Assembly (NCBI GenBank): GCA_905234665.1
Contig: CAJOIV010000005.1
Span: 1 to 64,000, forward strand
Length of the DNA: 64,000 bases
Direction of reading: 5' to 3'
Source of the DNA: an uncultured Bacteroidales bacterium
Lineage (GTDB): Bacteria > Bacteroidota > Bacteroidia > Bacteroidales > P3
Shown piece by piece: positions 1 to 64,000 of this stretch. The first letter of the stretch is position 1, and each line of letters begins with the position of its first letter. Both the position numbers and the translations under genes were made by a program. The notes beneath the pieces were generated by a model that saw only the letters and a list, made by a program, of their open reading frames with translations, did no database searches and had not been told where the DNA came from.

Positions 1-635
1 TGGGTTGGGAGGGTGAGGTCGCGGGCGACACAGATGAGGGTCTCCGGCGGCATCTTGGTGGCCAGCTCGGCGAGGAGCTTGTTGTTGCGGTAAGGGGTCT
101 CGATGAGTATCTGCGTCTGGTCGTAGCGGAAGATGCCCTGCTCGATGCGCTTGAGGGTTTCCTGCCGCTGCTTGGTGTCGAAGGGGAGGTAGCCGAGGAA
201 GGCGAAGTTCTGCCCGTTGAACCCAGAGGCCATGAGGCCGAGGATGATGGAGCTAGGGCCCACGAGGGGGACCACTTCGATGCTTCGTTGCTGGGCGAGG
301 GCGACGATGCGGGCGCCGGGGTCGGCAATGCAGGGGACTCCGGCTTCGGACATGAGGCCCATGTCGTTCCCTTCGGCGAGGGGCTCCAGGAAGGTGGCCA
401 GGGCTTCGTCGGGGGTGTGTTCGTTGAGTTCGTAGAAGACTGTGTCGTCGAAGCTCGCGGTGTAGCCCATGAGGCGGAGGACGCGGCGGGCCGTGCGGAT
501 GTTCTCGACAATGAAGTGGCGGACACACTCCTCAGTCAGCAACGCTGACAGCTCCCCTAACTTAGGGGAGCAGTTGAGGGCGGCATCTTTGTTGATGTTG
601 CCTAAGGGAGCCGGTATGAGGAACAGTCGGGACAC
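1..635 (-). CDS. RsmI-like SAM-dependent methyltransferase (16S rRNA 2'-O-ribose methyltransferase family), partial, runs off the left edge
   Basis: Hand translation of the minus strand from a GTG at 635 stays open to base 1: ...RHFIVENIRTARR...LAEGNDMGLMSEAGVPCIADPGARIVALAQQ...VPLVGPSSIILGLMASGFNGQNFAFLGYLPF...ETPYRNNKLL. SEAGVPCIADPG is the family signature. Absent from the ORF track because it has no ATG and is truncated. Confidence 0.88.
   Translation of the reverse strand, partial: MSRLFLIPAPLGNINKDAALNCSPKLGELSALLTEECVRHFIVENIRTARRVLRLMGYTASFDDTVFYELNEHTPDEALATFLEPLAEGNDMGLMSEAGVPCIADPGARIVALAQQRSIEVVPLVGPSSIILGLMASGFNGQNFAFLGYLPFDTKQRQETLKRIEQGIFRYDQTQILIETPYRNNKLLAELATKMPPETLICVARDLTLPT
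521..573 (+). repeat. Dispersed double-hairpin element, copy 1 (inside the rsmI-like CDS)
   Basis: GGACACACTCCTC-AGTCAGCaacGCTGAC-AGCTCCCCTAACTTAGGGGAGC; same architecture at 55806-55853 and 61552-61600. Confidence 0.85.
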
Positions 636-678
636 TTCTTACTTCTTAGCTCTTAGTTCTTACTTCTTACCTTACCTC
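634..678. repeat. Heptamer tandem array (GTAAGAA/CTAAGAA on the minus strand)
   Basis: acttcttacttcttagctcttagttcttacttcttacc, 7-bp period, between the giant gene stop and the rsmI-like start. Confidence 0.85.
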
Positions 679-3600
679 AGGAGGGTGACGGTGCCGGTGG
701 CGGTGTGCCAGGCCTCGGGTGAGACGACGTAGGTGTAGCGTATGTGGTAGACATAGGCGCCTTGCTGACAGAGTTGTCCGTTGTGGCGGCCGTCCCAGCC
801 GGCGTGGATGTCGTTGGTGTGGTAGACCAGGAGACCTTCGCGGGTGTATATCCACATCTCGAATTCTCCCACCGACCGGGCGAACACCTTGAAGATCTGG
901 TTGGAGGGCTCGGTGGGTGTGAAGACGTTGGGCACGTAGATGGTGAAGTTGTGGATGGGCACGAGGAGGTAGGCAGTGTCGGTGCAGGTGGGGCTCTTCG
1001 AGACGAGCATCAGGGCCACGCTGTCGGCCTCGCTGGCCGGGGCAGAGTACTGGATGACCTTCTCGTCGCTGTAGTAGGTGCCGTTGACCCACCATTCACG
1101 CTCGGTGTAGTCGATGCTCTTGTCCTCGGCGCGGAACGAGATGTCGTTGGCCTGGACGAACGGGGGAGTGGTCTGGATGGCGGCATGCGGCTGCATGATG
1201 GGCACGAGGGTGTCGGAAGTGAAGACCGAACTGCAGGTGGGCAGGATGTCGTAGTCGACGCTGACGGAGTAGGCCGTGTTGCGGACGGGATGGACAACCA
1301 CTGTGCTCTCGTTCTCCTGTCCACGCAGGGTGAGGTCGTCGGGCTCGGCCCACCAGGAGTAGGTGTGTGCCAGGCCGAGAGTGTCCTCCACAAGGATGGT
1401 GAGGGTGTATTCGTAAGTCTCGCACGAGTGGTTCTCTTCAAGACTGAGGACAGGTCTGGGCAGTTGGATGAGGTCGAGATGGACTGTGCTGTCGCATCCT
1501 TCGGAGGTGCGGCCCCGATAGTCGTAGATGCCGGGGGTGTAGATGACGCTGTCGTGGTAGATGAAGCTGGAGCTGTCGCAGAAGTAGTTGACCGAGTCAA
1601 TCACGATGGAGTAGTTGACCGTGAGGTCGAGGGAGATGATGCTGTCGCACCATTCGTTGGAGGGTGTCGTGTCTCTGGGGAGGTCGGTGGTGGCATAGTA
1701 GACATTGCCGTCGCGCCACAGGAGCGAGTCGCAGGCGCGGTACACCTCCGTGGTTCGGGGACTGATGTAGAGAGTGAGGAGCAGCGTGTCGATGGAAGGA
1801 CATCCGTCGGCGTTGATGTAGCTGTGGGTGTCGACGGCACTGGCGGTGTAGGCCTGCGTCCACCCGCTGGGGTCGTAGAGGGAGAGCCAGGTGTATTGGT
1901 CGCAGGCGGTGTCGACGTAGGTTGTGTCGCTCTTATAGACGATGGTGACCTCGAGGGAGTCGTGGCTCGGGCAACCCCATTGGTTGGTGTAGCGGTGGTG
2001 GTAGAGGCCAGTGGTGTCGAAGAAGAAGTTGATGCTGTCGCGGTTCCAGATGTAGTAGTCGCACACCGGTCCGACGACAAACAGGGTGTCGCTGTTGGTG
2101 TGGATGGTGAGGTCGAGGGTCACGGTGCTGTCGCAGCCGTGGACGGTGAGGGTGTCGAAGGGGTAGGTGCCGGTAGTGGTGTAGAGCGAGTCGTGCCACA
2201 GGACCGAGTCGCAGACCTCGAGGGTGTCCTGCCCGTTGTGGTTGGCATAGAAGAGGGTGAGGAAGAGCGTGTCGTAGTTCTGGCAGACGTTCTCGGGAAC
2301 CATGTAGGGACCATAGACCTTGGTGCCCGAAGTGTTGTAGGCGGTGCGGTTGCGCGGCCATACGTAGATGTCGCAGTCAGTGACGTACCAGACGGAGTCG
2401 ACCGGCTGGTCGATGGTGAGCGAGAGGGTGTCATGGCTGGGGCAGCCTTCGGCGGTGAGGTAGGCGGTGTCGAACACCCCGCTGAAGGTGTAGGTGATGT
2501 CGGCCCGCTGCCAGTAGAATGTCTTGCACGACTGGCGGTAGATGTGGCTGCTGGTGTTGTGGTTCACCGTCAGGATCAGGCTATCGGTCGAGGGGCATCC
2601 CACGTCGTTGATGTAGGGGTAGACATAGGTTCCCGAAGTGCGGTAGGTAATGGCGGTGGTGGCGTTGTACTGTCGCACCAGCGAGTCGCACACCGTGGTG
2701 TCGAACCGCACGTTGCTGTTGTAACGCACGGTCAGGAACAGCGTGTCGGTCGAGGGACAGCCCGCCGCTGTGGAGTAGTCGTTCAGGTAGATGCCCGACT
2801 GGGTGAAGGTGGTGTCGTGACCATGGTTGCTCCAGGTGTAGCTGTCGCAGACATCGGCGGTGAAGGCCGAGTCGGTATTGTAGTTGACCGTCAGCTGCAG
2901 CGTGTCGGTCGAGGGGCAACCGTCGGCTGTCAGGTAGTCGTGATGGTAGCGGCCCGAACCCGTGTAGACGGTGTCCAGCCCATGGTTCACCCAATGGAAC
3001 GTGTCGCACGCAGACTCACTGTACAGCGTGTTGGTGTTGTGGTAGATGGTCAGGTACAGGGTGTCGACATTCTGGCACACGCTGTCGGCGTTCATGTAGG
3101 TGCGGTAGTAGGTGCCCGTACTGTTGTAGGCGGTGTGGTTCAGCATCCATACGTACATGTCGCACGCCGTATCGGCATAGCCTGTGTTGGTGTTGTAGTG
3201 GATGGTGAGGCTCAGGCTGTCGGTCGAGAGGCATCCTGCGGCATTGATGTAGTCGGTGGTGGTGTTGATGCTGAAGGTGTAGGTGATGCTGTCCGAAGGC
3301 CAGTAGTACTGGTCGCAGGCCTCCACCACATAGACGCTGTCGCTGTTGTGGCGGATGGTGAGGTGCAGCGTGTCGACAGAGGGGCATCCGACGGCATTGA
3401 TATAAGGGTTGGTAAAGTCGCCGTGGGTGGTGTAAACGAGCACGCTGTCGTGGTTTCTCCAGACAAAGGTGTCGCACGAGCTTTCCACGTAGGCGGTGTT
3501 GCTGTTATACCGCAGGGTCAGTCGCAGCGTGTCGACCGAGGGGCATCCTTCGGCGGTGTTGTAGCCGTTGTAGTACACCCCGCCCTGAGTGTATCTGTTC

Positions 3601-6600
3601 ACCGTGCCGTGGTTGTGCCAAGTGTAGCTGTCGCAGGAGTCAACGTCGAAGGCGGTGTTTGTGTTGTGGTTGACGGTGAGGTACAGCGTGTCGGCGCTCG
3701 GGCAGCCGTCAGCGGTCAGGTAGCCGTTGATGTAGGTGCCCGTCGAGTCGAAGCCCATCGTGTTGCCGTGGTTGTACCATGTGTAGTTGTCGCAGGCCGT
3801 CATTGTGTAGGCCGTATTGGTATTGTGGTTCACCGTCAGGTGCAGCGTGTCGGCCGAGGGGCAGCCCGCAGTGTTGAGATAAGTGTGGTACCAGTCGCCG
3901 GAGGTGAAATAGTCCTGGTGATGGTCGTGGCAGTCCCAATGGAAGCTGTCGCACGCCGTCTCGGTGAAGGCCAGATGGCTGCTGTAGCGGATGGTGAGGT
4001 AGAGGGTGTCCACGCTGGGGCAGCCCGCCGCCGTGTTGTACTCATGCAGGACGGTGCAGGAGGCTGTGAGTGTGGTGTCCCAGCCGTGGTTGTGCCAAGT
4101 GTAGCTGTCGCAGGAGTCCACGGTGAAGGATGTGCTCGTATTGTAGTTCACGGACAGGTGCAGGGTGTCGGCCGAGGGGCAGTTGTACTCGTTGGTGTAG
4201 TTGTGGAAATAGGTTCCTGAGGAGTCCAGGTCCATTTGGATGTCGTGGCAGCGCCAGGTGAAGGTGTCGCACACCGTCTCGTTGAACACGAGGTGCGAGC
4301 TGGGGTTCACTGTCAGGTAGAGGGTGTCCACGCTGGGGCAGCCCACGGCATTGCTGTAGGAGTAATAGTCCGTCAGTGAACGGTTGTAGAGGTAGTTGTT
4401 GCGCGGCCACAGGTACTGGTCGCACGCTGTCACCGTGTAGGGGGTGTTGCTGTTGTAGCGCACCGTCAGGTTCAGCGTCACGAGGCTGTCGCACCCTGCC
4501 ATGTTGTTGATGGTGGCCTGGGCTGTGTGGTTGTCGGCGGTGTAGAGGTTGCCGTCCAGCCACCGCAGGCTGTCGCACACATTCTGCTGGTCCACACCCA
4601 TGGTGCTGTAGCGCACGGTGAGGTTGAGGGTGACGATGCTGTCGCAGCCGTCGGTGTTGACATCCTCCCACCGTGCCGAGTTGGTGTTGGCGTAGTAGGT
4701 GGTTCCATGCCACAGCAGGCTGTCGCACACGTTCTGGGTGTCTGTGATATGGTCGCTGTGGTACACCGTCAGGTTGAGTGTCAGCAGTGAATCGCACATC
4801 TCGCTGTTGGTCAGGTGCACGGTGTCGCGGTTGTTCGATGCGTAGTAGGTCATGCTGTTCTTGGCCCACAAGAAGCTGTCGCACGAGCTCTGCAGGTCGA
4901 TGCCCGTCGAGCTGTGACGTATCGTCAGGTGCAGGTGTGACGTGCTGTCGCAGTGACCCACCACCGTGTAGAGGTGCTGGACAGGCGTCGTGGTGCTTGC
5001 CGTGTAGGTCACACCGTCAGTCCAGGTGTAGGTGTCGCAAGTGTCGTGCACGTCGTTGTACACGCTGGTGTAGTCAATGGTCAGGTGCAACGTGATGGTC
5101 GAGTCGCATCCCACGGCGTTGGTGATGACCTCGGGGTAGACCGTCGAGTTGGTGTATGTGTTGCCGCGGAAGGTGTAACTATCGCAGGCGATGACGTTGG
5201 TGTCGAGCGAGGTGCTGCGACGGATGGTCAGATTCAGATGTGCTACCGAGTCGCACCCCACCGTGTTGCCGCCCGGCACCTGCCAGGTGGGTGTCGTGGT
5301 GCTGGTGCTGTAGGTGTTGCCGTCACCCAAGGTCCAGGTGAAACGGTCGCAATAGTCGGCGGTATCCGTCCGCGACGTGCTGTAACGGATGGTCAGGTTC
5401 AGCGTTGCCGTGCTGTCGCACCCTGCAGCATTCAGGGTATGGTATGTCGGCGTCGAGGTCGAGGCAGTGTGGGTTGTCCCGTGCCACGTGTAGCTGTCGC
5501 ATTCGTTATGAACATCCACCGCCGTCGTGCTGTAGCGCACCGTCAGGTGCAGCCGAGCTGTCGAGTCGCACCCCACGGCGTTCACGGTGTCGAACTGAGG
5601 CGTCGAGGTCGAGGCTGTGTAGGTTGTTCCATGCCATGTGTAGGTGTCGCACACATTGGGAGTCAGCGTGCTGTCTGTGCTCCGGCGCACCGTCAGGTGC
5701 AGCGTCAGGTTAGAGTCGCATCCCACGGCGTTGGCATTATTCAGCGTGTGGCTGTATCTGTTGCTCGACGTGTAATACAGTCCTGTGGCGTCCCATAGGA
5801 AGCTGTCGCACACATTCTCAGTCCTCGAACTACTCGTACTGTAGCGCACCGTCAGTGTCAGGTTCTCTGTCGAGTCGCATCCCACGGAGTTGCCCCCTCT
5901 ATGGGTGTAGCTGTCAGTTCCCGTAGCGGTGTACGTCCTTCCGTGCCAAGTGTAGCTGTCGCAGACATCGGCCGTGTGGCTCGATGAGGTGCTGTAGTTC
6001 ACGGTCAGGTTCAGTGTCACCACCGAGTCGCAGCCATAGGAGGTCTGCAAGGTGTCGCGGACGCCGAAGGCGGTGCTGGTGTAGGTTTGGCCGTTGACGT
6101 TCCAGGTGTAGCTGTCGCATGCTGTGCGGTTCAGCACTGTGTTCTCGTCGCTGTGGTGGATGGTGAGACTCAGCACCACCGTGCTGTCGCAGTCCCATTG
6201 GTCGGTGAAGGTGTGGAACTTGGTGCCGCTGAGGTAATACATGGTTCCGGCCCAGTAGAAGCTGTCGCATGCCACCTGTGAGGGATAGTAGGTTCCAGGC
6301 TGGTGGATGGTCAGGTGCAGCGTCGTGATGGAGTCGCACCCTGCCACACTTTGCCGTATGCAGGTGTCTGTCGTGTTGTTTGTGTAGTAGATTCTCCCGT
6401 TCCATGTGCATCGTTGGCAGCTGTCCACGTAGTCCGTCACCCGTATCGTGGCGTCCATGGTCAGCGACAGGTGTTCCACGCTGTCGCATCCCATGGCATT
6501 CACCGTGTGCCAGTCGACGGTGGTGTCGGTCGAGTAGGAGACCCCGTGCCAGACATAGTGGTCGCATCCGTGGACCGTCATAGTGCTCTCGCTGCTGTGG

Positions 6601-9600
6601 CGCACCGTCAGGTGCAGCGTCAGGTTCGAGTCGCACCCTGCGGCGTTGGTGAGGAGCGCGGTCGGGTTGGCACTGGCGGTATAGAGGGCTCCCGTGGCAT
6701 CCCAACGGAAGGAGTCGCACACATCCTCGATGCGGACGCTGGAGGTGCTGCGGCGGATGGTGAGGTTGAGTTCCTCTGTCGAGTCGCATCCTGCGGCGTT
6801 GGGGATGGGGTATGTGTAGTGGAAACGGCCGCCGTCGGTGTAGGGGGTGCCATGCCAGGTGTAGCTGTCGCACACATTCTCTGTCAGGTTGTTCGTGGTG
6901 CTGTAGCGCACTGTCAGGTGCAGCGTCACGGACGAGTCGCACCCGTGTGTCGTTTGTGTATGGTAGGGATAATCGCCAGAGGCGTTATAGGGAGTGCCAT
7001 TCCACACCAGACTGTCGCACACGTTGCGAGTGTCGCTTCCCGTCAGGTCACTGTGGTACACCGTCAGATGTAGCGTGATGGTCGAGTCGCAGCCTTCCAC
7101 AGTCCGCTGTACAGCTGTCTGGGTCGTGCTGCTCGTGAAGGGCCCGTATGTGTGCATCCCTGAACCGTCGGCGTCGGTTGTTGTCCAGGTGTATGTATCG
7201 CAAGCCTGTTGGACGTCTGTCGTGTTGAACGAGTAGTGAATCGTCAGCGGGAGTGTCACAATACTGTCGCACGCAGAGCCGTTGGTCAGTGTGTCGCGGT
7301 AGATTCCGCTCACCGTGTATGTCATTCCGTCTGTAGGCCACAGGTAGCTGTCGCACCGTGTCACCGCAGGCAGTGTCGTCCGGCTGCTCTTGCGCACGGT
7401 CAGATCCAGCCGCACTGTCGAGTCGCACCCTGCTGCATTGTTGCCTGCATCGTATAGGGCGGTGTGGTTGTCCGAAGTGTATGTCTGCCCGTTTATCCAG
7501 GTGTATCGGTCGCAGACGCTGTGGACATCGACAGCCACTGTGCTGTGGCGCACGACGAGGTTGAGCGTTGTCGTCGAGTCGCAGCCCCGGGCGTTGGTGG
7601 TGTGGTAGGTGGCCGTGTTGTTGGTGGCGGTATAGAGGGTGCCGTGCCAGCGCATGCTGTCACACACGTTGTAGGAGTCTGTCGCAGTGGTGCTGTAGTT
7701 CACCGTCAGACGGAGGGTGACCACCGAGTCGCACCCTGCGGCGTTGGTCTCCGTGAAGGTGGGCGTGTTGGTCGAAGCGGTGTAGAGGGTGCCATGCCAG
7801 CGGAGGCTGTCGCAGACGCGCTGCACATCGGTGCCCACGTTGCTGCGGCGGATGGTGAGGTCGAGCGTGCAGGTCGAGTCGCAGCCGTGCACCGTGGTGG
7901 TGTGGTAGGGGTAGTGGCCCGAGGTGGTGTAGCGTGTGCCGTTCCAGGTGAAGCTGTCGCATTCGTTGGCGGTCGCCGTACCGCTGTGGTCTGCATGCCA
8001 TATCGTCAAGTGCAGCGTTGTCGTGGAGTCGCATCCCGCGGCATTCAGGCAGTGGTAGGTCGGCGTTGTCGTGGAAGCGTTGTATGTGCCTCCGTGCCAT
8101 GTGTAGCTCTCGCAGGCATCCACATTCTCGATAGCGCTGTTGCTGTGGTTGATGATGAGGTTCAGGGTCACCAGCGAGTCGCATCCGTGCACAGTGCTCA
8201 GGTGATACTGTGCACTGTTGTTCGAGGCGGTGTATGTCACACCGTCAATCCAACGGTAACTGTCACAGGCAGTATGGGGGTCTGTCGCCGTCTGGTCGTG
8301 GTGGATGGTGAGGACGAGAACGTCCAGCGAGTCGCACCCGAAACGGTTGACGAGGGTGTCGGTGTCGATGGTCGAGGAGGTGTAGGTCTTGCCGTGCCAG
8401 GTGTAGCTGTTGCAGGTCTCCACCCTCGTCGTGTCGGTGTTGTAGCTGATTATCGAGAGGTGCAGCCGCATCGTGCTGTCGCATCCCACGGCATTTGTCG
8501 TGTGCTCTTCCAGGTCGCGTGTCCCCAGACTCGTGTACGTCACGCCATTCACGGGCCACAGGTAAGAATAGCATGCAATGACCGTGTCTCTCCGCTCTGT
8601 GCTGTAGTTCACGGTCAGGTTCAGCGTTACCGTCGAGTCGCACTGGTCGCTGTTCGTAAACACCACCGTCGGCGTAGTCGTCGAGGCTGTGTAATTGTGT
8701 CCGTCAATCCACGTGTAGCTGTCGCAGGCTGTCTGCACATCGGTGCCGCTGTTCGAATAACGCACGTCCAGATGCAGCGTGTCTTCCGAGGAGCATCCGG
8801 CTGCATTCGTGTAAGGGTGGGTGTACAAGCCCGAGACCGTGTAGGTCTGGCTCCATCCGTTGTTGCTCCATTGGTAGCTGTCGCATGCCCGTTGGTTATA
8901 GGCATTGTGTGTGCTGTTGCGCACCGTCAGGCTCAGGGTCATCAACGAGTCGCACCCCACCGTGTTCGGAATGGTGTCACGATACGTCCCTGTCGAAGTA
9001 TAGAGACCGCCCATCCAGCGCATGCTGTCGCACACATTCTCGCTGAAAAGCGCGCTCGTGCTGTGGCGCACCGTGAGGTCGAGGGTCACGAGTGAGTCGC
9101 AGTTGTGCACCGTCCTGAAATGGTGGTCGGCCACTGTGCTGGAGGTGTAGGTGTGCCCTGCCCATGTATAGCGGTCGCAAACGTTCTGTGTGTCTGTCAA
9201 GGTATCGCCGTACCACACGGTGAGGTTCAGCACGATTGTGGAATCACAACCGTCGACGTTGAGCGTGTGGACGGTGTCGGACGTGGAAGATGTATACACA
9301 CGCGGCACAGGATCGATATTCAGTACCCAAGGTATGGGCCAAGAAAACGTGTTGCAGTTTTCGAGGGTGTACACCTTCTCTGTACTGTGGCCACGGACGG
9401 TAAGGCTGAGGAAGTAGACGGAATCGCATCCGTCGACACTGTAGATGTTCTCGTTCTGGACCATCGAGTAGTTGCCCGCATAGGATTGTGTGTACCAGCG
9501 GCCACGGAACTCGATAGAGTCACATTCTGGCAGCGGCGTATAGGTGGCGTAGCCAAGGCGCTTCACCGTGAGGTGCAACGACACCAGACTGTCGCGGGTG

Positions 9601-9875
9601 AAGTTGTCGTTGTAGCAAAGGATGGGAGTCTTCACCACACTGGCACTCTCACGGTGGCCATTCCAAGTATAGTACTCGCATGCACGGACATACATGTCGT
9701 AGACTCTGTGCGGCTGTCCTGCAATGACAGAGTCCCTCGAATAGACCATCGAGTCTATCACCGAGGTGCCAAGACTGCCGTCGCCAATATGCGCAGACTG
9801 GGCAGTGACAGCCTCAAACGAAAAGAATAATGCCGCAAAAAGCATTATCTGCCTATATGTTTTCATGACTTTCAT
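672..9875 (-). CDS. Giant (3067 aa) tandem-repeat surface protein with C-terminal gliding-motility/T9SS type-B sorting domain
   Basis: Signal peptide MKTYRQIMLFAALFFSFEAVTAQ; about 53 CDSYTW...GCDSTVTLNLTV repeats; C-terminus IYVPNVFTPTEPSNQIFKVF...WDGRHNGQLCQQGAYVYHIRYTY...TGTVTLLR. Confidence 0.95.
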   Translation of the reverse strand: MKVMKTYRQIMLFAALFFSFEAVTAQSAHIGDGSLGTSVIDSMVYSRDSVIAGQPHRVYDMYVRACEYYTWNGHRESASVVKTPILCYNDNFTRDSLVSLHLTVKRLGYATYTPLPECDSIEFRGRWYTQSYAGNYSMVQNENIYSVDGCDSVYFLSLTVRGHSTEKVYTLENCNTFSWPIPWVLNIDPVPRVYTSSTSDTVHTLNVDGCDSTIVLNLTVWYGDTLTDTQNVCDRYTWAGHTYTSSTVADHHFRTVHNCDSLVTLDLTVRHSTSALFSENVCDSMRWMGGLYTSTGTYRDTIPNTVGCDSLMTLSLTVRNSTHNAYNQRACDSYQWSNNGWSQTYTVSGLYTHPYTNAAGCSSEDTLHLDVRYSNSGTDVQTACDSYTWIDGHNYTASTTTPTVVFTNSDQCDSTVTLNLTVNYSTERRDTVIACYSYLWPVNGVTYTSLGTRDLEEHTTNAVGCDSTMRLHLSIISYNTDTTRVETCNSYTWHGKTYTSSTIDTDTLVNRFGCDSLDVLVLTIHHDQTATDPHTACDSYRWIDGVTYTASNNSAQYHLSTVHGCDSLVTLNLIINHSNSAIENVDACESYTWHGGTYNASTTTPTYHCLNAAGCDSTTTLHLTIWHADHSGTATANECDSFTWNGTRYTTSGHYPYHTTTVHGCDSTCTLDLTIRRSNVGTDVQRVCDSLRWHGTLYTASTNTPTFTETNAAGCDSVVTLRLTVNYSTTATDSYNVCDSMRWHGTLYTATNNTATYHTTNARGCDSTTTLNLVVRHSTVAVDVHSVCDRYTWINGQTYTSDNHTALYDAGNNAAGCDSTVRLDLTVRKSSRTTLPAVTRCDSYLWPTDGMTYTVSGIYRDTLTNGSACDSIVTLPLTIHYSFNTTDVQQACDTYTWTTTDADGSGMHTYGPFTSSTTQTAVQRTVEGCDSTITLHLTVYHSDLTGSDTRNVCDSLVWNGTPYNASGDYPYHTQTTHGCDSSVTLHLTVRYSTTNNLTENVCDSYTWHGTPYTDGGRFHYTYPIPNAAGCDSTEELNLTIRRSTSSVRIEDVCDSFRWDATGALYTASANPTALLTNAAGCDSNLTLHLTVRHSSESTMTVHGCDHYVWHGVSYSTDTTVDWHTVNAMGCDSVEHLSLTMDATIRVTDYVDSCQRCTWNGRIYYTNNTTDTCIRQSVAGCDSITTLHLTIHQPGTYYPSQVACDSFYWAGTMYYLSGTKFHTFTDQWDCDSTVVLSLTIHHSDENTVLNRTACDSYTWNVNGQTYTSTAFGVRDTLQTSYGCDSVVTLNLTVNYSTSSSHTADVCDSYTWHGRTYTATGTDSYTHRGGNSVGCDSTENLTLTVRYSTSSSRTENVCDSFLWDATGLYYTSSNRYSHTLNNANAVGCDSNLTLHLTVRRSTDSTLTPNVCDTYTWHGTTYTASTSTPQFDTVNAVGCDSTARLHLTVRYSTTAVDVHNECDSYTWHGTTHTASTSTPTYHTLNAAGCDSTATLNLTIRYSTSRTDTADYCDRFTWTLGDGNTYSTSTTTPTWQVPGGNTVGCDSVAHLNLTIRRSTSLDTNVIACDSYTFRGNTYTNSTVYPEVITNAVGCDSTITLHLTIDYTSVYNDVHDTCDTYTWTDGVTYTASTTTPVQHLYTVVGHCDSTSHLHLTIRHSSTGIDLQSSCDSFLWAKNSMTYYASNNRDTVHLTNSEMCDSLLTLNLTVYHSDHITDTQNVCDSLLWHGTTYYANTNSARWEDVNTDGCDSIVTLNLTVRYSTMGVDQQNVCDSLRWLDGNLYTADNHTAQATINNMAGCDSLVTLNLTVRYNSNTPYTVTACDQYLWPRNNYLYNRSLTDYYSYSNAVGCPSVDTLYLTVNPSSHLVFNETVCDTFTWRCHDIQMDLDSSGTYFHNYTNEYNCPSADTLHLSVNYNTSTSFTVDSCDSYTWHNHGWDTTLTASCTVLHEYNTAAGCPSVDTLYLTIRYSSHLAFTETACDSFHWDCHDHHQDYFTSGDWYHTYLNTAGCPSADTLHLTVNHNTNTAYTMTACDNYTWYNHGNTMGFDSTGTYINGYLTADGCPSADTLYLTVNHNTNTAFDVDSCDSYTWHNHGTVNRYTQGGVYYNGYNTAEGCPSVDTLRLTLRYNSNTAYVESSCDTFVWRNHDSVLVYTTHGDFTNPYINAVGCPSVDTLHLTIRHNSDSVYVVEACDQYYWPSDSITYTFSINTTTDYINAAGCLSTDSLSLTIHYNTNTGYADTACDMYVWMLNHTAYNSTGTYYRTYMNADSVCQNVDTLYLTIYHNTNTLYSESACDTFHWVNHGLDTVYTGSGRYHHDYLTADGCPSTDTLQLTVNYNTDSAFTADVCDSYTWSNHGHDTTFTQSGIYLNDYSTAAGCPSTDTLFLTVRYNSNVRFDTTVCDSLVRQYNATTAITYRTSGTYVYPYINDVGCPSTDSLILTVNHNTSSHIYRQSCKTFYWQRADITYTFSGVFDTAYLTAEGCPSHDTLSLTIDQPVDSVWYVTDCDIYVWPRNRTAYNTSGTKVYGPYMVPENVCQNYDTLFLTLFYANHNGQDTLEVCDSVLWHDSLYTTTGTYPFDTLTVHGCDSTVTLDLTIHTNSDTLFVVGPVCDYYIWNRDSINFFFDTTGLYHHRYTNQWGCPSHDSLEVTIVYKSDTTYVDTACDQYTWLSLYDPSGWTQAYTASAVDTHSYINADGCPSIDTLLLTLYISPRTTEVYRACDSLLWRDGNVYYATTDLPRDTTPSNEWCDSIISLDLTVNYSIVIDSVNYFCDSSSFIYHDSVIYTPGIYDYRGRTSEGCDSTVHLDLIQLPRPVLSLEENHSCETYEYTLTILVEDTLGLAHTYSWWAEPDDLTLRGQENESTVVVHPVRNTAYSVSVDYDILPTCSSVFTSDTLVPIMQPHAAIQTTPPFVQANDISFRAEDKSIDYTEREWWVNGTYYSDEKVIQYSAPASEADSVALMLVSKSPTCTDTAYLLVPIHNFTIYVPNVFTPTEPSNQIFKVFARSVGEFEMWIYTREGLLVYHTNDIHAGWDGRHNGQLCQQGAYVYHIRYTYVVSPEAWHTATGTVTLLR
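1440..9690 (-). repeat. Coding tandem repeats, about 53 units of roughly 50 aa (about 150 bp), each with two conserved Cys
   Basis: Manual count of CDxYxW motifs from ACEYYTW to FCDSSSF, each followed by GCDS/GCPS + xxLxLTV. Confidence 0.92.
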
Positions 9876-9956
9876 GATAGAGTACTTTTTTATATTCTAT
9901 TTCTGTATAACGTTTTACATGTCCTATGGGCACAATCTCCCCATAGATATGGCAAA

Positions 9957-9965
9957 GCAAAGATA
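9957..9965 (-). promoter_or_regulatory. Bacteroidetes -7 element TATCTTTGC upstream of the giant gene
   Basis: gcaaagata on plus; matches TAnnTTTG consensus about 80 bp upstream of the start. Confidence 0.6.
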
Positions 9966-10007
9966 CGAATATTTTTTTATATAGGAAATTATTTTGCCCG
10001 CAGGAAT

Positions 10008-10050
10008 GAAAAAAAGCCTAACGCGACCAACGTTGCGTCAGGCTTTTTTG
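10008..10050. terminator. Bidirectional intrinsic terminator
   Basis: aaaaaagcctaacgc-gaccaacgtt-gcgtcaggctttttt hairpin flanked by A and T runs. Confidence 0.8.
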
Positions 10051-10067
10051 TCTGGTACTGGACTCGT

Positions 10068-11075
10068 CTATATCATCTTCAGGTAGTTGATTTCTTTCTC
10101 GGTAAGCTCGCGGTAGCGGCCGCGGGGAAGGTCCTTCTTGGTCAAACCTGCGAAAACCACCCTGTCCAGTTTGTGGACATTGTATCCCAGGCTCTCAAAG
10201 ATGCGGCGTACGATGCGGTTTTTCCCGGAATGCAGCTCCACTCCCACAACACGCTTGTCGTTCATGCCGTCGACATACTGCACATCGTCCACATGAATTG
10301 GACCATCGTCGAGGGTGATACCCTCCATCATTTTCCTCATATCCTCCTTTGTCACAGGTTTGTCCAACTCCACATGGTAGATCTTGTATATGTTCGACGA
10401 TGGGTGAGTCAGTTTCTTGGCCATGTCGCCGTCGTTCGTGAAAAGAAGCAGACCCGTTGTCGCACGGTCCAGTCGTCCAACAGGATAGATACGCTCTGGG
10501 CATGCTCCGTCTATCAGCATCATCACCGTCTGGCGCTCCTGAGGGTCGTCGACAGTCGTGATAAATCCTTTCGGCTTGTTCAGCAGGAAGTAGCGGAGTT
10601 TTTCCGACCGCAACGTCTCTCCACCGTAATTCACCACGTCGCCAGGCATCACTTGATAGCCCATCTCGGTCACGACTTTCCCGTTCACCGTCACGCTTCC
10701 TGCCGAGATAAGCTTATCCGCTTCCCGTCGCGAGCAAATGCCCGCATGGGCTATATATTTATTCAGTCGGATGGCCCCTTTCTTTTCAACGTCCCCGCTT
10801 TTAGGATTCGGAGAGGGCTTTTCTCTCCTCGGCGCCGAGCTCTTTTTGGGGGCAAAGTCTCTCTCGTTCTGGGTCTTCGGGGCAGTTCTCTCCTTTCTGG
10901 GAGAGATTCCGTCTCTCTTGCTTCCAGAGTTGGCTCCTGCTCCTGGTTTCTTGGCTCCATAGGTGGCTCCGGACCTCTTGGCTCCGGATGCAGCTCCCAC
11001 TCTCTTGGTTTTGGTTTCAGGCCCCTTCGGACCTTTTCCTTCGCCGCCCTCACGGCGGTAATTCTTTCTTTCCAT
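10068..11075 (-). CDS. rluB: Pseudouridine synthase (RluB/RsuA family) with basic low-complexity N-terminal extension
   Basis: S4 domain IRLNKYIAHAGICSRREADKLI; catalytic region IYPVGRLDRATTGLLLFTNDG. Confidence 0.93.
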   Translation of the reverse strand: MERKNYRREGGEGKGPKGPETKTKRVGAASGAKRSGATYGAKKPGAGANSGSKRDGISPRKERTAPKTQNERDFAPKKSSAPRREKPSPNPKSGDVEKKGAIRLNKYIAHAGICSRREADKLISAGSVTVNGKVVTEMGYQVMPGDVVNYGGETLRSEKLRYFLLNKPKGFITTVDDPQERQTVMMLIDGACPERIYPVGRLDRATTGLLLFTNDGDMAKKLTHPSSNIYKIYHVELDKPVTKEDMRKMMEGITLDDGPIHVDDVQYVDGMNDKRVVGVELHSGKNRIVRRIFESLGYNVHKLDRVVFAGLTKKDLPRGRYRELTEKEINYLKMI

Positions 11076-11087
11076 TATCGTTAGTCT

Positions 11088-11564
11088 TTAGAATTTGTAC
11101 TTATAGGGAAACGCCCTGTCCAGTTCCTGATGGTTGCGGACAAAGGCCACGGCTTCAGCCAACTGCAGCAGGATATCCAGTTTCATGAACCTCAGCCACG
11201 ATTGCGCTTTTTCCTCTTCGCGACAGGCCAAGGCAAACATCAGGTTCGCCTGGTGCAGGTGCATCTTCACCCATGCAAGGGCCCGCTTGTCGCCATCGAT
11301 GGCATGGCTCAGCAGTCCCAACCACCCGTTGCCTGTCTTCACGAGAAACTGTTCGGCATTGGGGTCGTCGTGTAGGAAATTGCTGAAAGCCCCCAGCTCT
11401 GGGTATCCATTCTCCACAAGCCACTGGAAGAAAGTGTCCTTTCCTTCGATGGACTTCTCCAGTGCCAGCAACACCTTGACATTGTAGCTTAACAATCCCG
11501 GCCGGACGGCGTCTGGAGCCTTTTTTGCTGTTACGGGTGCTGTATCAACTGCGGATTGTGGCAT
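11088..11564 (-). CDS. Hypothetical protein
   Basis: ORF continuing the operon; likely start MPQSAVDTAP at 11564, overlapping the end of pheT. Confidence 0.7.
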   Translation of the reverse strand: MPQSAVDTAPVTAKKAPDAVRPGLLSYNVKVLLALEKSIEGKDTFFQWLVENGYPELGAFSNFLHDDPNAEQFLVKTGNGWLGLLSHAIDGDKRALAWVKMHLHQANLMFALACREEEKAQSWLRFMKLDILLQLAEAVAFVRNHQELDRAFPYKYKF

Positions 11565-14079
11565 GCAGCTGTTCTTCGAGGTTTTTCTGCAGTTTGGCCA
11601 TGACGGTCTCAATCTGCTTGTCGGTAAGGGTTTTTTCCTTGTCCTGGAGGATGAAACTGACAGCGTAGGACTTCATTCCTTCGGTGATGCCCTTGCCCTC
11701 GTAGACATCGAACAGGCCAACCTTCTTCAGCAGTCGCTTCTCGGTGTTGTAGGCTACCCGCTCGATGTCGGCAAAGGTCACCTTCTTCTCGAGCACCAAG
11801 GCCAAGTCGCGGCGCACTTCAGGGAAGTTGGGCACCTCGGCATAGAGCACCTCCTTGTCGGGATAGCTCTTGAGCAGCAGGCTCCAGTTGATGTCGGCAT
11901 AGTACACCTCCTGCTTGCAGTCCATGCTGCGCAGAAAGTCCTTGCCCAACCGGCCGAAAGAGCAAAGCTGTTTCTTGCTGTCTTTGAACACCACATCGAT
12001 ACCCTCGGCGTAGTATTTCTCGGCGGCGGGCTGGAACTGCAGGCGGGTCATGTTCATCCGCATGCGGCGTAGGATGTTCATTACGTGTCCCTTCAGGTGA
12101 TAGAAGTCGATGGGCGTGGCGGGCACCTTCCAACTCTCGGGCTGCAGGTTGCCGGTCATCCAGATGGAGAAATGTTGGGTCTCGTTATACTTCTGGGTGA
12201 CAGGGATGTCGCTATCGTTGCCTGTTGCCGCTACCTGTCCTTCCGGAGTCTTCCTGTAGGACCTGCCGAACTCGTATAGCTTCAGGTCTTTCTGCTTGTA
12301 GTTGATGTTGCGTACAATGCACTCCATGCCGCCATACAGCAGTGTTTGGCGCATGACGTTGAGTTCTTTGCTCAATGGGTTGAGAATGCGCACACAGTCA
12401 GCCTCGGGGAAATCTTCGTTTCCTTCGTAGTACCCCGACTTGGTGAGCGAGTTGTTCATAATCTCGCTGAATCCGTTGTCGGTCAGAAGGTCGCTGACGA
12501 TGTTCTGCAGTTTTCTTGGATTGGGCTTGGGACTATAGGAGAGGCAACTGTTGAGCTCTTCCTCGAAGTGGATGTTGTTGTATCCATAGATGCGCATGAT
12601 TTCCTCCACCACGTCGCATTCGCGGTATACATCCACCTTGCAGGTGGGGATGCGGAGGGTCATGCCTTCGGCATCCTCCGAGGCAATCTCGATGTCGAGG
12701 GAACGGAGTGCAGTATGCATGGCTTCACGTGGGAGAGCCTGTCCCACAAGGGCGTCGACACGGGCGTAGCTCAGACTGACGGTGGTGCGCTCGATGGGGG
12801 CGGGGTAGATGTCGACCATCTCGGAGGCGACAACGGCACCTGCCAGTTCCTGCATCAGACCCACGGCACGACGCAGGGCCCACGGCGTGATGTTGGGATC
12901 GCAGCCACGCTCGTAGCGGAAGGAGGCGTCGGTCTTGAGACCGTGGCGTTTGGAGGTCTTGCGGATGGAGGTGGAATTGAAATAGGCACTCTCGAGAAAA
13001 ACGCGCGAGGTCGCCTCGGTGATGCCGCTCTTCTGGCCGCCGAAGACTCCGGCTATGCACATCGGTTGAGGCTCGTTCGCTCCTCCGTCGCGGTCGCCTC
13101 CACCGGCGTTGCATATCATGAGGTCGCGTCGGTCGAGTTTGCGTTCTATGCCGTCGAGTGTGACGAAAGGTGTGTCCTGGGGAAGTGTCCGGACCACGAC
13201 ATGGTCGCCCGCAATCTTGTCGGCATCGAAGGCGTGGAGGGGTTGACCGACCTCCATGAGAACAAAGTTAGTGATGTCGACGATGTTGTTGATGGGGCGT
13301 ATGCCGACGGTGCGGAGGCGGGTCTGTAGCCATTCGGGCGAGTCCTGCACATGCACGTTCTCCAGCGTGATGCCCGTGTATCGCGGACACAACTCGGGCT
13401 CTTCGACGGTGACACGGATGGGATGCCCGCTTCCCGTGCATTTCAACGGCGTTTTCGCCGTTTCCGGCCATTGTATCTTGAGGTTCTTGCCCTTCCGTGT
13501 GTTGAGCACGGCGACGACATCCCTCGCCACGCCGATATGGCTGGTGGCGTCGCTGCGGTTGGCGGTGATGGCCACCTCCAGGACGTAGTCGTCCGTCAGC
13601 CCGAAATACTCCTTGGCCGCCATGCCTACAGGGGCGTCGTCGGGCAACACCATGATGCCGGCATGGTCCGAGCCCAGTTGCAACTCGTCGGCAGCGCACA
13701 GCATACCCTCGCTGACGGCACCGCGCAGCTTGCCTTTCTTGATCTCGTAGAACTCGGTGTCGGAGGTATAGATTTTTGTGCCGATCTGGGCGCAGACAAC
13801 CTTCTGTCCGGCGGCGACGTTCGGGGCCCCGCAGACGATGTTCAGCGGCTTTTCGCCTCCCACGTCGACAGTGGTCAGGTGCAGGTGGTCGCTGTCGGGA
13901 TGCGGTTCGCAAGTCAGCACCTGGGCGATGACCACGTGCTCGAGGCCGCCGCGGATGCTCTCCACCTTCTCGATGCCCTCAACCTCGAGGCCGCTGAAGG
14001 TTAGCAGGTCATCCAATTCGTTGGGCGTCATTCCGCCCAGGGCTACATACTGTTTTAGCCAGTCGAATGATATCTTCAT
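11545..14079 (-). CDS. pheT: Phenylalanine--tRNA ligase beta subunit
   Basis: MKISFDWLKQYVAL...LTFSGLEVEGIE; tRNA-binding domain and FDX-ACB C-terminus. Confidence 0.97.
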   Translation of the reverse strand: MKISFDWLKQYVALGGMTPNELDDLLTFSGLEVEGIEKVESIRGGLEHVVIAQVLTCEPHPDSDHLHLTTVDVGGEKPLNIVCGAPNVAAGQKVVCAQIGTKIYTSDTEFYEIKKGKLRGAVSEGMLCAADELQLGSDHAGIMVLPDDAPVGMAAKEYFGLTDDYVLEVAITANRSDATSHIGVARDVVAVLNTRKGKNLKIQWPETAKTPLKCTGSGHPIRVTVEEPELCPRYTGITLENVHVQDSPEWLQTRLRTVGIRPINNIVDITNFVLMEVGQPLHAFDADKIAGDHVVVRTLPQDTPFVTLDGIERKLDRRDLMICNAGGGDRDGGANEPQPMCIAGVFGGQKSGITEATSRVFLESAYFNSTSIRKTSKRHGLKTDASFRYERGCDPNITPWALRRAVGLMQELAGAVVASEMVDIYPAPIERTTVSLSYARVDALVGQALPREAMHTALRSLDIEIASEDAEGMTLRIPTCKVDVYRECDVVEEIMRIYGYNNIHFEEELNSCLSYSPKPNPRKLQNIVSDLLTDNGFSEIMNNSLTKSGYYEGNEDFPEADCVRILNPLSKELNVMRQTLLYGGMECIVRNINYKQKDLKLYEFGRSYRKTPEGQVAATGNDSDIPVTQKYNETQHFSIWMTGNLQPESWKVPATPIDFYHLKGHVMNILRRMRMNMTRLQFQPAAEKYYAEGIDVVFKDSKKQLCSFGRLGKDFLRSMDCKQEVYYADINWSLLLKSYPDKEVLYAEVPNFPEVRRDLALVLEKKVTFADIERVAYNTEKRLLKKVGLFDVYEGKGITEGMKSYAVSFILQDKEKTLTDKQIETVMAKLQKNLEEQLHATIRS

Positions 14080-15548
14080 ATTTGTGATGTTTTATGTTTT
14101 TGCAGGTTGAAAAGGTTGTATCTTTCTGTCTTGAGGGGTACTTTGCGGAAATGGCCTTGCGCAAGTCCGGTAGGGGTTCCGTCGGTGAGGAGGTGGCGGT
14201 AGGGTAGCGTCGTGTCCTCCATGTCGGAAACGGGCATGAGTGAAATCTTTTTCTCGCGGTAATAATAGTAGATGAGCGAGTATTCCTCTCTCATGCAGTC
14301 GGGTATGGCCACATGCTCCCCTTCTTCCAGGCAGGGAAGGATGAGCTGCATGTCGTTCTGCAGGGCAATGTCGCGTCCGGGCTTGCCGTAATAGGATGCG
14401 TTGAGCCACACGGCACAGGCCACGGCAATGACTGCCAAGGCGGTAGTGGCTAGATTGAAAGTCCGGCCGGCGCGGCTTAACCAACTCTCTATGGCGTTGT
14501 GCACAAGTGAACCCAGTGCCACGGCGAGGAAGGGGAAAACGGTGAGGATGTAGAAGTCCCGCTGCTTGGTGCTAACCATGATGGGTATGACTCCGGCGAG
14601 GGTTAGCAGGAGGAAAGTCAGGAATGTGTGCCGGTCTTCCTTCGAAGGCAGGGTTTGGTTTTCTTTGCCCCGCGTCAGCCATGCCGCGATGAGGCATACG
14701 GCGGTGATTGCGAAGACGATGAGGGTCTGTTTCAGGAACTTTACGATGATATACCAGCGGCTGTCGACGACGGGCGCTTTCATGCCTCCGACGACCTGAT
14801 TGGAGAAATATTTTCCGAGATAATCCCAAGCTTCGGGGCAGCAGATGGCCAGGATGAAGCCGCAGAGCGACAGGGAAGCCGCCAGTACAAGGGTCTGCAA
14901 GACGGCTTTTCCCAACGTCTGCTTCTGTCGCCCGCTTGGGGGGTAGAGGGTGTCGGTTAGCCAAAGGATGAGAGGGAATGCCAGGGGGTAGAGGCCGGTG
15001 AAACCTTTGGTGAGGAAGGCAAGGAAGAGAAATAGGCCGCCGAGGGCTGTCCACAGGAATCGGGACCATCGTCGGGGGGAGTTGTGCATCATGCACAGCA
15101 CGGCGGAGAGGACGAATACAGCCATCGTGCATTCCAGCAGGATGCAGTGGGAGCTGAGGGTCACGACAGGTACAAGAATCCACAGCAGCAGCGGCAGCCA
15201 TCCTGTGTCGGCACCGTGTCCGGTGTGTTTCCACAGCCGGAGAATCAGCAGTGCGGTGATAAGTACGATGAGCATTGCGTATACCCTTGTCACCCAAAGC
15301 GATGTTCCGAACACTCTGTAGAACAGCGACAGCATCCACATGGCCAGCGTCGGGTGTTCGTAGAAATGGGGGAATATCGAGTCGGAGTGTACGGGATGCC
15401 ACATATCGCCGATGCCCTCAGCCATGTTGGCGGCGATGTTGCTATAGGTGAGACCATCTATGAACATCCCCGTGGTGAACAGACTGTCGCCCACCAGCAG
15501 CAGGAACGTCGCCGCGACGATGATATAGGCATTCAGGCATTTACTCAT
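14076..15548 (-). CDS. ArnT/PMT-like membrane glycosyltransferase (GT39/GT83-type)
   Basis: 490 aa polytopic protein; TTGMFIDGLTYSNIAANMAEGIG...WHPVHSDSIFPHFYEHPTLAMWMLSLFYRVFG with early acidic loop. Confidence 0.82.
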   Translation of the reverse strand: MSKCLNAYIIVAATFLLLVGDSLFTTGMFIDGLTYSNIAANMAEGIGDMWHPVHSDSIFPHFYEHPTLAMWMLSLFYRVFGTSLWVTRVYAMLIVLITALLILRLWKHTGHGADTGWLPLLLWILVPVVTLSSHCILLECTMAVFVLSAVLCMMHNSPRRWSRFLWTALGGLFLFLAFLTKGFTGLYPLAFPLILWLTDTLYPPSGRQKQTLGKAVLQTLVLAASLSLCGFILAICCPEAWDYLGKYFSNQVVGGMKAPVVDSRWYIIVKFLKQTLIVFAITAVCLIAAWLTRGKENQTLPSKEDRHTFLTFLLLTLAGVIPIMVSTKQRDFYILTVFPFLAVALGSLVHNAIESWLSRAGRTFNLATTALAVIAVACAVWLNASYYGKPGRDIALQNDMQLILPCLEEGEHVAIPDCMREEYSLIYYYYREKKISLMPVSDMEDTTLPYRHLLTDGTPTGLAQGHFRKVPLKTERYNLFNLQKHKTSQI

Positions 15549-15550
15549 TC

Positions 15551-15587
15551 ACACATTTCTTACTTCTTAGTTCTTACTTTCTTTCTT
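15551..15587. repeat. Heptamer tandem array (GTAAGAA/CTAAGAA), second copy
   Basis: tttcttacttcttagttcttactttc; same units as 634-678. Confidence 0.8.
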
Positions 15588-17261
15588 CCAGCTGTCTTTG
15601 AGGGTGCAGATTCGGTTGAAGACAAGGTGTTCAGGTGTACTGTCATAGTCGGTGCCGAAGTATCCCATGCGTTCAAACTGGAAACGTGCCGGCTGAGGGA
15701 TTCCATTCTCGTCAACACCCATGCGGGCCTCGGCGAGCGAAGGCTCCAGTTTGGCATTCTGGACCACACGGAGGCTGTCGGGATTGAGGTTGTCGAGGAA
15801 AGTCTTTCCTTCTTCCACCTCGTCGGGAGTCTCGGAGGCAAAGAGGCGGTCGAATAGCCGCACCTCGGCATCGATAGCATGCTTGGCACTTACCCAGTGG
15901 AGGGTTCCCTTGACCTTGCGTCCGTCGGGGGCATCGCCGCCGCGGGTGGCGGGGTCGTAGGTGCAATGGATGCAGGTGATATTGCCGTCGGCATCCTTCT
16001 CCACACTCTGTGCGGTGACGAAGTAGGCATACCTGAGGCGCACCTCCTGGCCGATGGCCATGCGGAAATACTTTTTGGGTGCCACCTCCATGAAGTCGTC
16101 ACGTTCTATATATAGTTCGCGCGAGAAGGGGACCTTGCGGGTGCCGTCGGCGGGGTTCTCGGGGTTGTTGATGGCGTCGAGCCATTCTTCCTGGTCTTGG
16201 GGGTAGTTGTCGATGACGACCTTCACGGGGTCGATGACGGCCATGCGGCGGGGGGCTATCTTGTTCAGATGGTCGCGCAGGCTGTTCTCCAGACGCACAT
16301 AGTCGATGACGTTGTCGCGTTTGGCCACACCAATATCTTCGCAGAAGTTGCGGATGCTCTCAGGCGTGTAGCCGCGGCGACGCAGACCGCAGATGGTGGG
16401 CATGCGGGGGTCGTCCCACCCGCTCACGTGATGCTCCTTCACGAGTTGCAGCAGTTTCCGCTTGCTCATCACCGTGTAGTTGATGTTCAGACGGGCGAAC
16501 TCGTACTGGTGGCTGGGCCAGATTCCCAGTTGTTCTATGAACCAGTCGTATAGCGGACGGTGGATGTCGAACTCCAGTGTGCAGATGCTATGGGTGATAT
16601 GCTCGATAGAGTCGCTTTGTCCGTGGGCATAGTCGTACATGGGGTATATACACCATTTGTTGCCTGTGCGATGGTGTTCGGCATGCAGAATGCGGTACAT
16701 AATGGGGTCGCGGAACTGCATGTTGGGATGGGCCATGTCTATCTTGGCACGGAGCACCTTCTCGCCATCGGCGAACTCGCCGTTGCGCATCCTTTGGAAG
16801 AGGTCGAGGTTTTCCTCGACGCTGCGATTGCGCCACGGGCTGTCGACGCCAGGTGTGGTGACGGTGCCACGGTTGGCGCGGATCTCTTCCAGACTCTGGT
16901 CGTCAACGTAGGCGAGACCTTTCTTAATGAGTACCATGGCCCACTCATAAAGTTGCTCGAAGTAGTCGCTGGCATAGTGCACGCCCGCCCACTCGAATCC
17001 AAGCCAACGGATGTCCTGCTGGATAGAGTCCACATATTCGGTGTCTTCCTTAACAGGATTGGTGTCGTCAAAACGCAGGTTGGTCTTGCCTCCATATTTC
17101 TTGGCGAGGCCGAAGTTAAGACAGATGGATTTGGCGTGGCCGATATGAAGGTATCCATTGGGCTCCGGCGGGAAGCGGGTGAGGATACTGCTGTAGGTTC
17201 CTTCGTTGAGGCCCTGTTCAATGATTTCTTCTAAGAAGTTAAGGTTCTGTTTCTCTTCCAT
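15567..17261 (-). CDS. glnS: Glutamine--tRNA ligase
   Basis: [26 protein letters not shown] (HIGH) and VMSKRKL (KMSKS-like). Confidence 0.97.
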
Positions 17262-17272
17262 GATGTGGTGGT

Positions 17273-18553
17273 TTATATGACGTTGACGAGGTAGTAGTTT
17301 TTCTTGCCTTTTTGTACAAGTATGCAGCCGCTTGCAAGAATATCGTCAACAGTGACTATACGGTCCTCTCCGGCTTTGACTTTGTTGAGGGAGATGGAGT
17401 TTTGCTTCAGTTCGCGCCGGATGGCTCCTTTCGACTCGAACATTTGTGTCTGAACTGCAGCGAGGTCGACAAGCGAGATGCCTTCCTCGATAACGCTGCG
17501 GGCAATGGTATACTGCGGGACACCCTCGAACACGGAGAGGAGTGTTTCGCGATCCAGGGCGTTAAGTTGTTCCGTGGTGCCCTTGCCAAATAGAAGTTCT
17601 GATGCGGATACAGCGGTCTGGTAGTCTTTCTCGGAGTGGACACGGCAGGTGATGTCTTTGGCCAGAGCCTTCTGCAGCAGACGTTGCTCAGGGGCTTCGG
17701 CGTGCCTCTTTTCCAAATCCTCGATTTCCTCGCGGTTGAGTAGGGTGAAGATGCGGATGTAACGGGCAGAGTCCACGTCGGAACAATTGAGCCAGAATTG
17801 GTAGAACTTGTAAGGAGAAGTCTTCTCGGGGTCGAGCCAGACATTTCCACCTTCTGTCTTTCCGAATTTGGTGCCGTCGGCCTTCGTGATGAGAGGGCAG
17901 GTGAGGGCGAAGGCTTCACCGCCTTCCATGCGGCGGATGAGTTCCGTGCCGGTGGTGATATTGCCCCATTGGTCGCTGCCTCCCATCTGTAGTTTGCAGC
18001 CGTGGGTGCGGTACAATGTCAGGAAGTCGTAACCCTGCAGTAGTTGGTAGCTGAATTCGGTGAACGAGATGCCGGTCTCCATGCGTTTCTTGACACTGTC
18101 TTTGGTCATCATGTAGTTTACGGTGATATGCTTGCCGACATCGCGGATGAAGTCGAGGAATAGGTAGTCTTTCATCCAGTCGTAGTTGTTCAGCACCTGT
18201 GCGCCATTCTTGGGGCAGTCAAAGTCGAGGAATTTCGAGAGTTGCCGTTTGATGCAGTCTACATTGTGCTGCACCTCCTCCACCGTGAGGAGCTTGCGCT
18301 CTTGTGCCTTGAAACTCGGGTCGCCAATCATTCCTGTCGCGCCGCCTACGACGGCTAAGGGTCTGTGCCCCGCCATCTGGAGGTGCTTCAGCAGCATGAT
18401 GGAAACAAGATGCCCTATGTGCAGTGAGTCGGCCGTGGGGTCTATACCCACATAAGCCGTTGTCATTTCTTTGGATAGTTGCTCCTCAGTGCCTGGCATC
18501 ATGTCATGTATCATCCCGCGCCAGCGGAGCTCTTCAACAAGGTTTGTCTTCAT
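17273..18553 (-). CDS. tyrS: Tyrosine--tRNA ligase
   Basis: [50 protein letters not shown]. Confidence 0.97.
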
Positions 18554-18584
18554 AAACTGATATTGTGCTATACTAAACTAAAAA

Positions 18585-18616
18585 AAGAGGTACTGCCCGG
18601 TGGGCGAGTACCTCTT
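18585..18616 (-). terminator. Intrinsic terminator of the T9SS type-A cargo gene
   Basis: AAGAGGTACT-gcccggtgggc-GAGTACCTCTT followed on the minus strand by a T-run. Confidence 0.85.
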
Positions 18617-18633
18617 GCAGGATTTATCTTCCG

Positions 18634-21600
18634 TTATCGGACAATCAGCTTCGAGGTGGCGGTACTCTCGCCCACGAGAACGTTCACAAGGTACATGCCT
18701 CTTGCCAGAGCCGAGCAGTCCACAGTGTGCTCTGTGGTGCCTTCGCCGAGGCGGCCAAGGTCCTTGGTCATCACGAGTCGGCCGTTGATGTCATAGACAT
18801 TCATGTGCGCCTGGCCAGCGTTTGCCACGCTCAGCTGCATCGTGGTGCTTCCCTCAGCAGGATTGGGGTAGAAACGAACAGCATTGTTGCCGGTGGCGGT
18901 GACAGTGGGGATGTCCAGGATGTCACGAGGATCGATAATCTCGTTCTCGTGGTCAACAACATAGGTGCTGTCCATGAAGATGCCGCGGCCGTAGGTTCCG
19001 AAGTAGATGGCATAGGGCCATTTGGTGCGCGGGAAGATGTAAGCTTCCTCGGTCACACCGTCGTGGCCGGTGTAGTGAATCACAGGGAAGGATTGTGTCT
19101 GCTGGCAGATGGCCGTCACGGGTACACCGTTGAATGCGCCATACTCGTTCCACACGGTGGCTTTGGGGTTCTGGGCGTAGAATACACCGTTCTCCGTGCC
19201 TACATATGCGCTACCGGTGGTATACTCAATCATTGCACTGTATGCGGGAGTGCCTGCTGCACCCACGGTGCGGAGGTTGATGGTCGGGTTGGCGGATGTG
19301 ACGTTCTCGATATAAGCCACATTGGGGCCGTCGGTCACGTCAAAGGTCACAATCAGGTTGTCTTTGCCCGTGCGGGGATCAATGGCGATGGAGGAGATGC
19401 GGCCGGGGAAGAAGTAGGTGCTGTCGCCAGTCATGATGGTGTCGGTGACGGTCACGCGGTTCTCCACCTTATAGTTCATGATATCGCGCACCTCGGGGAC
19501 GGTCTTGGAATAGTCGATGGCAGCGAGTCCTTTCACGCGGACCAGGAACGACTGGTTCAGGCTGTCGTTCTCAACCACCACGATGGCTGCATCGCCGTCC
19601 TTCGAAAGGACAGTCTGACGGGCGTAGTAGTGAGGATGGTTTGCGCTGTTCACGCAGTAGATGTGTGCCCAGAAACGGGTCTCGTTGCTATTGTCGAATA
19701 CCAGACGGAAGTCCGTGGGGTTCCAGCAGTATGAAACGTTGGTGTTGTTGGGATATCCGCTTTCCGTAGTGATGGCAAGCAGGCGGCTGGCATAGGGTGT
19801 GGCCACCTTGTGACGAAGTTCCTGACGGACGGTGAAGTTGTGATCAAAGACATGGTAGAAGGGGTAGGAGGCGTGGGCAACATCCAGGACGACAATCGAG
19901 TCGCCGGCCTTCACCTGGAAGTTCTGGCGCAGCTGGTGCTGTTCGCCGTTACGGTATACGTATGCCAGTGTGTCGATGGTGAAAACGATGCTGTCGTTAT
20001 GAGCGACATCGCCATTGGTTTCCCACAGCGAGATCTGGCCAATCTTGGGACCATTCTCAACCAGGTCGGACATGAAGGCAGAGCCATAGGTCCAGGTCTG
20101 GGTGTTGGTGAAGTTGGAATAGTCATTGTATGCGCGTCCCACGGCACCATTCGAACCCGACACGAAGAGGATGCGGCGCGAGAGGGGCTTGTACTGCGAG
20201 AAACGGCTCGCTGCAACCATGCCTCCGTCGCCGTACCACAGAATGTTGGCCTTGTGGTTGGTATTGGTGGAGTCTCTTTCGGCATTGGGGTCGTACCAAG
20301 TCGATTCGGAAACGCCGCCGTGGTGTCCCATGCGAGCCTCGATGAAGGGGCTGCCGTTGCTGTTGGCACCCGAGATGAGAGAACCGTCGGGAAGCACGGC
20401 AAGGCTGTTAATCTGGACATTGTTCAGGCCGGAATTGATGTTGAGGAAACTCTCCATGCCGTTCTTGGCCAGGTACACACCTCCATCCGTCACGATGAAG
20501 TAGTCGGTATTTCCTTCTTCTCCGTCAATGGGTGCGCGCATATCGGTGACAATCTTGTGGATGCCAGAGTGCACGAAAGCAAAGTATGAATAGACGGAGG
20601 CCATATAGTCGCCCGAGTTCAATTGGGACTCATTGTTGGAAACTACTGACCACTGGTAGGGAGCATTTTCCACGTATCCCTTGCCCTTCCACACATCGCT
20701 TCCGGCAATGTAGACCAGTGACGGGTCGTTGTTGCTCACCGTCATGGTTCCGCATGTGGAGGCATTGGCGGCAGTCGAGAAAGGTATCACCGTCGAGGTG
20801 GAAATGAGCTGCCACGAGTTGGTGTTGCGGGTCAGGTACACACCAGTCAGCAAACCATTCTTGTTGGTAACCATTGCATAGAGGTAGGAGTTGTCTGAGG
20901 GGGCAATGGCGAGGGTGATCTTGCCTGCATTCTGGCCAAAAGCGTCGCAGCTGGAGGTGATGTCCACGGGCTCAGAAGCACCAATAATGTCGCTGATTTT
21001 ATAAAGACGTCCACCCGAAGTGAAGAATCCACGGTTGAATTGCTGCGAAATCTTCACATCAGTGACATTCCCGTCAAAAACCTTCGTGGGTGCGGACATC
21101 ATCCCATTGGGATTTTCCACGCTCCAACGGAAAAGGCCCTTCGGGGTGGCCACGAAAACATATCTCGTCGCGTCAGAGATCATCTTGTCCATTTCGTTGA
21201 CACACGCAAAGTCATCGTCGGCCGATTGCGGTACAGTCTGGGTGAGGGAGGTGAACACCCTCGTGTTGGTGTTGAAAAGGAACATGCCCCGGCCCATGGC
21301 TGCAAAGCGGTTCAGTCGATTTGATTTTGGATAATAACTTTCACCTGTGCCGATAAGGATGGTGCTGTCATTAATCGTCATCATGCTGCTGATGGGGAGT
21401 GTAACCTCCTTGCCATCAAGGTAGCAAGGCATGTATTCCCATTTGTTGTCAATGAATGCATAGAGACCACCGGAAGCCGCACCGGCATAGGCTAACACAG
21501 GATTTCCCCCGAGGACCAATGAGGTTGTGCGCCCACCAATGTTGTCGGGCCCGATTTCGACAAGTTTGTCGCTTTGGTAATTTGCCTTTTGGGCGAAAAC

Positions 21601-21663
21601 TGGGCCTGCAAAACAGACACAAATCCCTACAAAAAGGCCGAGAAGTACGTTTCTACTTTTCAT
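18634..21663 (-). CDS. Secreted protein with T9SS type-A sorting domain, beta-propeller-like body
   Basis: Signal peptide MKSRNVLLGLFVGICVCFAGPVFAQ (preferred start 21663, downstream of promoter); C-terminus VRFYPNPAEGSTTMQLS...MNVYDINGRLVMTKDL...GMYLVNVLVGESTATSKLIVR. Confidence 0.9.
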   Translation of the reverse strand: MKSRNVLLGLFVGICVCFAGPVFAQKANYQSDKLVEIGPDNIGGRTTSLVLGGNPVLAYAGAASGGLYAFIDNKWEYMPCYLDGKEVTLPISSMMTINDSTILIGTGESYYPKSNRLNRFAAMGRGMFLFNTNTRVFTSLTQTVPQSADDDFACVNEMDKMISDATRYVFVATPKGLFRWSVENPNGMMSAPTKVFDGNVTDVKISQQFNRGFFTSGGRLYKISDIIGASEPVDITSSCDAFGQNAGKITLAIAPSDNSYLYAMVTNKNGLLTGVYLTRNTNSWQLISTSTVIPFSTAANASTCGTMTVSNNDPSLVYIAGSDVWKGKGYVENAPYQWSVVSNNESQLNSGDYMASVYSYFAFVHSGIHKIVTDMRAPIDGEEGNTDYFIVTDGGVYLAKNGMESFLNINSGLNNVQINSLAVLPDGSLISGANSNGSPFIEARMGHHGGVSESTWYDPNAERDSTNTNHKANILWYGDGGMVAASRFSQYKPLSRRILFVSGSNGAVGRAYNDYSNFTNTQTWTYGSAFMSDLVENGPKIGQISLWETNGDVAHNDSIVFTIDTLAYVYRNGEQHQLRQNFQVKAGDSIVVLDVAHASYPFYHVFDHNFTVRQELRHKVATPYASRLLAITTESGYPNNTNVSYCWNPTDFRLVFDNSNETRFWAHIYCVNSANHPHYYARQTVLSKDGDAAIVVVENDSLNQSFLVRVKGLAAIDYSKTVPEVRDIMNYKVENRVTVTDTIMTGDSTYFFPGRISSIAIDPRTGKDNLIVTFDVTDGPNVAYIENVTSANPTINLRTVGAAGTPAYSAMIEYTTGSAYVGTENGVFYAQNPKATVWNEYGAFNGVPVTAICQQTQSFPVIHYTGHDGVTEEAYIFPRTKWPYAIYFGTYGRGIFMDSTYVVDHENEIIDPRDILDIPTVTATGNNAVRFYPNPAEGSTTMQLSVANAGQAHMNVYDINGRLVMTKDLGRLGEGTTEHTVDCSALARGMYLVNVLVGESTATSKLIVR

Positions 21664-21715
21664 AAGATATTGATGATTAGTTAGATGTTTAATTTCACAA
21701 TTCATGTTTTAATTA

Positions 21716-21724
21716 GCAAAGATA
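21716..21724 (-). promoter_or_regulatory. -7 element TATCTTTGC
   Basis: gcaaagata on plus, about 53 bp upstream of start 21663. Confidence 0.6.
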
Positions 21725-21897
21725 CACTTTTTTTTTGTAATAGAGCCTTTTTTGCCGAAAAAGCAAAAAAAAAAGTTTTCGGGCAATAAAGGACATGCAC
21801 TCGCGTTAATTGGAATGACGACAGAAAAAAGCCGCTGCCGAGTGTATAAATAATGTATTAGGAACATTAGAAAATATAAACTATAAAAGTACGCATT

Positions 21898-22911
21898 ATG
21901 GAAGAAAATGTGAATATCCAAGAGCTGAACGAGCGTATTTCGCGCGAGAGTGCTTTTGTTGATGCGCTGACCATGGAGATGAGAAAAAGCATCGTCGGCC
22001 AGAAGCACATGGTGGAAAGTCTGATGATAGGCCTACTGAGCAATGGACACGTCCTGCTCGAAGGTGTCCCTGGCTTGGCAAAAACTTTAACGATTACCGC
22101 GTTGGCTCGTGCAATCGACGCGAGGTTCAGCCGCATCCAGTTCACGCCCGACCTGTTGCCTGCCGACCTGGTGGGTACTATGATTTACAGTCAAAAGAAT
22201 GAGTCGTTTGTGGTGAAGAAAGGCCCAGTGTTTTCAAACTTCATTCTTGCGGATGAAATCAACCGTGCCCCTGCCAAGGTCCAGAGTGCCCTGCTGGAGG
22301 CCATGCAGGAACGTCAGGTAACGATAGGAGAGGAGACCTACCGTCTCGAGGAACCATTCTTGGTGATGGCCACCCAGAACCCCATCGAGCAGGAGGGTAC
22401 TTACCCGTTGCCCGAGGCTCAGGTCGACCGCTTCATGCTGAAGGTGGTCATTGGATACCCTAAGAAAGAAGAGGAACGTGAGATTCTTCACCGTCAAGTG
22501 GGAAGAATCATGAACGAAGGAGCCGGTGAAGGCTCAACCAGAGCAGTGGTATCTCCTAAAGACATCCTGAAGGCCCGTGACCTGGTGCGTGAGGTGTATA
22601 TGGATGAAAAAATTGAAGGGTATATCACCGACATCGTTTTCGCAACACGTTACCCCGAGCAGTATCGTCTTGACCGGCTCAAAGGTCTCATCTCTTATGG
22701 CGCTTCGCCCCGTGGTTCCATCAACCTCGCGTTGGCGGCCAAGTCGTTCGCCTTTATGCGCCGCAGGGGCTATGTCATTCCCGAGGATGTCCGTGCGGTG
22801 GCGATGGATGTGCTGCGCCATCGTGTCGGCCTGACATACGAGGCTGAGGCGGAGAACGTGACGGCCGAGGAGGTCGTAAACGAGGTCTTGAATAGCGTGG
22901 AGGTGCCTTGA
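21898..22911 (+). CDS. MoxR-family AAA+ ATPase (Bat operon)
   Basis: LLEGVPGLAKTLTITALARAI Walker A; ILADEINRAPAKVQSALLEAMQERQVT. Confidence 0.95.
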   Translation: MEENVNIQELNERISRESAFVDALTMEMRKSIVGQKHMVESLMIGLLSNGHVLLEGVPGLAKTLTITALARAIDARFSRIQFTPDLLPADLVGTMIYSQKNESFVVKKGPVFSNFILADEINRAPAKVQSALLEAMQERQVTIGEETYRLEEPFLVMATQNPIEQEGTYPLPEAQVDRFMLKVVIGYPKKEEEREILHRQVGRIMNEGAGEGSTRAVVSPKDILKARDLVREVYMDEKIEGYITDIVFATRYPEQYRLDRLKGLISYGASPRGSINLALAAKSFAFMRRRGYVIPEDVRAVAMDVLRHRVGLTYEAEAENVTAEEVVNEVLNSVEVP

Positions 22912-23780
22912 TGGACAGCGAGATCATAAAGCGGGTACGTAAGATTGAGATTAAGGCACGGGGGCTCTCCCGGCAGCTCTTTTCCGGAGAGTGGCACAGT
23001 GCCTTCAAAGGGCGTGGTATGGCCTTCAGCGAAGTGCGGGAGTACCAATATGGCGACGATGTACGCAGTATTGACTGGAATGTCACGGCACGACTCAACC
23101 ACCCGTATGTGAAAGTCTTTGAAGAAGAACGCGAGCTGACGGTGATGCTGCTGGTCGACGTGAGCGGGTCGAACCGTTTCGGCACCCGTCGCCAGTTCAA
23201 GGAGGAACTGGTGGCCGAGGTGGCGGCAACGTTGGCCTTCAGTGCTATACAGAACAATGACAAGGTCGGCGTCATCTTGTTCTCCGACCATATCGAAAAG
23301 TTCATCCCGCCGAAGAAAGGCAGCAGCCACATCCTCCGCATCATCCGCGAACTCATTACGTTCCGTCCCGTGAGCAACGGGACCGACATCTCCGAGGCGT
23401 TGCAGTTTTTTTCCAACGTAATCAAGCGCCGCTGCACGGCTTTTATATTGAGCGATTTCTATGACGAAGGATATTCCGACGCACTGAAAATAGCCGCTGG
23501 CAAGCATGATGTGGTGGCAGTGCGTATCGCCGACGCCAGCGAGGAGTCGCTGCCAAACCTGGGTCTTGTGAAGTTCTACGACCCTGAGACCGGCGAGACG
23601 CGCTGGGTCGACACCGCCGACAGCGCCGTGCGTAGCGATTTCGCCTCGCGTTATGCCGGGCATGTAACCGCCACAGAGGCTTTGCTGACCAAGTACGGAA
23701 TCGACAGCGCTACACTCTACACGGGTCAGGACTACGTGAAGGAACTGAAGCGACTCTTCGAGAAACGGAGAGGAAGATAG
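22908..23780 (+). CDS. DUF58 domain protein (Bat operon)
   Basis: SGEWHSAFKGRGMAFSEVREYQYGDDVRSIDWNVTARLNHPYVKVFEEERELTVMLLVDVSGS. Confidence 0.95.
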   Translation: MMDSEIIKRVRKIEIKARGLSRQLFSGEWHSAFKGRGMAFSEVREYQYGDDVRSIDWNVTARLNHPYVKVFEEERELTVMLLVDVSGSNRFGTRRQFKEELVAEVAATLAFSAIQNNDKVGVILFSDHIEKFIPPKKGSSHILRIIRELITFRPVSNGTDISEALQFFSNVIKRRCTAFILSDFYDEGYSDALKIAAGKHDVVAVRIADASEESLPNLGLVKFYDPETGETRWVDTADSAVRSDFASRYAGHVTATEALLTKYGIDSATLYTGQDYVKELKRLFEKRRGR

Positions 23781-23803
23781 CCTGTATATAGATTAGGATA
23801 AAT

Positions 23804-24712
23804 ATGGTAGATACTATAACTATAAGAAAGTGGATTGTCGGTGCCCTTCTGTTTCTGCCGTTCGGCGTCATGGGACAGAGATATGACTATCATCTGGACA
23901 CGACAGTAATCATGCTGGGCGACCAGACAAAACTGGCCATCGAGAATCCGGTGCCGATGCCGACACTTGAACAAATCTCAGGGGAGGGACTCATCTCCCT
24001 CGGGCAGCGGGTCGATACCGCCACAAATACACTTTACACGTTGCTTACCAGCTTCGAGCCCGGCGAGCATTGGCTGCGGGTGGGTGAGGATTCTGTCCTC
24101 ATTACCGTACAGGATGTTGAAAATGTCGATACCCTCAGTACGGACATCAAGGACATCACCGGTATACTGAAGCAACCCTATACCTTTTGGGAGATTTTCC
24201 GTTGGGTGTTGCTTGCGTTGGTGTTGGTGGGACTTTTCTTTCTGTGGCGGTATGTGTGGCACCCCTATTTTGTGAAGAAGATGATGCAGTTGGGCGACAC
24301 CACGACGCCAGAGGCGACTGTCCCGCCCGATGAGCGCGCCTTGTCGGCATTGGAGAATTTGCGCACAAAACGACTGTGGCAGCAAGGCCGCTCCAAAGAA
24401 TATCATACAGAACTGACGGACATTGTGCGCCGGTACCTGATGGATGCCCACGGCATCAATTCCACCGAGATGACCACAGGGCAAACGTTGGAGTTTTTCA
24501 GTGCGTCACGCGTCTGCACCGACGAGTCTTACCGACTGCTGCGCCAGATGCTTGAGACGGCCGACATGGTCAAGTTTGCCAAATCCGATCCTCCCGCCTA
24601 TGAACATGACCGATCGATGGAATCCGCAGTGGCCTTTGTGAAGGCTCTCGCTGTGAAAATAGAGAAGGCGGATACGGACGATTCGATAGACAAGAAGGAG
24701 GCTACGGTATGA
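23804..24712 (+). CDS. Membrane protein of the Bat operon (between DUF58 and batA)
   Basis: Single TM region WVLLALVLVGLFFLWRYV; operon position. Confidence 0.8.
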   Translation: MVDTITIRKWIVGALLFLPFGVMGQRYDYHLDTTVIMLGDQTKLAIENPVPMPTLEQISGEGLISLGQRVDTATNTLYTLLTSFEPGEHWLRVGEDSVLITVQDVENVDTLSTDIKDITGILKQPYTFWEIFRWVLLALVLVGLFFLWRYVWHPYFVKKMMQLGDTTTPEATVPPDERALSALENLRTKRLWQQGRSKEYHTELTDIVRRYLMDAHGINSTEMTTGQTLEFFSASRVCTDESYRLLRQMLETADMVKFAKSDPPAYEHDRSMESAVAFVKALAVKIEKADTDDSIDKKEATV

Positions 24713-25707
24713 GTCAGATAACGTTTGCCCACCCTTGGGTGCTTGCCTTCCTGGCTTTGGTGCCGATGATGATTGCTTGGTACGTATGGCGTTACCGCAA
24801 GCAGAACCCGGCTCTTCAGTTTTCAAACATCAGCCTCTTCCGTGGCGCGCGTAAGACCTTTCGACAGCAGACACGCCCGGTGCTCTACATCTTGCGTATT
24901 GTCGCGGTGGCGGCCTTGGTGGTGGCGTTGGCTCGCCCCCAAAGCAAGATGAGCCGGCAGGAAATGAAAGTCGAGGGCATCGACATCGTGCTGGCAATGG
25001 ATGTGAGTGGCAGTATGCTGGCCGAAGACTTCAAGCCCAACCGGTTGGAGGCGGCCAAGAAGGTGGCATCCGATTTTATCGCCGGGCGTCGCCATGACCG
25101 TATGGGCCTTGTGGTCTTCTCTGGCGAGGCCTTCACCCAGGTGCCTCTCACTATTGACCACAATGTGCTGCAGACGCAACTCAAAGGGCTCAAGAGCGGC
25201 GTGCTGAAGGACGGCACGGCTCTTGGCGACGGTCTTGCAACGGCCATCAACCGCATCAAGGACAGCGAGGCCAAGAGCAAAGTTATCATTCTGCTCACCG
25301 ACGGCATCAACAACCAAGGAGCCGTCGACCCGCAGAGCGCGGCCGAGATTGCCGCCCTCTACAACATCCGTCTCTACACTATCGGTGTCGGCACCCAGGG
25401 CCTTGCACCTTATCCTTTTCGCGATCCCTTTGGCCATGTGCACTACCAGAATGTGCCTGTCGAACTTGATGAACACCTGCTTACCAGTATGGCACAGGCA
25501 ACAGATGACGGCCACTATTTCCGTGCCACCAACAAGAAGTCGCTGCAGCAGATTTTCTCACAGATCGACGAGATGGAGAAGAGCAAAATCGATGTGACGC
25601 AGTATGCCCAGACAAAGGACGAGTATGCCGTCTGGCTCCTGTTGGCGGCATTCGCGTTGCTGGCCGAAATCCTGCTTTCTTTACTTTATTATAGAACCAC
25701 CCCTTGA
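24709..25707 (+). CDS. batA: BatA-like VWA-domain membrane protein
   Basis: IDIVLAMDVSGSMLAEDFKPNRLEAAK (MIDAS), VVFSGEAFTQVPLT, LTDGINNQG; C-terminal TM. Confidence 0.93.
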   Translation: MSQITFAHPWVLAFLALVPMMIAWYVWRYRKQNPALQFSNISLFRGARKTFRQQTRPVLYILRIVAVAALVVALARPQSKMSRQEMKVEGIDIVLAMDVSGSMLAEDFKPNRLEAAKKVASDFIAGRRHDRMGLVVFSGEAFTQVPLTIDHNVLQTQLKGLKSGVLKDGTALGDGLATAINRIKDSEAKSKVIILLTDGINNQGAVDPQSAAEIAALYNIRLYTIGVGTQGLAPYPFRDPFGHVHYQNVPVELDEHLLTSMAQATDDGHYFRATNKKSLQQIFSQIDEMEKSKIDVTQYAQTKDEYAVWLLLAAFALLAEILLSLLYYRTTP

Positions 25708-25714
25708 CACTGAT

Positions 25715-26773
25715 ATGATACACTTTGAACATCCTGGATATTTATGGTTCCTCCTTGTGGTGGCGGCTTGTACAGCTTTGTGGATATTGCTGCGCAGGCT
25801 CTCGCGCCGCCGTCTGGAGAAGTTCGCCGACCGTAATATGCATGCGCGGCTGGTGCCCGATGCGTCGGTCTGGCGGCCAGCCTTCAAGTTCGGCCTGTTG
25901 ATGCTCGCCGCAACATTCATGATTATAGCTATTGCCAACCCTCAGGAGGGCTCCAAGTTGGTGAAGGGCGAACGGCTGGGAAGTGATATCGCCGTCTGCC
26001 TCGACATATCCAACAGTATGATGGCCGAGGATATTCAACCCAACCGTCTGGAGCGTAGCAAGCGCATTGTCAGCAACCTCCTCGGAGCTTTGGGCAGCGA
26101 CCGGGTCTCGCTCGTGGTCTTCGCAGGAAGCAGCTATATCCAGATGCCTCTGACCAGTGACTATAGCGCCGTGAAACTCTTCCTCGACCAGGTCGACTGC
26201 AGCCTTATCTCCGCGCAGGGTACCGCCATCGGCGAGGCTATCGAGAAGGCAATGGAGACCTTTGGCTACGGCGATCCCGACAGGGAATGGAAAAAGAACC
26301 AGGGGCGGGCCATTGTCATTATCTCCGACGGAGAGAATTTTGAGGACGATGCCGAGAGCGCCGCTCGGGAGGCGGCTGCCGAAGGCGTGCGTATATGCAC
26401 CATCGGCATGGGCCTTCCTGAAGGAACACCCATCCCTGAGTACCGTGGTCGTCAGCGTATGGGCTATAAGCGTGACCGCCGCGGCAACACCGTCACCACT
26501 CGCCTCGACGAGGCCACACTCACGGCCATCGCCCATGCGGGCAAGGGAGTTTATGTCCGTGCCACCAATGTCAATTCTGGCGTGCAGGAGATTGTGCATC
26601 TGATAGAAAAATTGGAGAAAGAAAACTATGGAGAGGCCGTCTTCTCTGAGTATGAGAGCCTCTATCAGTACCCTGCTGCTGCGGCTTTGGTCTGCCTGCT
26701 GGCCGAGGTGCTGATTTTTGAGCGTCGCAACAGGAAGGTCGACTTCGACAAGATATTAAGGAAAGGACAATAA
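25715..26773 (+). CDS. batB: BatB-like VWA-domain membrane protein
   Basis: IAVCLDISNSMMAEDIQPNRLERSKRIV; start MIHFEHPGYLW at 25715. Confidence 0.92.
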   Translation: MIHFEHPGYLWFLLVVAACTALWILLRRLSRRRLEKFADRNMHARLVPDASVWRPAFKFGLLMLAATFMIIAIANPQEGSKLVKGERLGSDIAVCLDISNSMMAEDIQPNRLERSKRIVSNLLGALGSDRVSLVVFAGSSYIQMPLTSDYSAVKLFLDQVDCSLISAQGTAIGEAIEKAMETFGYGDPDREWKKNQGRAIVIISDGENFEDDAESAAREAAAEGVRICTIGMGLPEGTPIPEYRGRQRMGYKRDRRGNTVTTRLDEATLTAIAHAGKGVYVRATNVNSGVQEIVHLIEKLEKENYGEAVFSEYESLYQYPAAAALVCLLAEVLIFERRNRKVDFDKILRKGQ

Positions 26774-26777
26774 GGAA

Positions 26778-27581
26778 ATGAAAAGGTTATTCATTATAGG
26801 TATTTGCATTTTGTTGACACTGGCGGCGGGGGCGCAGAACTCATCTGTGCGCAAGCAGACCCGCAAGGGCAACCGCGAGTACAACCGGAAGCACTACGAC
26901 CGCGCCGAAGTTGACTACCGCCGCGCACTTCAGGTCGACAGTACCGCCTACCGTGCCCAGCACAATCTGGGCAACGCCCTCTACCGTTCGAAGGAGTACG
27001 CCGAGGCCCAACGTCACTACGATATGGCTCTGCGCGAGCCGTCTCTCGACCCGAAGACCCGCAGCGGCATGCTCCACAACCGTGGCAACTGCCACCTGCA
27101 GGCAGGCCTCCAGAAAGACGACAGGGCTCAGGGTTTGGAGGATTTCCGTCAGGCTGTGTCCGACTATCAAGAGGCCCTCAAACTCGATCCCAAGAACGAT
27201 GACACGCGTTACAACCTTTCCTATGCCATGAAGATGCTCCGTCAGGCCCAACAACAGCAACAGCAGCAACAACAGCAGGGGGGAGGACAGCAGAACCAGC
27301 AAGATCAGAAAGACAAGCAGGACCAGCAGAATAAAAACGACCAGCAGAACCAGCAGGATCAGCAGAACCAACAGGACCAGCAGAACCAGCAGGGTCAGCA
27401 AGGTCAGAAGGACCAGCAGCAACAGGATCGCCGTCAGCAGCAACAGGGTCGTCAGCAGCAGAAAAAACAGGATGCCGAACGTCTCCTTGAGGCGGTGAAG
27501 AACAACGAGAAGAACTCGTTGAAAGAGCATGCCAAGAAGGTGGAGACGGGCTCTCCGCGTAGAATAGAGAAGGACTGGTAG
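26778..27581 (+). CDS. batC: BatC-like TPR protein with Q/N/D-rich C-terminal tract
   Basis: TPR YRAQHNLGNALYRSKEYAEAQRHYDMAL; QQQQQQQGGGQQNQQDQKDKQDQQNK tract; operon position. Confidence 0.88.
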   Translation: MKRLFIIGICILLTLAAGAQNSSVRKQTRKGNREYNRKHYDRAEVDYRRALQVDSTAYRAQHNLGNALYRSKEYAEAQRHYDMALREPSLDPKTRSGMLHNRGNCHLQAGLQKDDRAQGLEDFRQAVSDYQEALKLDPKNDDTRYNLSYAMKMLRQAQQQQQQQQQQGGGQQNQQDQKDKQDQQNKNDQQNQQDQQNQQDQQNQQGQQGQKDQQQQDRRQQQQGRQQQKKQDAERLLEAVKNNEKNSLKEHAKKVETGSPRRIEKDW

Positions 27582-27593
27582 AGTGGGAAATCA

Positions 27594-27630
27594 AGAATCA
27601 GGAATTAGGAATGAGGAATTAGGAATTATG
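27594..27630. repeat. GGAATTA/GGAATGA array upstream of batD
   Basis: caggaattaggaatgaggaattaggaatta; near-identical to 61513-61545. Confidence 0.8.
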
Positions 27631-29451
27631 AAGAAGTTCTTTTTAGTTTTTAGTTTTTACCTTTTAGTTTCGGTGGGTGCCTTCGCGCAGGAGTTGCGGG
27701 TACGGGCGCCGCAGGCGGTAGCCCTCGGGCAGCGTTTCGAGGTGCGCTATGAAGTCAATGACCGCTGCAAGGACTTCCGGGGTCCCTCCTTCAAGGGGTT
27801 TAGTGTTCTTTCGGGACCCAACACTTCCATGCAGACCGGCATGACGGTCATCAACGGGCAGGTCACGCACTCTATCACCTCGGGCTTTACCTATATCATT
27901 CAGGCCGACGTGGAAGGCTCTTTTGAGGTGGGCGCCGCCAGTTGCACTGTGGAAGGGAAGAAAATCACCTGTCCGGGCTTCACCATCAAGGTGGAGAAGG
28001 GCAGGCAGCAGGCCTCCGGTGGCAGCCAGCAAGGGCAGCGCGGCTATTCCCAACCCAATGCCGCTCAACCCGCCCAGTCGGGCAATATTGACAGCAAGAG
28101 CCTCTTTGCCCGCGCTACGGTCAGCAAAACCAACCCCTACCAGGGCGAGCAGGTCATTCTTACCTATAAGATATACACACAGGTGTCCCTCAGTCAGTAT
28201 CAGATTGACAAGCTTCCCGGCAACAAAGGATTTTGGAGCGAGGACCTGACGCGCGACGGCAATGTGAAAACCTACGAAGAGACTGTCGACGGCCGCCGCT
28301 ACATGGTGGCGGAAATCCGCCGCGGAGCCATCTTTGCACAGGAAAGCGGCAAGTTGACTATCCAGCCCCTTGACCTCGACGTGCTGGCTCTCGTGCAGCG
28401 GCAGCGCCAACGCACGGGGACTCTGTGGGACCTCTTCGACGACCCCTTCTTCAACCCCACACAGGCCGTGGAAAAGCATCTCCGCACCAATAGTCTCAAC
28501 ATCAATGTCAAGCCTCTGCCCCAGACTCCTGACGGATTCACCGGAGCCGTAGGCGCCTTCGATGTCAAGGGTGAAGTCGATACCCGCGAAGTGCGCGCCA
28601 ATGAGGCTATTACCTACCGTCTCACCGTCTCTGGCAGTGGCAACTTGATGCTCATCAACGCCCCGCAAATCAAGTTCTCGCAGGTCTTTGAGGTATACGA
28701 CCCCCAGGTCTCCGACAATCTCAGCCGCACGGCCAACGGTGTTTCGGGCAGCCGGACTTTTGAGTGGGTGCTCATCCCCCGGGCGCAAGGCAATTACGAG
28801 ATTCCCGCCGTCGACTTCCAATATTTCGATCCTGCCTCTGGACGCTACATCACCAAGCATGTCGAGGCAATCCCTGTCCGTGTGAACCGTGGCGACCCCA
28901 ACGCCATGAAACATGTCACCAGCAGCAAGAACGATGTCCGACTGCTCAACTCCGACATCAACTATATCCAGACGCGCCCGTCGGCTCTTGTTCCCAAGAA
29001 AGACAAGTACTCCATCCCGGTCTGGTTCATCGTCTCTTTCATAGTGCTTGTGCTTGTCTCGTTCGGAGCCAGCCTCTTTCTGAGACGTCGTCAGGCGAGG
29101 ATGCAGGATGTGGCAGGCATGCGCCTAAGCCGTGCCACCAAGCAGGCTCGCAAACGGCTGAAAAAGGCGGCGGCATTGTTGCACGCAGGTGACGAGAACC
29201 GGTTCTACGAAGAGGTGTACCACGCCCTGTGGGGCTGTCTTGCCGACAAATACAATATTCCCTTGACCGACCTCAGCAGCGACACTGTCCGTCAGATTCT
29301 TGCCGACAGGCAGATTCCGGAGGAACAGTCGTCCCGCATCATGGAGACCCTCCAGTCCCTCGACATGGCTCGTTTCGCCCCGGGCAACGCCGCCGACAAG
29401 ATGCAGGCCATTTACAACCAGGCTCTCGACACTATCGCCTACCTTAGTTAA
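27628..29451 (+). CDS. batD: BatD-like membrane protein
   Basis: MKKFFLVFSFYLLVSVGAFAQ; VRAPQAVALGQRFEVRYEVND; ATVSKTNPYQGEQVILTYKIYTQV; start moved to 27628. Confidence 0.9.
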   Translation: MKKFFLVFSFYLLVSVGAFAQELRVRAPQAVALGQRFEVRYEVNDRCKDFRGPSFKGFSVLSGPNTSMQTGMTVINGQVTHSITSGFTYIIQADVEGSFEVGAASCTVEGKKITCPGFTIKVEKGRQQASGGSQQGQRGYSQPNAAQPAQSGNIDSKSLFARATVSKTNPYQGEQVILTYKIYTQVSLSQYQIDKLPGNKGFWSEDLTRDGNVKTYEETVDGRRYMVAEIRRGAIFAQESGKLTIQPLDLDVLALVQRQRQRTGTLWDLFDDPFFNPTQAVEKHLRTNSLNINVKPLPQTPDGFTGAVGAFDVKGEVDTREVRANEAITYRLTVSGSGNLMLINAPQIKFSQVFEVYDPQVSDNLSRTANGVSGSRTFEWVLIPRAQGNYEIPAVDFQYFDPASGRYITKHVEAIPVRVNRGDPNAMKHVTSSKNDVRLLNSDINYIQTRPSALVPKKDKYSIPVWFIVSFIVLVLVSFGASLFLRRRQARMQDVAGMRLSRATKQARKRLKKAAALLHAGDENRFYEEVYHALWGCLADKYNIPLTDLSSDTVRQILADRQIPEEQSSRIMETLQSLDMARFAPGNAADKMQAIYNQALDTIAYLS

Positions 29452-29475
29452 TGTACCATAATGATTATAGTTGAA

Positions 29476-30228
29476 ATGAAAAGGTTTATATCTCTCTCTG
29501 TTCTCGCTTTCTGCTTTCTGGTGATGCATGCGCAGCCCGCCGACCTTTTCCGTCAGGGCAATGAGGCCTACCGCCAGTCGGACTACCTGCAAGCCATCGA
29601 GGCCTATACCGCTGTCCTTGATGCAGGTTATGAGAACGCCGACCTCTACTATAACTTGGGCAATGCCTACTACCGCACAGAACAGATGGGCATGGCAGTC
29701 CTCTGTTACGAGCGTGCCCTTCGGATAGAGCCCGGTTTTGCTGAAGCCAAGCAGAATCTCGCCTTGGCCAATGCCCGCACCGAGGATAAGATAACCCCCA
29801 TTCCGGAGTTTCTCCTCGCTCGCTGGTACCGTGCGTTGAATACACTTCTCCCACCCACAGGCTGGCTCATCACCTTGTTGGTCCTGGGAGTGCTGGCTGT
29901 CGTGGCTGCCGGGTTGATACGCTTCAGCGGCTCCTACACATGGAGAAAAACCGCCTTTGTCGCCATCATCATCATAGGAGTGCTGCTGCTTGTCGCAATC
30001 TGCTGCACATTCTCCTCCATCAATCGCTACAACCGCCACGACCGTGCCGTGGTCACCCAGCCGATGGTGGTGGTGAAAGGGTCGCCTGACGATGCAGGAG
30101 TCGACAAATTGGTCCTCCATGAGGGTACCACCCTGGTGGTCGATGAAACCCTCGGAACTTGGTACAAAGTGCGCCTCGCCGATGGCAACACTGGCTGGCT
30201 CCCGGACACAGAGATAACCATAATATAA
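29476..30228 (+). CDS. batE: BatE-like protein, TPR plus SH3-like domain
   Basis: DLFRQGNEAYRQSDYLQAIEAYTAVLDAGYENADLYYNLGNAYYR; C-terminal LGTWYKVRLADGNTGWLPDTEITII. Confidence 0.9.
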   Translation: MKRFISLSVLAFCFLVMHAQPADLFRQGNEAYRQSDYLQAIEAYTAVLDAGYENADLYYNLGNAYYRTEQMGMAVLCYERALRIEPGFAEAKQNLALANARTEDKITPIPEFLLARWYRALNTLLPPTGWLITLLVLGVLAVVAAGLIRFSGSYTWRKTAFVAIIIIGVLLLVAICCTFSSINRYNRHDRAVVTQPMVVVKGSPDDAGVDKLVLHEGTTLVVDETLGTWYKVRLADGNTGWLPDTEITII

Positions 30229-30231
30229 TTG

Positions 30232-30268
30232 CTAGTAGGACTAGTGACACTAGTAGCACTAGAGACGA
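30232..30268. repeat. ACTAG-based 8-9 bp tandem array
   Basis: ctagtaggactagtgacactagtagcactagagac. Confidence 0.75.
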
Positions 30269-30274
30269 TAGATT

Positions 30275-31549
30275 ATGAAGAAGTTTTTAGTTTTTAGTTT
30301 TTACCTTTTAGTTTTTCCCTGCGCCTTCGCGCAGCAGGAGGAAGATGTCGTTGTGGTCGACGACGAGGAATGTGGCTGCGAGTTGGTCTTCATCGACGGC
30401 ATCCAAACCACGCAGGACGGCGACTATTTCGGCTTCAAGCGTGCTGACGGCACGGTGATTGTCGACAATATCTATAAGTTCGTCGACAAGTTCCACGGCA
30501 ATTATTGTAAAGTCTTCGCCGACTATGGTCGGTGTGGCCTTATCAACCGCGAGGGCCGCGAAGTAATTCCTCCGGTCTATGAGGATGTCAGCTACCCCGC
30601 CGAGGGGCTCATCATGGTCAACGACAGCGGCCTCTACGGTTTCTTCGACACCCTTGGCCGGCAACGCATCCCCTTCACCTGGCGTGCCGCCTCTACCTTC
30701 AGCCAAGGACTTGCCGTGGTGGCTGTCGACCTCGACTCCGAAACCGTCCTCTATGGCTATGTCGACACCTTGGGACGCATGGCCATTCCTCCAAAGTTCC
30801 AGTATGCCTACCCCTTCTCCGAGGGGTTCGCCGTTGTGAAGGATTATGAGCGCTACGGCCTCATTGACCTCAAGGGCCGTGAGGTGGTGTCTACCAAATA
30901 TGAGATTCTCTCGGGAGTCTTCCAAGGACTTTTCTTTGCAGGCTCGCAGGACGGCCTGGCACTCTTCGACACTCGCCTGAAACCCTTGACCCCATTTGTC
31001 TACGAGTCCATTGTCGATATTTCCGACAATCGCATCCTTGTGGAGCGTGGAGGAAAGTATGGCTACCTCGACCTGCGCGGGCGCGAGGTTATTCCTTGCA
31101 TCTACAACAATGCTTATCTCTTCCAGGATGGCCGTGCGGCTGTCAACATCGACAAGCGCTGGGGTATTCTCGACACTCTCGGTCGCACCGTTCTCCCCAT
31201 TGAGTACGACAACAGCGGTATACGGTCCGAGCTCTATATTTTTCATGAAGGACGAGCCTTGGTGGAAAAGGACGGGCTCTATGGATTCTGCGACCTTTCG
31301 GGCGATATCGTCATTCCCATCCAATACCTCGACGCCTACCAGTTCCACGACGGACTGGCCCCCGTCAAGTCGGGATACTGGGGCTATGTCGACACCACTG
31401 GAATGCCTTATATCATTCCGGTTTTCGATTATGCGTCCCCCTTCGAATACGGCCGTGCCGAGGTTATCTATAACGGCGAGATCCACAAGATGGATACCAA
31501 AGGCCGCTGTGTGAAAAACTGCAAAAACGCCCCCAAGTCATGGAGATAA
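30275..31549 (+). CDS. WG-repeat (YGxxD/KGREVIP) secreted protein
   Basis: Repeated GLYGFFDTLGRQRIPF / RYGLIDLKGREVVSTKYE / KYGYLDLRGREVIPCIYN units; signal peptide MKKFLVFSFYLLVFPCAFAQ. Confidence 0.9.
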   Translation: MKKFLVFSFYLLVFPCAFAQQEEDVVVVDDEECGCELVFIDGIQTTQDGDYFGFKRADGTVIVDNIYKFVDKFHGNYCKVFADYGRCGLINREGREVIPPVYEDVSYPAEGLIMVNDSGLYGFFDTLGRQRIPFTWRAASTFSQGLAVVAVDLDSETVLYGYVDTLGRMAIPPKFQYAYPFSEGFAVVKDYERYGLIDLKGREVVSTKYEILSGVFQGLFFAGSQDGLALFDTRLKPLTPFVYESIVDISDNRILVERGGKYGYLDLRGREVIPCIYNNAYLFQDGRAAVNIDKRWGILDTLGRTVLPIEYDNSGIRSELYIFHEGRALVEKDGLYGFCDLSGDIVIPIQYLDAYQFHDGLAPVKSGYWGYVDTTGMPYIIPVFDYASPFEYGRAEVIYNGEIHKMDTKGRCVKNCKNAPKSWR

Positions 31550-31977
31550 CAAAATGCAGCCCGGGTGGCGAAAGTGAAAGACACCCCGGCACGGTGGTGG
31601 GAATCCTTCCTGGCAAAGTGCAGGTGCGCATAGCACGCCTCAGTGGTTGTGCCTCGTGCGCGTCGCGGGCCGATTGTGGACTGACCGAACAGAAAGACAT
31701 GGTCATCCCTGTGCGTACTCCCCGCTGGCAGGAATACCATGTGGGCGACAAAGTTACTGTGTGCGTGGGTTCCGGCAAAGGCCTCCAGGCGGTATTCATA
31801 GCCTACATACTTCCCGCTGTCATTCTCGTGGCTGGCCTCACCCTCACCCTGCTTGCAGGCTGCTCCGAGCCCCTGAGCACTCTCATAGCCCTCGGGGCGG
31901 ATGCCCTCTATTTCGGAATACTCTATCTCTGCCGGCGCAATCTCGACCGCCGTTTCGATTTCCACCTGGAAGACTGA
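31540..31977 (+). CDS. RseC/MucC-family membrane protein
   Basis: GTVVGILPGKVQVRIARLSGCASCASRADCGL and two TM segments. Confidence 0.85.
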   Translation: MEITKCSPGGESERHPGTVVGILPGKVQVRIARLSGCASCASRADCGLTEQKDMVIPVRTPRWQEYHVGDKVTVCVGSGKGLQAVFIAYILPAVILVAGLTLTLLAGCSEPLSTLIALGADALYFGILYLCRRNLDRRFDFHLED

Positions 31978-32047
31978 TTTGCGATTCTCAACATTCCCCT
32001 GTTGATTAATTTTCTTTTGCAACCCCCTCCACCTCAATAAAAAGTAC

Positions 32048-32056
32048 TACTTTTGC
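32048..32056 (+). promoter_or_regulatory. -7 element TACTTTTGC
   Basis: Matches TAnnTTTGC; about 55 bp upstream of start 32111. Confidence 0.55.
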
Positions 32057-32110
32057 ACTTTGAAATGCTATACATCCTTTAACAGAAACGATAACGAAAA
32101 AGATACCGCA

Positions 32111-33832
32111 ATGAAGTACGCAAGCACACAGGCAATCACGCGCCGTGGCATCCTTATGGCACTCGTAATGATGCTGTCGTTCAGCTCTTTCGCGCAGGCT
32201 CCCGTCGCAGACTCCCTTTCTACCGAGAGCGAGAGCCGTTACAACAACGACATCCATTCTTTCATCCTTCACCGGCTCGGACAGGAGGTGAAACAGCGTG
32301 AAAAGATGATGAACAAGACCGTGCAGCATTATCTTATCAACCTTCCCAACGCCGAAAAACTGTACGACGAGACTTTCGTCCGTATCAATTCTTCCGTGCA
32401 GGAAGACACCACCGAGGACGGTCGGCCGGAAATCAACTACGTCTACGAAATCGCCTACAACTGCCACCACTTCGAGGGCACGGAAGACGACTATCCCTCG
32501 GCGGCCTACCTCTGGAATTCGTCCAATTCGTGCCGTGCCATCTGCAACATCACGCGCAATATGATTCAGGACAACCTGTCCGACATCTTTGCGGCGGGTA
32601 CGCGCATCGAAGTGACCATCACGTCGACGACCGATGCGGCAGAGATCTCGCATATCCCTTACCGGGGCGAATATGGCGACTACCGTTATATGCCTGCCGT
32701 CTATAACGAAGAGAATGTACGTATCTCCGTCAATCAGAAAGAGGGCATCACTACCAACGCCCAACTCGCGTATATCCGTGCGCAGAGCGTGCGCGATTAT
32801 CTTGACAACAACGTGTCCGCAATCAAGAATGGCAACACGGAGTATTTCTTTACCACAAAATGCTTCGATATGACGGGCCCGCATTACCGCCGCAGCTCTC
32901 TGCGGATTGTGGTGCATGGAGCCTTCGATGCCCAGGCACGCCAGATGGAGGCTCGTCTCCAGGATGACGAATATGTCGACTTCAACATCCCTGCCATCGA
33001 AGAGAACTCCAACTCGAAGACTTATGCCCTCATCATCGCCGACGAGGAATACACCGCCCCCCTGCCCAACTGCGACTTCGCATCCAACGACGGCGAGGTC
33101 CTGTCGGAGTATTTCGTTCGCACGCTCGGCCTGCCCGCCCGCCATGTGAAAGTGCTGCACAATGCCGGCCGCCAGGAGATCAAGGACAATGGCATCCGCT
33201 GGCTGAAGGATATCATCACGGCTCAGAAAGGCGACGTGCATATCATTCTCTATTATGCAGGCCACGGGGTGAGCAACGCAAAGTTCGGCCCCTACTTGGT
33301 ACCGTCAGGTGTGGATGTGAGCAAGATCCGTGCCTTCCGCTCCAAGACCGGCAATCTCCCCGAGAATATCAACCTGAAGAAGAAGGATGCGGAGAAAATC
33401 CTCTCTCAGTGCATCTCGTTCGACACGCTCACGGGTTGGTTCAACCGTGTCGAGGCTCTCAGCTATACCTTCATCATCGACGCCGGTTTTGATGGTATCC
33501 AGCGCAACGGCAAACCTTTCTTCACCATCAAGAAGGAAACCAAGAAGGCCCGCCTGCCCCGCGTGAGGAGCGACATTGTCATCTTCATGGCCGCCAACCC
33601 CGACAAGACTGCCTATTCGTTCATCGACCAGCACCACGGATTTTTCACCTACTACATCCTCAAGGAACTGAAGTACACCCGCGGCGAGGCCACCTTCCAG
33701 GAACTCTTCGAGAATGTGACGAAGAACCAGGCCTACGAGTCTTCCCTCCAGGGTAAACTCCAGGAACCGGTGATGGTCATTGGCGGCAAATTGGGCGAGA
33801 ATTGGGGCAACCGCACCTTCATCAACAACTGA
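32111..33832 (+). CDS. OmpA-like region plus caspase-fold (peptidase C14-like) domain, catalytic Cys replaced
   Basis: TYALIIADEEYTAPLPNCDFASNDGEVLSEYFVRTLG...VHIILYYAGHGV; expected DACFSG reads DAGFDG. Confidence 0.85.
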   Translation: MKYASTQAITRRGILMALVMMLSFSSFAQAPVADSLSTESESRYNNDIHSFILHRLGQEVKQREKMMNKTVQHYLINLPNAEKLYDETFVRINSSVQEDTTEDGRPEINYVYEIAYNCHHFEGTEDDYPSAAYLWNSSNSCRAICNITRNMIQDNLSDIFAAGTRIEVTITSTTDAAEISHIPYRGEYGDYRYMPAVYNEENVRISVNQKEGITTNAQLAYIRAQSVRDYLDNNVSAIKNGNTEYFFTTKCFDMTGPHYRRSSLRIVVHGAFDAQARQMEARLQDDEYVDFNIPAIEENSNSKTYALIIADEEYTAPLPNCDFASNDGEVLSEYFVRTLGLPARHVKVLHNAGRQEIKDNGIRWLKDIITAQKGDVHIILYYAGHGVSNAKFGPYLVPSGVDVSKIRAFRSKTGNLPENINLKKKDAEKILSQCISFDTLTGWFNRVEALSYTFIIDAGFDGIQRNGKPFFTIKKETKKARLPRVRSDIVIFMAANPDKTAYSFIDQHHGFFTYYILKELKYTRGEATFQELFENVTKNQAYESSLQGKLQEPVMVIGGKLGENWGNRTFINN

Positions 33833-33875
33833 CCCTGTGCCCGTTGTATCTCCAACGGGCCTCCTAACCCCTCAT

Positions 33876-33918
33876 CGAGGGCGTCCCACCATACCCGGGA
33901 CGCCCTCGTTTCTTTTTT
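33876..33918 (+). terminator. Intrinsic terminator
   Basis: GAGGGCGTCCC-accataccc-GGGACGCCCTC-gtttctttttt. Confidence 0.9.
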
Positions 33919-33950
33919 GCCCCTCCCGTGCCCCCTCTGGGCTCCCTCGT

Positions 33951-34058
33951 CAGTTATATTACAGTTATATTATAGTTATATTATATTTATACTATACTTC
34001 ATGGTATAACTATAATATAACTATAATATAAGTACAATATAACTATAATATAAGTACA
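33951..34058. repeat. 11-bp tandem repeats arranged as two inverted arms
   Basis: Left arm (AGTTATATTAT)n; right arm (ATAACTATAAT)n with ATAAGTACAAT variants; centre near cttcatggta. Confidence 0.9.
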
Positions 34059-34098
34059 AAGAGAGGGGAAACGGTGGAGTCTGCTTGTGTGCGGTTTG

Positions 34099-37000
34099 CT
34101 ACCGCAGCACTTCGATGATGCCTTGGTGCATGGTGTGGATGGTGACGCCGTGGGCCTTGAAGACGTAGAAATAGGTGGCATCGGGGGCGCGGTGGGCGGC
34201 GGGGTCCCACCAGTCGTCTTCCGTGGCGATGTTATGGGCGTGGAACACCAGCTGGCCCGTGCGGTCGTAGATGAGCAGGTCGTTGAACTTGAAACAGTTG
34301 TTGTCCAACAGGCCGCCGATGACGAAGCGGTCGTTGATGCCGTCGCCGTTGGGTGTCACGAGGGTGGGGAAGGTGAGCGTGGTGTCGCAATGGTCGCCGT
34401 CCCAGTGTATGTGAAGGGTGTAGTGTATGAGGCTGTCGCAGCCCTGTTCGTTGACGAGGATGAAGCTGGCTTGCAGGGTGTCGGCAGCGGCGGCGAAACT
34501 GGCGGCGCTGAAGAGGGAGTCGAGGAACGCCCACGGCAACTGCTTCTCAAGGATGGTGTCGTGGAGGGTGGTGTCGCTGTCGGCGAGAAGGGTGACGTGG
34601 TAGTGGACGGTGGAGTCTTCACCGTGCTGCCCGGTGTAGACGACCGTCGTGTCGCCCGAAAGCGCGAGTCCGGCGATGGAGTAGGGTATCATTGCAGGAC
34701 AGAGGTAGAGGTATGCCGTGTCGTAGACATTGGGCCAGACGTGGAGGATGTAGTGCAGGTGGGTGTCGCATTCAGGGGCTGTGCCGGAGAGGATGAGCAT
34801 GGTGTCGATGCCGGCAGTGTCGGCGATGGTGAGGCTGAGGAAGTTCCAGGGAAGCTGGTTCTCGACGATGGTGTCGTAGACTGTGCTGTTGGTCTGCTGT
34901 CCGACGATGACGGTGAGGACGATGAGGGTGTCGCCGTGGTCGAGGTGGAGGGTGGTGTCGCCATAGACGGTGGCGCCCTCGATGGTGATGGGGAACAAAT
35001 CGGGACAGACGTTGAGGGTGTCGTAGTGGCGGCAGATGGGGTCGACGAAAATGGTGCGTGTGAGGGTGTCGGTGCAGGGCCGCCCGGCCATGCCGGTGAC
35101 GAGGCGCAGGGTGTGGGGGCCTGGGGCGAGGGTGACCACGAGGGTGTCGGTGTCGGCGACCGGCGGCAGGCTGTCGACAAAGAATTGCCATTGGCTTGCG
35201 GGCTCGTAGACGAGCGAGTCGGTGGAGTATTCTGTGACGATGCGGCTGTCGGCCACCAGACGCAGGCGGAGGTGACAGCCCACGGTGTCGACAGTGTCGA
35301 TGGTAAAAGCCGATACGGGGTATTGCGGTATGGGGGGCGATGTGGAGATGAGGGTGTGGCAGTTGGTGCCTGCCGGGGCGCCGATGAATCCGAGACGGCA
35401 GTGGAAGCGGTTGCGCGAGGTGGTGGTGAAGTCGCGTGTGGTGGCCACGATGTTGCCCGGCTGCCCGTCGGGATACCACTGGTAGGTGAATCCGTCGGGG
35501 GCGGAATAGTAGCTGGTGTCGAGGCAGTGGATGGCCTGGATTTGCCGTTGGTGGCATCCGAGGGTGAAATAGGCATAGCCGAAGTGAGCACCCTGCGAGC
35601 AGTCGTAGGTTGTCAGGCGGATGGAGACGACCTGGCCGTGGGCTCCCGAGAGGTCGGCTCCGATGGTGGTCCAGTCTTTCCAGAGGACACCGCCTGAGCT
35701 GCTGCTCGAGTTCCACTCAAGGGAAGTGGAAGCGACGTAGGTGGCTGAGTAGCAGTCGGAATTGATGGGTGTCCCTGCCGAGTCGAGGATTTCGAAGGTG
35801 AATTTGGGCTGTTGCTGTTCGTAGTGGTTGGGGTTTTCCAGCACGGCGGCATAGCGCAGGATGAGGAGGTCGGAGTGCGTGGTGTCGACCTTATAGTAGA
35901 AGGTGATGCTTTCGTACTCTCTGCCTGATTGGTCGTTACCAAGCTTTATCGAGGCGCTCTCGCCAGGCGGGATGACAGAGAGCAGCCCGCCGGTGTTGGC
36001 ATCGGTTCCCGGTGTGGTGATTAGGGTGTGGCGGTCCACCATGATGCCGATGGCTTCGGTCATCGGGTTGTTTTCGTCCCATGTGCCATAGGTGCAGTGG
36101 GTGCGGAGGTTGCCGAGGTCGTATACCGACGGGCAGGCGGAATAGAGCGAGTCGTAGTAGTGGCAGGCCAAGCGGCTGACCGTGACGGTCTTTGTGACGG
36201 TGTTGGTACACCCTTCGGCCCGAAGGTAGTACATCGTGAAGGTGTAGCTTCCGGGGTTGAGAGTGATAAGGGTGTCGCTGGCGCTGAGTCGGTTCCCATT
36301 GAATTCGCAGTAGTGGGGGACGCTGGGATCGTGGGGGGTGACGATGGTGTCGCCCGCCGGGGTGTAGAGGGTGCTGGTGAAATCCTTTTGGATACGGAAT
36401 CGGACACGGCAGACGGTGTCGGCCTCGATGGTGTCGACGGGTATCAGTTCCAGACTGCCGGTCGATTCGCTGAAGGTGATGGGACGGGTCGCAAGGGTGG
36501 CGACAAAGCATGTCGTGTCGGGCACCACGTAGGAGAACAGGTGGCACGTGTACTCCCGGCGGTCGTGCGGCACAAAGGTGCGCGAATTGCTCAGTACGCT
36601 GTCGGGATGGCTGTTGTGTACCCACATGTAGATAAATCCCTCGGGTGCAGTATGGGTGTGTCCTTGGGAACAGCTGTATTGTGTGGTGATGGAGTCTACC
36701 CGTATGCAGGAGAATTGTATCCGGTTCAGGCAGCGGGTGTTGAGTCCGGACGGTTTCCCTGCGGTGAATCGGATGGAGAGGGTCTGCCCGTGGAAGGGGC
36801 GCAGGTCGAAGGCGTAGTAGCGGTTGGGTGAGCTGTAGCTGACGTTGCCGTTGGCCGCCGTGGTGGTGGTCCCGTACCGGTCGTGGTAGGTGAAGCGTAT
36901 CTGGTAGCACGAGTCGCCCACCTGCTGGCCGGTGGAGTCGAGAATTTCTATCATGGAATACGACAGACTGTCGGCAGGGCTTTCTCCCACGCTGTTGATG

Positions 37001-37302
37001 TTGACAATGTCGCGGACGAGGAGGATGTGGGTGAGGGTTGTGTCTACCTGATAGATCCAGGTGAGGGAGGCCCCGAAGCCTATGGTGTCGACAGAGGAGT
37101 GGCCCAGCCGGACGTAAGGCGTCTGGATGGCGTGGAGGTTGCTGACAATCCCCGTGTCGAGGTAAGGATTGGCGAATGGCCCCGAAGTGCAGATGACGCG
37201 CGAAGTGTTGAGGTCGCCTGTGGCCGGGCAAGTCGTGAAGTCCTGCGCCCGAGCCGCAAGGGAAAGTAAAAGGTAAAAAGTAAAAACTAAAAGGCGGCGC
37301 AT
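34099..37302 (-). CDS. Large secreted protein with T9SS type-B (gliding motility-associated) C-terminal domain
   Basis: LTFPTLVTPNGDGINDRFVIGGLLDNNCFKFNDLLIYDRTGQLVFHAHN...WWDPAAHRAPDATYFYVFKA; start MRRLLVFTFYLLLSLAARAQ. Confidence 0.93.
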   Translation of the reverse strand: MRRLLVFTFYLLLSLAARAQDFTTCPATGDLNTSRVICTSGPFANPYLDTGIVSNLHAIQTPYVRLGHSSVDTIGFGASLTWIYQVDTTLTHILLVRDIVNINSVGESPADSLSYSMIEILDSTGQQVGDSCYQIRFTYHDRYGTTTTAANGNVSYSSPNRYYAFDLRPFHGQTLSIRFTAGKPSGLNTRCLNRIQFSCIRVDSITTQYSCSQGHTHTAPEGFIYMWVHNSHPDSVLSNSRTFVPHDRREYTCHLFSYVVPDTTCFVATLATRPITFSESTGSLELIPVDTIEADTVCRVRFRIQKDFTSTLYTPAGDTIVTPHDPSVPHYCEFNGNRLSASDTLITLNPGSYTFTMYYLRAEGCTNTVTKTVTVSRLACHYYDSLYSACPSVYDLGNLRTHCTYGTWDENNPMTEAIGIMVDRHTLITTPGTDANTGGLLSVIPPGESASIKLGNDQSGREYESITFYYKVDTTHSDLLILRYAAVLENPNHYEQQQPKFTFEILDSAGTPINSDCYSATYVASTSLEWNSSSSSGGVLWKDWTTIGADLSGAHGQVVSIRLTTYDCSQGAHFGYAYFTLGCHQRQIQAIHCLDTSYYSAPDGFTYQWYPDGQPGNIVATTRDFTTTSRNRFHCRLGFIGAPAGTNCHTLISTSPPIPQYPVSAFTIDTVDTVGCHLRLRLVADSRIVTEYSTDSLVYEPASQWQFFVDSLPPVADTDTLVVTLAPGPHTLRLVTGMAGRPCTDTLTRTIFVDPICRHYDTLNVCPDLFPITIEGATVYGDTTLHLDHGDTLIVLTVIVGQQTNSTVYDTIVENQLPWNFLSLTIADTAGIDTMLILSGTAPECDTHLHYILHVWPNVYDTAYLYLCPAMIPYSIAGLALSGDTTVVYTGQHGEDSTVHYHVTLLADSDTTLHDTILEKQLPWAFLDSLFSAASFAAAADTLQASFILVNEQGCDSLIHYTLHIHWDGDHCDTTLTFPTLVTPNGDGINDRFVIGGLLDNNCFKFNDLLIYDRTGQLVFHAHNIATEDDWWDPAAHRAPDATYFYVFKAHGVTIHTMHQGIIEVLR

Positions 37303-37323
37303 TTCAACTTTCAACTTTCAACT
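37303..37323. repeat. TTTCAAC heptamer array at the gene start
   Basis: tttcaactttcaactttcaac. Confidence 0.75.
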
Positions 37324-38729
37324 CAAAACAGGTATCCGATGGTGAAATAGAGATTGGCGAGGTTCTCGTTGTCCTGCTCGCGGAGGGGCGAGGCGTAGTC
37401 GCAGCTGACGACGAAGGCACCGCCCACGGTGGCCTTGGCGCCGCAGCCCACGGTGAAGTGGGGTGTGTAGGCACTCTCCTCCATGCGGAAATACTTGGCC
37501 GCCACGCCTGTGGTCAGTTCTTCGGGAAGGGACTGCGGCTGGAGTATCATCATCTGGTCGACGAAGGGGTTGAGGGAGAGGATGACCGTCTGGCGTCCCA
37601 CGCGGAGGTGGAAGACGTTGATGCGCAGCTCGACGCTGGCGTAGTCGTAGCCACGGCCCAGGAGGCGGTTGCGCAGCATGCCGCGCGGCAGGTTGTCGGC
37701 ACCGATGCCCTCGAACATGTCGCGTTGGCACAGGAGCTGATAGATGACGCCGTTCTGGTAGAAGGGGGTCTTGCCCGCGAGTGTCAGCTGTCCGCCCACC
37801 ATGTAGGCCAGCGTCACCACGTCGGGCCAGAGGGTGACATGGTGCTTCCAGTTGAAGTTGAGGCGCAGGTTGTTGTAGTCAGCCAGGTTGCCGAAGCCAA
37901 AGGTTCCGGTCAGGAAGAGGTCGCCGTAATAGCACCGCCCGTCGGCTATGCTGGCACCGGCATGGAGGTAGGGGTGGAAGCCGCCGGAGGTCTCTTCGGG
38001 AGTCACGAGTCCCCAGAGGCGGTACAGGTCGAAGAGGCTGATGGTGTCTTTCAGCTGGTTGATGGGGGCCAGCCCCTTGTTGTAACTTTCTACGTCGACA
38101 CGACCTGTGGAGAAATGCTGTAGGCCGAGGCCCGCATGCCAGTAGATGTCGGCTCCGTGAGGCCCGAGACTGTCGATATGGGCAATCCTGCCCCGGATGT
38201 CGGCCGCGCCGCGCAGGTAGTTGCGTTTGATTCGGTAGAATGTGGAGGATATGTAGGATGGGTTCTCGTGGATGTAGTACGACTCGGGGTAGAAGGGAGT
38301 CGCGAGGAGGTAGTCGTAATATGCCTGGTAGCCGTTGAAGCCGTAGAAATCGTAGAGGGCATCGGGCTGGTAGGTGAGGTCGAAGTCCAGCTTATAGTCG
38401 TCGATGAGTTTGCGGGTGTCGTAGTAGGCGCGGAAAAGCCCGGCGCGGCGGCTCGAGTATCCCCCCTCGGCATAAAGCATCTGGTTTATCCCGCCGTCGG
38501 TGTCGAAATCGAACCACGACCCTGCCACGCGACCGCTGAATCCCAACTGGTCGTTGTACGACAGGAAAGGCATTGCGCACCAGTGCGTACCCCTCTTCTG
38601 GATGGCTCGTGAGGTCTCCTGCATGGTGATTCCGTCAATAGAGGCATAGGGGTCATATTCCTCTTCCTGCGCGACTGCGCAGGCCCCCAGAACTAAAAGG
38701 TAAAAACCAAAAGCTATAAATCTCTTCAT
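37323..38729 (-). CDS. Putative outer-membrane beta-barrel protein
   Basis: Signal peptide MKRFIAFGFYLLVLGACAVAQ; alternating hydrophobic strands; C-terminal LYFTIGYLF. Confidence 0.7.
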   Translation of the reverse strand: MKRFIAFGFYLLVLGACAVAQEEEYDPYASIDGITMQETSRAIQKRGTHWCAMPFLSYNDQLGFSGRVAGSWFDFDTDGGINQMLYAEGGYSSRRAGLFRAYYDTRKLIDDYKLDFDLTYQPDALYDFYGFNGYQAYYDYLLATPFYPESYYIHENPSYISSTFYRIKRNYLRGAADIRGRIAHIDSLGPHGADIYWHAGLGLQHFSTGRVDVESYNKGLAPINQLKDTISLFDLYRLWGLVTPEETSGGFHPYLHAGASIADGRCYYGDLFLTGTFGFGNLADYNNLRLNFNWKHHVTLWPDVVTLAYMVGGQLTLAGKTPFYQNGVIYQLLCQRDMFEGIGADNLPRGMLRNRLLGRGYDYASVELRINVFHLRVGRQTVILSLNPFVDQMMILQPQSLPEELTTGVAAKYFRMEESAYTPHFTVGCGAKATVGGAFVVSCDYASPLREQDNENLANLYFTIGYLF

Positions 38730-38755
38730 AATCTATCCTGTCTATCGTATCTAAC

Positions 38756-39589
38756 CTATCTATCCCAATCCCAGCACTCCACACACGCCGTCGACTCTAT
38801 CCGGTCCTCTAACTCGTCGTCCAACTCGGGGAAAAAGTCGATGCCCGTCACCTGTTCGATGTCGTCGACCGTCACCACCCAGCTTTGCAGGAGGCCTTTC
38901 TTGTTCTCGTGAGGCACGAGGAAGCCTATGGCTTCGCCGCGGGAGGGGCAATAGACCACTTTGTAGAAGTATTCGGGCACGCTGACGAGGTGCTTCTTGC
39001 CGATATATTCGAAGGGCGCGGTCGTCTGGATCAGTGTCACACAGTCCCATGTGGTGTCGCACAAGCCGTTCACCCTGTTGCGAATCACCGCGTAGCACTG
39101 TTTCACAGTCGCTTCTGTCAGCACAGGCCCTGTCACCACATAGATGCTGTCGTAGGCTATCGCCCAGTCGCGCACCAGAGATTCAAGTCTGCTCCACAGT
39201 CCGGCGTTGAAGGCATGTGTCTGCGGCGACATGTTGCTCATGTAGAAGCATTCCTGCTGCACGGTCAGGTCCCAGTTCATGTCGGCATTGGGGGCCAGGT
39301 GCCCCTTGTCGTAGCCGCTGCTGCGATAGTCGTCGGGTGTCGCGCTGCCGTTCGTCACGAGTGGGTCGGCCTTGAAACTGTCTTTCCTCTTGAGGTCCCC
39401 CTGGGCATGCTTGCCCGTCAGCAGATAGGCCACCCACGAGGGCTGGTTGTGCTGCGGATTGTACGAAAGGGTGTAGGCGGTGTGGCTTATACGCTGCTCC
39501 CCCTCCATCTCAGAGGGCAGCAGGTTGTTTTGTCCACCCGCACTCACCGCGAGCAACAAAAAGAGGGTGTAGAATGTTATGTGTTTCAT
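38756..39589 (-). CDS. DNA/RNA non-specific endonuclease (NUC1 family), secreted
   Basis: SSGYDKGHLAPNADM (DRGH-type motif), FYMSNMSPQTHAFNAGLWSRLE; start MKHITFYTLFLLLAVSAGGQ. Confidence 0.92.
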   Translation of the reverse strand: MKHITFYTLFLLLAVSAGGQNNLLPSEMEGEQRISHTAYTLSYNPQHNQPSWVAYLLTGKHAQGDLKRKDSFKADPLVTNGSATPDDYRSSGYDKGHLAPNADMNWDLTVQQECFYMSNMSPQTHAFNAGLWSRLESLVRDWAIAYDSIYVVTGPVLTEATVKQCYAVIRNRVNGLCDTTWDCVTLIQTTAPFEYIGKKHLVSVPEYFYKVVYCPSRGEAIGFLVPHENKKGLLQSWVVTVDDIEQVTGIDFFPELDDELEDRIESTACVECWDWDR

Positions 39590-39618
39590 CGCCTTCGAAA
39601 ATATTTCTCTAAGAAAAT

Positions 39619-39627
39619 GCAAAAATA
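39619..39627 (-). promoter_or_regulatory. -7 element TATTTTTGC for the nuclease gene
   Basis: gcaaaaata on plus, divergent with 39641-39649. Confidence 0.5.
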
Positions 39628-39640
39628 CGAAAAAAATTCG

Positions 39641-39649
39641 TACTTTTGC
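39641..39649 (+). promoter_or_regulatory. -7 element TACTTTTGC for the MFS gene
   Basis: TAnnTTTGC consensus about 40 bp upstream of the start. Confidence 0.6.
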
Positions 39650-39687
39650 ACTTCCAAAAGGAGAAAAAAATCTAATACTTTATAATT

Positions 39688-41067
39688 ATGGCAGAAAAAG
39701 TTTACAAATTAATGAATGACAGTGCTGTTGCACGTTGGTCCGCGCTTATTCTGATAGCGCTAATGATGTTCTTCGCGTACATGTTCGTTGATGTCATGTC
39801 GCCTCTGAAAACCCTTGTTGAGGGTGCCAGGGGTTGGGATAGCGGTGTTTTTGGCACTTATGCCGCTTCCGAATACATACTGAATGTATGCGGCTTTTTG
39901 ATTATCGCCGGCATTATCCTCGACAAGATGGGAATCCGTTTTACCGGCACTCTCTCAGCTTCCCTGATGGTGATTGGCGCTGCGCTGAAGTATATCGGTA
40001 TCAGCGACTGGTTCCAGGGAACTAGTTTTGCCGAGTGGCTCAATTCATGGTGGGTGGCGATGCCCGCCAGTGCCAAGATGGCTTCGCTGGGCTTCATGAT
40101 TTTTGGCTGTGGCTGCGAGATGGCAGGTACAACGGTGTCCAAATCTATAGCCAAATGGTTCAAGGGTAAGGAAATGGCTCTCGCTATGGGTCTTGAGATG
40201 GCCATCGCCCGTTTGGGCGTTTTCGCCGTGATGTGGATTGCTCCCATCATTGCCGCCAAGTTCGCTGCCAACGGTATGCAGTCGATAGTGGCTCCCGTGG
40301 CTTTCTGCGGAGGCCTGCTTTGCATCGGTCTTATCTTCTTCCTCGTTTTCTGCGGAATGGACAAGAAGTTTGACAAGCAACTCGTTGCAGCCGGTATGGC
40401 CACCGAGGAGAAGTCGCCCGAAGACGAGTTCCATCTGCGCGACCTTGGCAAGATCTTCTCCAGCAAGATGTTCTGGATTGTCGCCATGCTCTGTGTCCTT
40501 TACTACAGTGCCATTTTCCCCTTCCAGCGTTACGCTCCCAACTTCCTTGAGGTGACCCTCGGCGTTGATGCCGCCACGGGTGCGAAACTCTTCAGCGTCT
40601 TCCCCATCCTGGCCATGTGTCTGACTCCGGTACTCGGCATTTTCCTGGACCGTGTTGGCAAGGGTGCTTCGATGTTGATGGTGGGTGCAGTCATCATGAT
40701 TGTATGCCATCTCAGCTTCGCTTTCTTGCTCCCCTTGTTCCCCTACAAGTGGTTGGCAGTCTTGCTGATTGTCACTCTCGGCGTCAGTTTCTCGCTGGTT
40801 CCTGCCGCTTTGTGGCCCTCCGTCCCCAAGATTATTGACGAGAAGGTGCTGGGTAGCGCCTACTGCCTCATCTTCTGGGTTCAGAACCTCGGCCTCTGCT
40901 TTGTCCCGCTGCTTATCGGCAAGGTGCTTGCCTCCACAGGCGGTTATGTCGTGCCGATGATTATCTTCTCCTCTTTCGGCGTGCTGGCATTCATCTTCAG
41001 CCTGTTGCTGAAAGCGGAAGACCATAAGAAAGGCTTCGGACTCGAACTTCCCAATATCAAGAAATGA
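39688..41067 (+). CDS. MFS transporter
   Basis: 459 aa with about 12 hydrophobic segments. Confidence 0.9.
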   Translation: MAEKVYKLMNDSAVARWSALILIALMMFFAYMFVDVMSPLKTLVEGARGWDSGVFGTYAASEYILNVCGFLIIAGIILDKMGIRFTGTLSASLMVIGAALKYIGISDWFQGTSFAEWLNSWWVAMPASAKMASLGFMIFGCGCEMAGTTVSKSIAKWFKGKEMALAMGLEMAIARLGVFAVMWIAPIIAAKFAANGMQSIVAPVAFCGGLLCIGLIFFLVFCGMDKKFDKQLVAAGMATEEKSPEDEFHLRDLGKIFSSKMFWIVAMLCVLYYSAIFPFQRYAPNFLEVTLGVDAATGAKLFSVFPILAMCLTPVLGIFLDRVGKGASMLMVGAVIMIVCHLSFAFLLPLFPYKWLAVLLIVTLGVSFSLVPAALWPSVPKIIDEKVLGSAYCLIFWVQNLGLCFVPLLIGKVLASTGGYVVPMIIFSSFGVLAFIFSLLLKAEDHKKGFGLELPNIKK

Positions 41068-42116
41068 CAACAAACCGTCAACCCGGACACCTGGTGACCC
41101 TTGGACGCTCCGGACTCGTTGTTCCCAAAAACGGGTTCGGGGCGCTTCCCATCCAGCGCATCTCCAAGGCCGACACCGTCCACCTCCTCCACAAGGCTCT
41201 GGACCACGGCATGTACTATTTCGACACCGCCCGCTTCTATACCGACAGCGAGGAGAAACTCGGCGAGGCGTTCCACGACCGCCGCGACAAGGTCATCATC
41301 AGCACCAAGACCGGCGCCGTGAAGCCCGAGGACTTCTGGAATCAGCTACACACCTCGTTGCGTCTGCTGCGCACCGACTATGTCGACCTCTACCAGTTCC
41401 ATAATCCGTCGTTCTGCCCCAAGCCGGGCGACGGCACGGGCATCTACGAGGCCATGCAGGAGGCTGTGCGCCAAGGCAAGGTACTCCATATAGGCATCAC
41501 CAACCACCGCCTCGCGGTGGCCCGCGAGGCCGTCGAGAGCGGCCTCTACGAGACCCTCCAGTTCCCCTTCTCCTACCTCGCCTCCGACGAGGAGATGGCC
41601 CTCATGCAGTCCACCGTCGACTACGGCATGGGATTCATCGCCATGAAGGGCCTTGCCGGCGGACTCATCAACCACGCCGCCACGGCCTACGCCTATATGG
41701 CCCAGTTCCCGGGCGTCGAACCCATCTGGGGCATCCAGCGCGAGAGCGAGCTCGACGAGTTTATCTCTTTCCAGGACAACCCGCCCGTCCTCGACGACGA
41801 GATGCGTGCCCGCATTGAGAAAGACCGTCAAGAACTCTGCGGCGATTTCTGCCGCGGCTGTGCCTACTGCCAGCCCTGTCCCGCAGGCATCGAGATTGAG
41901 AGCTGCAACCGCATGTACCTCTTCCTCCGCCGCGCACCCTACAGCGTCTACCTCAACGACGAGTTCTACGAGAAAATGCAGAAGGTGAAAGACTGCCTCC
42001 AGTGCGGCCGTTGCCGTGAGAAGTGCCCCTACCACCTCGACACCCCAAACCTCCTGAAGCGCAACTACGACGACTTCATGGAACATTGGGCAAGACGCGA
42101 GAGCTATGGCCAGTAG
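41064..42116 (+). CDS. Aldo/keto reductase with C-terminal 4Fe-4S domain
   Basis: LGRSGLVVPKNGFGALPIQR; CRGCAYCQPCPAGIEI and CLQCGRCREKCPYHLDTP. Confidence 0.93.
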   Translation: MTTNRQPGHLVTLGRSGLVVPKNGFGALPIQRISKADTVHLLHKALDHGMYYFDTARFYTDSEEKLGEAFHDRRDKVIISTKTGAVKPEDFWNQLHTSLRLLRTDYVDLYQFHNPSFCPKPGDGTGIYEAMQEAVRQGKVLHIGITNHRLAVAREAVESGLYETLQFPFSYLASDEEMALMQSTVDYGMGFIAMKGLAGGLINHAATAYAYMAQFPGVEPIWGIQRESELDEFISFQDNPPVLDDEMRARIEKDRQELCGDFCRGCAYCQPCPAGIEIESCNRMYLFLRRAPYSVYLNDEFYEKMQKVKDCLQCGRCREKCPYHLDTPNLLKRNYDDFMEHWARRESYGQ

Positions 42117-42117
42117 T

Positions 42118-42167
42118 GATTGGGTTAGTAGGTTAATAGGTTAGTAGGTTACTTAATTGGTTAACAG
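42118..42167. repeat. GTTAGTAG-type 8-bp tandem array
   Basis: gattgggttagtaggttaataggttagtaggttacttaattggttaac. Confidence 0.75.
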
Positions 42168-42210
42168 AGGGGATTTTTTGATGAGAGATTCTTCGGGACA
42201 GACAGTGCCG

Positions 42211-42903
42211 ATGAAAATCATTGCCCATATCGAGAGCCTCTTCCCCGAGAAATTCGGCATTCCCCGGCAGGCGGGTATTGTCGACACACCGGCACGCATC
42301 GTTTTCGAACCGCAATACCGTGTTGCCGAGGCGGTGCGGGGAATTGAGGGGTTCGACTATCTCTGGCTGGTGTGGCTGTTCAGCGAGGCGCAGAGGGAGG
42401 ACTGGTCGCCCACGGTAAGGCCTCCCCGGTTGGGAGGGAACGAAAGGGTAGGGGTCTTCGCCTCGCGCAGTCCTTTCCGCCCCAACCCTGTAGGGCTCTC
42501 GTCGGTGCGGCTGACGGGGGTGGAGATGACGACGGATTCAGGCCCTGTGCTGCACGTCGCCGGTGCCGATTTGATGGACGGGACGCCGATTCTCGACATC
42601 AAGCCCTACCTGCCCTATACCGACAGCCACCCTGACGCCCGCAGCGGCTTCGCTCCGCAGGCGGCGGAACGGCTTTTGGATGTTGATATTCCCCAATCGA
42701 TAATCGTCAGGATTCCTCTTGGAGAGAGGCAGCCCCTCGTCGACATTCTCGCCCATGACCCCCGCCCGCAGTACCACGATGACCCCGAGAGGGTCTACGG
42801 GATGAAGTTCGGCCGGTATGATGTGCGTTTCCGGGTACGGGACCACCGCGTCGAGGTGGTGGAGGTGTGCCGCATCAATAGTGCGACAGGCTGTCGGGGT
42901 TGA
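42211..42903 (+). CDS. trmO: tRNA (N6-threonylcarbamoyladenosine(37)-N6)-methyltransferase (TrmO/TsaA family)
   Basis: FGIPRQAGIVDTPARIVFEPQYR...GFDYLWLVWLF...VGVFASRSPFRPNPVGLSSVRL. Confidence 0.93.
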   Translation: MKIIAHIESLFPEKFGIPRQAGIVDTPARIVFEPQYRVAEAVRGIEGFDYLWLVWLFSEAQREDWSPTVRPPRLGGNERVGVFASRSPFRPNPVGLSSVRLTGVEMTTDSGPVLHVAGADLMDGTPILDIKPYLPYTDSHPDARSGFAPQAAERLLDVDIPQSIIVRIPLGERQPLVDILAHDPRPQYHDDPERVYGMKFGRYDVRFRVRDHRVEVVEVCRINSATGCRG

Positions 42904-43696
42904 TTCTGGGGATGGTGATTTCGTTGTAGAGAGGCTCCGGCTGGTCGATGACGATTTCCTGTTGCCGTTTCCCCATGAATTCCCTCAGTTCCTGCTCGGT
43001 TATGTTGATGGCAGCCATGTTTTTTAGATTGCAGTAGCGCAGATACTCGGCCTCGTAACGGATCCATTTACGTAGGTTCCGAATCATCAGCAGCTTCTGC
43101 CGCATGCCCGGGTCGCGGGCTATCTTGGACGGATTTGTTTTGCCCGGGTATTGGTCGGGGTGTGCCGCTATCCGGGAGAAGATATCGTCCAACTCACGCT
43201 GGAACCCATTCCACCTCTCCTCGCAGAGGTGCATCAACGAGAAGCACGTGCCGACCATGTCGATAAACTGAAAGTTGCCCATGTTCTTCCAGGTCTCGAT
43301 ATTGTTGGAGAAGATGTTTTCGGCGGTTTTGTCATAGGTGAGAGTCCCTAAGCTTTTGGCTTTTGTAATGATGGGCAACAGATCTTCATGTTCCATCGCG
43401 TCCAATGAGTCCTTGGGGATATTCAGCAGCCAAGCGACAGCGGTGTCGGCATTTGCCGCCTGAACCCATGCGGTGTCGAGTTGTTGGGCAAAACTCTCGA
43501 TGTTGCTCATCACCATCATGGCCGTCAAGCGGCGGTCCTTGGCTCGCTGGCTCTTTTCGATGATTTGCGCCGAGCCGAAGGTGAGCACCAGCGACACTGT
43601 GGTGCCAAGCACGAGCATGCCCAATTGTTTCCAGAATCCCCCACGGTTGCCGTTGGGATTGACTTCTGGCGGAGTTAGGATGTTGGGAGTGTCCAT
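42875..43696 (-). CDS. Hypothetical protein with one N-terminal TM segment
   Basis: LGMLVLGTTVSLVLTFGSAQII then soluble helical region; converges with trmO (29 bp overlap). Confidence 0.75.
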   Translation of the reverse strand: MDTPNILTPPEVNPNGNRGGFWKQLGMLVLGTTVSLVLTFGSAQIIEKSQRAKDRRLTAMMVMSNIESFAQQLDTAWVQAANADTAVAWLLNIPKDSLDAMEHEDLLPIITKAKSLGTLTYDKTAENIFSNNIETWKNMGNFQFIDMVGTCFSLMHLCEERWNGFQRELDDIFSRIAAHPDQYPGKTNPSKIARDPGMRQKLLMIRNLRKWIRYEAEYLRYCNLKNMAAINITEQELREFMGKRQQEIVIDQPEPLYNEITIPRINPDSLSHY

Positions 43697-43737
43697 AGAA
43701 TAAGATTTTTTGGGGGGATTAATGGAGGGAATGGAGA

Positions 43738-44454
43738 TTAATGGAGATTTTTCAGGATGCCTTGGGTGAGTCGGGGCAATACGGGGCAGGTGTCCTGGCG
43801 GAAGGCGAAGAGGACGTCGTCGTGGGCTCCGAAGCCTTCGAGACGCTGGATGTGGGTGGCTCGCGGCAGGCAGAAGGCGTAGGGGTCGGACTTGCCGAGA
43901 TGCCAGAGGTCGAGGGCCATGCGGGCGGCGTCCTGCGAGACGGCATAGAGACTGGAGGCGGCGAGCCTGTCGATGAGGGCGCCGGCGAAGAGGGTGTCCT
44001 CGATGCAGAAGTCGCCTTCCCAGCCACTGCAGATGATGACCAATGGGGTAGGGTGGGAGAGGAGCCTTTCGGTCAAGACGGAGATGTTGGCGAAAGCCCC
44101 CACGAGAGTGGTGTCGGCGGCGCCGCCGCGCAGGATGCAGCGGGTACCGTTGGTGGTGCTGTAGGCGAGGAGCTGGCCGTGGAGGTCGTGGCGGAGGTAT
44201 TCCGTGGGCGAGTTGCCATAGTGGGCGTCGCCTATCTTCTTGCCGCCGCGCTCGGCTGCGAGGAGGTAGCCTTTGCCGCGGTAGCCCTCGAGGGCCTCCA
44301 GCGTGTCGAGGGGCACAATCTCTTCCGCCCCGGCCTGGAAGGCGGCGCAGATGGCCGTGGTGGCACGCAGGATGTCGACGGACACCACGGTGGAGCCTTC
44401 GAGTCGGGGCGTGAGGGCCGGAGTCAGGGCAAGGCTAATCGGTGAAGCATTCAT
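43738..44454 (-). CDS. comB: 2-phosphosulfolactate phosphatase (ComB family)
   Basis: VVSVDILRATTAICAAFQAGAEEIVPL; LAAERGGKKIGDAHYGNSPTEY; STTNGTRCI. Confidence 0.92.
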   Translation of the reverse strand: MNASPISLALTPALTPRLEGSTVVSVDILRATTAICAAFQAGAEEIVPLDTLEALEGYRGKGYLLAAERGGKKIGDAHYGNSPTEYLRHDLHGQLLAYSTTNGTRCILRGGAADTTLVGAFANISVLTERLLSHPTPLVIICSGWEGDFCIEDTLFAGALIDRLAASSLYAVSQDAARMALDLWHLGKSDPYAFCLPRATHIQRLEGFGAHDDVLFAFRQDTCPVLPRLTQGILKNLH

Positions 44455-45226
44455 TGCCAAAGGCGTCTTCGGTGTATTCGCGGCGTTCGATGCTGCCGTC
44501 GGGGTTGATGTTGAAACCATAGTAGGAGGGGTTGGCGGAGACGTATTGGTCGCGCTTGTGGTACCAGAGGCGGGAGCTGAAGGGCAGGTTGCGCAGCACG
44601 AAATCGCTCATCTGCTGCATGAGGATGCATCGGTGTGCGAGACTGCTGCTGAGTCCGCTACGGTCGATGAACTCGAGGTCGGAAGGCAGCTCTATGGGTT
44701 CGCCGTGGGTGTCGACGGGCTGAATCTTGTCGCCCCGCACCCAGGTGTGCATCAGGTCTTGTCCTGTCTTGGTGGAACGCAGGGTGTATTCGGCATAGAC
44801 CACCATCTCGTTGATTTCGGGAGTCTGCCACTTGTGTATGGCCACCAGGAGGACGGCATCGATGCCGTAGAGGCTGTCGAGAAGGCGGAGGTCGCCGTTC
44901 ATATAGTCTTTATAGGTGAGGCCGAGGTGGTCGAGGATGACATCGGAGGAGAGGACCGGGAGAGTGTAATATCCCATGTTGACGAGTGGCTCGGAGAGGG
45001 TCTGCCGCATGAAAAGCGCCGCAGTGGAGAGTTCCTGGGCCAGAACCTTGTCCTGGGTGGTTTTGACCACGGGCCGTTTGGCATTGTCCTGCACGGGCCC
45101 GACGAGCACCGTGACGGGCCGCTCATTGTAGAGGTCGGTGTAGGAGGTGACCTTCTGCTCTGTCTTGCATGCTGAGAGGGAGAACAGAAAGAGAACACTA
45201 AAGGCTATGAGGATGGCGCGTTTCAT
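44435..45226 (-). CDS. DUF799/GNA1162-like lipoprotein
   Basis: Lipobox LFSLSAC; ERPVTVLVGPVQDNAKRPVVKTT...YTLPVLSSDVILDHLGL...GIDAVLLVAIHKW. Confidence 0.75.
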   Translation of the reverse strand: MKRAILIAFSVLFLFSLSACKTEQKVTSYTDLYNERPVTVLVGPVQDNAKRPVVKTTQDKVLAQELSTAALFMRQTLSEPLVNMGYYTLPVLSSDVILDHLGLTYKDYMNGDLRLLDSLYGIDAVLLVAIHKWQTPEINEMVVYAEYTLRSTKTGQDLMHTWVRGDKIQPVDTHGEPIELPSDLEFIDRSGLSSSLAHRCILMQQMSDFVLRNLPFSSRLWYHKRDQYVSANPSYYGFNINPDGSIERREYTEDAFGNECFTD

Positions 45227-45229
45227 GGG

Positions 45230-46132
45230 TCAGGGTTCGGGTTGTTGGACATCGGTGGAGTCGGGGGCTTCGCGGTAGCCGTTTTTGATGAGCCAGGCTT
45301 CGTATTTGCGGGCGAATTCCTCGCGGCGTTTCTTGCGTGCCTCGCGGCGAGCTTGCCGTTCCTGCTCGCGCCGCTGGGCGTCGAGCTCGGCCTGGCGTTG
45401 GCGTTCCTGCTTTTCGAGAGCCTTCTGAGCCTTCTGCTCGGCACGGGCGATGCTGTCCTGCCGTTGCTGCTCGGCGCGGATGGCATCCTCTTTGGCCTGC
45501 TTTTCGGCACGCTTGGCGGCCTCTTTCTCGCGTTTGGCCTGCTCGCGGGCTTTCTTCTTGGCCTTCTGCTCTTCCTGTCGGGCGCGCTTCTGCTCTTTCT
45601 TGGCCTTTTCTTTCTCTATGGCCTGCTGTTCGCGTTCCTCCCGCTGCTGGGCTTTTATAAAACGCTGGTATTCGGGGTCGGAGGCCTGTTGGCGCTGCAG
45701 GGCCTCCTCCTCGTCGGTGAGTGTCACAGGGATGGTGTCGAGGCTCTTGATGTTTATGCGTGTGGTGTCCCAGAGGGTGTCGGCGGCAAAGGCGGGGGTG
45801 AGAGTGGCTTTCAGCACCTCGATATACCACTGGCTGCCGGGGAAGAATCGCAGTTCGTTGTTGAACATGGTGTTGGCCTGCTGCAGGCATCCCAGACGCG
45901 CCAGGGTAACACCGTATTCGGCATAGAGCCCCGGGTGGATGAGACCCTCGCCGAGGTTGGCGTTGATGGCCTCGGCATAGGATTTGGCCACCTCTACGAG
46001 CCGTGAGTCGGAGGGCTTGGTCTGGTACATCACCAGCGCGGCGGGGGCCTCGGTGAGGGTGCCCTCGCTGACGCAGGACGCAAAGGTAGCTAAAAGGTAA
46101 AAGCTAAAAACTAAAAGGCCAGCGCGTCTCAT
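45230..46132 (-). CDS. DUF4810-like protein with long charged K/R/E/Q coil
   Basis: Signal peptide MRRAGLLVFSFYLLATFASC; VAKSYAEAINANLGEGLIHPGLYAEYGVTLARLGCLQQANTMFNNELRFFPGS; charged C-terminal tract. Confidence 0.72.
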   Translation of the reverse strand: MRRAGLLVFSFYLLATFASCVSEGTLTEAPAALVMYQTKPSDSRLVEVAKSYAEAINANLGEGLIHPGLYAEYGVTLARLGCLQQANTMFNNELRFFPGSQWYIEVLKATLTPAFAADTLWDTTRINIKSLDTIPVTLTDEEEALQRQQASDPEYQRFIKAQQREEREQQAIEKEKAKKEQKRARQEEQKAKKKAREQAKREKEAAKRAEKQAKEDAIRAEQQRQDSIARAEQKAQKALEKQERQRQAELDAQRREQERQARREARKKRREEFARKYEAWLIKNGYREAPDSTDVQQPEP

Positions 46133-46184
46133 AATCTATTGTATCTATCGCATCTATCATGTCTATCCTATCTATTGAAACAAA

Positions 46185-46580
46185 AGGGAACGGCAACGTC
46201 ATAAGCCGGGTTCTGTCCTGCCTTTGCAGGCAGTCTCTATCATCAATCTACTGCCGCCGTCGCCGGCGGCCTCTATCGACCTACCCCCCGACAACGGGCG
46301 GGCCCGCCCTTAACTGTCGGTATATTTGGTCTTTCAACCCATAAGGTTTACCACCAGCGGGCATCGCTGCCCGCCGTCGTGAGCTCTTACCTCGCGCTTG
46401 CACCCTTACCGGAGGCACGCCCCCGGCGGTCTGTCTTTCTGTGGCACTCGCTGTCTGCAGGGCCCTTGCCTCCCTGCAGCCTTCCTGTTAGGAAGTATGG
46501 CGGCCCGTGTTGCCCGGACTTTCCTCCCGCCACCGTCCGTGAAGACGGCGGCCGGCGATAGAGTCGGTTGCCGTTTCCTA
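46185..46580 (-). ncRNA. rnpB: RNase P RNA (class A)
   Basis: 3' hallmark ACAGAACCCGGCTTAT (minus); P1 arms gggaacggcaac / gttgccgtttcc close the 396-nt molecule. Confidence 0.95.
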
Positions 46581-46602
46581 TATTTCAATGTTCTTTGCGG
46601 GT

Positions 46603-46611
46603 GCAAAAGTA
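46603..46611 (-). promoter_or_regulatory. -7 element TACTTTTGC for rnpB
   Basis: gcaaaagta on plus just upstream of rnpB; caaa at 46634 could be the -33 TTTG. Confidence 0.65.
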
Positions 46612-46690
46612 CAAAAAAAAACGGACATAGCAACAAATTATTTTTTTTCATGCCGACACAACATTTCGCCCCTTTTCACGTCTTATAGTC

Positions 46691-47242
46691 ATGAACCTTG
46701 ATTATGCACAAGTGCTGGAAGCATGCAGACACGGCGACGCCAAGGCGCAGGAGGCTCTCTACAAGGAGTTTGCGCCATGTCTGCTCGGTATGGGGATGCG
46801 ATACCTGCACTCGCGCGAAGATGCCGAGGACCTCCTGCACGATGCATTTATCAAGATTCTGACGAACATAAAGAATGTGAAAGACCCCACGGTATTGAGA
46901 GCATGGATATACCGTATCATGTACAACCGGATAATGGACTATTTCCGCGAGGAAAGGATGCTGGTCTACCTCGACGAAGAAAAACTGGAGAGGCACTCGG
47001 ACTGGAACACCGCCATGGAGGCGGCGCTGGACATGGACCGCTACAAGGAGGAGGACATTATGGAAGCCCTCAGTACCCTGCCGGTGTCGTACAGGACGGT
47101 GTTCAACATGCGGGAGGTAGAGGATATGGAGTATGAAGATATAGCCAAGGAACTGAACATCACGGAGCAGACAGCCCGCTCGCATCTCTCTTATGCCCGC
47201 CGACGTCTGCGCCAATACTTTGAAGGGAAAACGAATAAATAA
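46691..47242 (+). CDS. ECF-type RNA polymerase sigma-70 factor
   Basis: LYKEFAPCLLGMGMRYLHSREDAEDLLHDAFIKIL; C-terminal VEDMEYEDIAKELNITEQTARSHLSYARRRLRQ. Confidence 0.94.
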   Translation: MNLDYAQVLEACRHGDAKAQEALYKEFAPCLLGMGMRYLHSREDAEDLLHDAFIKILTNIKNVKDPTVLRAWIYRIMYNRIMDYFREERMLVYLDEEKLERHSDWNTAMEAALDMDRYKEEDIMEALSTLPVSYRTVFNMREVEDMEYEDIAKELNITEQTARSHLSYARRRLRQYFEGKTNK

Positions 47243-47250
47243 GATATATT

Positions 47251-48099
47251 ATGAACGAGAAACTGAAGAACTACACCATGGAGCCCGACCCTGCCGTATG
47301 GGAGGGCATTAAAGGGACTCTGGCCCGCCGCAAGGCAGTGCGCCGCGCCTCGTGGGCTGCTGCAGGTCTTGTGGCAGCGGGCGCCGTCGTCCTCCTCGCT
47401 GTCCCCCGCAATGAGGAACCCCCGATGATGGCCGAATTGTCGGCTCCATCCGTAGTGGAGTTTGTACCACAGCCTGTGGCACAAGCCCCTGTTCAGGAGG
47501 AACCGAAAGTTGCAGAATCCTGCCGGACGATAGAGGTGAAAGCCGCCAAGGTTGACGAACCCAAGAAACTGGAATCCTCGGCCAACGTCGCTGCTACGGC
47601 AAAAGAGGCTCCCGTCAGAGCAGAGGAGACTGTGGCCGCTACAGTGGTGTCACGCCCTGCCGCCAATGTGCAGAATACTGTTCCGGTGACCGATATCAAA
47701 CAGCCTGTGGAGCCCAAGGCGGAGGAGACTCTTGCCGTCAATGACCAACCCGCGGAGGTCAACCCGCCCGACAAGTCTCATGCAAACGCAGGTGTGAGCA
47801 ATATCCCCGATATGCTCTTGTGGTTCCCCAATGTCTTCGCCCCTTCGTCGGACAATGAAGCCATCAACCGCTTCCGTGCCCAGCTGAACCAAGAGGGTGC
47901 CGTCGTCAAGGATTTCCGCATGGCCATCTACAACCGTGCTGGTGCCAGGGTCTTCTTCAGCAACGACATCAACGAGGCGTGGGACGGTACGCGCGACGGC
48001 CAACCTCTTCCGCAGTCGGCCTACGTCTATGTGGTTTTCTATACCGACAGCGAGGGGCAGCAGCACCATTGCAAAGGAACGGTGACATTGGTTCGATAG
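47251..48099 (+). CDS. Anti-sigma-like single-TM protein with C-terminal T9SS type-B/gliding-motility domain
   Basis: Cytoplasmic N-terminus MNEKLKNYTMEPDPAVWEGIKGTLARRKAVRR, TM ASWAAAGLVAAGAVVLLAV, C-terminus LLWFPNVFAPSSDNEAINRF...WDGTRDGQPLPQSAYVYVVFYT...KGTVTLVR. Confidence 0.85.
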   Translation: MNEKLKNYTMEPDPAVWEGIKGTLARRKAVRRASWAAAGLVAAGAVVLLAVPRNEEPPMMAELSAPSVVEFVPQPVAQAPVQEEPKVAESCRTIEVKAAKVDEPKKLESSANVAATAKEAPVRAEETVAATVVSRPAANVQNTVPVTDIKQPVEPKAEETLAVNDQPAEVNPPDKSHANAGVSNIPDMLLWFPNVFAPSSDNEAINRFRAQLNQEGAVVKDFRMAIYNRAGARVFFSNDINEAWDGTRDGQPLPQSAYVYVVFYTDSEGQQHHCKGTVTLVR

Positions 48100-48115
48100 A
48101 AAGTACACGCAATAA

Positions 48116-48155
48116 AAGAAAGCCGGAGGTTCTTGTGGGCCTCCGGCTTTCTTTT
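48116..48155. terminator. Intrinsic terminator (bidirectional)
   Basis: AAAGCCGGAGG-ttcttgtggg-CCTCCGGCTTTCTTTT. Confidence 0.85.
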
Positions 48156-48993
48156 ACAGGCTTCTCAGCCATTTGATTTCTTGCGCCCATAGGGATGGGT
48201 CGGGGGTCTCCAGGATGATGGGCATGTCGTCGAAACGCCCGTCGTGCATGAATCGGGTGAAGAAGTCGCGCCCCATGGCACCGTTGCCGAGAGTCTCGTG
48301 GCGGTCGACATGCGAGCCGGCACCCTTCTTGCTGTCGTTGAGGTGGACGGCACGGAGGTATTTGAATCCGATGACGCGCTCGAACTCCTCCATGGCGAAT
48401 TGGTAGCCCATCTCGGTGCTGAGGTCGTAACCGGCGGCGAGGGTGTGGCAGGTGTCGATGCAGACCCCCACGCGGCTTTTGTCGTCGATGTCCTCAATGA
48501 TGCGGGCGATATGCTCGAAACGCCACCCCAGGTTGGTGCCCTGTCCGGCGGTGTTCTCGATGACGGCTGTCACCCCTTCGGTCTGTGCCAGCGCGGCGTT
48601 CACCTCGAGGGCTATCTGGTCGAGGCATTCCTCCTCGCTGATGCGGTTGAGGTGGCTCCCCGGGTGGAAGTTGAGCATGGTGAGTCCCAGCTGCTGGGCG
48701 CGCTGCATCTCGTCGAGGAAGGCGGCGCGGCTCTTGGCGAGGGTCTCCTCGTCGGGCGAGCCCAAATTGATGAGGTAGCTGTCGTGCGGCAGCACCATCT
48801 CGGGCAGGAATCCGCGGTCGGCGAGCAAAGCCTTGAAGCCATCAATCTCCAACTGTGCCAGCGGCTTGCTGACCCACGAGCGTTGGTTTCGGGTGAAGAG
48901 GGCGAAGGCATTGGCCCCGATGGCCTCGGCGTTGAGTATGGCGTTCCCCACGCCCCCTGACGCACTCACATGTGCTCCGATGAATTTCGTCAT
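48154..48993 (-). CDS. nfo: Deoxyribonuclease IV (endonuclease IV family)
   Basis: [73 protein letters not shown]. Confidence 0.97.
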
Positions 48994-49002
48994 TGTGTCC
49001 TG

Positions 49003-49725
49003 CTATTCTGCCAGCTGACGGTATTTCTCGACGATGGCTTGGGCCTCGCTGACGGCCTTCTCTGCCTCCTGTACGCGTTTCTCGGCGTCAGGCAGTTTGC
49101 CGTCGGTGGCCTTGTCGATCTTGCTGTTCAGGTCCTTGATGTCCTTCTCGGCGTCGGAAATGTTCTTCTGCCACTTTTCAATGTCCTTCTGGAGGTCGGC
49201 GACTTTGGCACGGTCCTTTTCTGTGGCCTTTTGCAACTTGGCGAGGTCCGAGTCGGCATTCTTCTTTTCCTTTTCGGCCTTCTTCAGGGCCTCCTGGGCG
49301 GCCTCAAGCTGCTCGGTGGCTTCCATCTTGTCGACATACTTTGTGAAGTTGTTGAGGAAGTTCATCACGCCTTGGTTGATGTTCTGCTGGTTGACAGAGA
49401 GGTCCTTCGAGATGGCGCAGACGGTGACGGTGGCCGACTTGCTGTTGCCGTCGACTTTGGTGTAGAAGTTGATGGGTGTCGAGGCAATGTCGGCAAAGAC
49501 GACGCCGAGGCTTGCTTCGTATCCGTCGGATTTTTTTGTCTTCACTTTAGACTCCTTGAGGCGCTGTTCGAGGGCTTTCTGCACCATCTTTTTGTCCTTT
49601 TGGAGGGTGAGTGTGTAGGCGGGGATGTTGAGGTTGTCGATGGTGACGGTGGTCTCCTTCACCTCTTGGGCATTCAGGCTGAGGGCCATTAAGGCCGTGA
49701 TAGCCAATACAAAGATTCTTTTCAT
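49003..49725 (-). CDS. Secreted coiled-coil protein
   Basis: Signal peptide MKRIFVLAITALMALSLNAQ; heptad-rich C-terminal half; start moved to 49725. Confidence 0.75.
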   Translation of the reverse strand: MKRIFVLAITALMALSLNAQEVKETTVTIDNLNIPAYTLTLQKDKKMVQKALEQRLKESKVKTKKSDGYEASLGVVFADIASTPINFYTKVDGNSKSATVTVCAISKDLSVNQQNINQGVMNFLNNFTKYVDKMEATEQLEAAQEALKKAEKEKKNADSDLAKLQKATEKDRAKVADLQKDIEKWQKNISDAEKDIKDLNSKIDKATDGKLPDAEKRVQEAEKAVSEAQAIVEKYRQLAE

Positions 49726-49764
49726 GATAGTGTGTTTTTGTTGTTGATACTCTTGTTTGACGAT

Positions 49765-49773
49765 GCAAAGATA
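49765..49773 (-). promoter_or_regulatory. -7 element TATCTTTGC
   Basis: gcaaagata on plus, 40 bp upstream of start 49725. Confidence 0.6.
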
Positions 49774-49805
49774 CACTTTTTTTCTCAACTATCAACTTTT
49801 CTTCG

Positions 49806-49814
49806 TACTTTTGC
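49806..49814 (+). promoter_or_regulatory. -7 element TACTTTTGC for the EamA gene
   Basis: TAnnTTTGC consensus 45 bp upstream of the start. Confidence 0.6.
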
Positions 49815-49858
49815 ACCCTCTAACAACTTCACACTTCTATAACCAATAACCTTTCTAA

Positions 49859-50836
49859 ATGTTCATCGGAGAATTCATAGCCCTCGGGGTGGCACTTGCA
49901 TGGACGGCCACGGCACTCTTTGCCGAGGTGGGTTCCAAGCACATGGGGTCGTTGCCTTTCAATATGGCGCGTATGACCCTCTCGCTAATCTTCCTCTCGG
50001 TCACGCTGTGGCTGGTGATGGGTGTCCCTTATCCCCGTTATGCCGATGGGCAGACCTGGCTCTGGCTGTTGCTTTCCGGCGTGGTGGGATATGTGTTGGG
50101 CGACTACTGCCTGATGCAGGGGTATATCATCATCGGTTCCCGCTTCGGGCAGCTCTTTATGACCCTCTCGGCCCCCACGGCGGCCCTCACCGGACTCCTT
50201 TTCCTGGGCGAACGCATGCGCCCGTTGGCTATCCTCGGCATGGTGGTCACCCTCACCGGCATCGCCCTCTCCATCCTGGCTAAGCCGCAGCAGGATGCCA
50301 AGGTAGGGCTGAAGCTCCCCCTCAAGGGCATCGTCTATGCCTCGCTGGCGGGCATAGGACAGGGATTCGGCCTGGTGTTGAGTAAGATGGGTTTGGAACA
50401 CTACGATGCCGCCCTCCTTGCCGCCGGACTCGACGGCCAAGCCATCCCCGAAGGCGCCTTGTTGCCTGTCCCTCTCTATCTGAGTGTCCCCTTCGCTTCT
50501 ACCATGATACGTGCCACCATCGGCCTCGTGGGCTTCTTCGCCATGCTGATGCTCCTCGAAAAGAGGGAGGGCATCGCCCGGCTGCGCCGTGCCGTCCGCG
50601 ACCGCAAGGCGATGTGGTGTGCTGTGGCCTCCACCGTCTTCGGCCCCTTCGTGGGGGTCAGCGCCTCGCTGCTGGCCACGCAGTACACCTCGGCGGGCAT
50701 TGCCCAGACCCTCTTCGCCCTCACCCCCGTCCTCATCATTGCCCCCGCCGCCTGGCTCTTCCACCAAAAAGTGACGGCCCGCGAAGTCCTCGGGGCCGTC
50801 ATCAGTGTCGCAGGCGTCTGCCTGTTCTTCGTGTGA
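49859..50836 (+). CDS. EamA/DMT-family transporter
   Basis: Multiple TM segments, two EamA-like halves. Confidence 0.9.
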   Translation: MFIGEFIALGVALAWTATALFAEVGSKHMGSLPFNMARMTLSLIFLSVTLWLVMGVPYPRYADGQTWLWLLLSGVVGYVLGDYCLMQGYIIIGSRFGQLFMTLSAPTAALTGLLFLGERMRPLAILGMVVTLTGIALSILAKPQQDAKVGLKLPLKGIVYASLAGIGQGFGLVLSKMGLEHYDAALLAAGLDGQAIPEGALLPVPLYLSVPFASTMIRATIGLVGFFAMLMLLEKREGIARLRRAVRDRKAMWCAVASTVFGPFVGVSASLLATQYTSAGIAQTLFALTPVLIIAPAAWLFHQKVTAREVLGAVISVAGVCLFFV

Positions 50837-50843
50837 GTGTTCC

Positions 50844-51593
50844 TTATGCTTTCAGCAGGAAGTTGATGTTGTCGTTAAGGGCGTACTCCTTGGTGTTCTC
50901 CATCTTGGTCTTGAATACTTTCATCTTGTTGGGTTTGCCCTGGAGGGTGAGGTTCCCGTTCTCGAGGACGAGGGCCGTGGCTTCGCGGATGGCGGCGACG
51001 GTGGCTTTGGGGTTGACCATGATGTACTCCTTGAGGCGGTCGTCGCGCGTCTCGCCGCCGTGCTTCGGATCGAAGAAGTCGGTGTAGTGCGGGTTGATCT
51101 GGAAAGGAACCAGTCCCATGCAGTCAAACGAGGCGGGCATCACGATGGGCATGTCGTTGGTGGTGCAGAGCGTGGGACCTGCCACGTTGCTGCCGGCACT
51201 CCAGCCCATGTAAGGCATACCGTCGAAAGCGCGCTGGCGGATGGCCTGCATGAGGCCCGTGCGCTGCAGCTCGCGGACGAGGTGGAAGGTGTTGCCGCCG
51301 CCTACGGCCACGCAGTCGGTGTCGTACACTGCATTGACGGGCAGCGCCTTGTGGTGCACACTTGTCAGTTTCACACCAAATTCCTTGTACACGGCAGCCA
51401 CCTTGGCTTCGTAGGCGTCGTAGCTCTTGGTGAGACCTCCCTCGGCCAGAGAAACGCCGGCGTAGGGTACGAAAAGCACGTGTTTCACATTGTGCCGCTT
51501 GCAGAAGTCGGCAATCATATCCTTGCACCAGCCGAGGTAGGCCTCGCCGCGCATGGTGCTGTTGCTGATAAGTAATAGGTTTCTTTTATCCAT
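50844..51593 (-). CDS. pepE: Dipeptidase E-like (peptidase S51)
   Basis: VGGGNTFHLVRELQRTGLMQAIRQRAFDGMPYMGWSAGSNVAGPTLCTTNDMPI. Confidence 0.93.
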   Translation of the reverse strand: MDKRNLLLISNSTMRGEAYLGWCKDMIADFCKRHNVKHVLFVPYAGVSLAEGGLTKSYDAYEAKVAAVYKEFGVKLTSVHHKALPVNAVYDTDCVAVGGGNTFHLVRELQRTGLMQAIRQRAFDGMPYMGWSAGSNVAGPTLCTTNDMPIVMPASFDCMGLVPFQINPHYTDFFDPKHGGETRDDRLKEYIMVNPKATVAAIREATALVLENGNLTLQGKPNKMKVFKTKMENTKEYALNDNINFLLKA

Positions 51594-52656
51594 TGTTGTT
51601 TCTTTTTAATTGTCGTTTTGTGTTATCATGTTCAAGGCGGAACAACTCCTTCTGCCGTTCAATTTCACGTGTCAGTTCTTCGGTGGTGGGCATATAGAGT
51701 TTATATTTGGCGGCGTACAACTGCGGGTTCTCTGCAAGGGTGGAGAACCGTGCCACATCGCTGTCTGTTTCAGCGCATAGGACAATCCCGATGGAGGGGT
51801 TGTCGTCAGGCTGACGTTTCAACTGGTCATACAGCCGGAGGTACATCTCCATCTGCCCCACATCTTGGAATGATATCTTGTCGGTCTTGAGGTCAATCAG
51901 AACAAAGCATTTAAGGATGTAGTTGTAAAATACTAGGTCTATGTAGTAGTCGTTCTCGTCGGTGTGTATGCGTTGTTGTCTGTCAACAAATGCATAACCT
52001 TTGCCCAACTCCATCAGGAACTTCTGCAAATTATCGATGATGGCATTCTCCAGTTCACTCTCATAGATATCTGGCGAGGGCCTCAGTCCGAGGAACTCTG
52101 CAACGACAGGATTCTTGACAAATTCTCGGTGGTCAACCTTTTGGGGTATAGTCACATCGGTCGAGTCTGCCAATTCAGTAGATTGTGTCGACAATAGTCG
52201 CTCGTAATACTGGCTGTTAATGTTACGTTCCAAAGTGCGAGTGCTCCACATTTGACTGGCGGCTTCCTTGAGATACCAGTGCCGGGCCTTTTCGCTGTCG
52301 ACTTTTAAGATAAGACGGATATGTGTCCAGCCTAGATTTGGAACGCGCGCGTTCCAAATCTCCAAGTCTTTGAATGAGAGGTAGAACTGTCGGAAATGGC
52401 GCAGGTTCTTTTCGTTGTAGCTGCTACCGTATTCAGCGGTCAAAGATGAAGCCAGTATCTTGATAAGTTCGCTACCGTATGCCGCACGGTGTTTCCCATT
52501 CTGTTCCTCTTCGACAATGTGCTTCCCTAAATGCCAATAGGTTAGGAGTATGGCCTGATTGACAGACGACATGGCAACATTCTGACCCTGTTCCACAATG
52601 GATTTGGCTCCATCTAGGAAAGAGGTCAGTTGTGAGTTGTTGTCATGCGAATTCAT
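51586..52656 (-). CDS. DUF1016/YhcG-type PDDEXK nuclease domain protein
   Basis: YWHLGKHIVEEEQ...YGSELIKILASSLTAEYG...FVDRQQRIHTDENDYYIDLVFYNYILKCFVLIDLKT. Confidence 0.93.
   Translation of the reverse strand: MNSHDNNSQLTSFLDGAKSIVEQGQNVAMSSVNQAILLTYWHLGKHIVEEEQNGKHRAAYGSELIKILASSLTAEYGSSYNEKNLRHFRQFYLSFKDLEIWNARVPNLGWTHIRLILKVDSEKARHWYLKEAASQMWSTRTLERNINSQYYERLLSTQSTELADSTDVTIPQKVDHREFVKNPVVAEFLGLRPSPDIYESELENAIIDNLQKFLMELGKGYAFVDRQQRIHTDENDYYIDLVFYNYILKCFVLIDLKTDKISFQDVGQMEMYLRLYDQLKRQPDDNPSIGIVLCAETDSDVARFSTLAENPQLYAAKYKLYMPTTEELTREIERQKELFRLEHDNTKRQLKRNNNG
52334..52361. repeat. Perfect 28-bp palindrome
   Basis: agatttggaacgcg|cgcgttccaaatct, perfect self-complement, inside the DUF1016 gene. 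Confidence 0.95.
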
Positions 52657-52749
52657 TTTTTATTTTTATCTGGTAAGAGATACTTGATGTTGTCTTTTAA
52701 GAGATAGACTCCGGCAAAAGTCATTAACCCCAAAATCTATACAACAAAA

Positions 52750-54741
<1,992 letters not shown>

Positions 54742-54766
54742 TTAGCAATAATGTCACAAATAATTT

Positions 54767-54775
54767 GCAAAGATA
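54767..54775 (-). promoter_or_regulatory. -7 element TATCTTTGC for gyrB
   Basis: gcaaagata on plus, 35 bp upstream of the start. Confidence 0.6.
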
Positions 54776-54904
54776 CGATTTTTCCCCGACATACGGCCCC
54801 CTTGTCGGCAATTTTTTTCCCTTTTTATCAACACCATTGTTTATTTGTTGGTAATCAGCGTTTCCCCGCCTCCGCCGGCGTTCTTCCTCCCCGATTTCGC
54901 CGCC

Positions 54905-55042
54905 CCCTTTCCGCGCCCTGTGTTGTTCTTCGATTGTTCTTCGTTTGTTCTTCGATTGTATTCCGTTTTCAAAACGAAGAACAATCGAAGAACAAACGGC
55001 GATAAAACGGCGAACAACACAAGGCGCGGCGAAGGCACTACG
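54905..55042. repeat. Long imperfect inverted repeat built from GTTCTTCGATT units
   Basis: TGTTGTTCTTCGATTGTTCTTCGTTTGTTCTTCGATTG...CGTTTTcAAAACG...AAGAACAATCGAAGAACAAACGGCG...CGAACAACACAAGGCGCGG. Confidence 0.85.
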
Positions 55043-55108
55043 ACCCTGCTGCGGCGCGGCAGCAAGGCATGGGGGAATGAAGAAAGGGTAGGGGACCGGC
55101 GCGGAGCG

Positions 55109-55744
55109 TCAGACAATCAGCTCCGAGGCGGGGATTTTGGGGACGTAGTGGGTGCCGCCGTCGCGGTAATAGGCGTGGGGGTCGGACTCGTGGATGGGGA
55201 CGAGCTGGATGCGGTCGGTGCCTTTGCCGATGGCGAGGATCATGAGCGGGTCGAGCGGGAGGTCGAGGTCGCGTCGGATGTTCTCGCGGTTGAAGGCACC
55301 GATGGCGATGCCGTTGAGGCCCATCTCGACGGCTTTGAGGAGCATGCTCTGGATGGCGATGCCGAGGTCGATGTTGACCAGCTTGGTCTCCGGCGCGGTG
55401 CTGCAGACGACGATGAAGGCTTCGGGTTCGGTGCCGGGGCAGGGGAGGTGCAGCTCGGGCAATGCCGCCCCGAGGCGGATGTTGCGGAGGATGATGTCGG
55501 ACTCCGGCCCCCGCGTGACGAGGCGGTAGCGCAGCACCTGCTGGTTGCAGGCCGAGGGGATGCGGCTGCCGACGGCGACGATGCGCTCCAGCTCGGCGCG
55601 GCTGACGACGTAGTCCTTCAGGAAGGCGCGATGGCTGCGGTTTTTCAGCAGCAGCTCGTCGAGGGTGTGACCCACGCGTTTCACCTTGGTGCGCCCGGCG
55701 CCGAGGGTCGCCTCGTATCGTTTCTCCAGGTAGTTATCGGCCAT
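55109..55744 (-). CDS. Nitroreductase-family protein
   Basis: NRSHRAFLKDYVVSRAELERIVAVGSRIPSACNQQVLRYRLVT; LGIAIQSMLLKAVEMGLNG. Confidence 0.88.
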   Translation of the reverse strand: MADNYLEKRYEATLGAGRTKVKRVGHTLDELLLKNRSHRAFLKDYVVSRAELERIVAVGSRIPSACNQQVLRYRLVTRGPESDIILRNIRLGAALPELHLPCPGTEPEAFIVVCSTAPETKLVNIDLGIAIQSMLLKAVEMGLNGIAIGAFNRENIRRDLDLPLDPLMILAIGKGTDRIQLVPIHESDPHAYYRDGGTHYVPKIPASELIV

Positions 55745-55790
55745 AGAAGTTGAAAGTTGAGAGTTGAGAATTGAAAATTGAGAATTGAAA
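55744..55790. repeat. GTTGAAA/GTTGAGA/ATTGAGA heptamer array
   Basis: gttgaaagttgagagttgagaattgaaaattgagaattgaaa. Confidence 0.85.
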
Positions 55791-55805
55791 ACCGCGGCAG
55801 CAGCT

Positions 55806-55853
55806 GCTCCCCTAAGTTAGGGGAGCTGTCACGAAGTGACTGAGGAGTGTGTC
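55806..55853 (-). repeat. Dispersed double-hairpin element, copy 2
   Basis: Minus strand GACACACTCCTC-AGTCACttcGTGACA-GCTCCCCTAACTTAGGGGAGC. Confidence 0.88.
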
Positions 55854-56677
55854 TAATTCCTCATTGAAGTGAAACAGCAGGTTTTGCAGAGGTAGTAGGG
55901 GTGTGAGAAAAGCACTTGGTCGGCGCGGTCGGGGGTGATGAACATGTTGGCCGCGGCCATGTCGGCTTGTCCTTGGCGCAGCAGCGGGATAATCTCGCTG
56001 AAGGAGTAGCCCGAGAAGTGCACCGGGCGTCCGGCGAAGATGCTGAAGCGCATGATGAGTTCCACCTCGAAGCCTGTCCAGCGGTTGTTGCGGTAGAAGC
56101 TGAAGGGCTCGTTGTCGGCGAGGGTGGCCACCTCGATGGGGTGCCCCTGGAGGCTTTCCAGTTCGGGGAGCTGGGGTATGTGGACGGTGTCGAGCGACTC
56201 GGAGCACCAGCGGGCGAACATCTCGTCGAGTGTGCCGTCGGATTTGATCTGGACAAGGAAGTCGTTGAATTCCTGACATAGTTCGATGTTCTTATGGTTG
56301 AACGCCACGGCCACGTCGAAGCCTCCCGGGAGGTTGAAGCAGACCTGCAGGCTCTTGTGGTTATGGCGGCGGGCCATCAGTGCGACGGTGTCGGTGATGC
56401 CATAATCCGCGCCCCCCTCTTCCATGACAGTGAGAAGCTCGGAGGGCGAGGAGCAGCGGACGATGGTGATGCCGGTGAAGTTGTTGGTGTCGGAGAGGAG
56501 CACGTCGCTGGTGCTCTCCGCCATGACGGCGACCTTCTTGCCCTCGAGGTCTTCAAGCGAGGCGGGGCCCGGATTCGTCTCCGGGGTGGCGCATCGCGGG
56601 CTGCATGCGGAGGCCAAAAACGTTGCCGCGAAGAGTGCGGCATAAGTGAACCAGGAGGTCAGTGATTTGTGTTTCAT
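55853..56677 (-). CDS. Periplasmic solute-binding (SBP_bac_3-like) lipoprotein with circularly permuted domain order
   Basis: Lipobox FLASAC; DLEGKKVAV...IKSDGTLDEMFARW precedes NEPFSFYRNNRWTGFEVELIMRF...AAANMFITPDRADQVLFSHPYY. Confidence 0.82.
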   Translation of the reverse strand: MKHKSLTSWFTYAALFAATFLASACSPRCATPETNPGPASLEDLEGKKVAVMAESTSDVLLSDTNNFTGITIVRCSSPSELLTVMEEGGADYGITDTVALMARRHNHKSLQVCFNLPGGFDVAVAFNHKNIELCQEFNDFLVQIKSDGTLDEMFARWCSESLDTVHIPQLPELESLQGHPIEVATLADNEPFSFYRNNRWTGFEVELIMRFSIFAGRPVHFSGYSFSEIIPLLRQGQADMAAANMFITPDRADQVLFSHPYYLCKTCCFTSMRN

Positions 56678-56713
56678 GGTGTTGGATGAATTTCTACAGG
56701 TGCGTTTTCCGAT

Positions 56714-56722
56714 GCAAAGATA
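56714..56722 (-). promoter_or_regulatory. -7 element TATCTTTGC
   Basis: gcaaagata on plus, 37 bp upstream of the binding-protein start. Confidence 0.6.
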
Positions 56723-56775
56723 GGAAAAAAAGTCGAAAGTTGGGGCACAAGGCTTGAAAGTCTGGAAAAAAGTTG

Positions 56776-56784
56776 TATCTTTGC
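56776..56784 (+). promoter_or_regulatory. -7 element TATCTTTGC
   Basis: About 90 bp upstream of the LRR gene. Confidence 0.55.
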
Positions 56785-56873
56785 AGCCGCTTGCATGTGT
56801 TCGAGGATATCCACGGCGGTGCGCAAGGGTTTATTGGATAGGTGTTTATACAAAAGGAATAAATATATACGAT

Positions 56874-57677
56874 ATGACGAATCTTCTGACGAGACTCTTT
56901 TTGACGGCCGTATTGACGGTTGTGTGCGGCGTTTCGGTGTGCGCGCAGCCTGCCATAGGCAAAGTGACCGACAGCAACGACCTCTACTACAGCATTGTGA
57001 ACGGGAGTGCACAGTGGGTGGAGGTGACCTATCCGGGCGACCTTCCCCGCGGCATGTGGGATGGCTACGAGAAGCCGGCGGGCCATATCTACTTCCCCGC
57101 CGCCATCACCTATGAGGGGAAACGGTTCTCCCTGCACGAGATTGCTGCCTGGACCTTCATGGGCTGCAAAGGGATAACAGGCGTGGAGCTCTCGGAAGGG
57201 CTGAACAGCATCGGCTTCTCCGCTTTCGCTCTCTGCGAGGGGCTGACATCGGTTACTGTGCCCCAGTCGGTGAAGTTCTTGGGTGGCTGCATGTTCTTCG
57301 GATGCCGCAACCTGCAAGAGGCAACGCTCCCGCCCGATGTAAAAGAACTCATGGAACACACCTTCGCCGACTGCTACTCGTTGCGTAAGGTGGTTCTGCC
57401 CGAAAAGCTCCAGTTGATAGACCGTAGCGCCTTCGACCGTAGTGGTATCGAGTCCATCACGATTCCCGCAGGCGTGACCTTTATCGGCGAGAATGCCTTC
57501 AGGGGATGTAAGAACCTGCGGAGCATCGAGGTGAAGGCTGTCCGTCCGCCAGCCCTTGGCGAGGACGCTTTCGTCGGCGTCAGTGCGGAGACGGTTGTCT
57601 ACGTCCCACAAGGATGCGCCAATGCCTACCGCGAAGATCCCGACTGGAGCACTTTCCAGGATATCAGGGAGCGATAG
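56874..57677 (+). CDS. BspA-like leucine-rich-repeat (LRR_5) secreted protein
   Basis: LTSVTVPQSVKFLGGCMFFGCRNLQEATLPPDVKELMEHTFADCYSLRKVVLPEKL; start MTNLLTRLFLTAVLTVVCGVSVCAQ. Confidence 0.9.
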   Translation: MTNLLTRLFLTAVLTVVCGVSVCAQPAIGKVTDSNDLYYSIVNGSAQWVEVTYPGDLPRGMWDGYEKPAGHIYFPAAITYEGKRFSLHEIAAWTFMGCKGITGVELSEGLNSIGFSAFALCEGLTSVTVPQSVKFLGGCMFFGCRNLQEATLPPDVKELMEHTFADCYSLRKVVLPEKLQLIDRSAFDRSGIESITIPAGVTFIGENAFRGCKNLRSIEVKAVRPPALGEDAFVGVSAETVVYVPQGCANAYREDPDWSTFQDIRER

Positions 57678-57705
57678 TCGCGGCAATCACTATAAATGAC
57701 GTGAA

Positions 57706-57745
57706 GACTATTTGTGAAACCCGCCCGTTTCACAGGCAAATAGTC
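57706..57745. terminator. Hairpin between convergent genes (possible terminator, no T-run)
   Basis: GACTATTTG-TGAAAC...GTTTCA-cagg-CAAATAGTC. Confidence 0.5.
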
Positions 57746-58769
57746 ATCTCCCGGCAATCCATGCACACGCCGAGTCGATGATATTGTCGCGGCCCTGACT
57801 GAGGGCTGCCTCGCGGTCCAGTGTCAGACGGATATCCGGCGGCACGCCATTCTCGTAGTTCTTCCCCTCGGGCGTCAGCAGCCGCGTGATGGACAGCCTG
57901 TACCTCCACCCGTTGGGCAGCACCCCCATCGTCGGCAGTCCCAGTCCGCCGCCCGTCGTGTCGCCCATCAGCACCACCTCTTGATAGGTCTGGCAGCAGA
58001 CGGCGAACATGCTCGCCGCGCTGAAGCATCCGCGGTCGACAAGCACCACCACGGGTCCGTCGAAATAGCCATCCTCCACCACGGGCGCATAGCTCTCGGC
58101 GAGGGAGGAGAAATCGTCGTGACCCGGGCCCGACTTGATCTGGCTCCGATAGAGCAGTTGTCCCTTCGAGGGGAATACACTCAGGAAATTGTGGATGTTC
58201 GAGATGGCGCCTCCTCCGTTGCCGCGTATGTCCACAATCATCCCCTTTGCGTCGGGATAGGATGCGATAATGTGCTTCAGCTGGTCGGCAGTGATGCTGT
58301 TGGAAAAGGAGGAATAGCGCAGGTATGCCACCTTCCCCCCGTCCAGCCCTTGGTGGGCGACACCTCCAGTCGTGTGGTATCCGGCACCGAGATAGTTGAG
58401 GACCACCGCGTTGATGTCTATCTGGCTCTCGGCATAGAAGCGCCGATAGATAGAGTCGGAATGCGAGAGGTCGTAATTGCTGTACAGATTCACGTGGCCG
58501 TCGTGCAGCGTCGAGAGCATCGCTGCGCACACCGCGAAGAGGCTGTCGTCGTTCATCGTGTCCGAGACCTTCGGCCGCAATGTGTCGTACACCGCCTGCC
58601 AGTCCACCCCCTTCACGTCGAACATCGAATACTGCCTGTCTGTCTGCTGCCACAGATAGTCGAAAACAGCCGTTGGCGAAGCGTCCCCCTCACTGGGCAT
58701 CAGCACGCGCTCGCAGGAGGCAAAACAGGCCATAATTCCAAGTGCCAATAATATTTTTTTTGTCTTCAT
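57744..58769 (-). CDS. S41-family peptidase, lipoprotein
   Basis: AKGMIVDIRGNGGGAISNIHNFLSVF; VVVLVDRGCFSAASMFAV; GDTTGGGLGLP. Confidence 0.9.
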   Translation of the reverse strand: MKTKKILLALGIMACFASCERVLMPSEGDASPTAVFDYLWQQTDRQYSMFDVKGVDWQAVYDTLRPKVSDTMNDDSLFAVCAAMLSTLHDGHVNLYSNYDLSHSDSIYRRFYAESQIDINAVVLNYLGAGYHTTGGVAHQGLDGGKVAYLRYSSFSNSITADQLKHIIASYPDAKGMIVDIRGNGGGAISNIHNFLSVFPSKGQLLYRSQIKSGPGHDDFSSLAESYAPVVEDGYFDGPVVVLVDRGCFSAASMFAVCCQTYQEVVLMGDTTGGGLGLPTMGVLPNGWRYRLSITRLLTPEGKNYENGVPPDIRLTLDREAALSQGRDNIIDSACAWIAGR

Positions 58770-58785
58770 AGTCTTCTATTTTAGG

Positions 58786-59574
58786 TTACAACCTGAACAG
58801 CAGCGTCGCCTGCAATGTGTGCGAGGCCCTGTCGAATCGGTGTGGGCAATGCTCCGAAGTCCTCGATGTCAGGTGATGCCATTGGTAGGCCAGCTCCAGC
58901 CGGTTGCCGTTGCCCAGCATCAGTGTCGCCCCCGTATGCCACCATACGGAAGCACCTGCCACGAGGTATCCTTCATGCCCGCTAAAATGGTCGGTCACGG
59001 GATTGTCCATGGTCTGGTCATAGTTGGCAATGTACGCGTAACCAGGACGGTACACATGCCCAACGGGCGACACCATCAGCTGCGTGTGGAACCGCCACGG
59101 CCCTGCGTCCAGCTCGCCGCGACCACCGGCGTACAGCATCATGAAATTCGACGTCCCCGTGCCGTTGTTCCCCAGTGCGGGTGTGTATCGGAAATCGAAC
59201 ATCTCGGCGCCCTCCACAGCCGCCAGCACCCGCCAACGGCTCTTCGACCAGACCTGCCACATCGCCCCGACGCGTGCCTCGGGAGAGAGGGCATAGCCCG
59301 AGGGCTCGCCGATTTTTAGTTTGTCCATGTAAATCCCTGCGCCAAAGGGAATTGACGCCGCCAGCCGCCACCGCTCCCGCTCCAAGAGAAACGACAGCGT
59401 GGGGCGCGCCTCCAGTCCCTCGTAAATCAGCGGACTCGTCCCCTGGTCACAGTACACGCCATAGCCTGCGCCACCCCCGACACCGAGCCAGCAGCCACAG
59501 GCCTGCTCCTGCGCCGCGATTGTCCCCACGGACATCACACCCGCCACAACAAGGATTATCAACAGCCTTTTCAT
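58786..59574 (-). CDS. Putative outer-membrane beta-barrel protein
   Basis: Signal peptide MKRLLIILVVAGVMSVGTIAAQ; alternating strands; C-terminal TLQATLLFRL. Confidence 0.65.
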   Translation of the reverse strand: MKRLLIILVVAGVMSVGTIAAQEQACGCWLGVGGGAGYGVYCDQGTSPLIYEGLEARPTLSFLLERERWRLAASIPFGAGIYMDKLKIGEPSGYALSPEARVGAMWQVWSKSRWRVLAAVEGAEMFDFRYTPALGNNGTGTSNFMMLYAGGRGELDAGPWRFHTQLMVSPVGHVYRPGYAYIANYDQTMDNPVTDHFSGHEGYLVAGASVWWHTGATLMLGNGNRLELAYQWHHLTSRTSEHCPHRFDRASHTLQATLLFRL

Positions 59575-59616
59575 AACTTTTTTTCTCTAAATGTTCGCTA
59601 TTCAAAAAAAAATGCC

Positions 59617-59625
59617 TACCTTTGC
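59617..59625 (+). promoter_or_regulatory. -7 element TACCTTTGC
   Basis: TAnnTTTGC consensus about 60 bp upstream of start 59686. Confidence 0.6.
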
Positions 59626-59685
59626 AATTTGAATACAAAAGTACGAACAATTTCCGACATAGAGAATAATAAAAACGTAAATACA

Positions 59686-61095
59686 ATGAAGACAGTAAGA
59701 AAGAGTACACTTTTCGGCCTTTTCACGGCTGCGATTTTGTCTGTTGGATGCCTCGTTTCCTGCAATCAAAAGCAGAATAGCGACTCCGAAATCGACGCAA
59801 TGCGCGCCAGACTCAATGCCATCATGCTTGAACACCAGCAGATGCAACTCGACTACGAGAACTACACCTCCAATCTTGCCGCCAAGGACAGCGCCATCCA
59901 GGCCCAGGCTCAGGAAATCGAGCGCCTCTTGGCCGAGTTGAAGACCGCACAGAACGCCAAGCCCAGAGTCGCTGGCGACAATTCCGCCCGTCTCAACAAG
60001 CAAGCTGCCGAACTCAAGGCCAAACAGGGACAGATTGTCGAACTCGAGAACCGCCTCGAGCAGCAGACCCGCGAGCTGGCCGCCCTCCGCGAAATCGCCA
60101 GCCGCAATGGTAATAATGTCAGTGAGCAGGACCTCACCACCATCACCCGACTCCAGCGTGAGATCGACGATCAGGACCTTCTCATCGCCGACCTCTCCAA
60201 CGAGAAGGTCATCCTCACCAACCGCAACGACTCCCTCGTCGCCCTCGTGGCTTTCCTCACTTCCCGTCAGCAGCCTGCCAGTGCTGATGCCAACGCCCAG
60301 TATGCCGTCCGCGTGGCCCAGCTCGAAGGCCAGGTCAACCAGCAGCAGGAAGAAATCGAACGCCTCCAGGCCGAGTTGAAGGAGCAGATTGCCCTCGTCG
60401 CCGAGGCCCAGGGCATGGCCGAGAGCGCCAAGAGCGATGCCGCCGCCAGCAAGAAGGCCGCTGCCTCCACCAAGGGCGCCGTCAACAAGAAACTCGCCGA
60501 ACTGGAAGAGATGTGCAACAAGTATGCTGAAGAGATCGCCCGCCTCAAGGCCGAGAACGAGCAACTCAAGAACGAGAACGACAGCCTCCGCACCGAAGTC
60601 TCCTCCATGCGTCAGGAAGCCGAGCAGACCGCCATGGCCAACGCCAAGCTGGCCCAGAAGGTGAGCCAGGCCGCCATCCTCGTCACCAAAGACCTCTCCG
60701 TCACTCCTCTCAAGCGCGTGGCCAGCAACAGCGGCAAGGAGACCAACCGTGCCTCGGCAGTCACCACCCTCAAGATTGACGGTGTCATCCTCGACAACAA
60801 TGTCGTCGACCCCGGTTCCGTCGTACTCTATGTCCGCATCACCAACGGCGCCGGCCAGCCTGTCTACACACCCAGGTATGACGGACGTGGCGAGCTGGTC
60901 CCCCAGGAGTTCGATGTCAACGGCGAGAAGGTCATCTACACCGTGGCCCAGACCGTCGAATTCACGGGCGAAAGCCGTCCCTTCACCATTGTCTGGAACA
61001 AAGGCGAAGATGTCGAACTGACCGCCGGCATCTACAAAGTGGCCCTCTTCGCCAACGGCAACATCATCGGCACCACCACCTTCCGCCTCAAATAA
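59686..61095 (+). CDS. Coiled-coil lipoprotein
   Basis: Lipobox LVSC; long heptad region AQAQEIERLLAELKTAQ...; C-terminal beta-rich domain. Confidence 0.8.
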   Translation: MKTVRKSTLFGLFTAAILSVGCLVSCNQKQNSDSEIDAMRARLNAIMLEHQQMQLDYENYTSNLAAKDSAIQAQAQEIERLLAELKTAQNAKPRVAGDNSARLNKQAAELKAKQGQIVELENRLEQQTRELAALREIASRNGNNVSEQDLTTITRLQREIDDQDLLIADLSNEKVILTNRNDSLVALVAFLTSRQQPASADANAQYAVRVAQLEGQVNQQQEEIERLQAELKEQIALVAEAQGMAESAKSDAAASKKAAASTKGAVNKKLAELEEMCNKYAEEIARLKAENEQLKNENDSLRTEVSSMRQEAEQTAMANAKLAQKVSQAAILVTKDLSVTPLKRVASNSGKETNRASAVTTLKIDGVILDNNVVDPGSVVLYVRITNGAGQPVYTPRYDGRGELVPQEFDVNGEKVIYTVAQTVEFTGESRPFTIVWNKGEDVELTAGIYKVALFANGNIIGTTTFRLK

Positions 61096-61125
61096 AACCC
61101 GTACACCCGGGCCCACAGACAACAC

Positions 61126-62523
61126 ATGTCCAACCAGGAAAAATACAACACCCTGCGCAAGGCATACCCCGAGTTTGTCTACGAAACATACCACTATAAT
61201 GTGCAGCCCGACGGGCTGCACATTGTCTTTTCATTCAGCATCGGCGAGCATCGGTTCCAGCCCTGCTCGTTCATCCCCGCACGTTCCTTCCTCCGGTTCG
61301 ACCAGCCCCGCGAGACGATGGACGCCCTCGTCTTCAGCATCGGGATGATTGAACTCATCAGCTACTGGAAGTGTGCCTGTCCCCCCGTTGTCAAGGTCCG
61401 CTGCGGCGCCCTCGACGACACGCAGAAAGCCTTCTGGCGGAAACTCTACTGGCACGGACTCGGCGAGTTCCTCTACATCAACGGCATCACCGCCACACAG
61501 GAAACGTTCTTGGAAATTAGGAATGAGGAATTAGGAATTAGGAATGGTGTTGGACACACTCCTCCGCCCCTGCGGGGCACCTCCCCTAACTTAGGGGAGG
61601 AGTTGGAAGGAGCCAATTCTCAATTCTACTTGGTCCCCATCGGAGGCGGCAAAGACTCTGTGGTCACCCTCGAGTTGCTGAGGTCGGCACGACTGGGAAA
61701 GGTTGTCCCCCTCATCATGAACCCACGCGGCGCCACCGTCGGATGCATCCAGGCCGCAGGCTATACCATGGACGACGTGCTGGAAATCCGCCGCACCATC
61801 GACCCCCATCTGCTTGAACTCAACGCACAAGGGTTCCTGAACGGGCACACCCCCTTCAGCGCCATGCTGGCCTTCTACACCCTCCTGGCTGCCCAGCTCA
61901 GCGGCATCCCCAACATCGCCCTCTCCAACGAGAACAGCGCAAACGAGTCGACGGTCGTGGGCACTGAGGTCAACCACCAGTACTCCAAGAGCCTCGAGTT
62001 CGAGAACGACTTCCGGGCATACGTCGCCCGCAACCTCTCGCCCGACTACAACTACTTCAGTTTCCTCCGCCCCCTCACCGAGCTCCATATCGCCATGCTT
62101 TTCAGCCGCTACGGGAAATACCATACCGTCTTTCGCAGCTGCAACGTCGGCAGCAAGCAGGACATCTGGTGCGGACACTGTGCCAAATGCCTTTTTGCCT
62201 ATATCATCCTCAGTCCCTTCATCGGGCCCGACCGCCTCAACGCCATTTTCGGGAAGGATATGCTGGACGACATCACGCTCCGCCACGAGTTCGACCAACT
62301 CATAGGCCGGGCCGAGACCAAGCCCTTCGAGTGTGTCGGCACCGTCAGCGAAGTCAACAGAGCCCTCTCCATGACCCTCGCCCGTTGGTATGCTGGCAAG
62401 CCTCTGCCTGCCCTGCTAACCGACTATCAGCCCAATCCGTCCCTCGCCTCAATGCCCCCCATCGCCACGGAGCACAACCTCAACGAATCCGAACTCTCAC
62501 TGCTACTGAACGCCATCCAATAA
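61126..62523 (+). CDS. murL: MurL-like UDP-MurNAc-L-Ala-L-Glu epimerase
   Basis: YLVPIGGGKDSVVTLELL; LNGHTPFSAMLAFYTLLAAQLSGIPNIALSNENSANESTVVGTEVNHQYSKSLEFE; CNVGSKQDIWCGHCAKCLF. Confidence 0.82.
   Translation: MSNQEKYNTLRKAYPEFVYETYHYNVQPDGLHIVFSFSIGEHRFQPCSFIPARSFLRFDQPRETMDALVFSIGMIELISYWKCACPPVVKVRCGALDDTQKAFWRKLYWHGLGEFLYINGITATQETFLEIRNEELGIRNGVGHTPPPLRGTSPNLGEELEGANSQFYLVPIGGGKDSVVTLELLRSARLGKVVPLIMNPRGATVGCIQAAGYTMDDVLEIRRTIDPHLLELNAQGFLNGHTPFSAMLAFYTLLAAQLSGIPNIALSNENSANESTVVGTEVNHQYSKSLEFENDFRAYVARNLSPDYNYFSFLRPLTELHIAMLFSRYGKYHTVFRSCNVGSKQDIWCGHCAKCLFAYIILSPFIGPDRLNAIFGKDMLDDITLRHEFDQLIGRAETKPFECVGTVSEVNRALSMTLARWYAGKPLPALLTDYQPNPSLASMPPIATEHNLNESELSLLLNAIQ
61513..61545. repeat. 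GGAATTA/GGAATGA array inside the murL-like ORF
   Basis: gaaattaggaatgaggaattaggaattaggaatgg. Confidence 0.85.
61552..61600 (+). repeat. Dispersed double-hairpin element, copy 3 (inside the murL-like ORF)
   Basis: GGACACACTCCTC-CGCCCCtgcGGGGCA-CCTCCCCTAACTTAGGGGAGG. Confidence 0.88.
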
Positions 62524-62524
62524 T

Positions 62525-64000
62525 ATGTACAAACAGGAACAACTGACAGCCCTACTTGCCGACCGCCGCATCCTCATCGCAGGATACGGACGTGAGGGTC
62601 AGAGCACTCACGCTCTCCTGCGCCGGCTCCTGCCAGAGGCTCCTGTCGACATCGCCCGCAACGACGAAGAGATATTCGCCTGCCTCGCAAAGACCTCTTA
62701 CGGTTCAATCATCAAGTCGCCCGGCATCCCCACCATGAAGTTCGAGGGGCGTTGCGACCTGGATACCATCACCTCGCAGACCGACCTTTTCCTGCAGGTC
62801 TATGGTTCTCAGACCCTGGCCGTCACCGGGACCAAGGGCAAGAGCACGACGACGACACTTCTGCACCACCTGCTCAGGAATTCATTCCCCGAGCGCAATG
62901 TGGTTTTGGCGGGCAACATGGGCATCCCGCTCTTCGATATCCTCGACCGGCTCGACGAACGAAGTCTGGTCGTTGCCGAGTTCTCCTGCCACCAGCTCGA
63001 GAACATCCACCGCGGCCCCCATATCGGCATTCTCCTCAACCTCTACCAGGAACACCTCGACCATTACCATGACTACCGTGGCTACCAGATGGCCAAGATG
63101 CAGATGGTGCTGCGGATGGACGAGCACGACCACTGCTTCTATTGCACCGACAGTCACGACCTGCAGGCAATCGTGCAACAGCAAGAATCTAACATCTCCG
63201 CCACGCTCCACCCCTACAGCCTCTCCACCGCGCAACACTCACCCATAGCGCAATGGAAAACCTCACTGTGCGGTGACCATAACCTCTGCAATATCTATGC
63301 CGCCGTCTCCGCCGCCCGACTGGCGGGTGCACCCGAAAAGTCTTTGCAAAACGCACTGACAACTTTCAAAGGTCTCCCGCACCGACTGGAACTGGTGGGC
63401 ACATACAACAATGGTTTGTCAGCCCGGACACCGGGTCAGCCCGGACATCGGGTCACCTTCTACAATGACTCCATCTCCACCATCCCCGAAGCCACTATCG
63501 CCGCCATCGAAGCCCTTCAAAAAGTCAACACCCTCATCCTTGGAGGATTCGACCGTGGAATAGACTACCATATCCTTGGCGACTTCCTGCGTCAGAACCC
63601 TCTCGGACAGCAGGTGCAGAACATCGTCTTTGTCGGACAGGCGGGCCGTCGCATGATGCAGGAATGGGACCTCCCCGACCGCAACACCCTCGTCGAAGAC
63701 GACTACACCCTCATCGTCCCATGGTGCTACACCTTCACCGAGAGCGACAGGATCTGCCTCCTTTCCCCCGCCGCCGCCAGCTACGACGCCTTTAAGAACT
63801 TCGAAGAGCGCGGGGACACCTTCAAAAAGTTAGTGGAATCAATCCCCGAGGGAAACGACGGCCTCTCACCATGGGCTGATATAAGGCACGACCTCCACGA
63901 CCATCCCCAGACCGCCGGCAACGAACAGTACGCCCACGACCTCATCGTCAGCCACCTTCAGGAATTACACCCCGACAAGGTCTATACCCATGTGGGCGGC
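62525..64000 (+). CDS. murD: MurD-family ligase (MurD2-like) whose frame continues into an M20-like peptidase domain; partial, runs off the right edge
   Basis: Hand translation from ATG 62525 is open to the edge: LAVTGTKGKSTTTTLLHHLL...LLSPAAASYDAFKNFEERGDTFKKLVESIPEGNDGLSPWADIRHDLHDHPQTAGNEQYAHDLIVSHLQELHPDKVYTHVGG. Confidence 0.88.
   Translation, partial: MYKQEQLTALLADRRILIAGYGREGQSTHALLRRLLPEAPVDIARNDEEIFACLAKTSYGSIIKSPGIPTMKFEGRCDLDTITSQTDLFLQVYGSQTLAVTGTKGKSTTTTLLHHLLRNSFPERNVVLAGNMGIPLFDILDRLDERSLVVAEFSCHQLENIHRGPHIGILLNLYQEHLDHYHDYRGYQMAKMQMVLRMDEHDHCFYCTDSHDLQAIVQQQESNISATLHPYSLSTAQHSPIAQWKTSLCGDHNLCNIYAAVSAARLAGAPEKSLQNALTTFKGLPHRLELVGTYNNGLSARTPGQPGHRVTFYNDSISTIPEATIAAIEALQKVNTLILGGFDRGIDYHILGDFLRQNPLGQQVQNIVFVGQAGRRMMQEWDLPDRNTLVEDDYTLIVPWCYTFTESDRICLLSPAAASYDAFKNFEERGDTFKKLVESIPEGNDGLSPWADIRHDLHDHPQTAGNEQYAHDLIVSHLQELHPDKVYTHVGG
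63418..63457 (+). repeat. 17-bp tandem repeat GTCAGCCCGGACAYCGG x2 in murD
   Basis: gtcagcccggacaccgg gtcagcccggacatcgg gtcacc, encoding LSARTPGQPGHRVT. Confidence 0.9.

Follow-up and report, generated by a model that had tools for sequence, protein, structure and literature searches.

The window analysed here, a stretch of 64,000 nucleotides from a draft genome (2.67 Mb) in an uncultured genus of gut or rumen Bacteroidales, encodes an ECF sigma factor together with a predicted anti-sigma factor that ends in a T9SS sorting domain. This pair, predicted to be autoregulated and with an anti-sigma factor that would span the envelope, probably makes T9SS cargo gene transcription depend on the state of the T9SS itself. 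Judging from sequence, what appears to be new here is a C-terminal sorting domain (CTD) in place of the β-barrel on a Dma-like anti-sigma factor, along with an unexpected link to the expression of T9SS cargo. As the promoter that the pair would use on itself is also found before genes of exported proteins, the cell may adjust how much export cargo it makes to the condition of its export machine.

The sigma factor gene (46691..47242, + strand) encodes a protein of 183 aa with sigma-70 domains in Pfam and NCBIfam (Sigma70_r2 at 1.5e-13 and Sigma70_r4_2 at 1.1e-16 in the Pfam scan), and it may be ECF21-like. Following a gap of 8 bp, the second gene (47251..48099, +) encodes the predicted anti-sigma factor, a tethered T9SS CTD protein of 282 aa. 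Its residues 1–33 (47251..47349, +) constitute a cytoplasmic segment with an LKNY..PDP.VW..I..TL motif, predicted to bind sigma on the basis of a profile-profile match, and residues 34–52 (47350..47406, +) form a transmembrane (TM) helix in the structural model and by hydropathy, with an Arg/Lys-rich flank on its N-terminal side that indicates an N-in orientation. A disordered periplasmic linker rich in A, P, V, T, and E then occupies residues 53–187 (47407..47811, +; pLDDT ~50), and residues 188–282 (47812..48096, +) comprise a T9SS type-B sorting domain (CHU_C/TIGR04131) with an Ig-like fold. This arrangement had been anticipated from the letters alone, and Pfam, NCBIfam, and AlphaFold bear it out. 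An intrinsic terminator, GAAAGCCGGAGG...CCTCCGGCTTTC-TTTT (48118..48155, +), read in the sequence and reported in part by the scan, ends the two-gene operon, with a convergent endonuclease IV-like gene lying beyond. Upstream of the operon, in divergent orientation, is an RNase P RNA (RF00010, 228 bits; 46186-46574, −), and rnpB-like sequence occupies the same position at several other loci of the genus (e.g. L020, L030, and L039). Elsewhere in the genome, two other ECF sigma matches (C4:77770, L073; C18:42963, L087) are followed by short proteins consisting of a TM segment and an A/P/E-rich stretch without a recognisable C-terminal domain, and these are possible truncated relatives of the sigma/anti-sigma plan.

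Identification of the anti-sigma factor's tail as a CTD relies on two profiles and a predicted structure. CHU_C (PF13585) matches residues 192–282 with 42.9 bits against a cut-off of 27, and the TIGR04131 match at the C-terminus is real but barely above the NCBIfam line (35.4 bits versus a cut-off of 35). AlphaFold predicts a single helix at residues 14–49, disorder from residue ~50 to 187 (pLDDT ~50), and a well-folded CTD at 188–282 (pLDDT 94–98), and a fold search with the protein returned solely generic Ig/PKD-like and C5a-peptidase matches. The Pfam scan detected neither a FecR domain, as found in FecI/FecR-type pairs, nor an RsgI domain in the protein. Likeness of the CTD to the end of the window's giant cargo (672-9875), as originally pointed out, is genuine, and the genome contains 21 CHU_C matches in all. 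Many T9SS-positive Bacteroidales possess a single type-B CTD protein of ~440–480 aa, conserved and mostly NRWG-retaining (L089-L112, one per genome), possibly the counterpart of PGN_1317, which in P. gingivalis is the only cargo of type B.

A type-B cargo protein is expected to have a C-terminal TIGR04131/CHU_C domain, which the anti-sigma factor possesses, and a cleavable N-terminal Sec signal peptide, in place of which a cytoplasmic part of ~34 residues and then a TM segment were found. The TM segments of the orthologues have a mean KD hydropathy of 2.5, and because an AxA site near the TM end is absent from 41 of 48 orthologues (present in 7), the protein looks tethered rather than cleaved, in keeping with the claim that it is no ordinary secreted cargo. 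The linker, 1.3% aromatic, is conserved in length among the orthologues (141.6 ± 8.5 aa, n = 48) and not in sequence. Loss of the NRWG tryptophan was considered as the signature of a "dead" CTD. The residue occurs in none of 76 anti-sigma tails versus 39 of 48 cargo tails from other lineages, but it is retained in just 7 of 30 cargo tails of the genus itself, a count from which the giant window cargo was left out. The signature is therefore real across lineages and weak within the genus, and it was dropped as proof; since most genus cargo tails also lack the tryptophan, its loss does not decide between an export-competent anti-sigma tail and a dead one.

The layout is widely conserved. Of 36 genus genomes examined, nearly all carry a full-length orthologue of the anti-sigma factor, with 25–38% identity to the window protein in alignment. 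CHU_C was found in 30 of 30 aligned genus members, and an ECF sigma gene lies upstream in 40 of 40 loci checked by profile, including those of other Bacteroidales families. With such constancy, the association of CTD and sigma factor is not a chance one. An order-wide search recovered the same layout in four families. Among named genomes, a single-protein query of the contigs gave no match, and the loci were found with a sigma alignment query. The survey (sigma-profile scan) covers the 80 loci whose sigma factors most resemble the window sigma, so that its proportions are not a census, and partner classes were assigned here from HMM matches and C-termini. One type of partner consists of the anti-sigma segment, TM helix, linker, and CHU_C, with PKD domains in some, and occurs in rumen and gut Bacteroidales, in Crocinitomicaceae and other Flavobacteriales, and in two Chlorobiota-labelled MAGs; the conserved adjacency that was to be looked for by surveying ECF genes followed by TM-CTD proteins thus extends to these groups. 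The other type carries a β-barrel after the same anti-sigma segment, TM helix, and linker, and occurs in Dysgonomonas, Rikenellaceae, Tidjanibacter, and others. Pfam assigns CHU_C to 21 of 21 CTD-type proteins from outside the genus, and 20 of 24 barrel-type proteins match OMP_b-brl_2. Named strains with the CTD-type pair include Brumimicrobium oceani C305 (L224) and Crocinitomix algicola 0182 (L244). In the two Chlorobiota-labelled MAGs (L202 and L249), whose genomes contain SprA, the CTD-type anti-sigma factor is very short, at 217–222 aa.

The barrel-type partners found here fit the published description of Dma, in which an N-terminal anti-sigma domain, a TM helix, a disordered tether, and a C-terminal barrel are encoded next to an ECF21 sigma factor (PMC13088901). 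The assertion that the architecture had not been described consequently holds for a CTD on an anti-sigma factor, of which no description was found in the open-licence literature, and fails for the general plan of anti-sigma segment, TM, tether, and outer-membrane module, which is known as Dma (PMC13088901). The N-termini of CTD-type and barrel-type partners are homologous by profile-profile comparison (hhalign probability 98.2%, E = 5.7e-14), the comparison set being the barrel-type, Dma-like N-termini found here; Dma of B. theta itself was compared by description. On the sigma tree, CTD and barrel partners are mixed, with ~5 partner switches versus 22 when labels were shuffled, and at least two of the switches are forced by well-supported branches. 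Since the N-termini are homologous and the partner type switches on the sigma tree, the CTD form is read as a Dma-like chassis in which one sigma/anti-sigma core accepts an exchangeable outer-membrane module and tails appear to have been swapped several times. It was not filed as Dma because a C-terminal outer-membrane β-barrel was tested for in the window protein and was absent, with CHU_C in its place (Pfam). A Dma-like chassis that accepts different outer-membrane modules widens this new family.

The CTD form also keeps company with the T9SS. SprA_N was present in all 16 CTD-type genomes of a first set. In a second set, made up of named genomes, SprA was present in 17 of 17 CTD-type genomes versus 5 of 16 barrel-type genomes (Fisher p = 2e-5); together, 33 of 33 CTD-type genomes possess the T9SS translocon SprA. 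The window's genome has a PglZ (PorX-like) gene, as do those T9SS-positive genomes that were tested for one, and therefore the pair accompanies a PorX-type system rather than replacing it. Given the conserved adjacency and architecture, the apparent tethering, and the occurrence of the CTD form so far solely in T9SS-positive genomes, an anti-sigma factor that reads the T9SS is a sound idea.

Evidence on what the sigma factor may transcribe comes from promoters. A putative sigma-autoregulated promoter, CAACATTTCGCCCCTTTTCACGTCTTATA (46659..46687, +), precedes the sigma gene and represents a conserved motif of the genus. With a spacing of 14–17 allowed, CAACA-N16-GTC[TA] was found before the sigma gene at 18 of 29 genus loci, versus a mean of 0.5 and a maximum of 3 in shuffled sequence. 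The −10-like GTCT begins 11 nt before the ATG of the window sigma and 11–14 nt before it at most genus loci (L170-L191), a proximity that suggests a leaderless sigma transcript. The genome that holds the window has exactly two AACA-N14-17-CGTCTTATA sites, at the sigma operon and at the gene for a 788-aa type-B cargo protein, and a promoter match of 13/15 is located 54 nt upstream of a further CTD gene. As the window sigma is divergent, with a long branch in the tree, and the genus matrix gives its promoter a low score, support from its own genome amounts to one perfect site and one partial one. An exact own-genome site at C13:34068 had no gene suitably placed and was taken as chance. Other lineages have versions of their own: flavobacterial CTD-type pairs (L194-L224) show a promoter-like TGCAACC-TTT...GTCT upstream of sigma, and several barrel-type pairs (L192, L195, L215, and L233) show TGCAACGTTT...CATCTA in that position, as if promoter and sigma factor had co-evolved.

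Forty-one genus genomes were scanned for a loose form of the promoter pattern, and a weight matrix built from 12 sigma-operon promoters alone was used to score the 55 non-sigma matches. Thirteen of these score at least 28, and the next best scores 16.7. All 13 high-scoring sites are intergenic, 21–191 nt upstream of an ORF, and all of the ORFs encode putative secreted proteins. The ten that are complete all carry T9SS CTDs (8 type B and 2 type A); the other three are cut by contig ends, and two of them share an N-terminal family with a complete CTD cargo. Below the gap in scores, only 1 of 42 sites leads into a CTD gene (versus 10/10, Fisher 7e-10). The 13 sites come from 6 of the 41 genomes under one strict pattern, most genomes having none at that stringency. 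A regulon that includes T9SS machinery, as originally foreseen, did not emerge, in that no site precedes sprA or other machinery genes among the matches inspected, and the sites lie before cargo genes instead. The shared motif suggests that the sigma factor of the pair may use these cargo promoters. The motif resembles ECF promoters generally, and another ECF sigma factor could use the cargo sites.

These elements can be assembled into a mechanism. The sigma factor would be held by the W..I segment in the cytoplasmic part of its partner, as the Dma-like homology of that segment and the gene pairing suggest, and the single TM helix would anchor the protein in the inner membrane. A disordered tether of ~135–140 aa, conserved in length, may be long enough for the CTD to reach the outer membrane. 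There, the CTD would act as an export signal of the cargo type, with the tether preventing export of the whole protein, and could compete with real cargo for docking on a T9SS receptor or translocon. Altered docking, in the simplest case an idle translocon engaging the CTD, would then change the anti-sigma factor through pulling and/or proteolysis and release the sigma factor, which may read CAACA-N16-GTCT on its own operon and on type A and B cargo genes, where the sites themselves are seen. With sites before cargo genes rather than machinery genes, homeostasis would call for release of the sigma factor when the translocon is idle, and on this logical argument such release is likelier than release by secretion stress. 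It is tempting, if only tentatively, to suggest a T9SS export checkpoint in which the tethered CTD serves as decoy cargo and an idle T9SS engages the anti-sigma factor, pulling or exposing it, and so frees the cargo-transcribing sigma factor; such a FlgM-like device would have arisen several times independently in Bacteroidota, as a barrel was swapped for a secretion signal. If true, this would be a direct sensor-to-cargo loop, relevant to how Bacteroidota fit T9SS cargo to export capacity.

Other explanations deserve weight. The pair might be a Dma-like envelope sensor whose CTD is a convenient Ig-like or outer-membrane-docking domain, responding to a ligand, LPS, or envelope integrity without reading T9SS traffic at all. 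The chassis is that of Dma, which controls vesiculation in B. theta (PMC13088901), PKD domains precede the CTD in some homologues, and the NRWG tryptophan is lost from the anti-sigma tails; nevertheless, this reading seems somewhat unlikely when the CTD form is seen only alongside SprA and a promoter of the cognate type stands before T9SS cargo genes. It is conceivable, too, that another ECF sigma factor with the same consensus serves the cargo promoters and that the pair controls only itself. Slightly varied GCAAC...GTCT/ATCT-like elements do precede several ECF sigma lineages, and the window's genome holds 19 sigma region-4-like matches. Yet the CGTCTTATA variant in that genome is common only to the window operon and the cargo gene, appearing before no other sigma operon, and the flavobacterial and barrel-type lineages have differing versions of their own, all of which makes such a division of labor unlikely.

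The original prediction held that secretion stress frees the sigma factor, a saturated T9SS displacing the CTD and T9SS functions being induced. Both the architecture and the T9SS linkage would suit this proposal, competition for occupancy being their natural reading, but promoter sites before cargo genes, and before no machinery gene among the matches inspected, agree with it poorly. To raise cargo when the channel is already full would create a runaway loop, and on this logical argument the proposal is quite unlikely. An ordinary T9SS cargo with a hydrophobic stretch that is a long signal peptide and a sigma gene that is a chance neighbor can draw on a genuine CTD. It is highly improbable, since the sigma neighbor is present at 40 of 40 loci, which led to its rejection, and both the rarity of AxA sites near the TM and the homology of the N-terminus to barrel-type anti-sigma factors count against it as well.

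Several known systems resemble the favored reading, in which cargo transcription follows the state of the T9SS. FlgM, the anti-sigma factor of FliA (sigma28), is a soluble protein that is wholly exported by the T3SS. As there, an anti-sigma factor bears a signal of an export system and the sigma factor controls, here by prediction, that system's substrates; unlike FlgM, the window anti-sigma factor is membrane-tethered and the system is the T9SS, and no homology between the two is known. The RsgI-SigI pairs of cellulosome clostridia are Gram-positive carbohydrate sensors without a T9SS. They share with the window pair an anti-sigma factor whose outer domain is of a class also found in the secreted proteins of the regulon, but the context here is the T9SS and the window protein has no RsgI domain. 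In the PorXY-SigP system of P. gingivalis, SigP controls T9SS machinery genes, PorA is a cell-surface CTD protein upstream of PorY/PorX, and no downstream anti-sigma candidate is given for SigP (PMC7712824). There, as is proposed here, a CTD protein feeds an ECF sigma factor that controls T9SS functions; however, that system has no anti-sigma fusion, and SigP targets machinery, whereas the predicted targets here are cargo. Closest is Dma, with its adjacent cognate ECF sigma factor, a homologous segment predicted to bind sigma (judged through the barrel-type relatives), one TM helix, a long disordered tether, and a C-terminal module facing the outer membrane. It differs in that its module is a β-barrel rather than a T9SS type-B CTD, and the regulon predicted here consists of T9SS cargo and not of vesicle or PUL genes. 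By analogy, the logic of the window pair would be that of FlgM-sigma28, rebuilt on a Dma-like scaffold.
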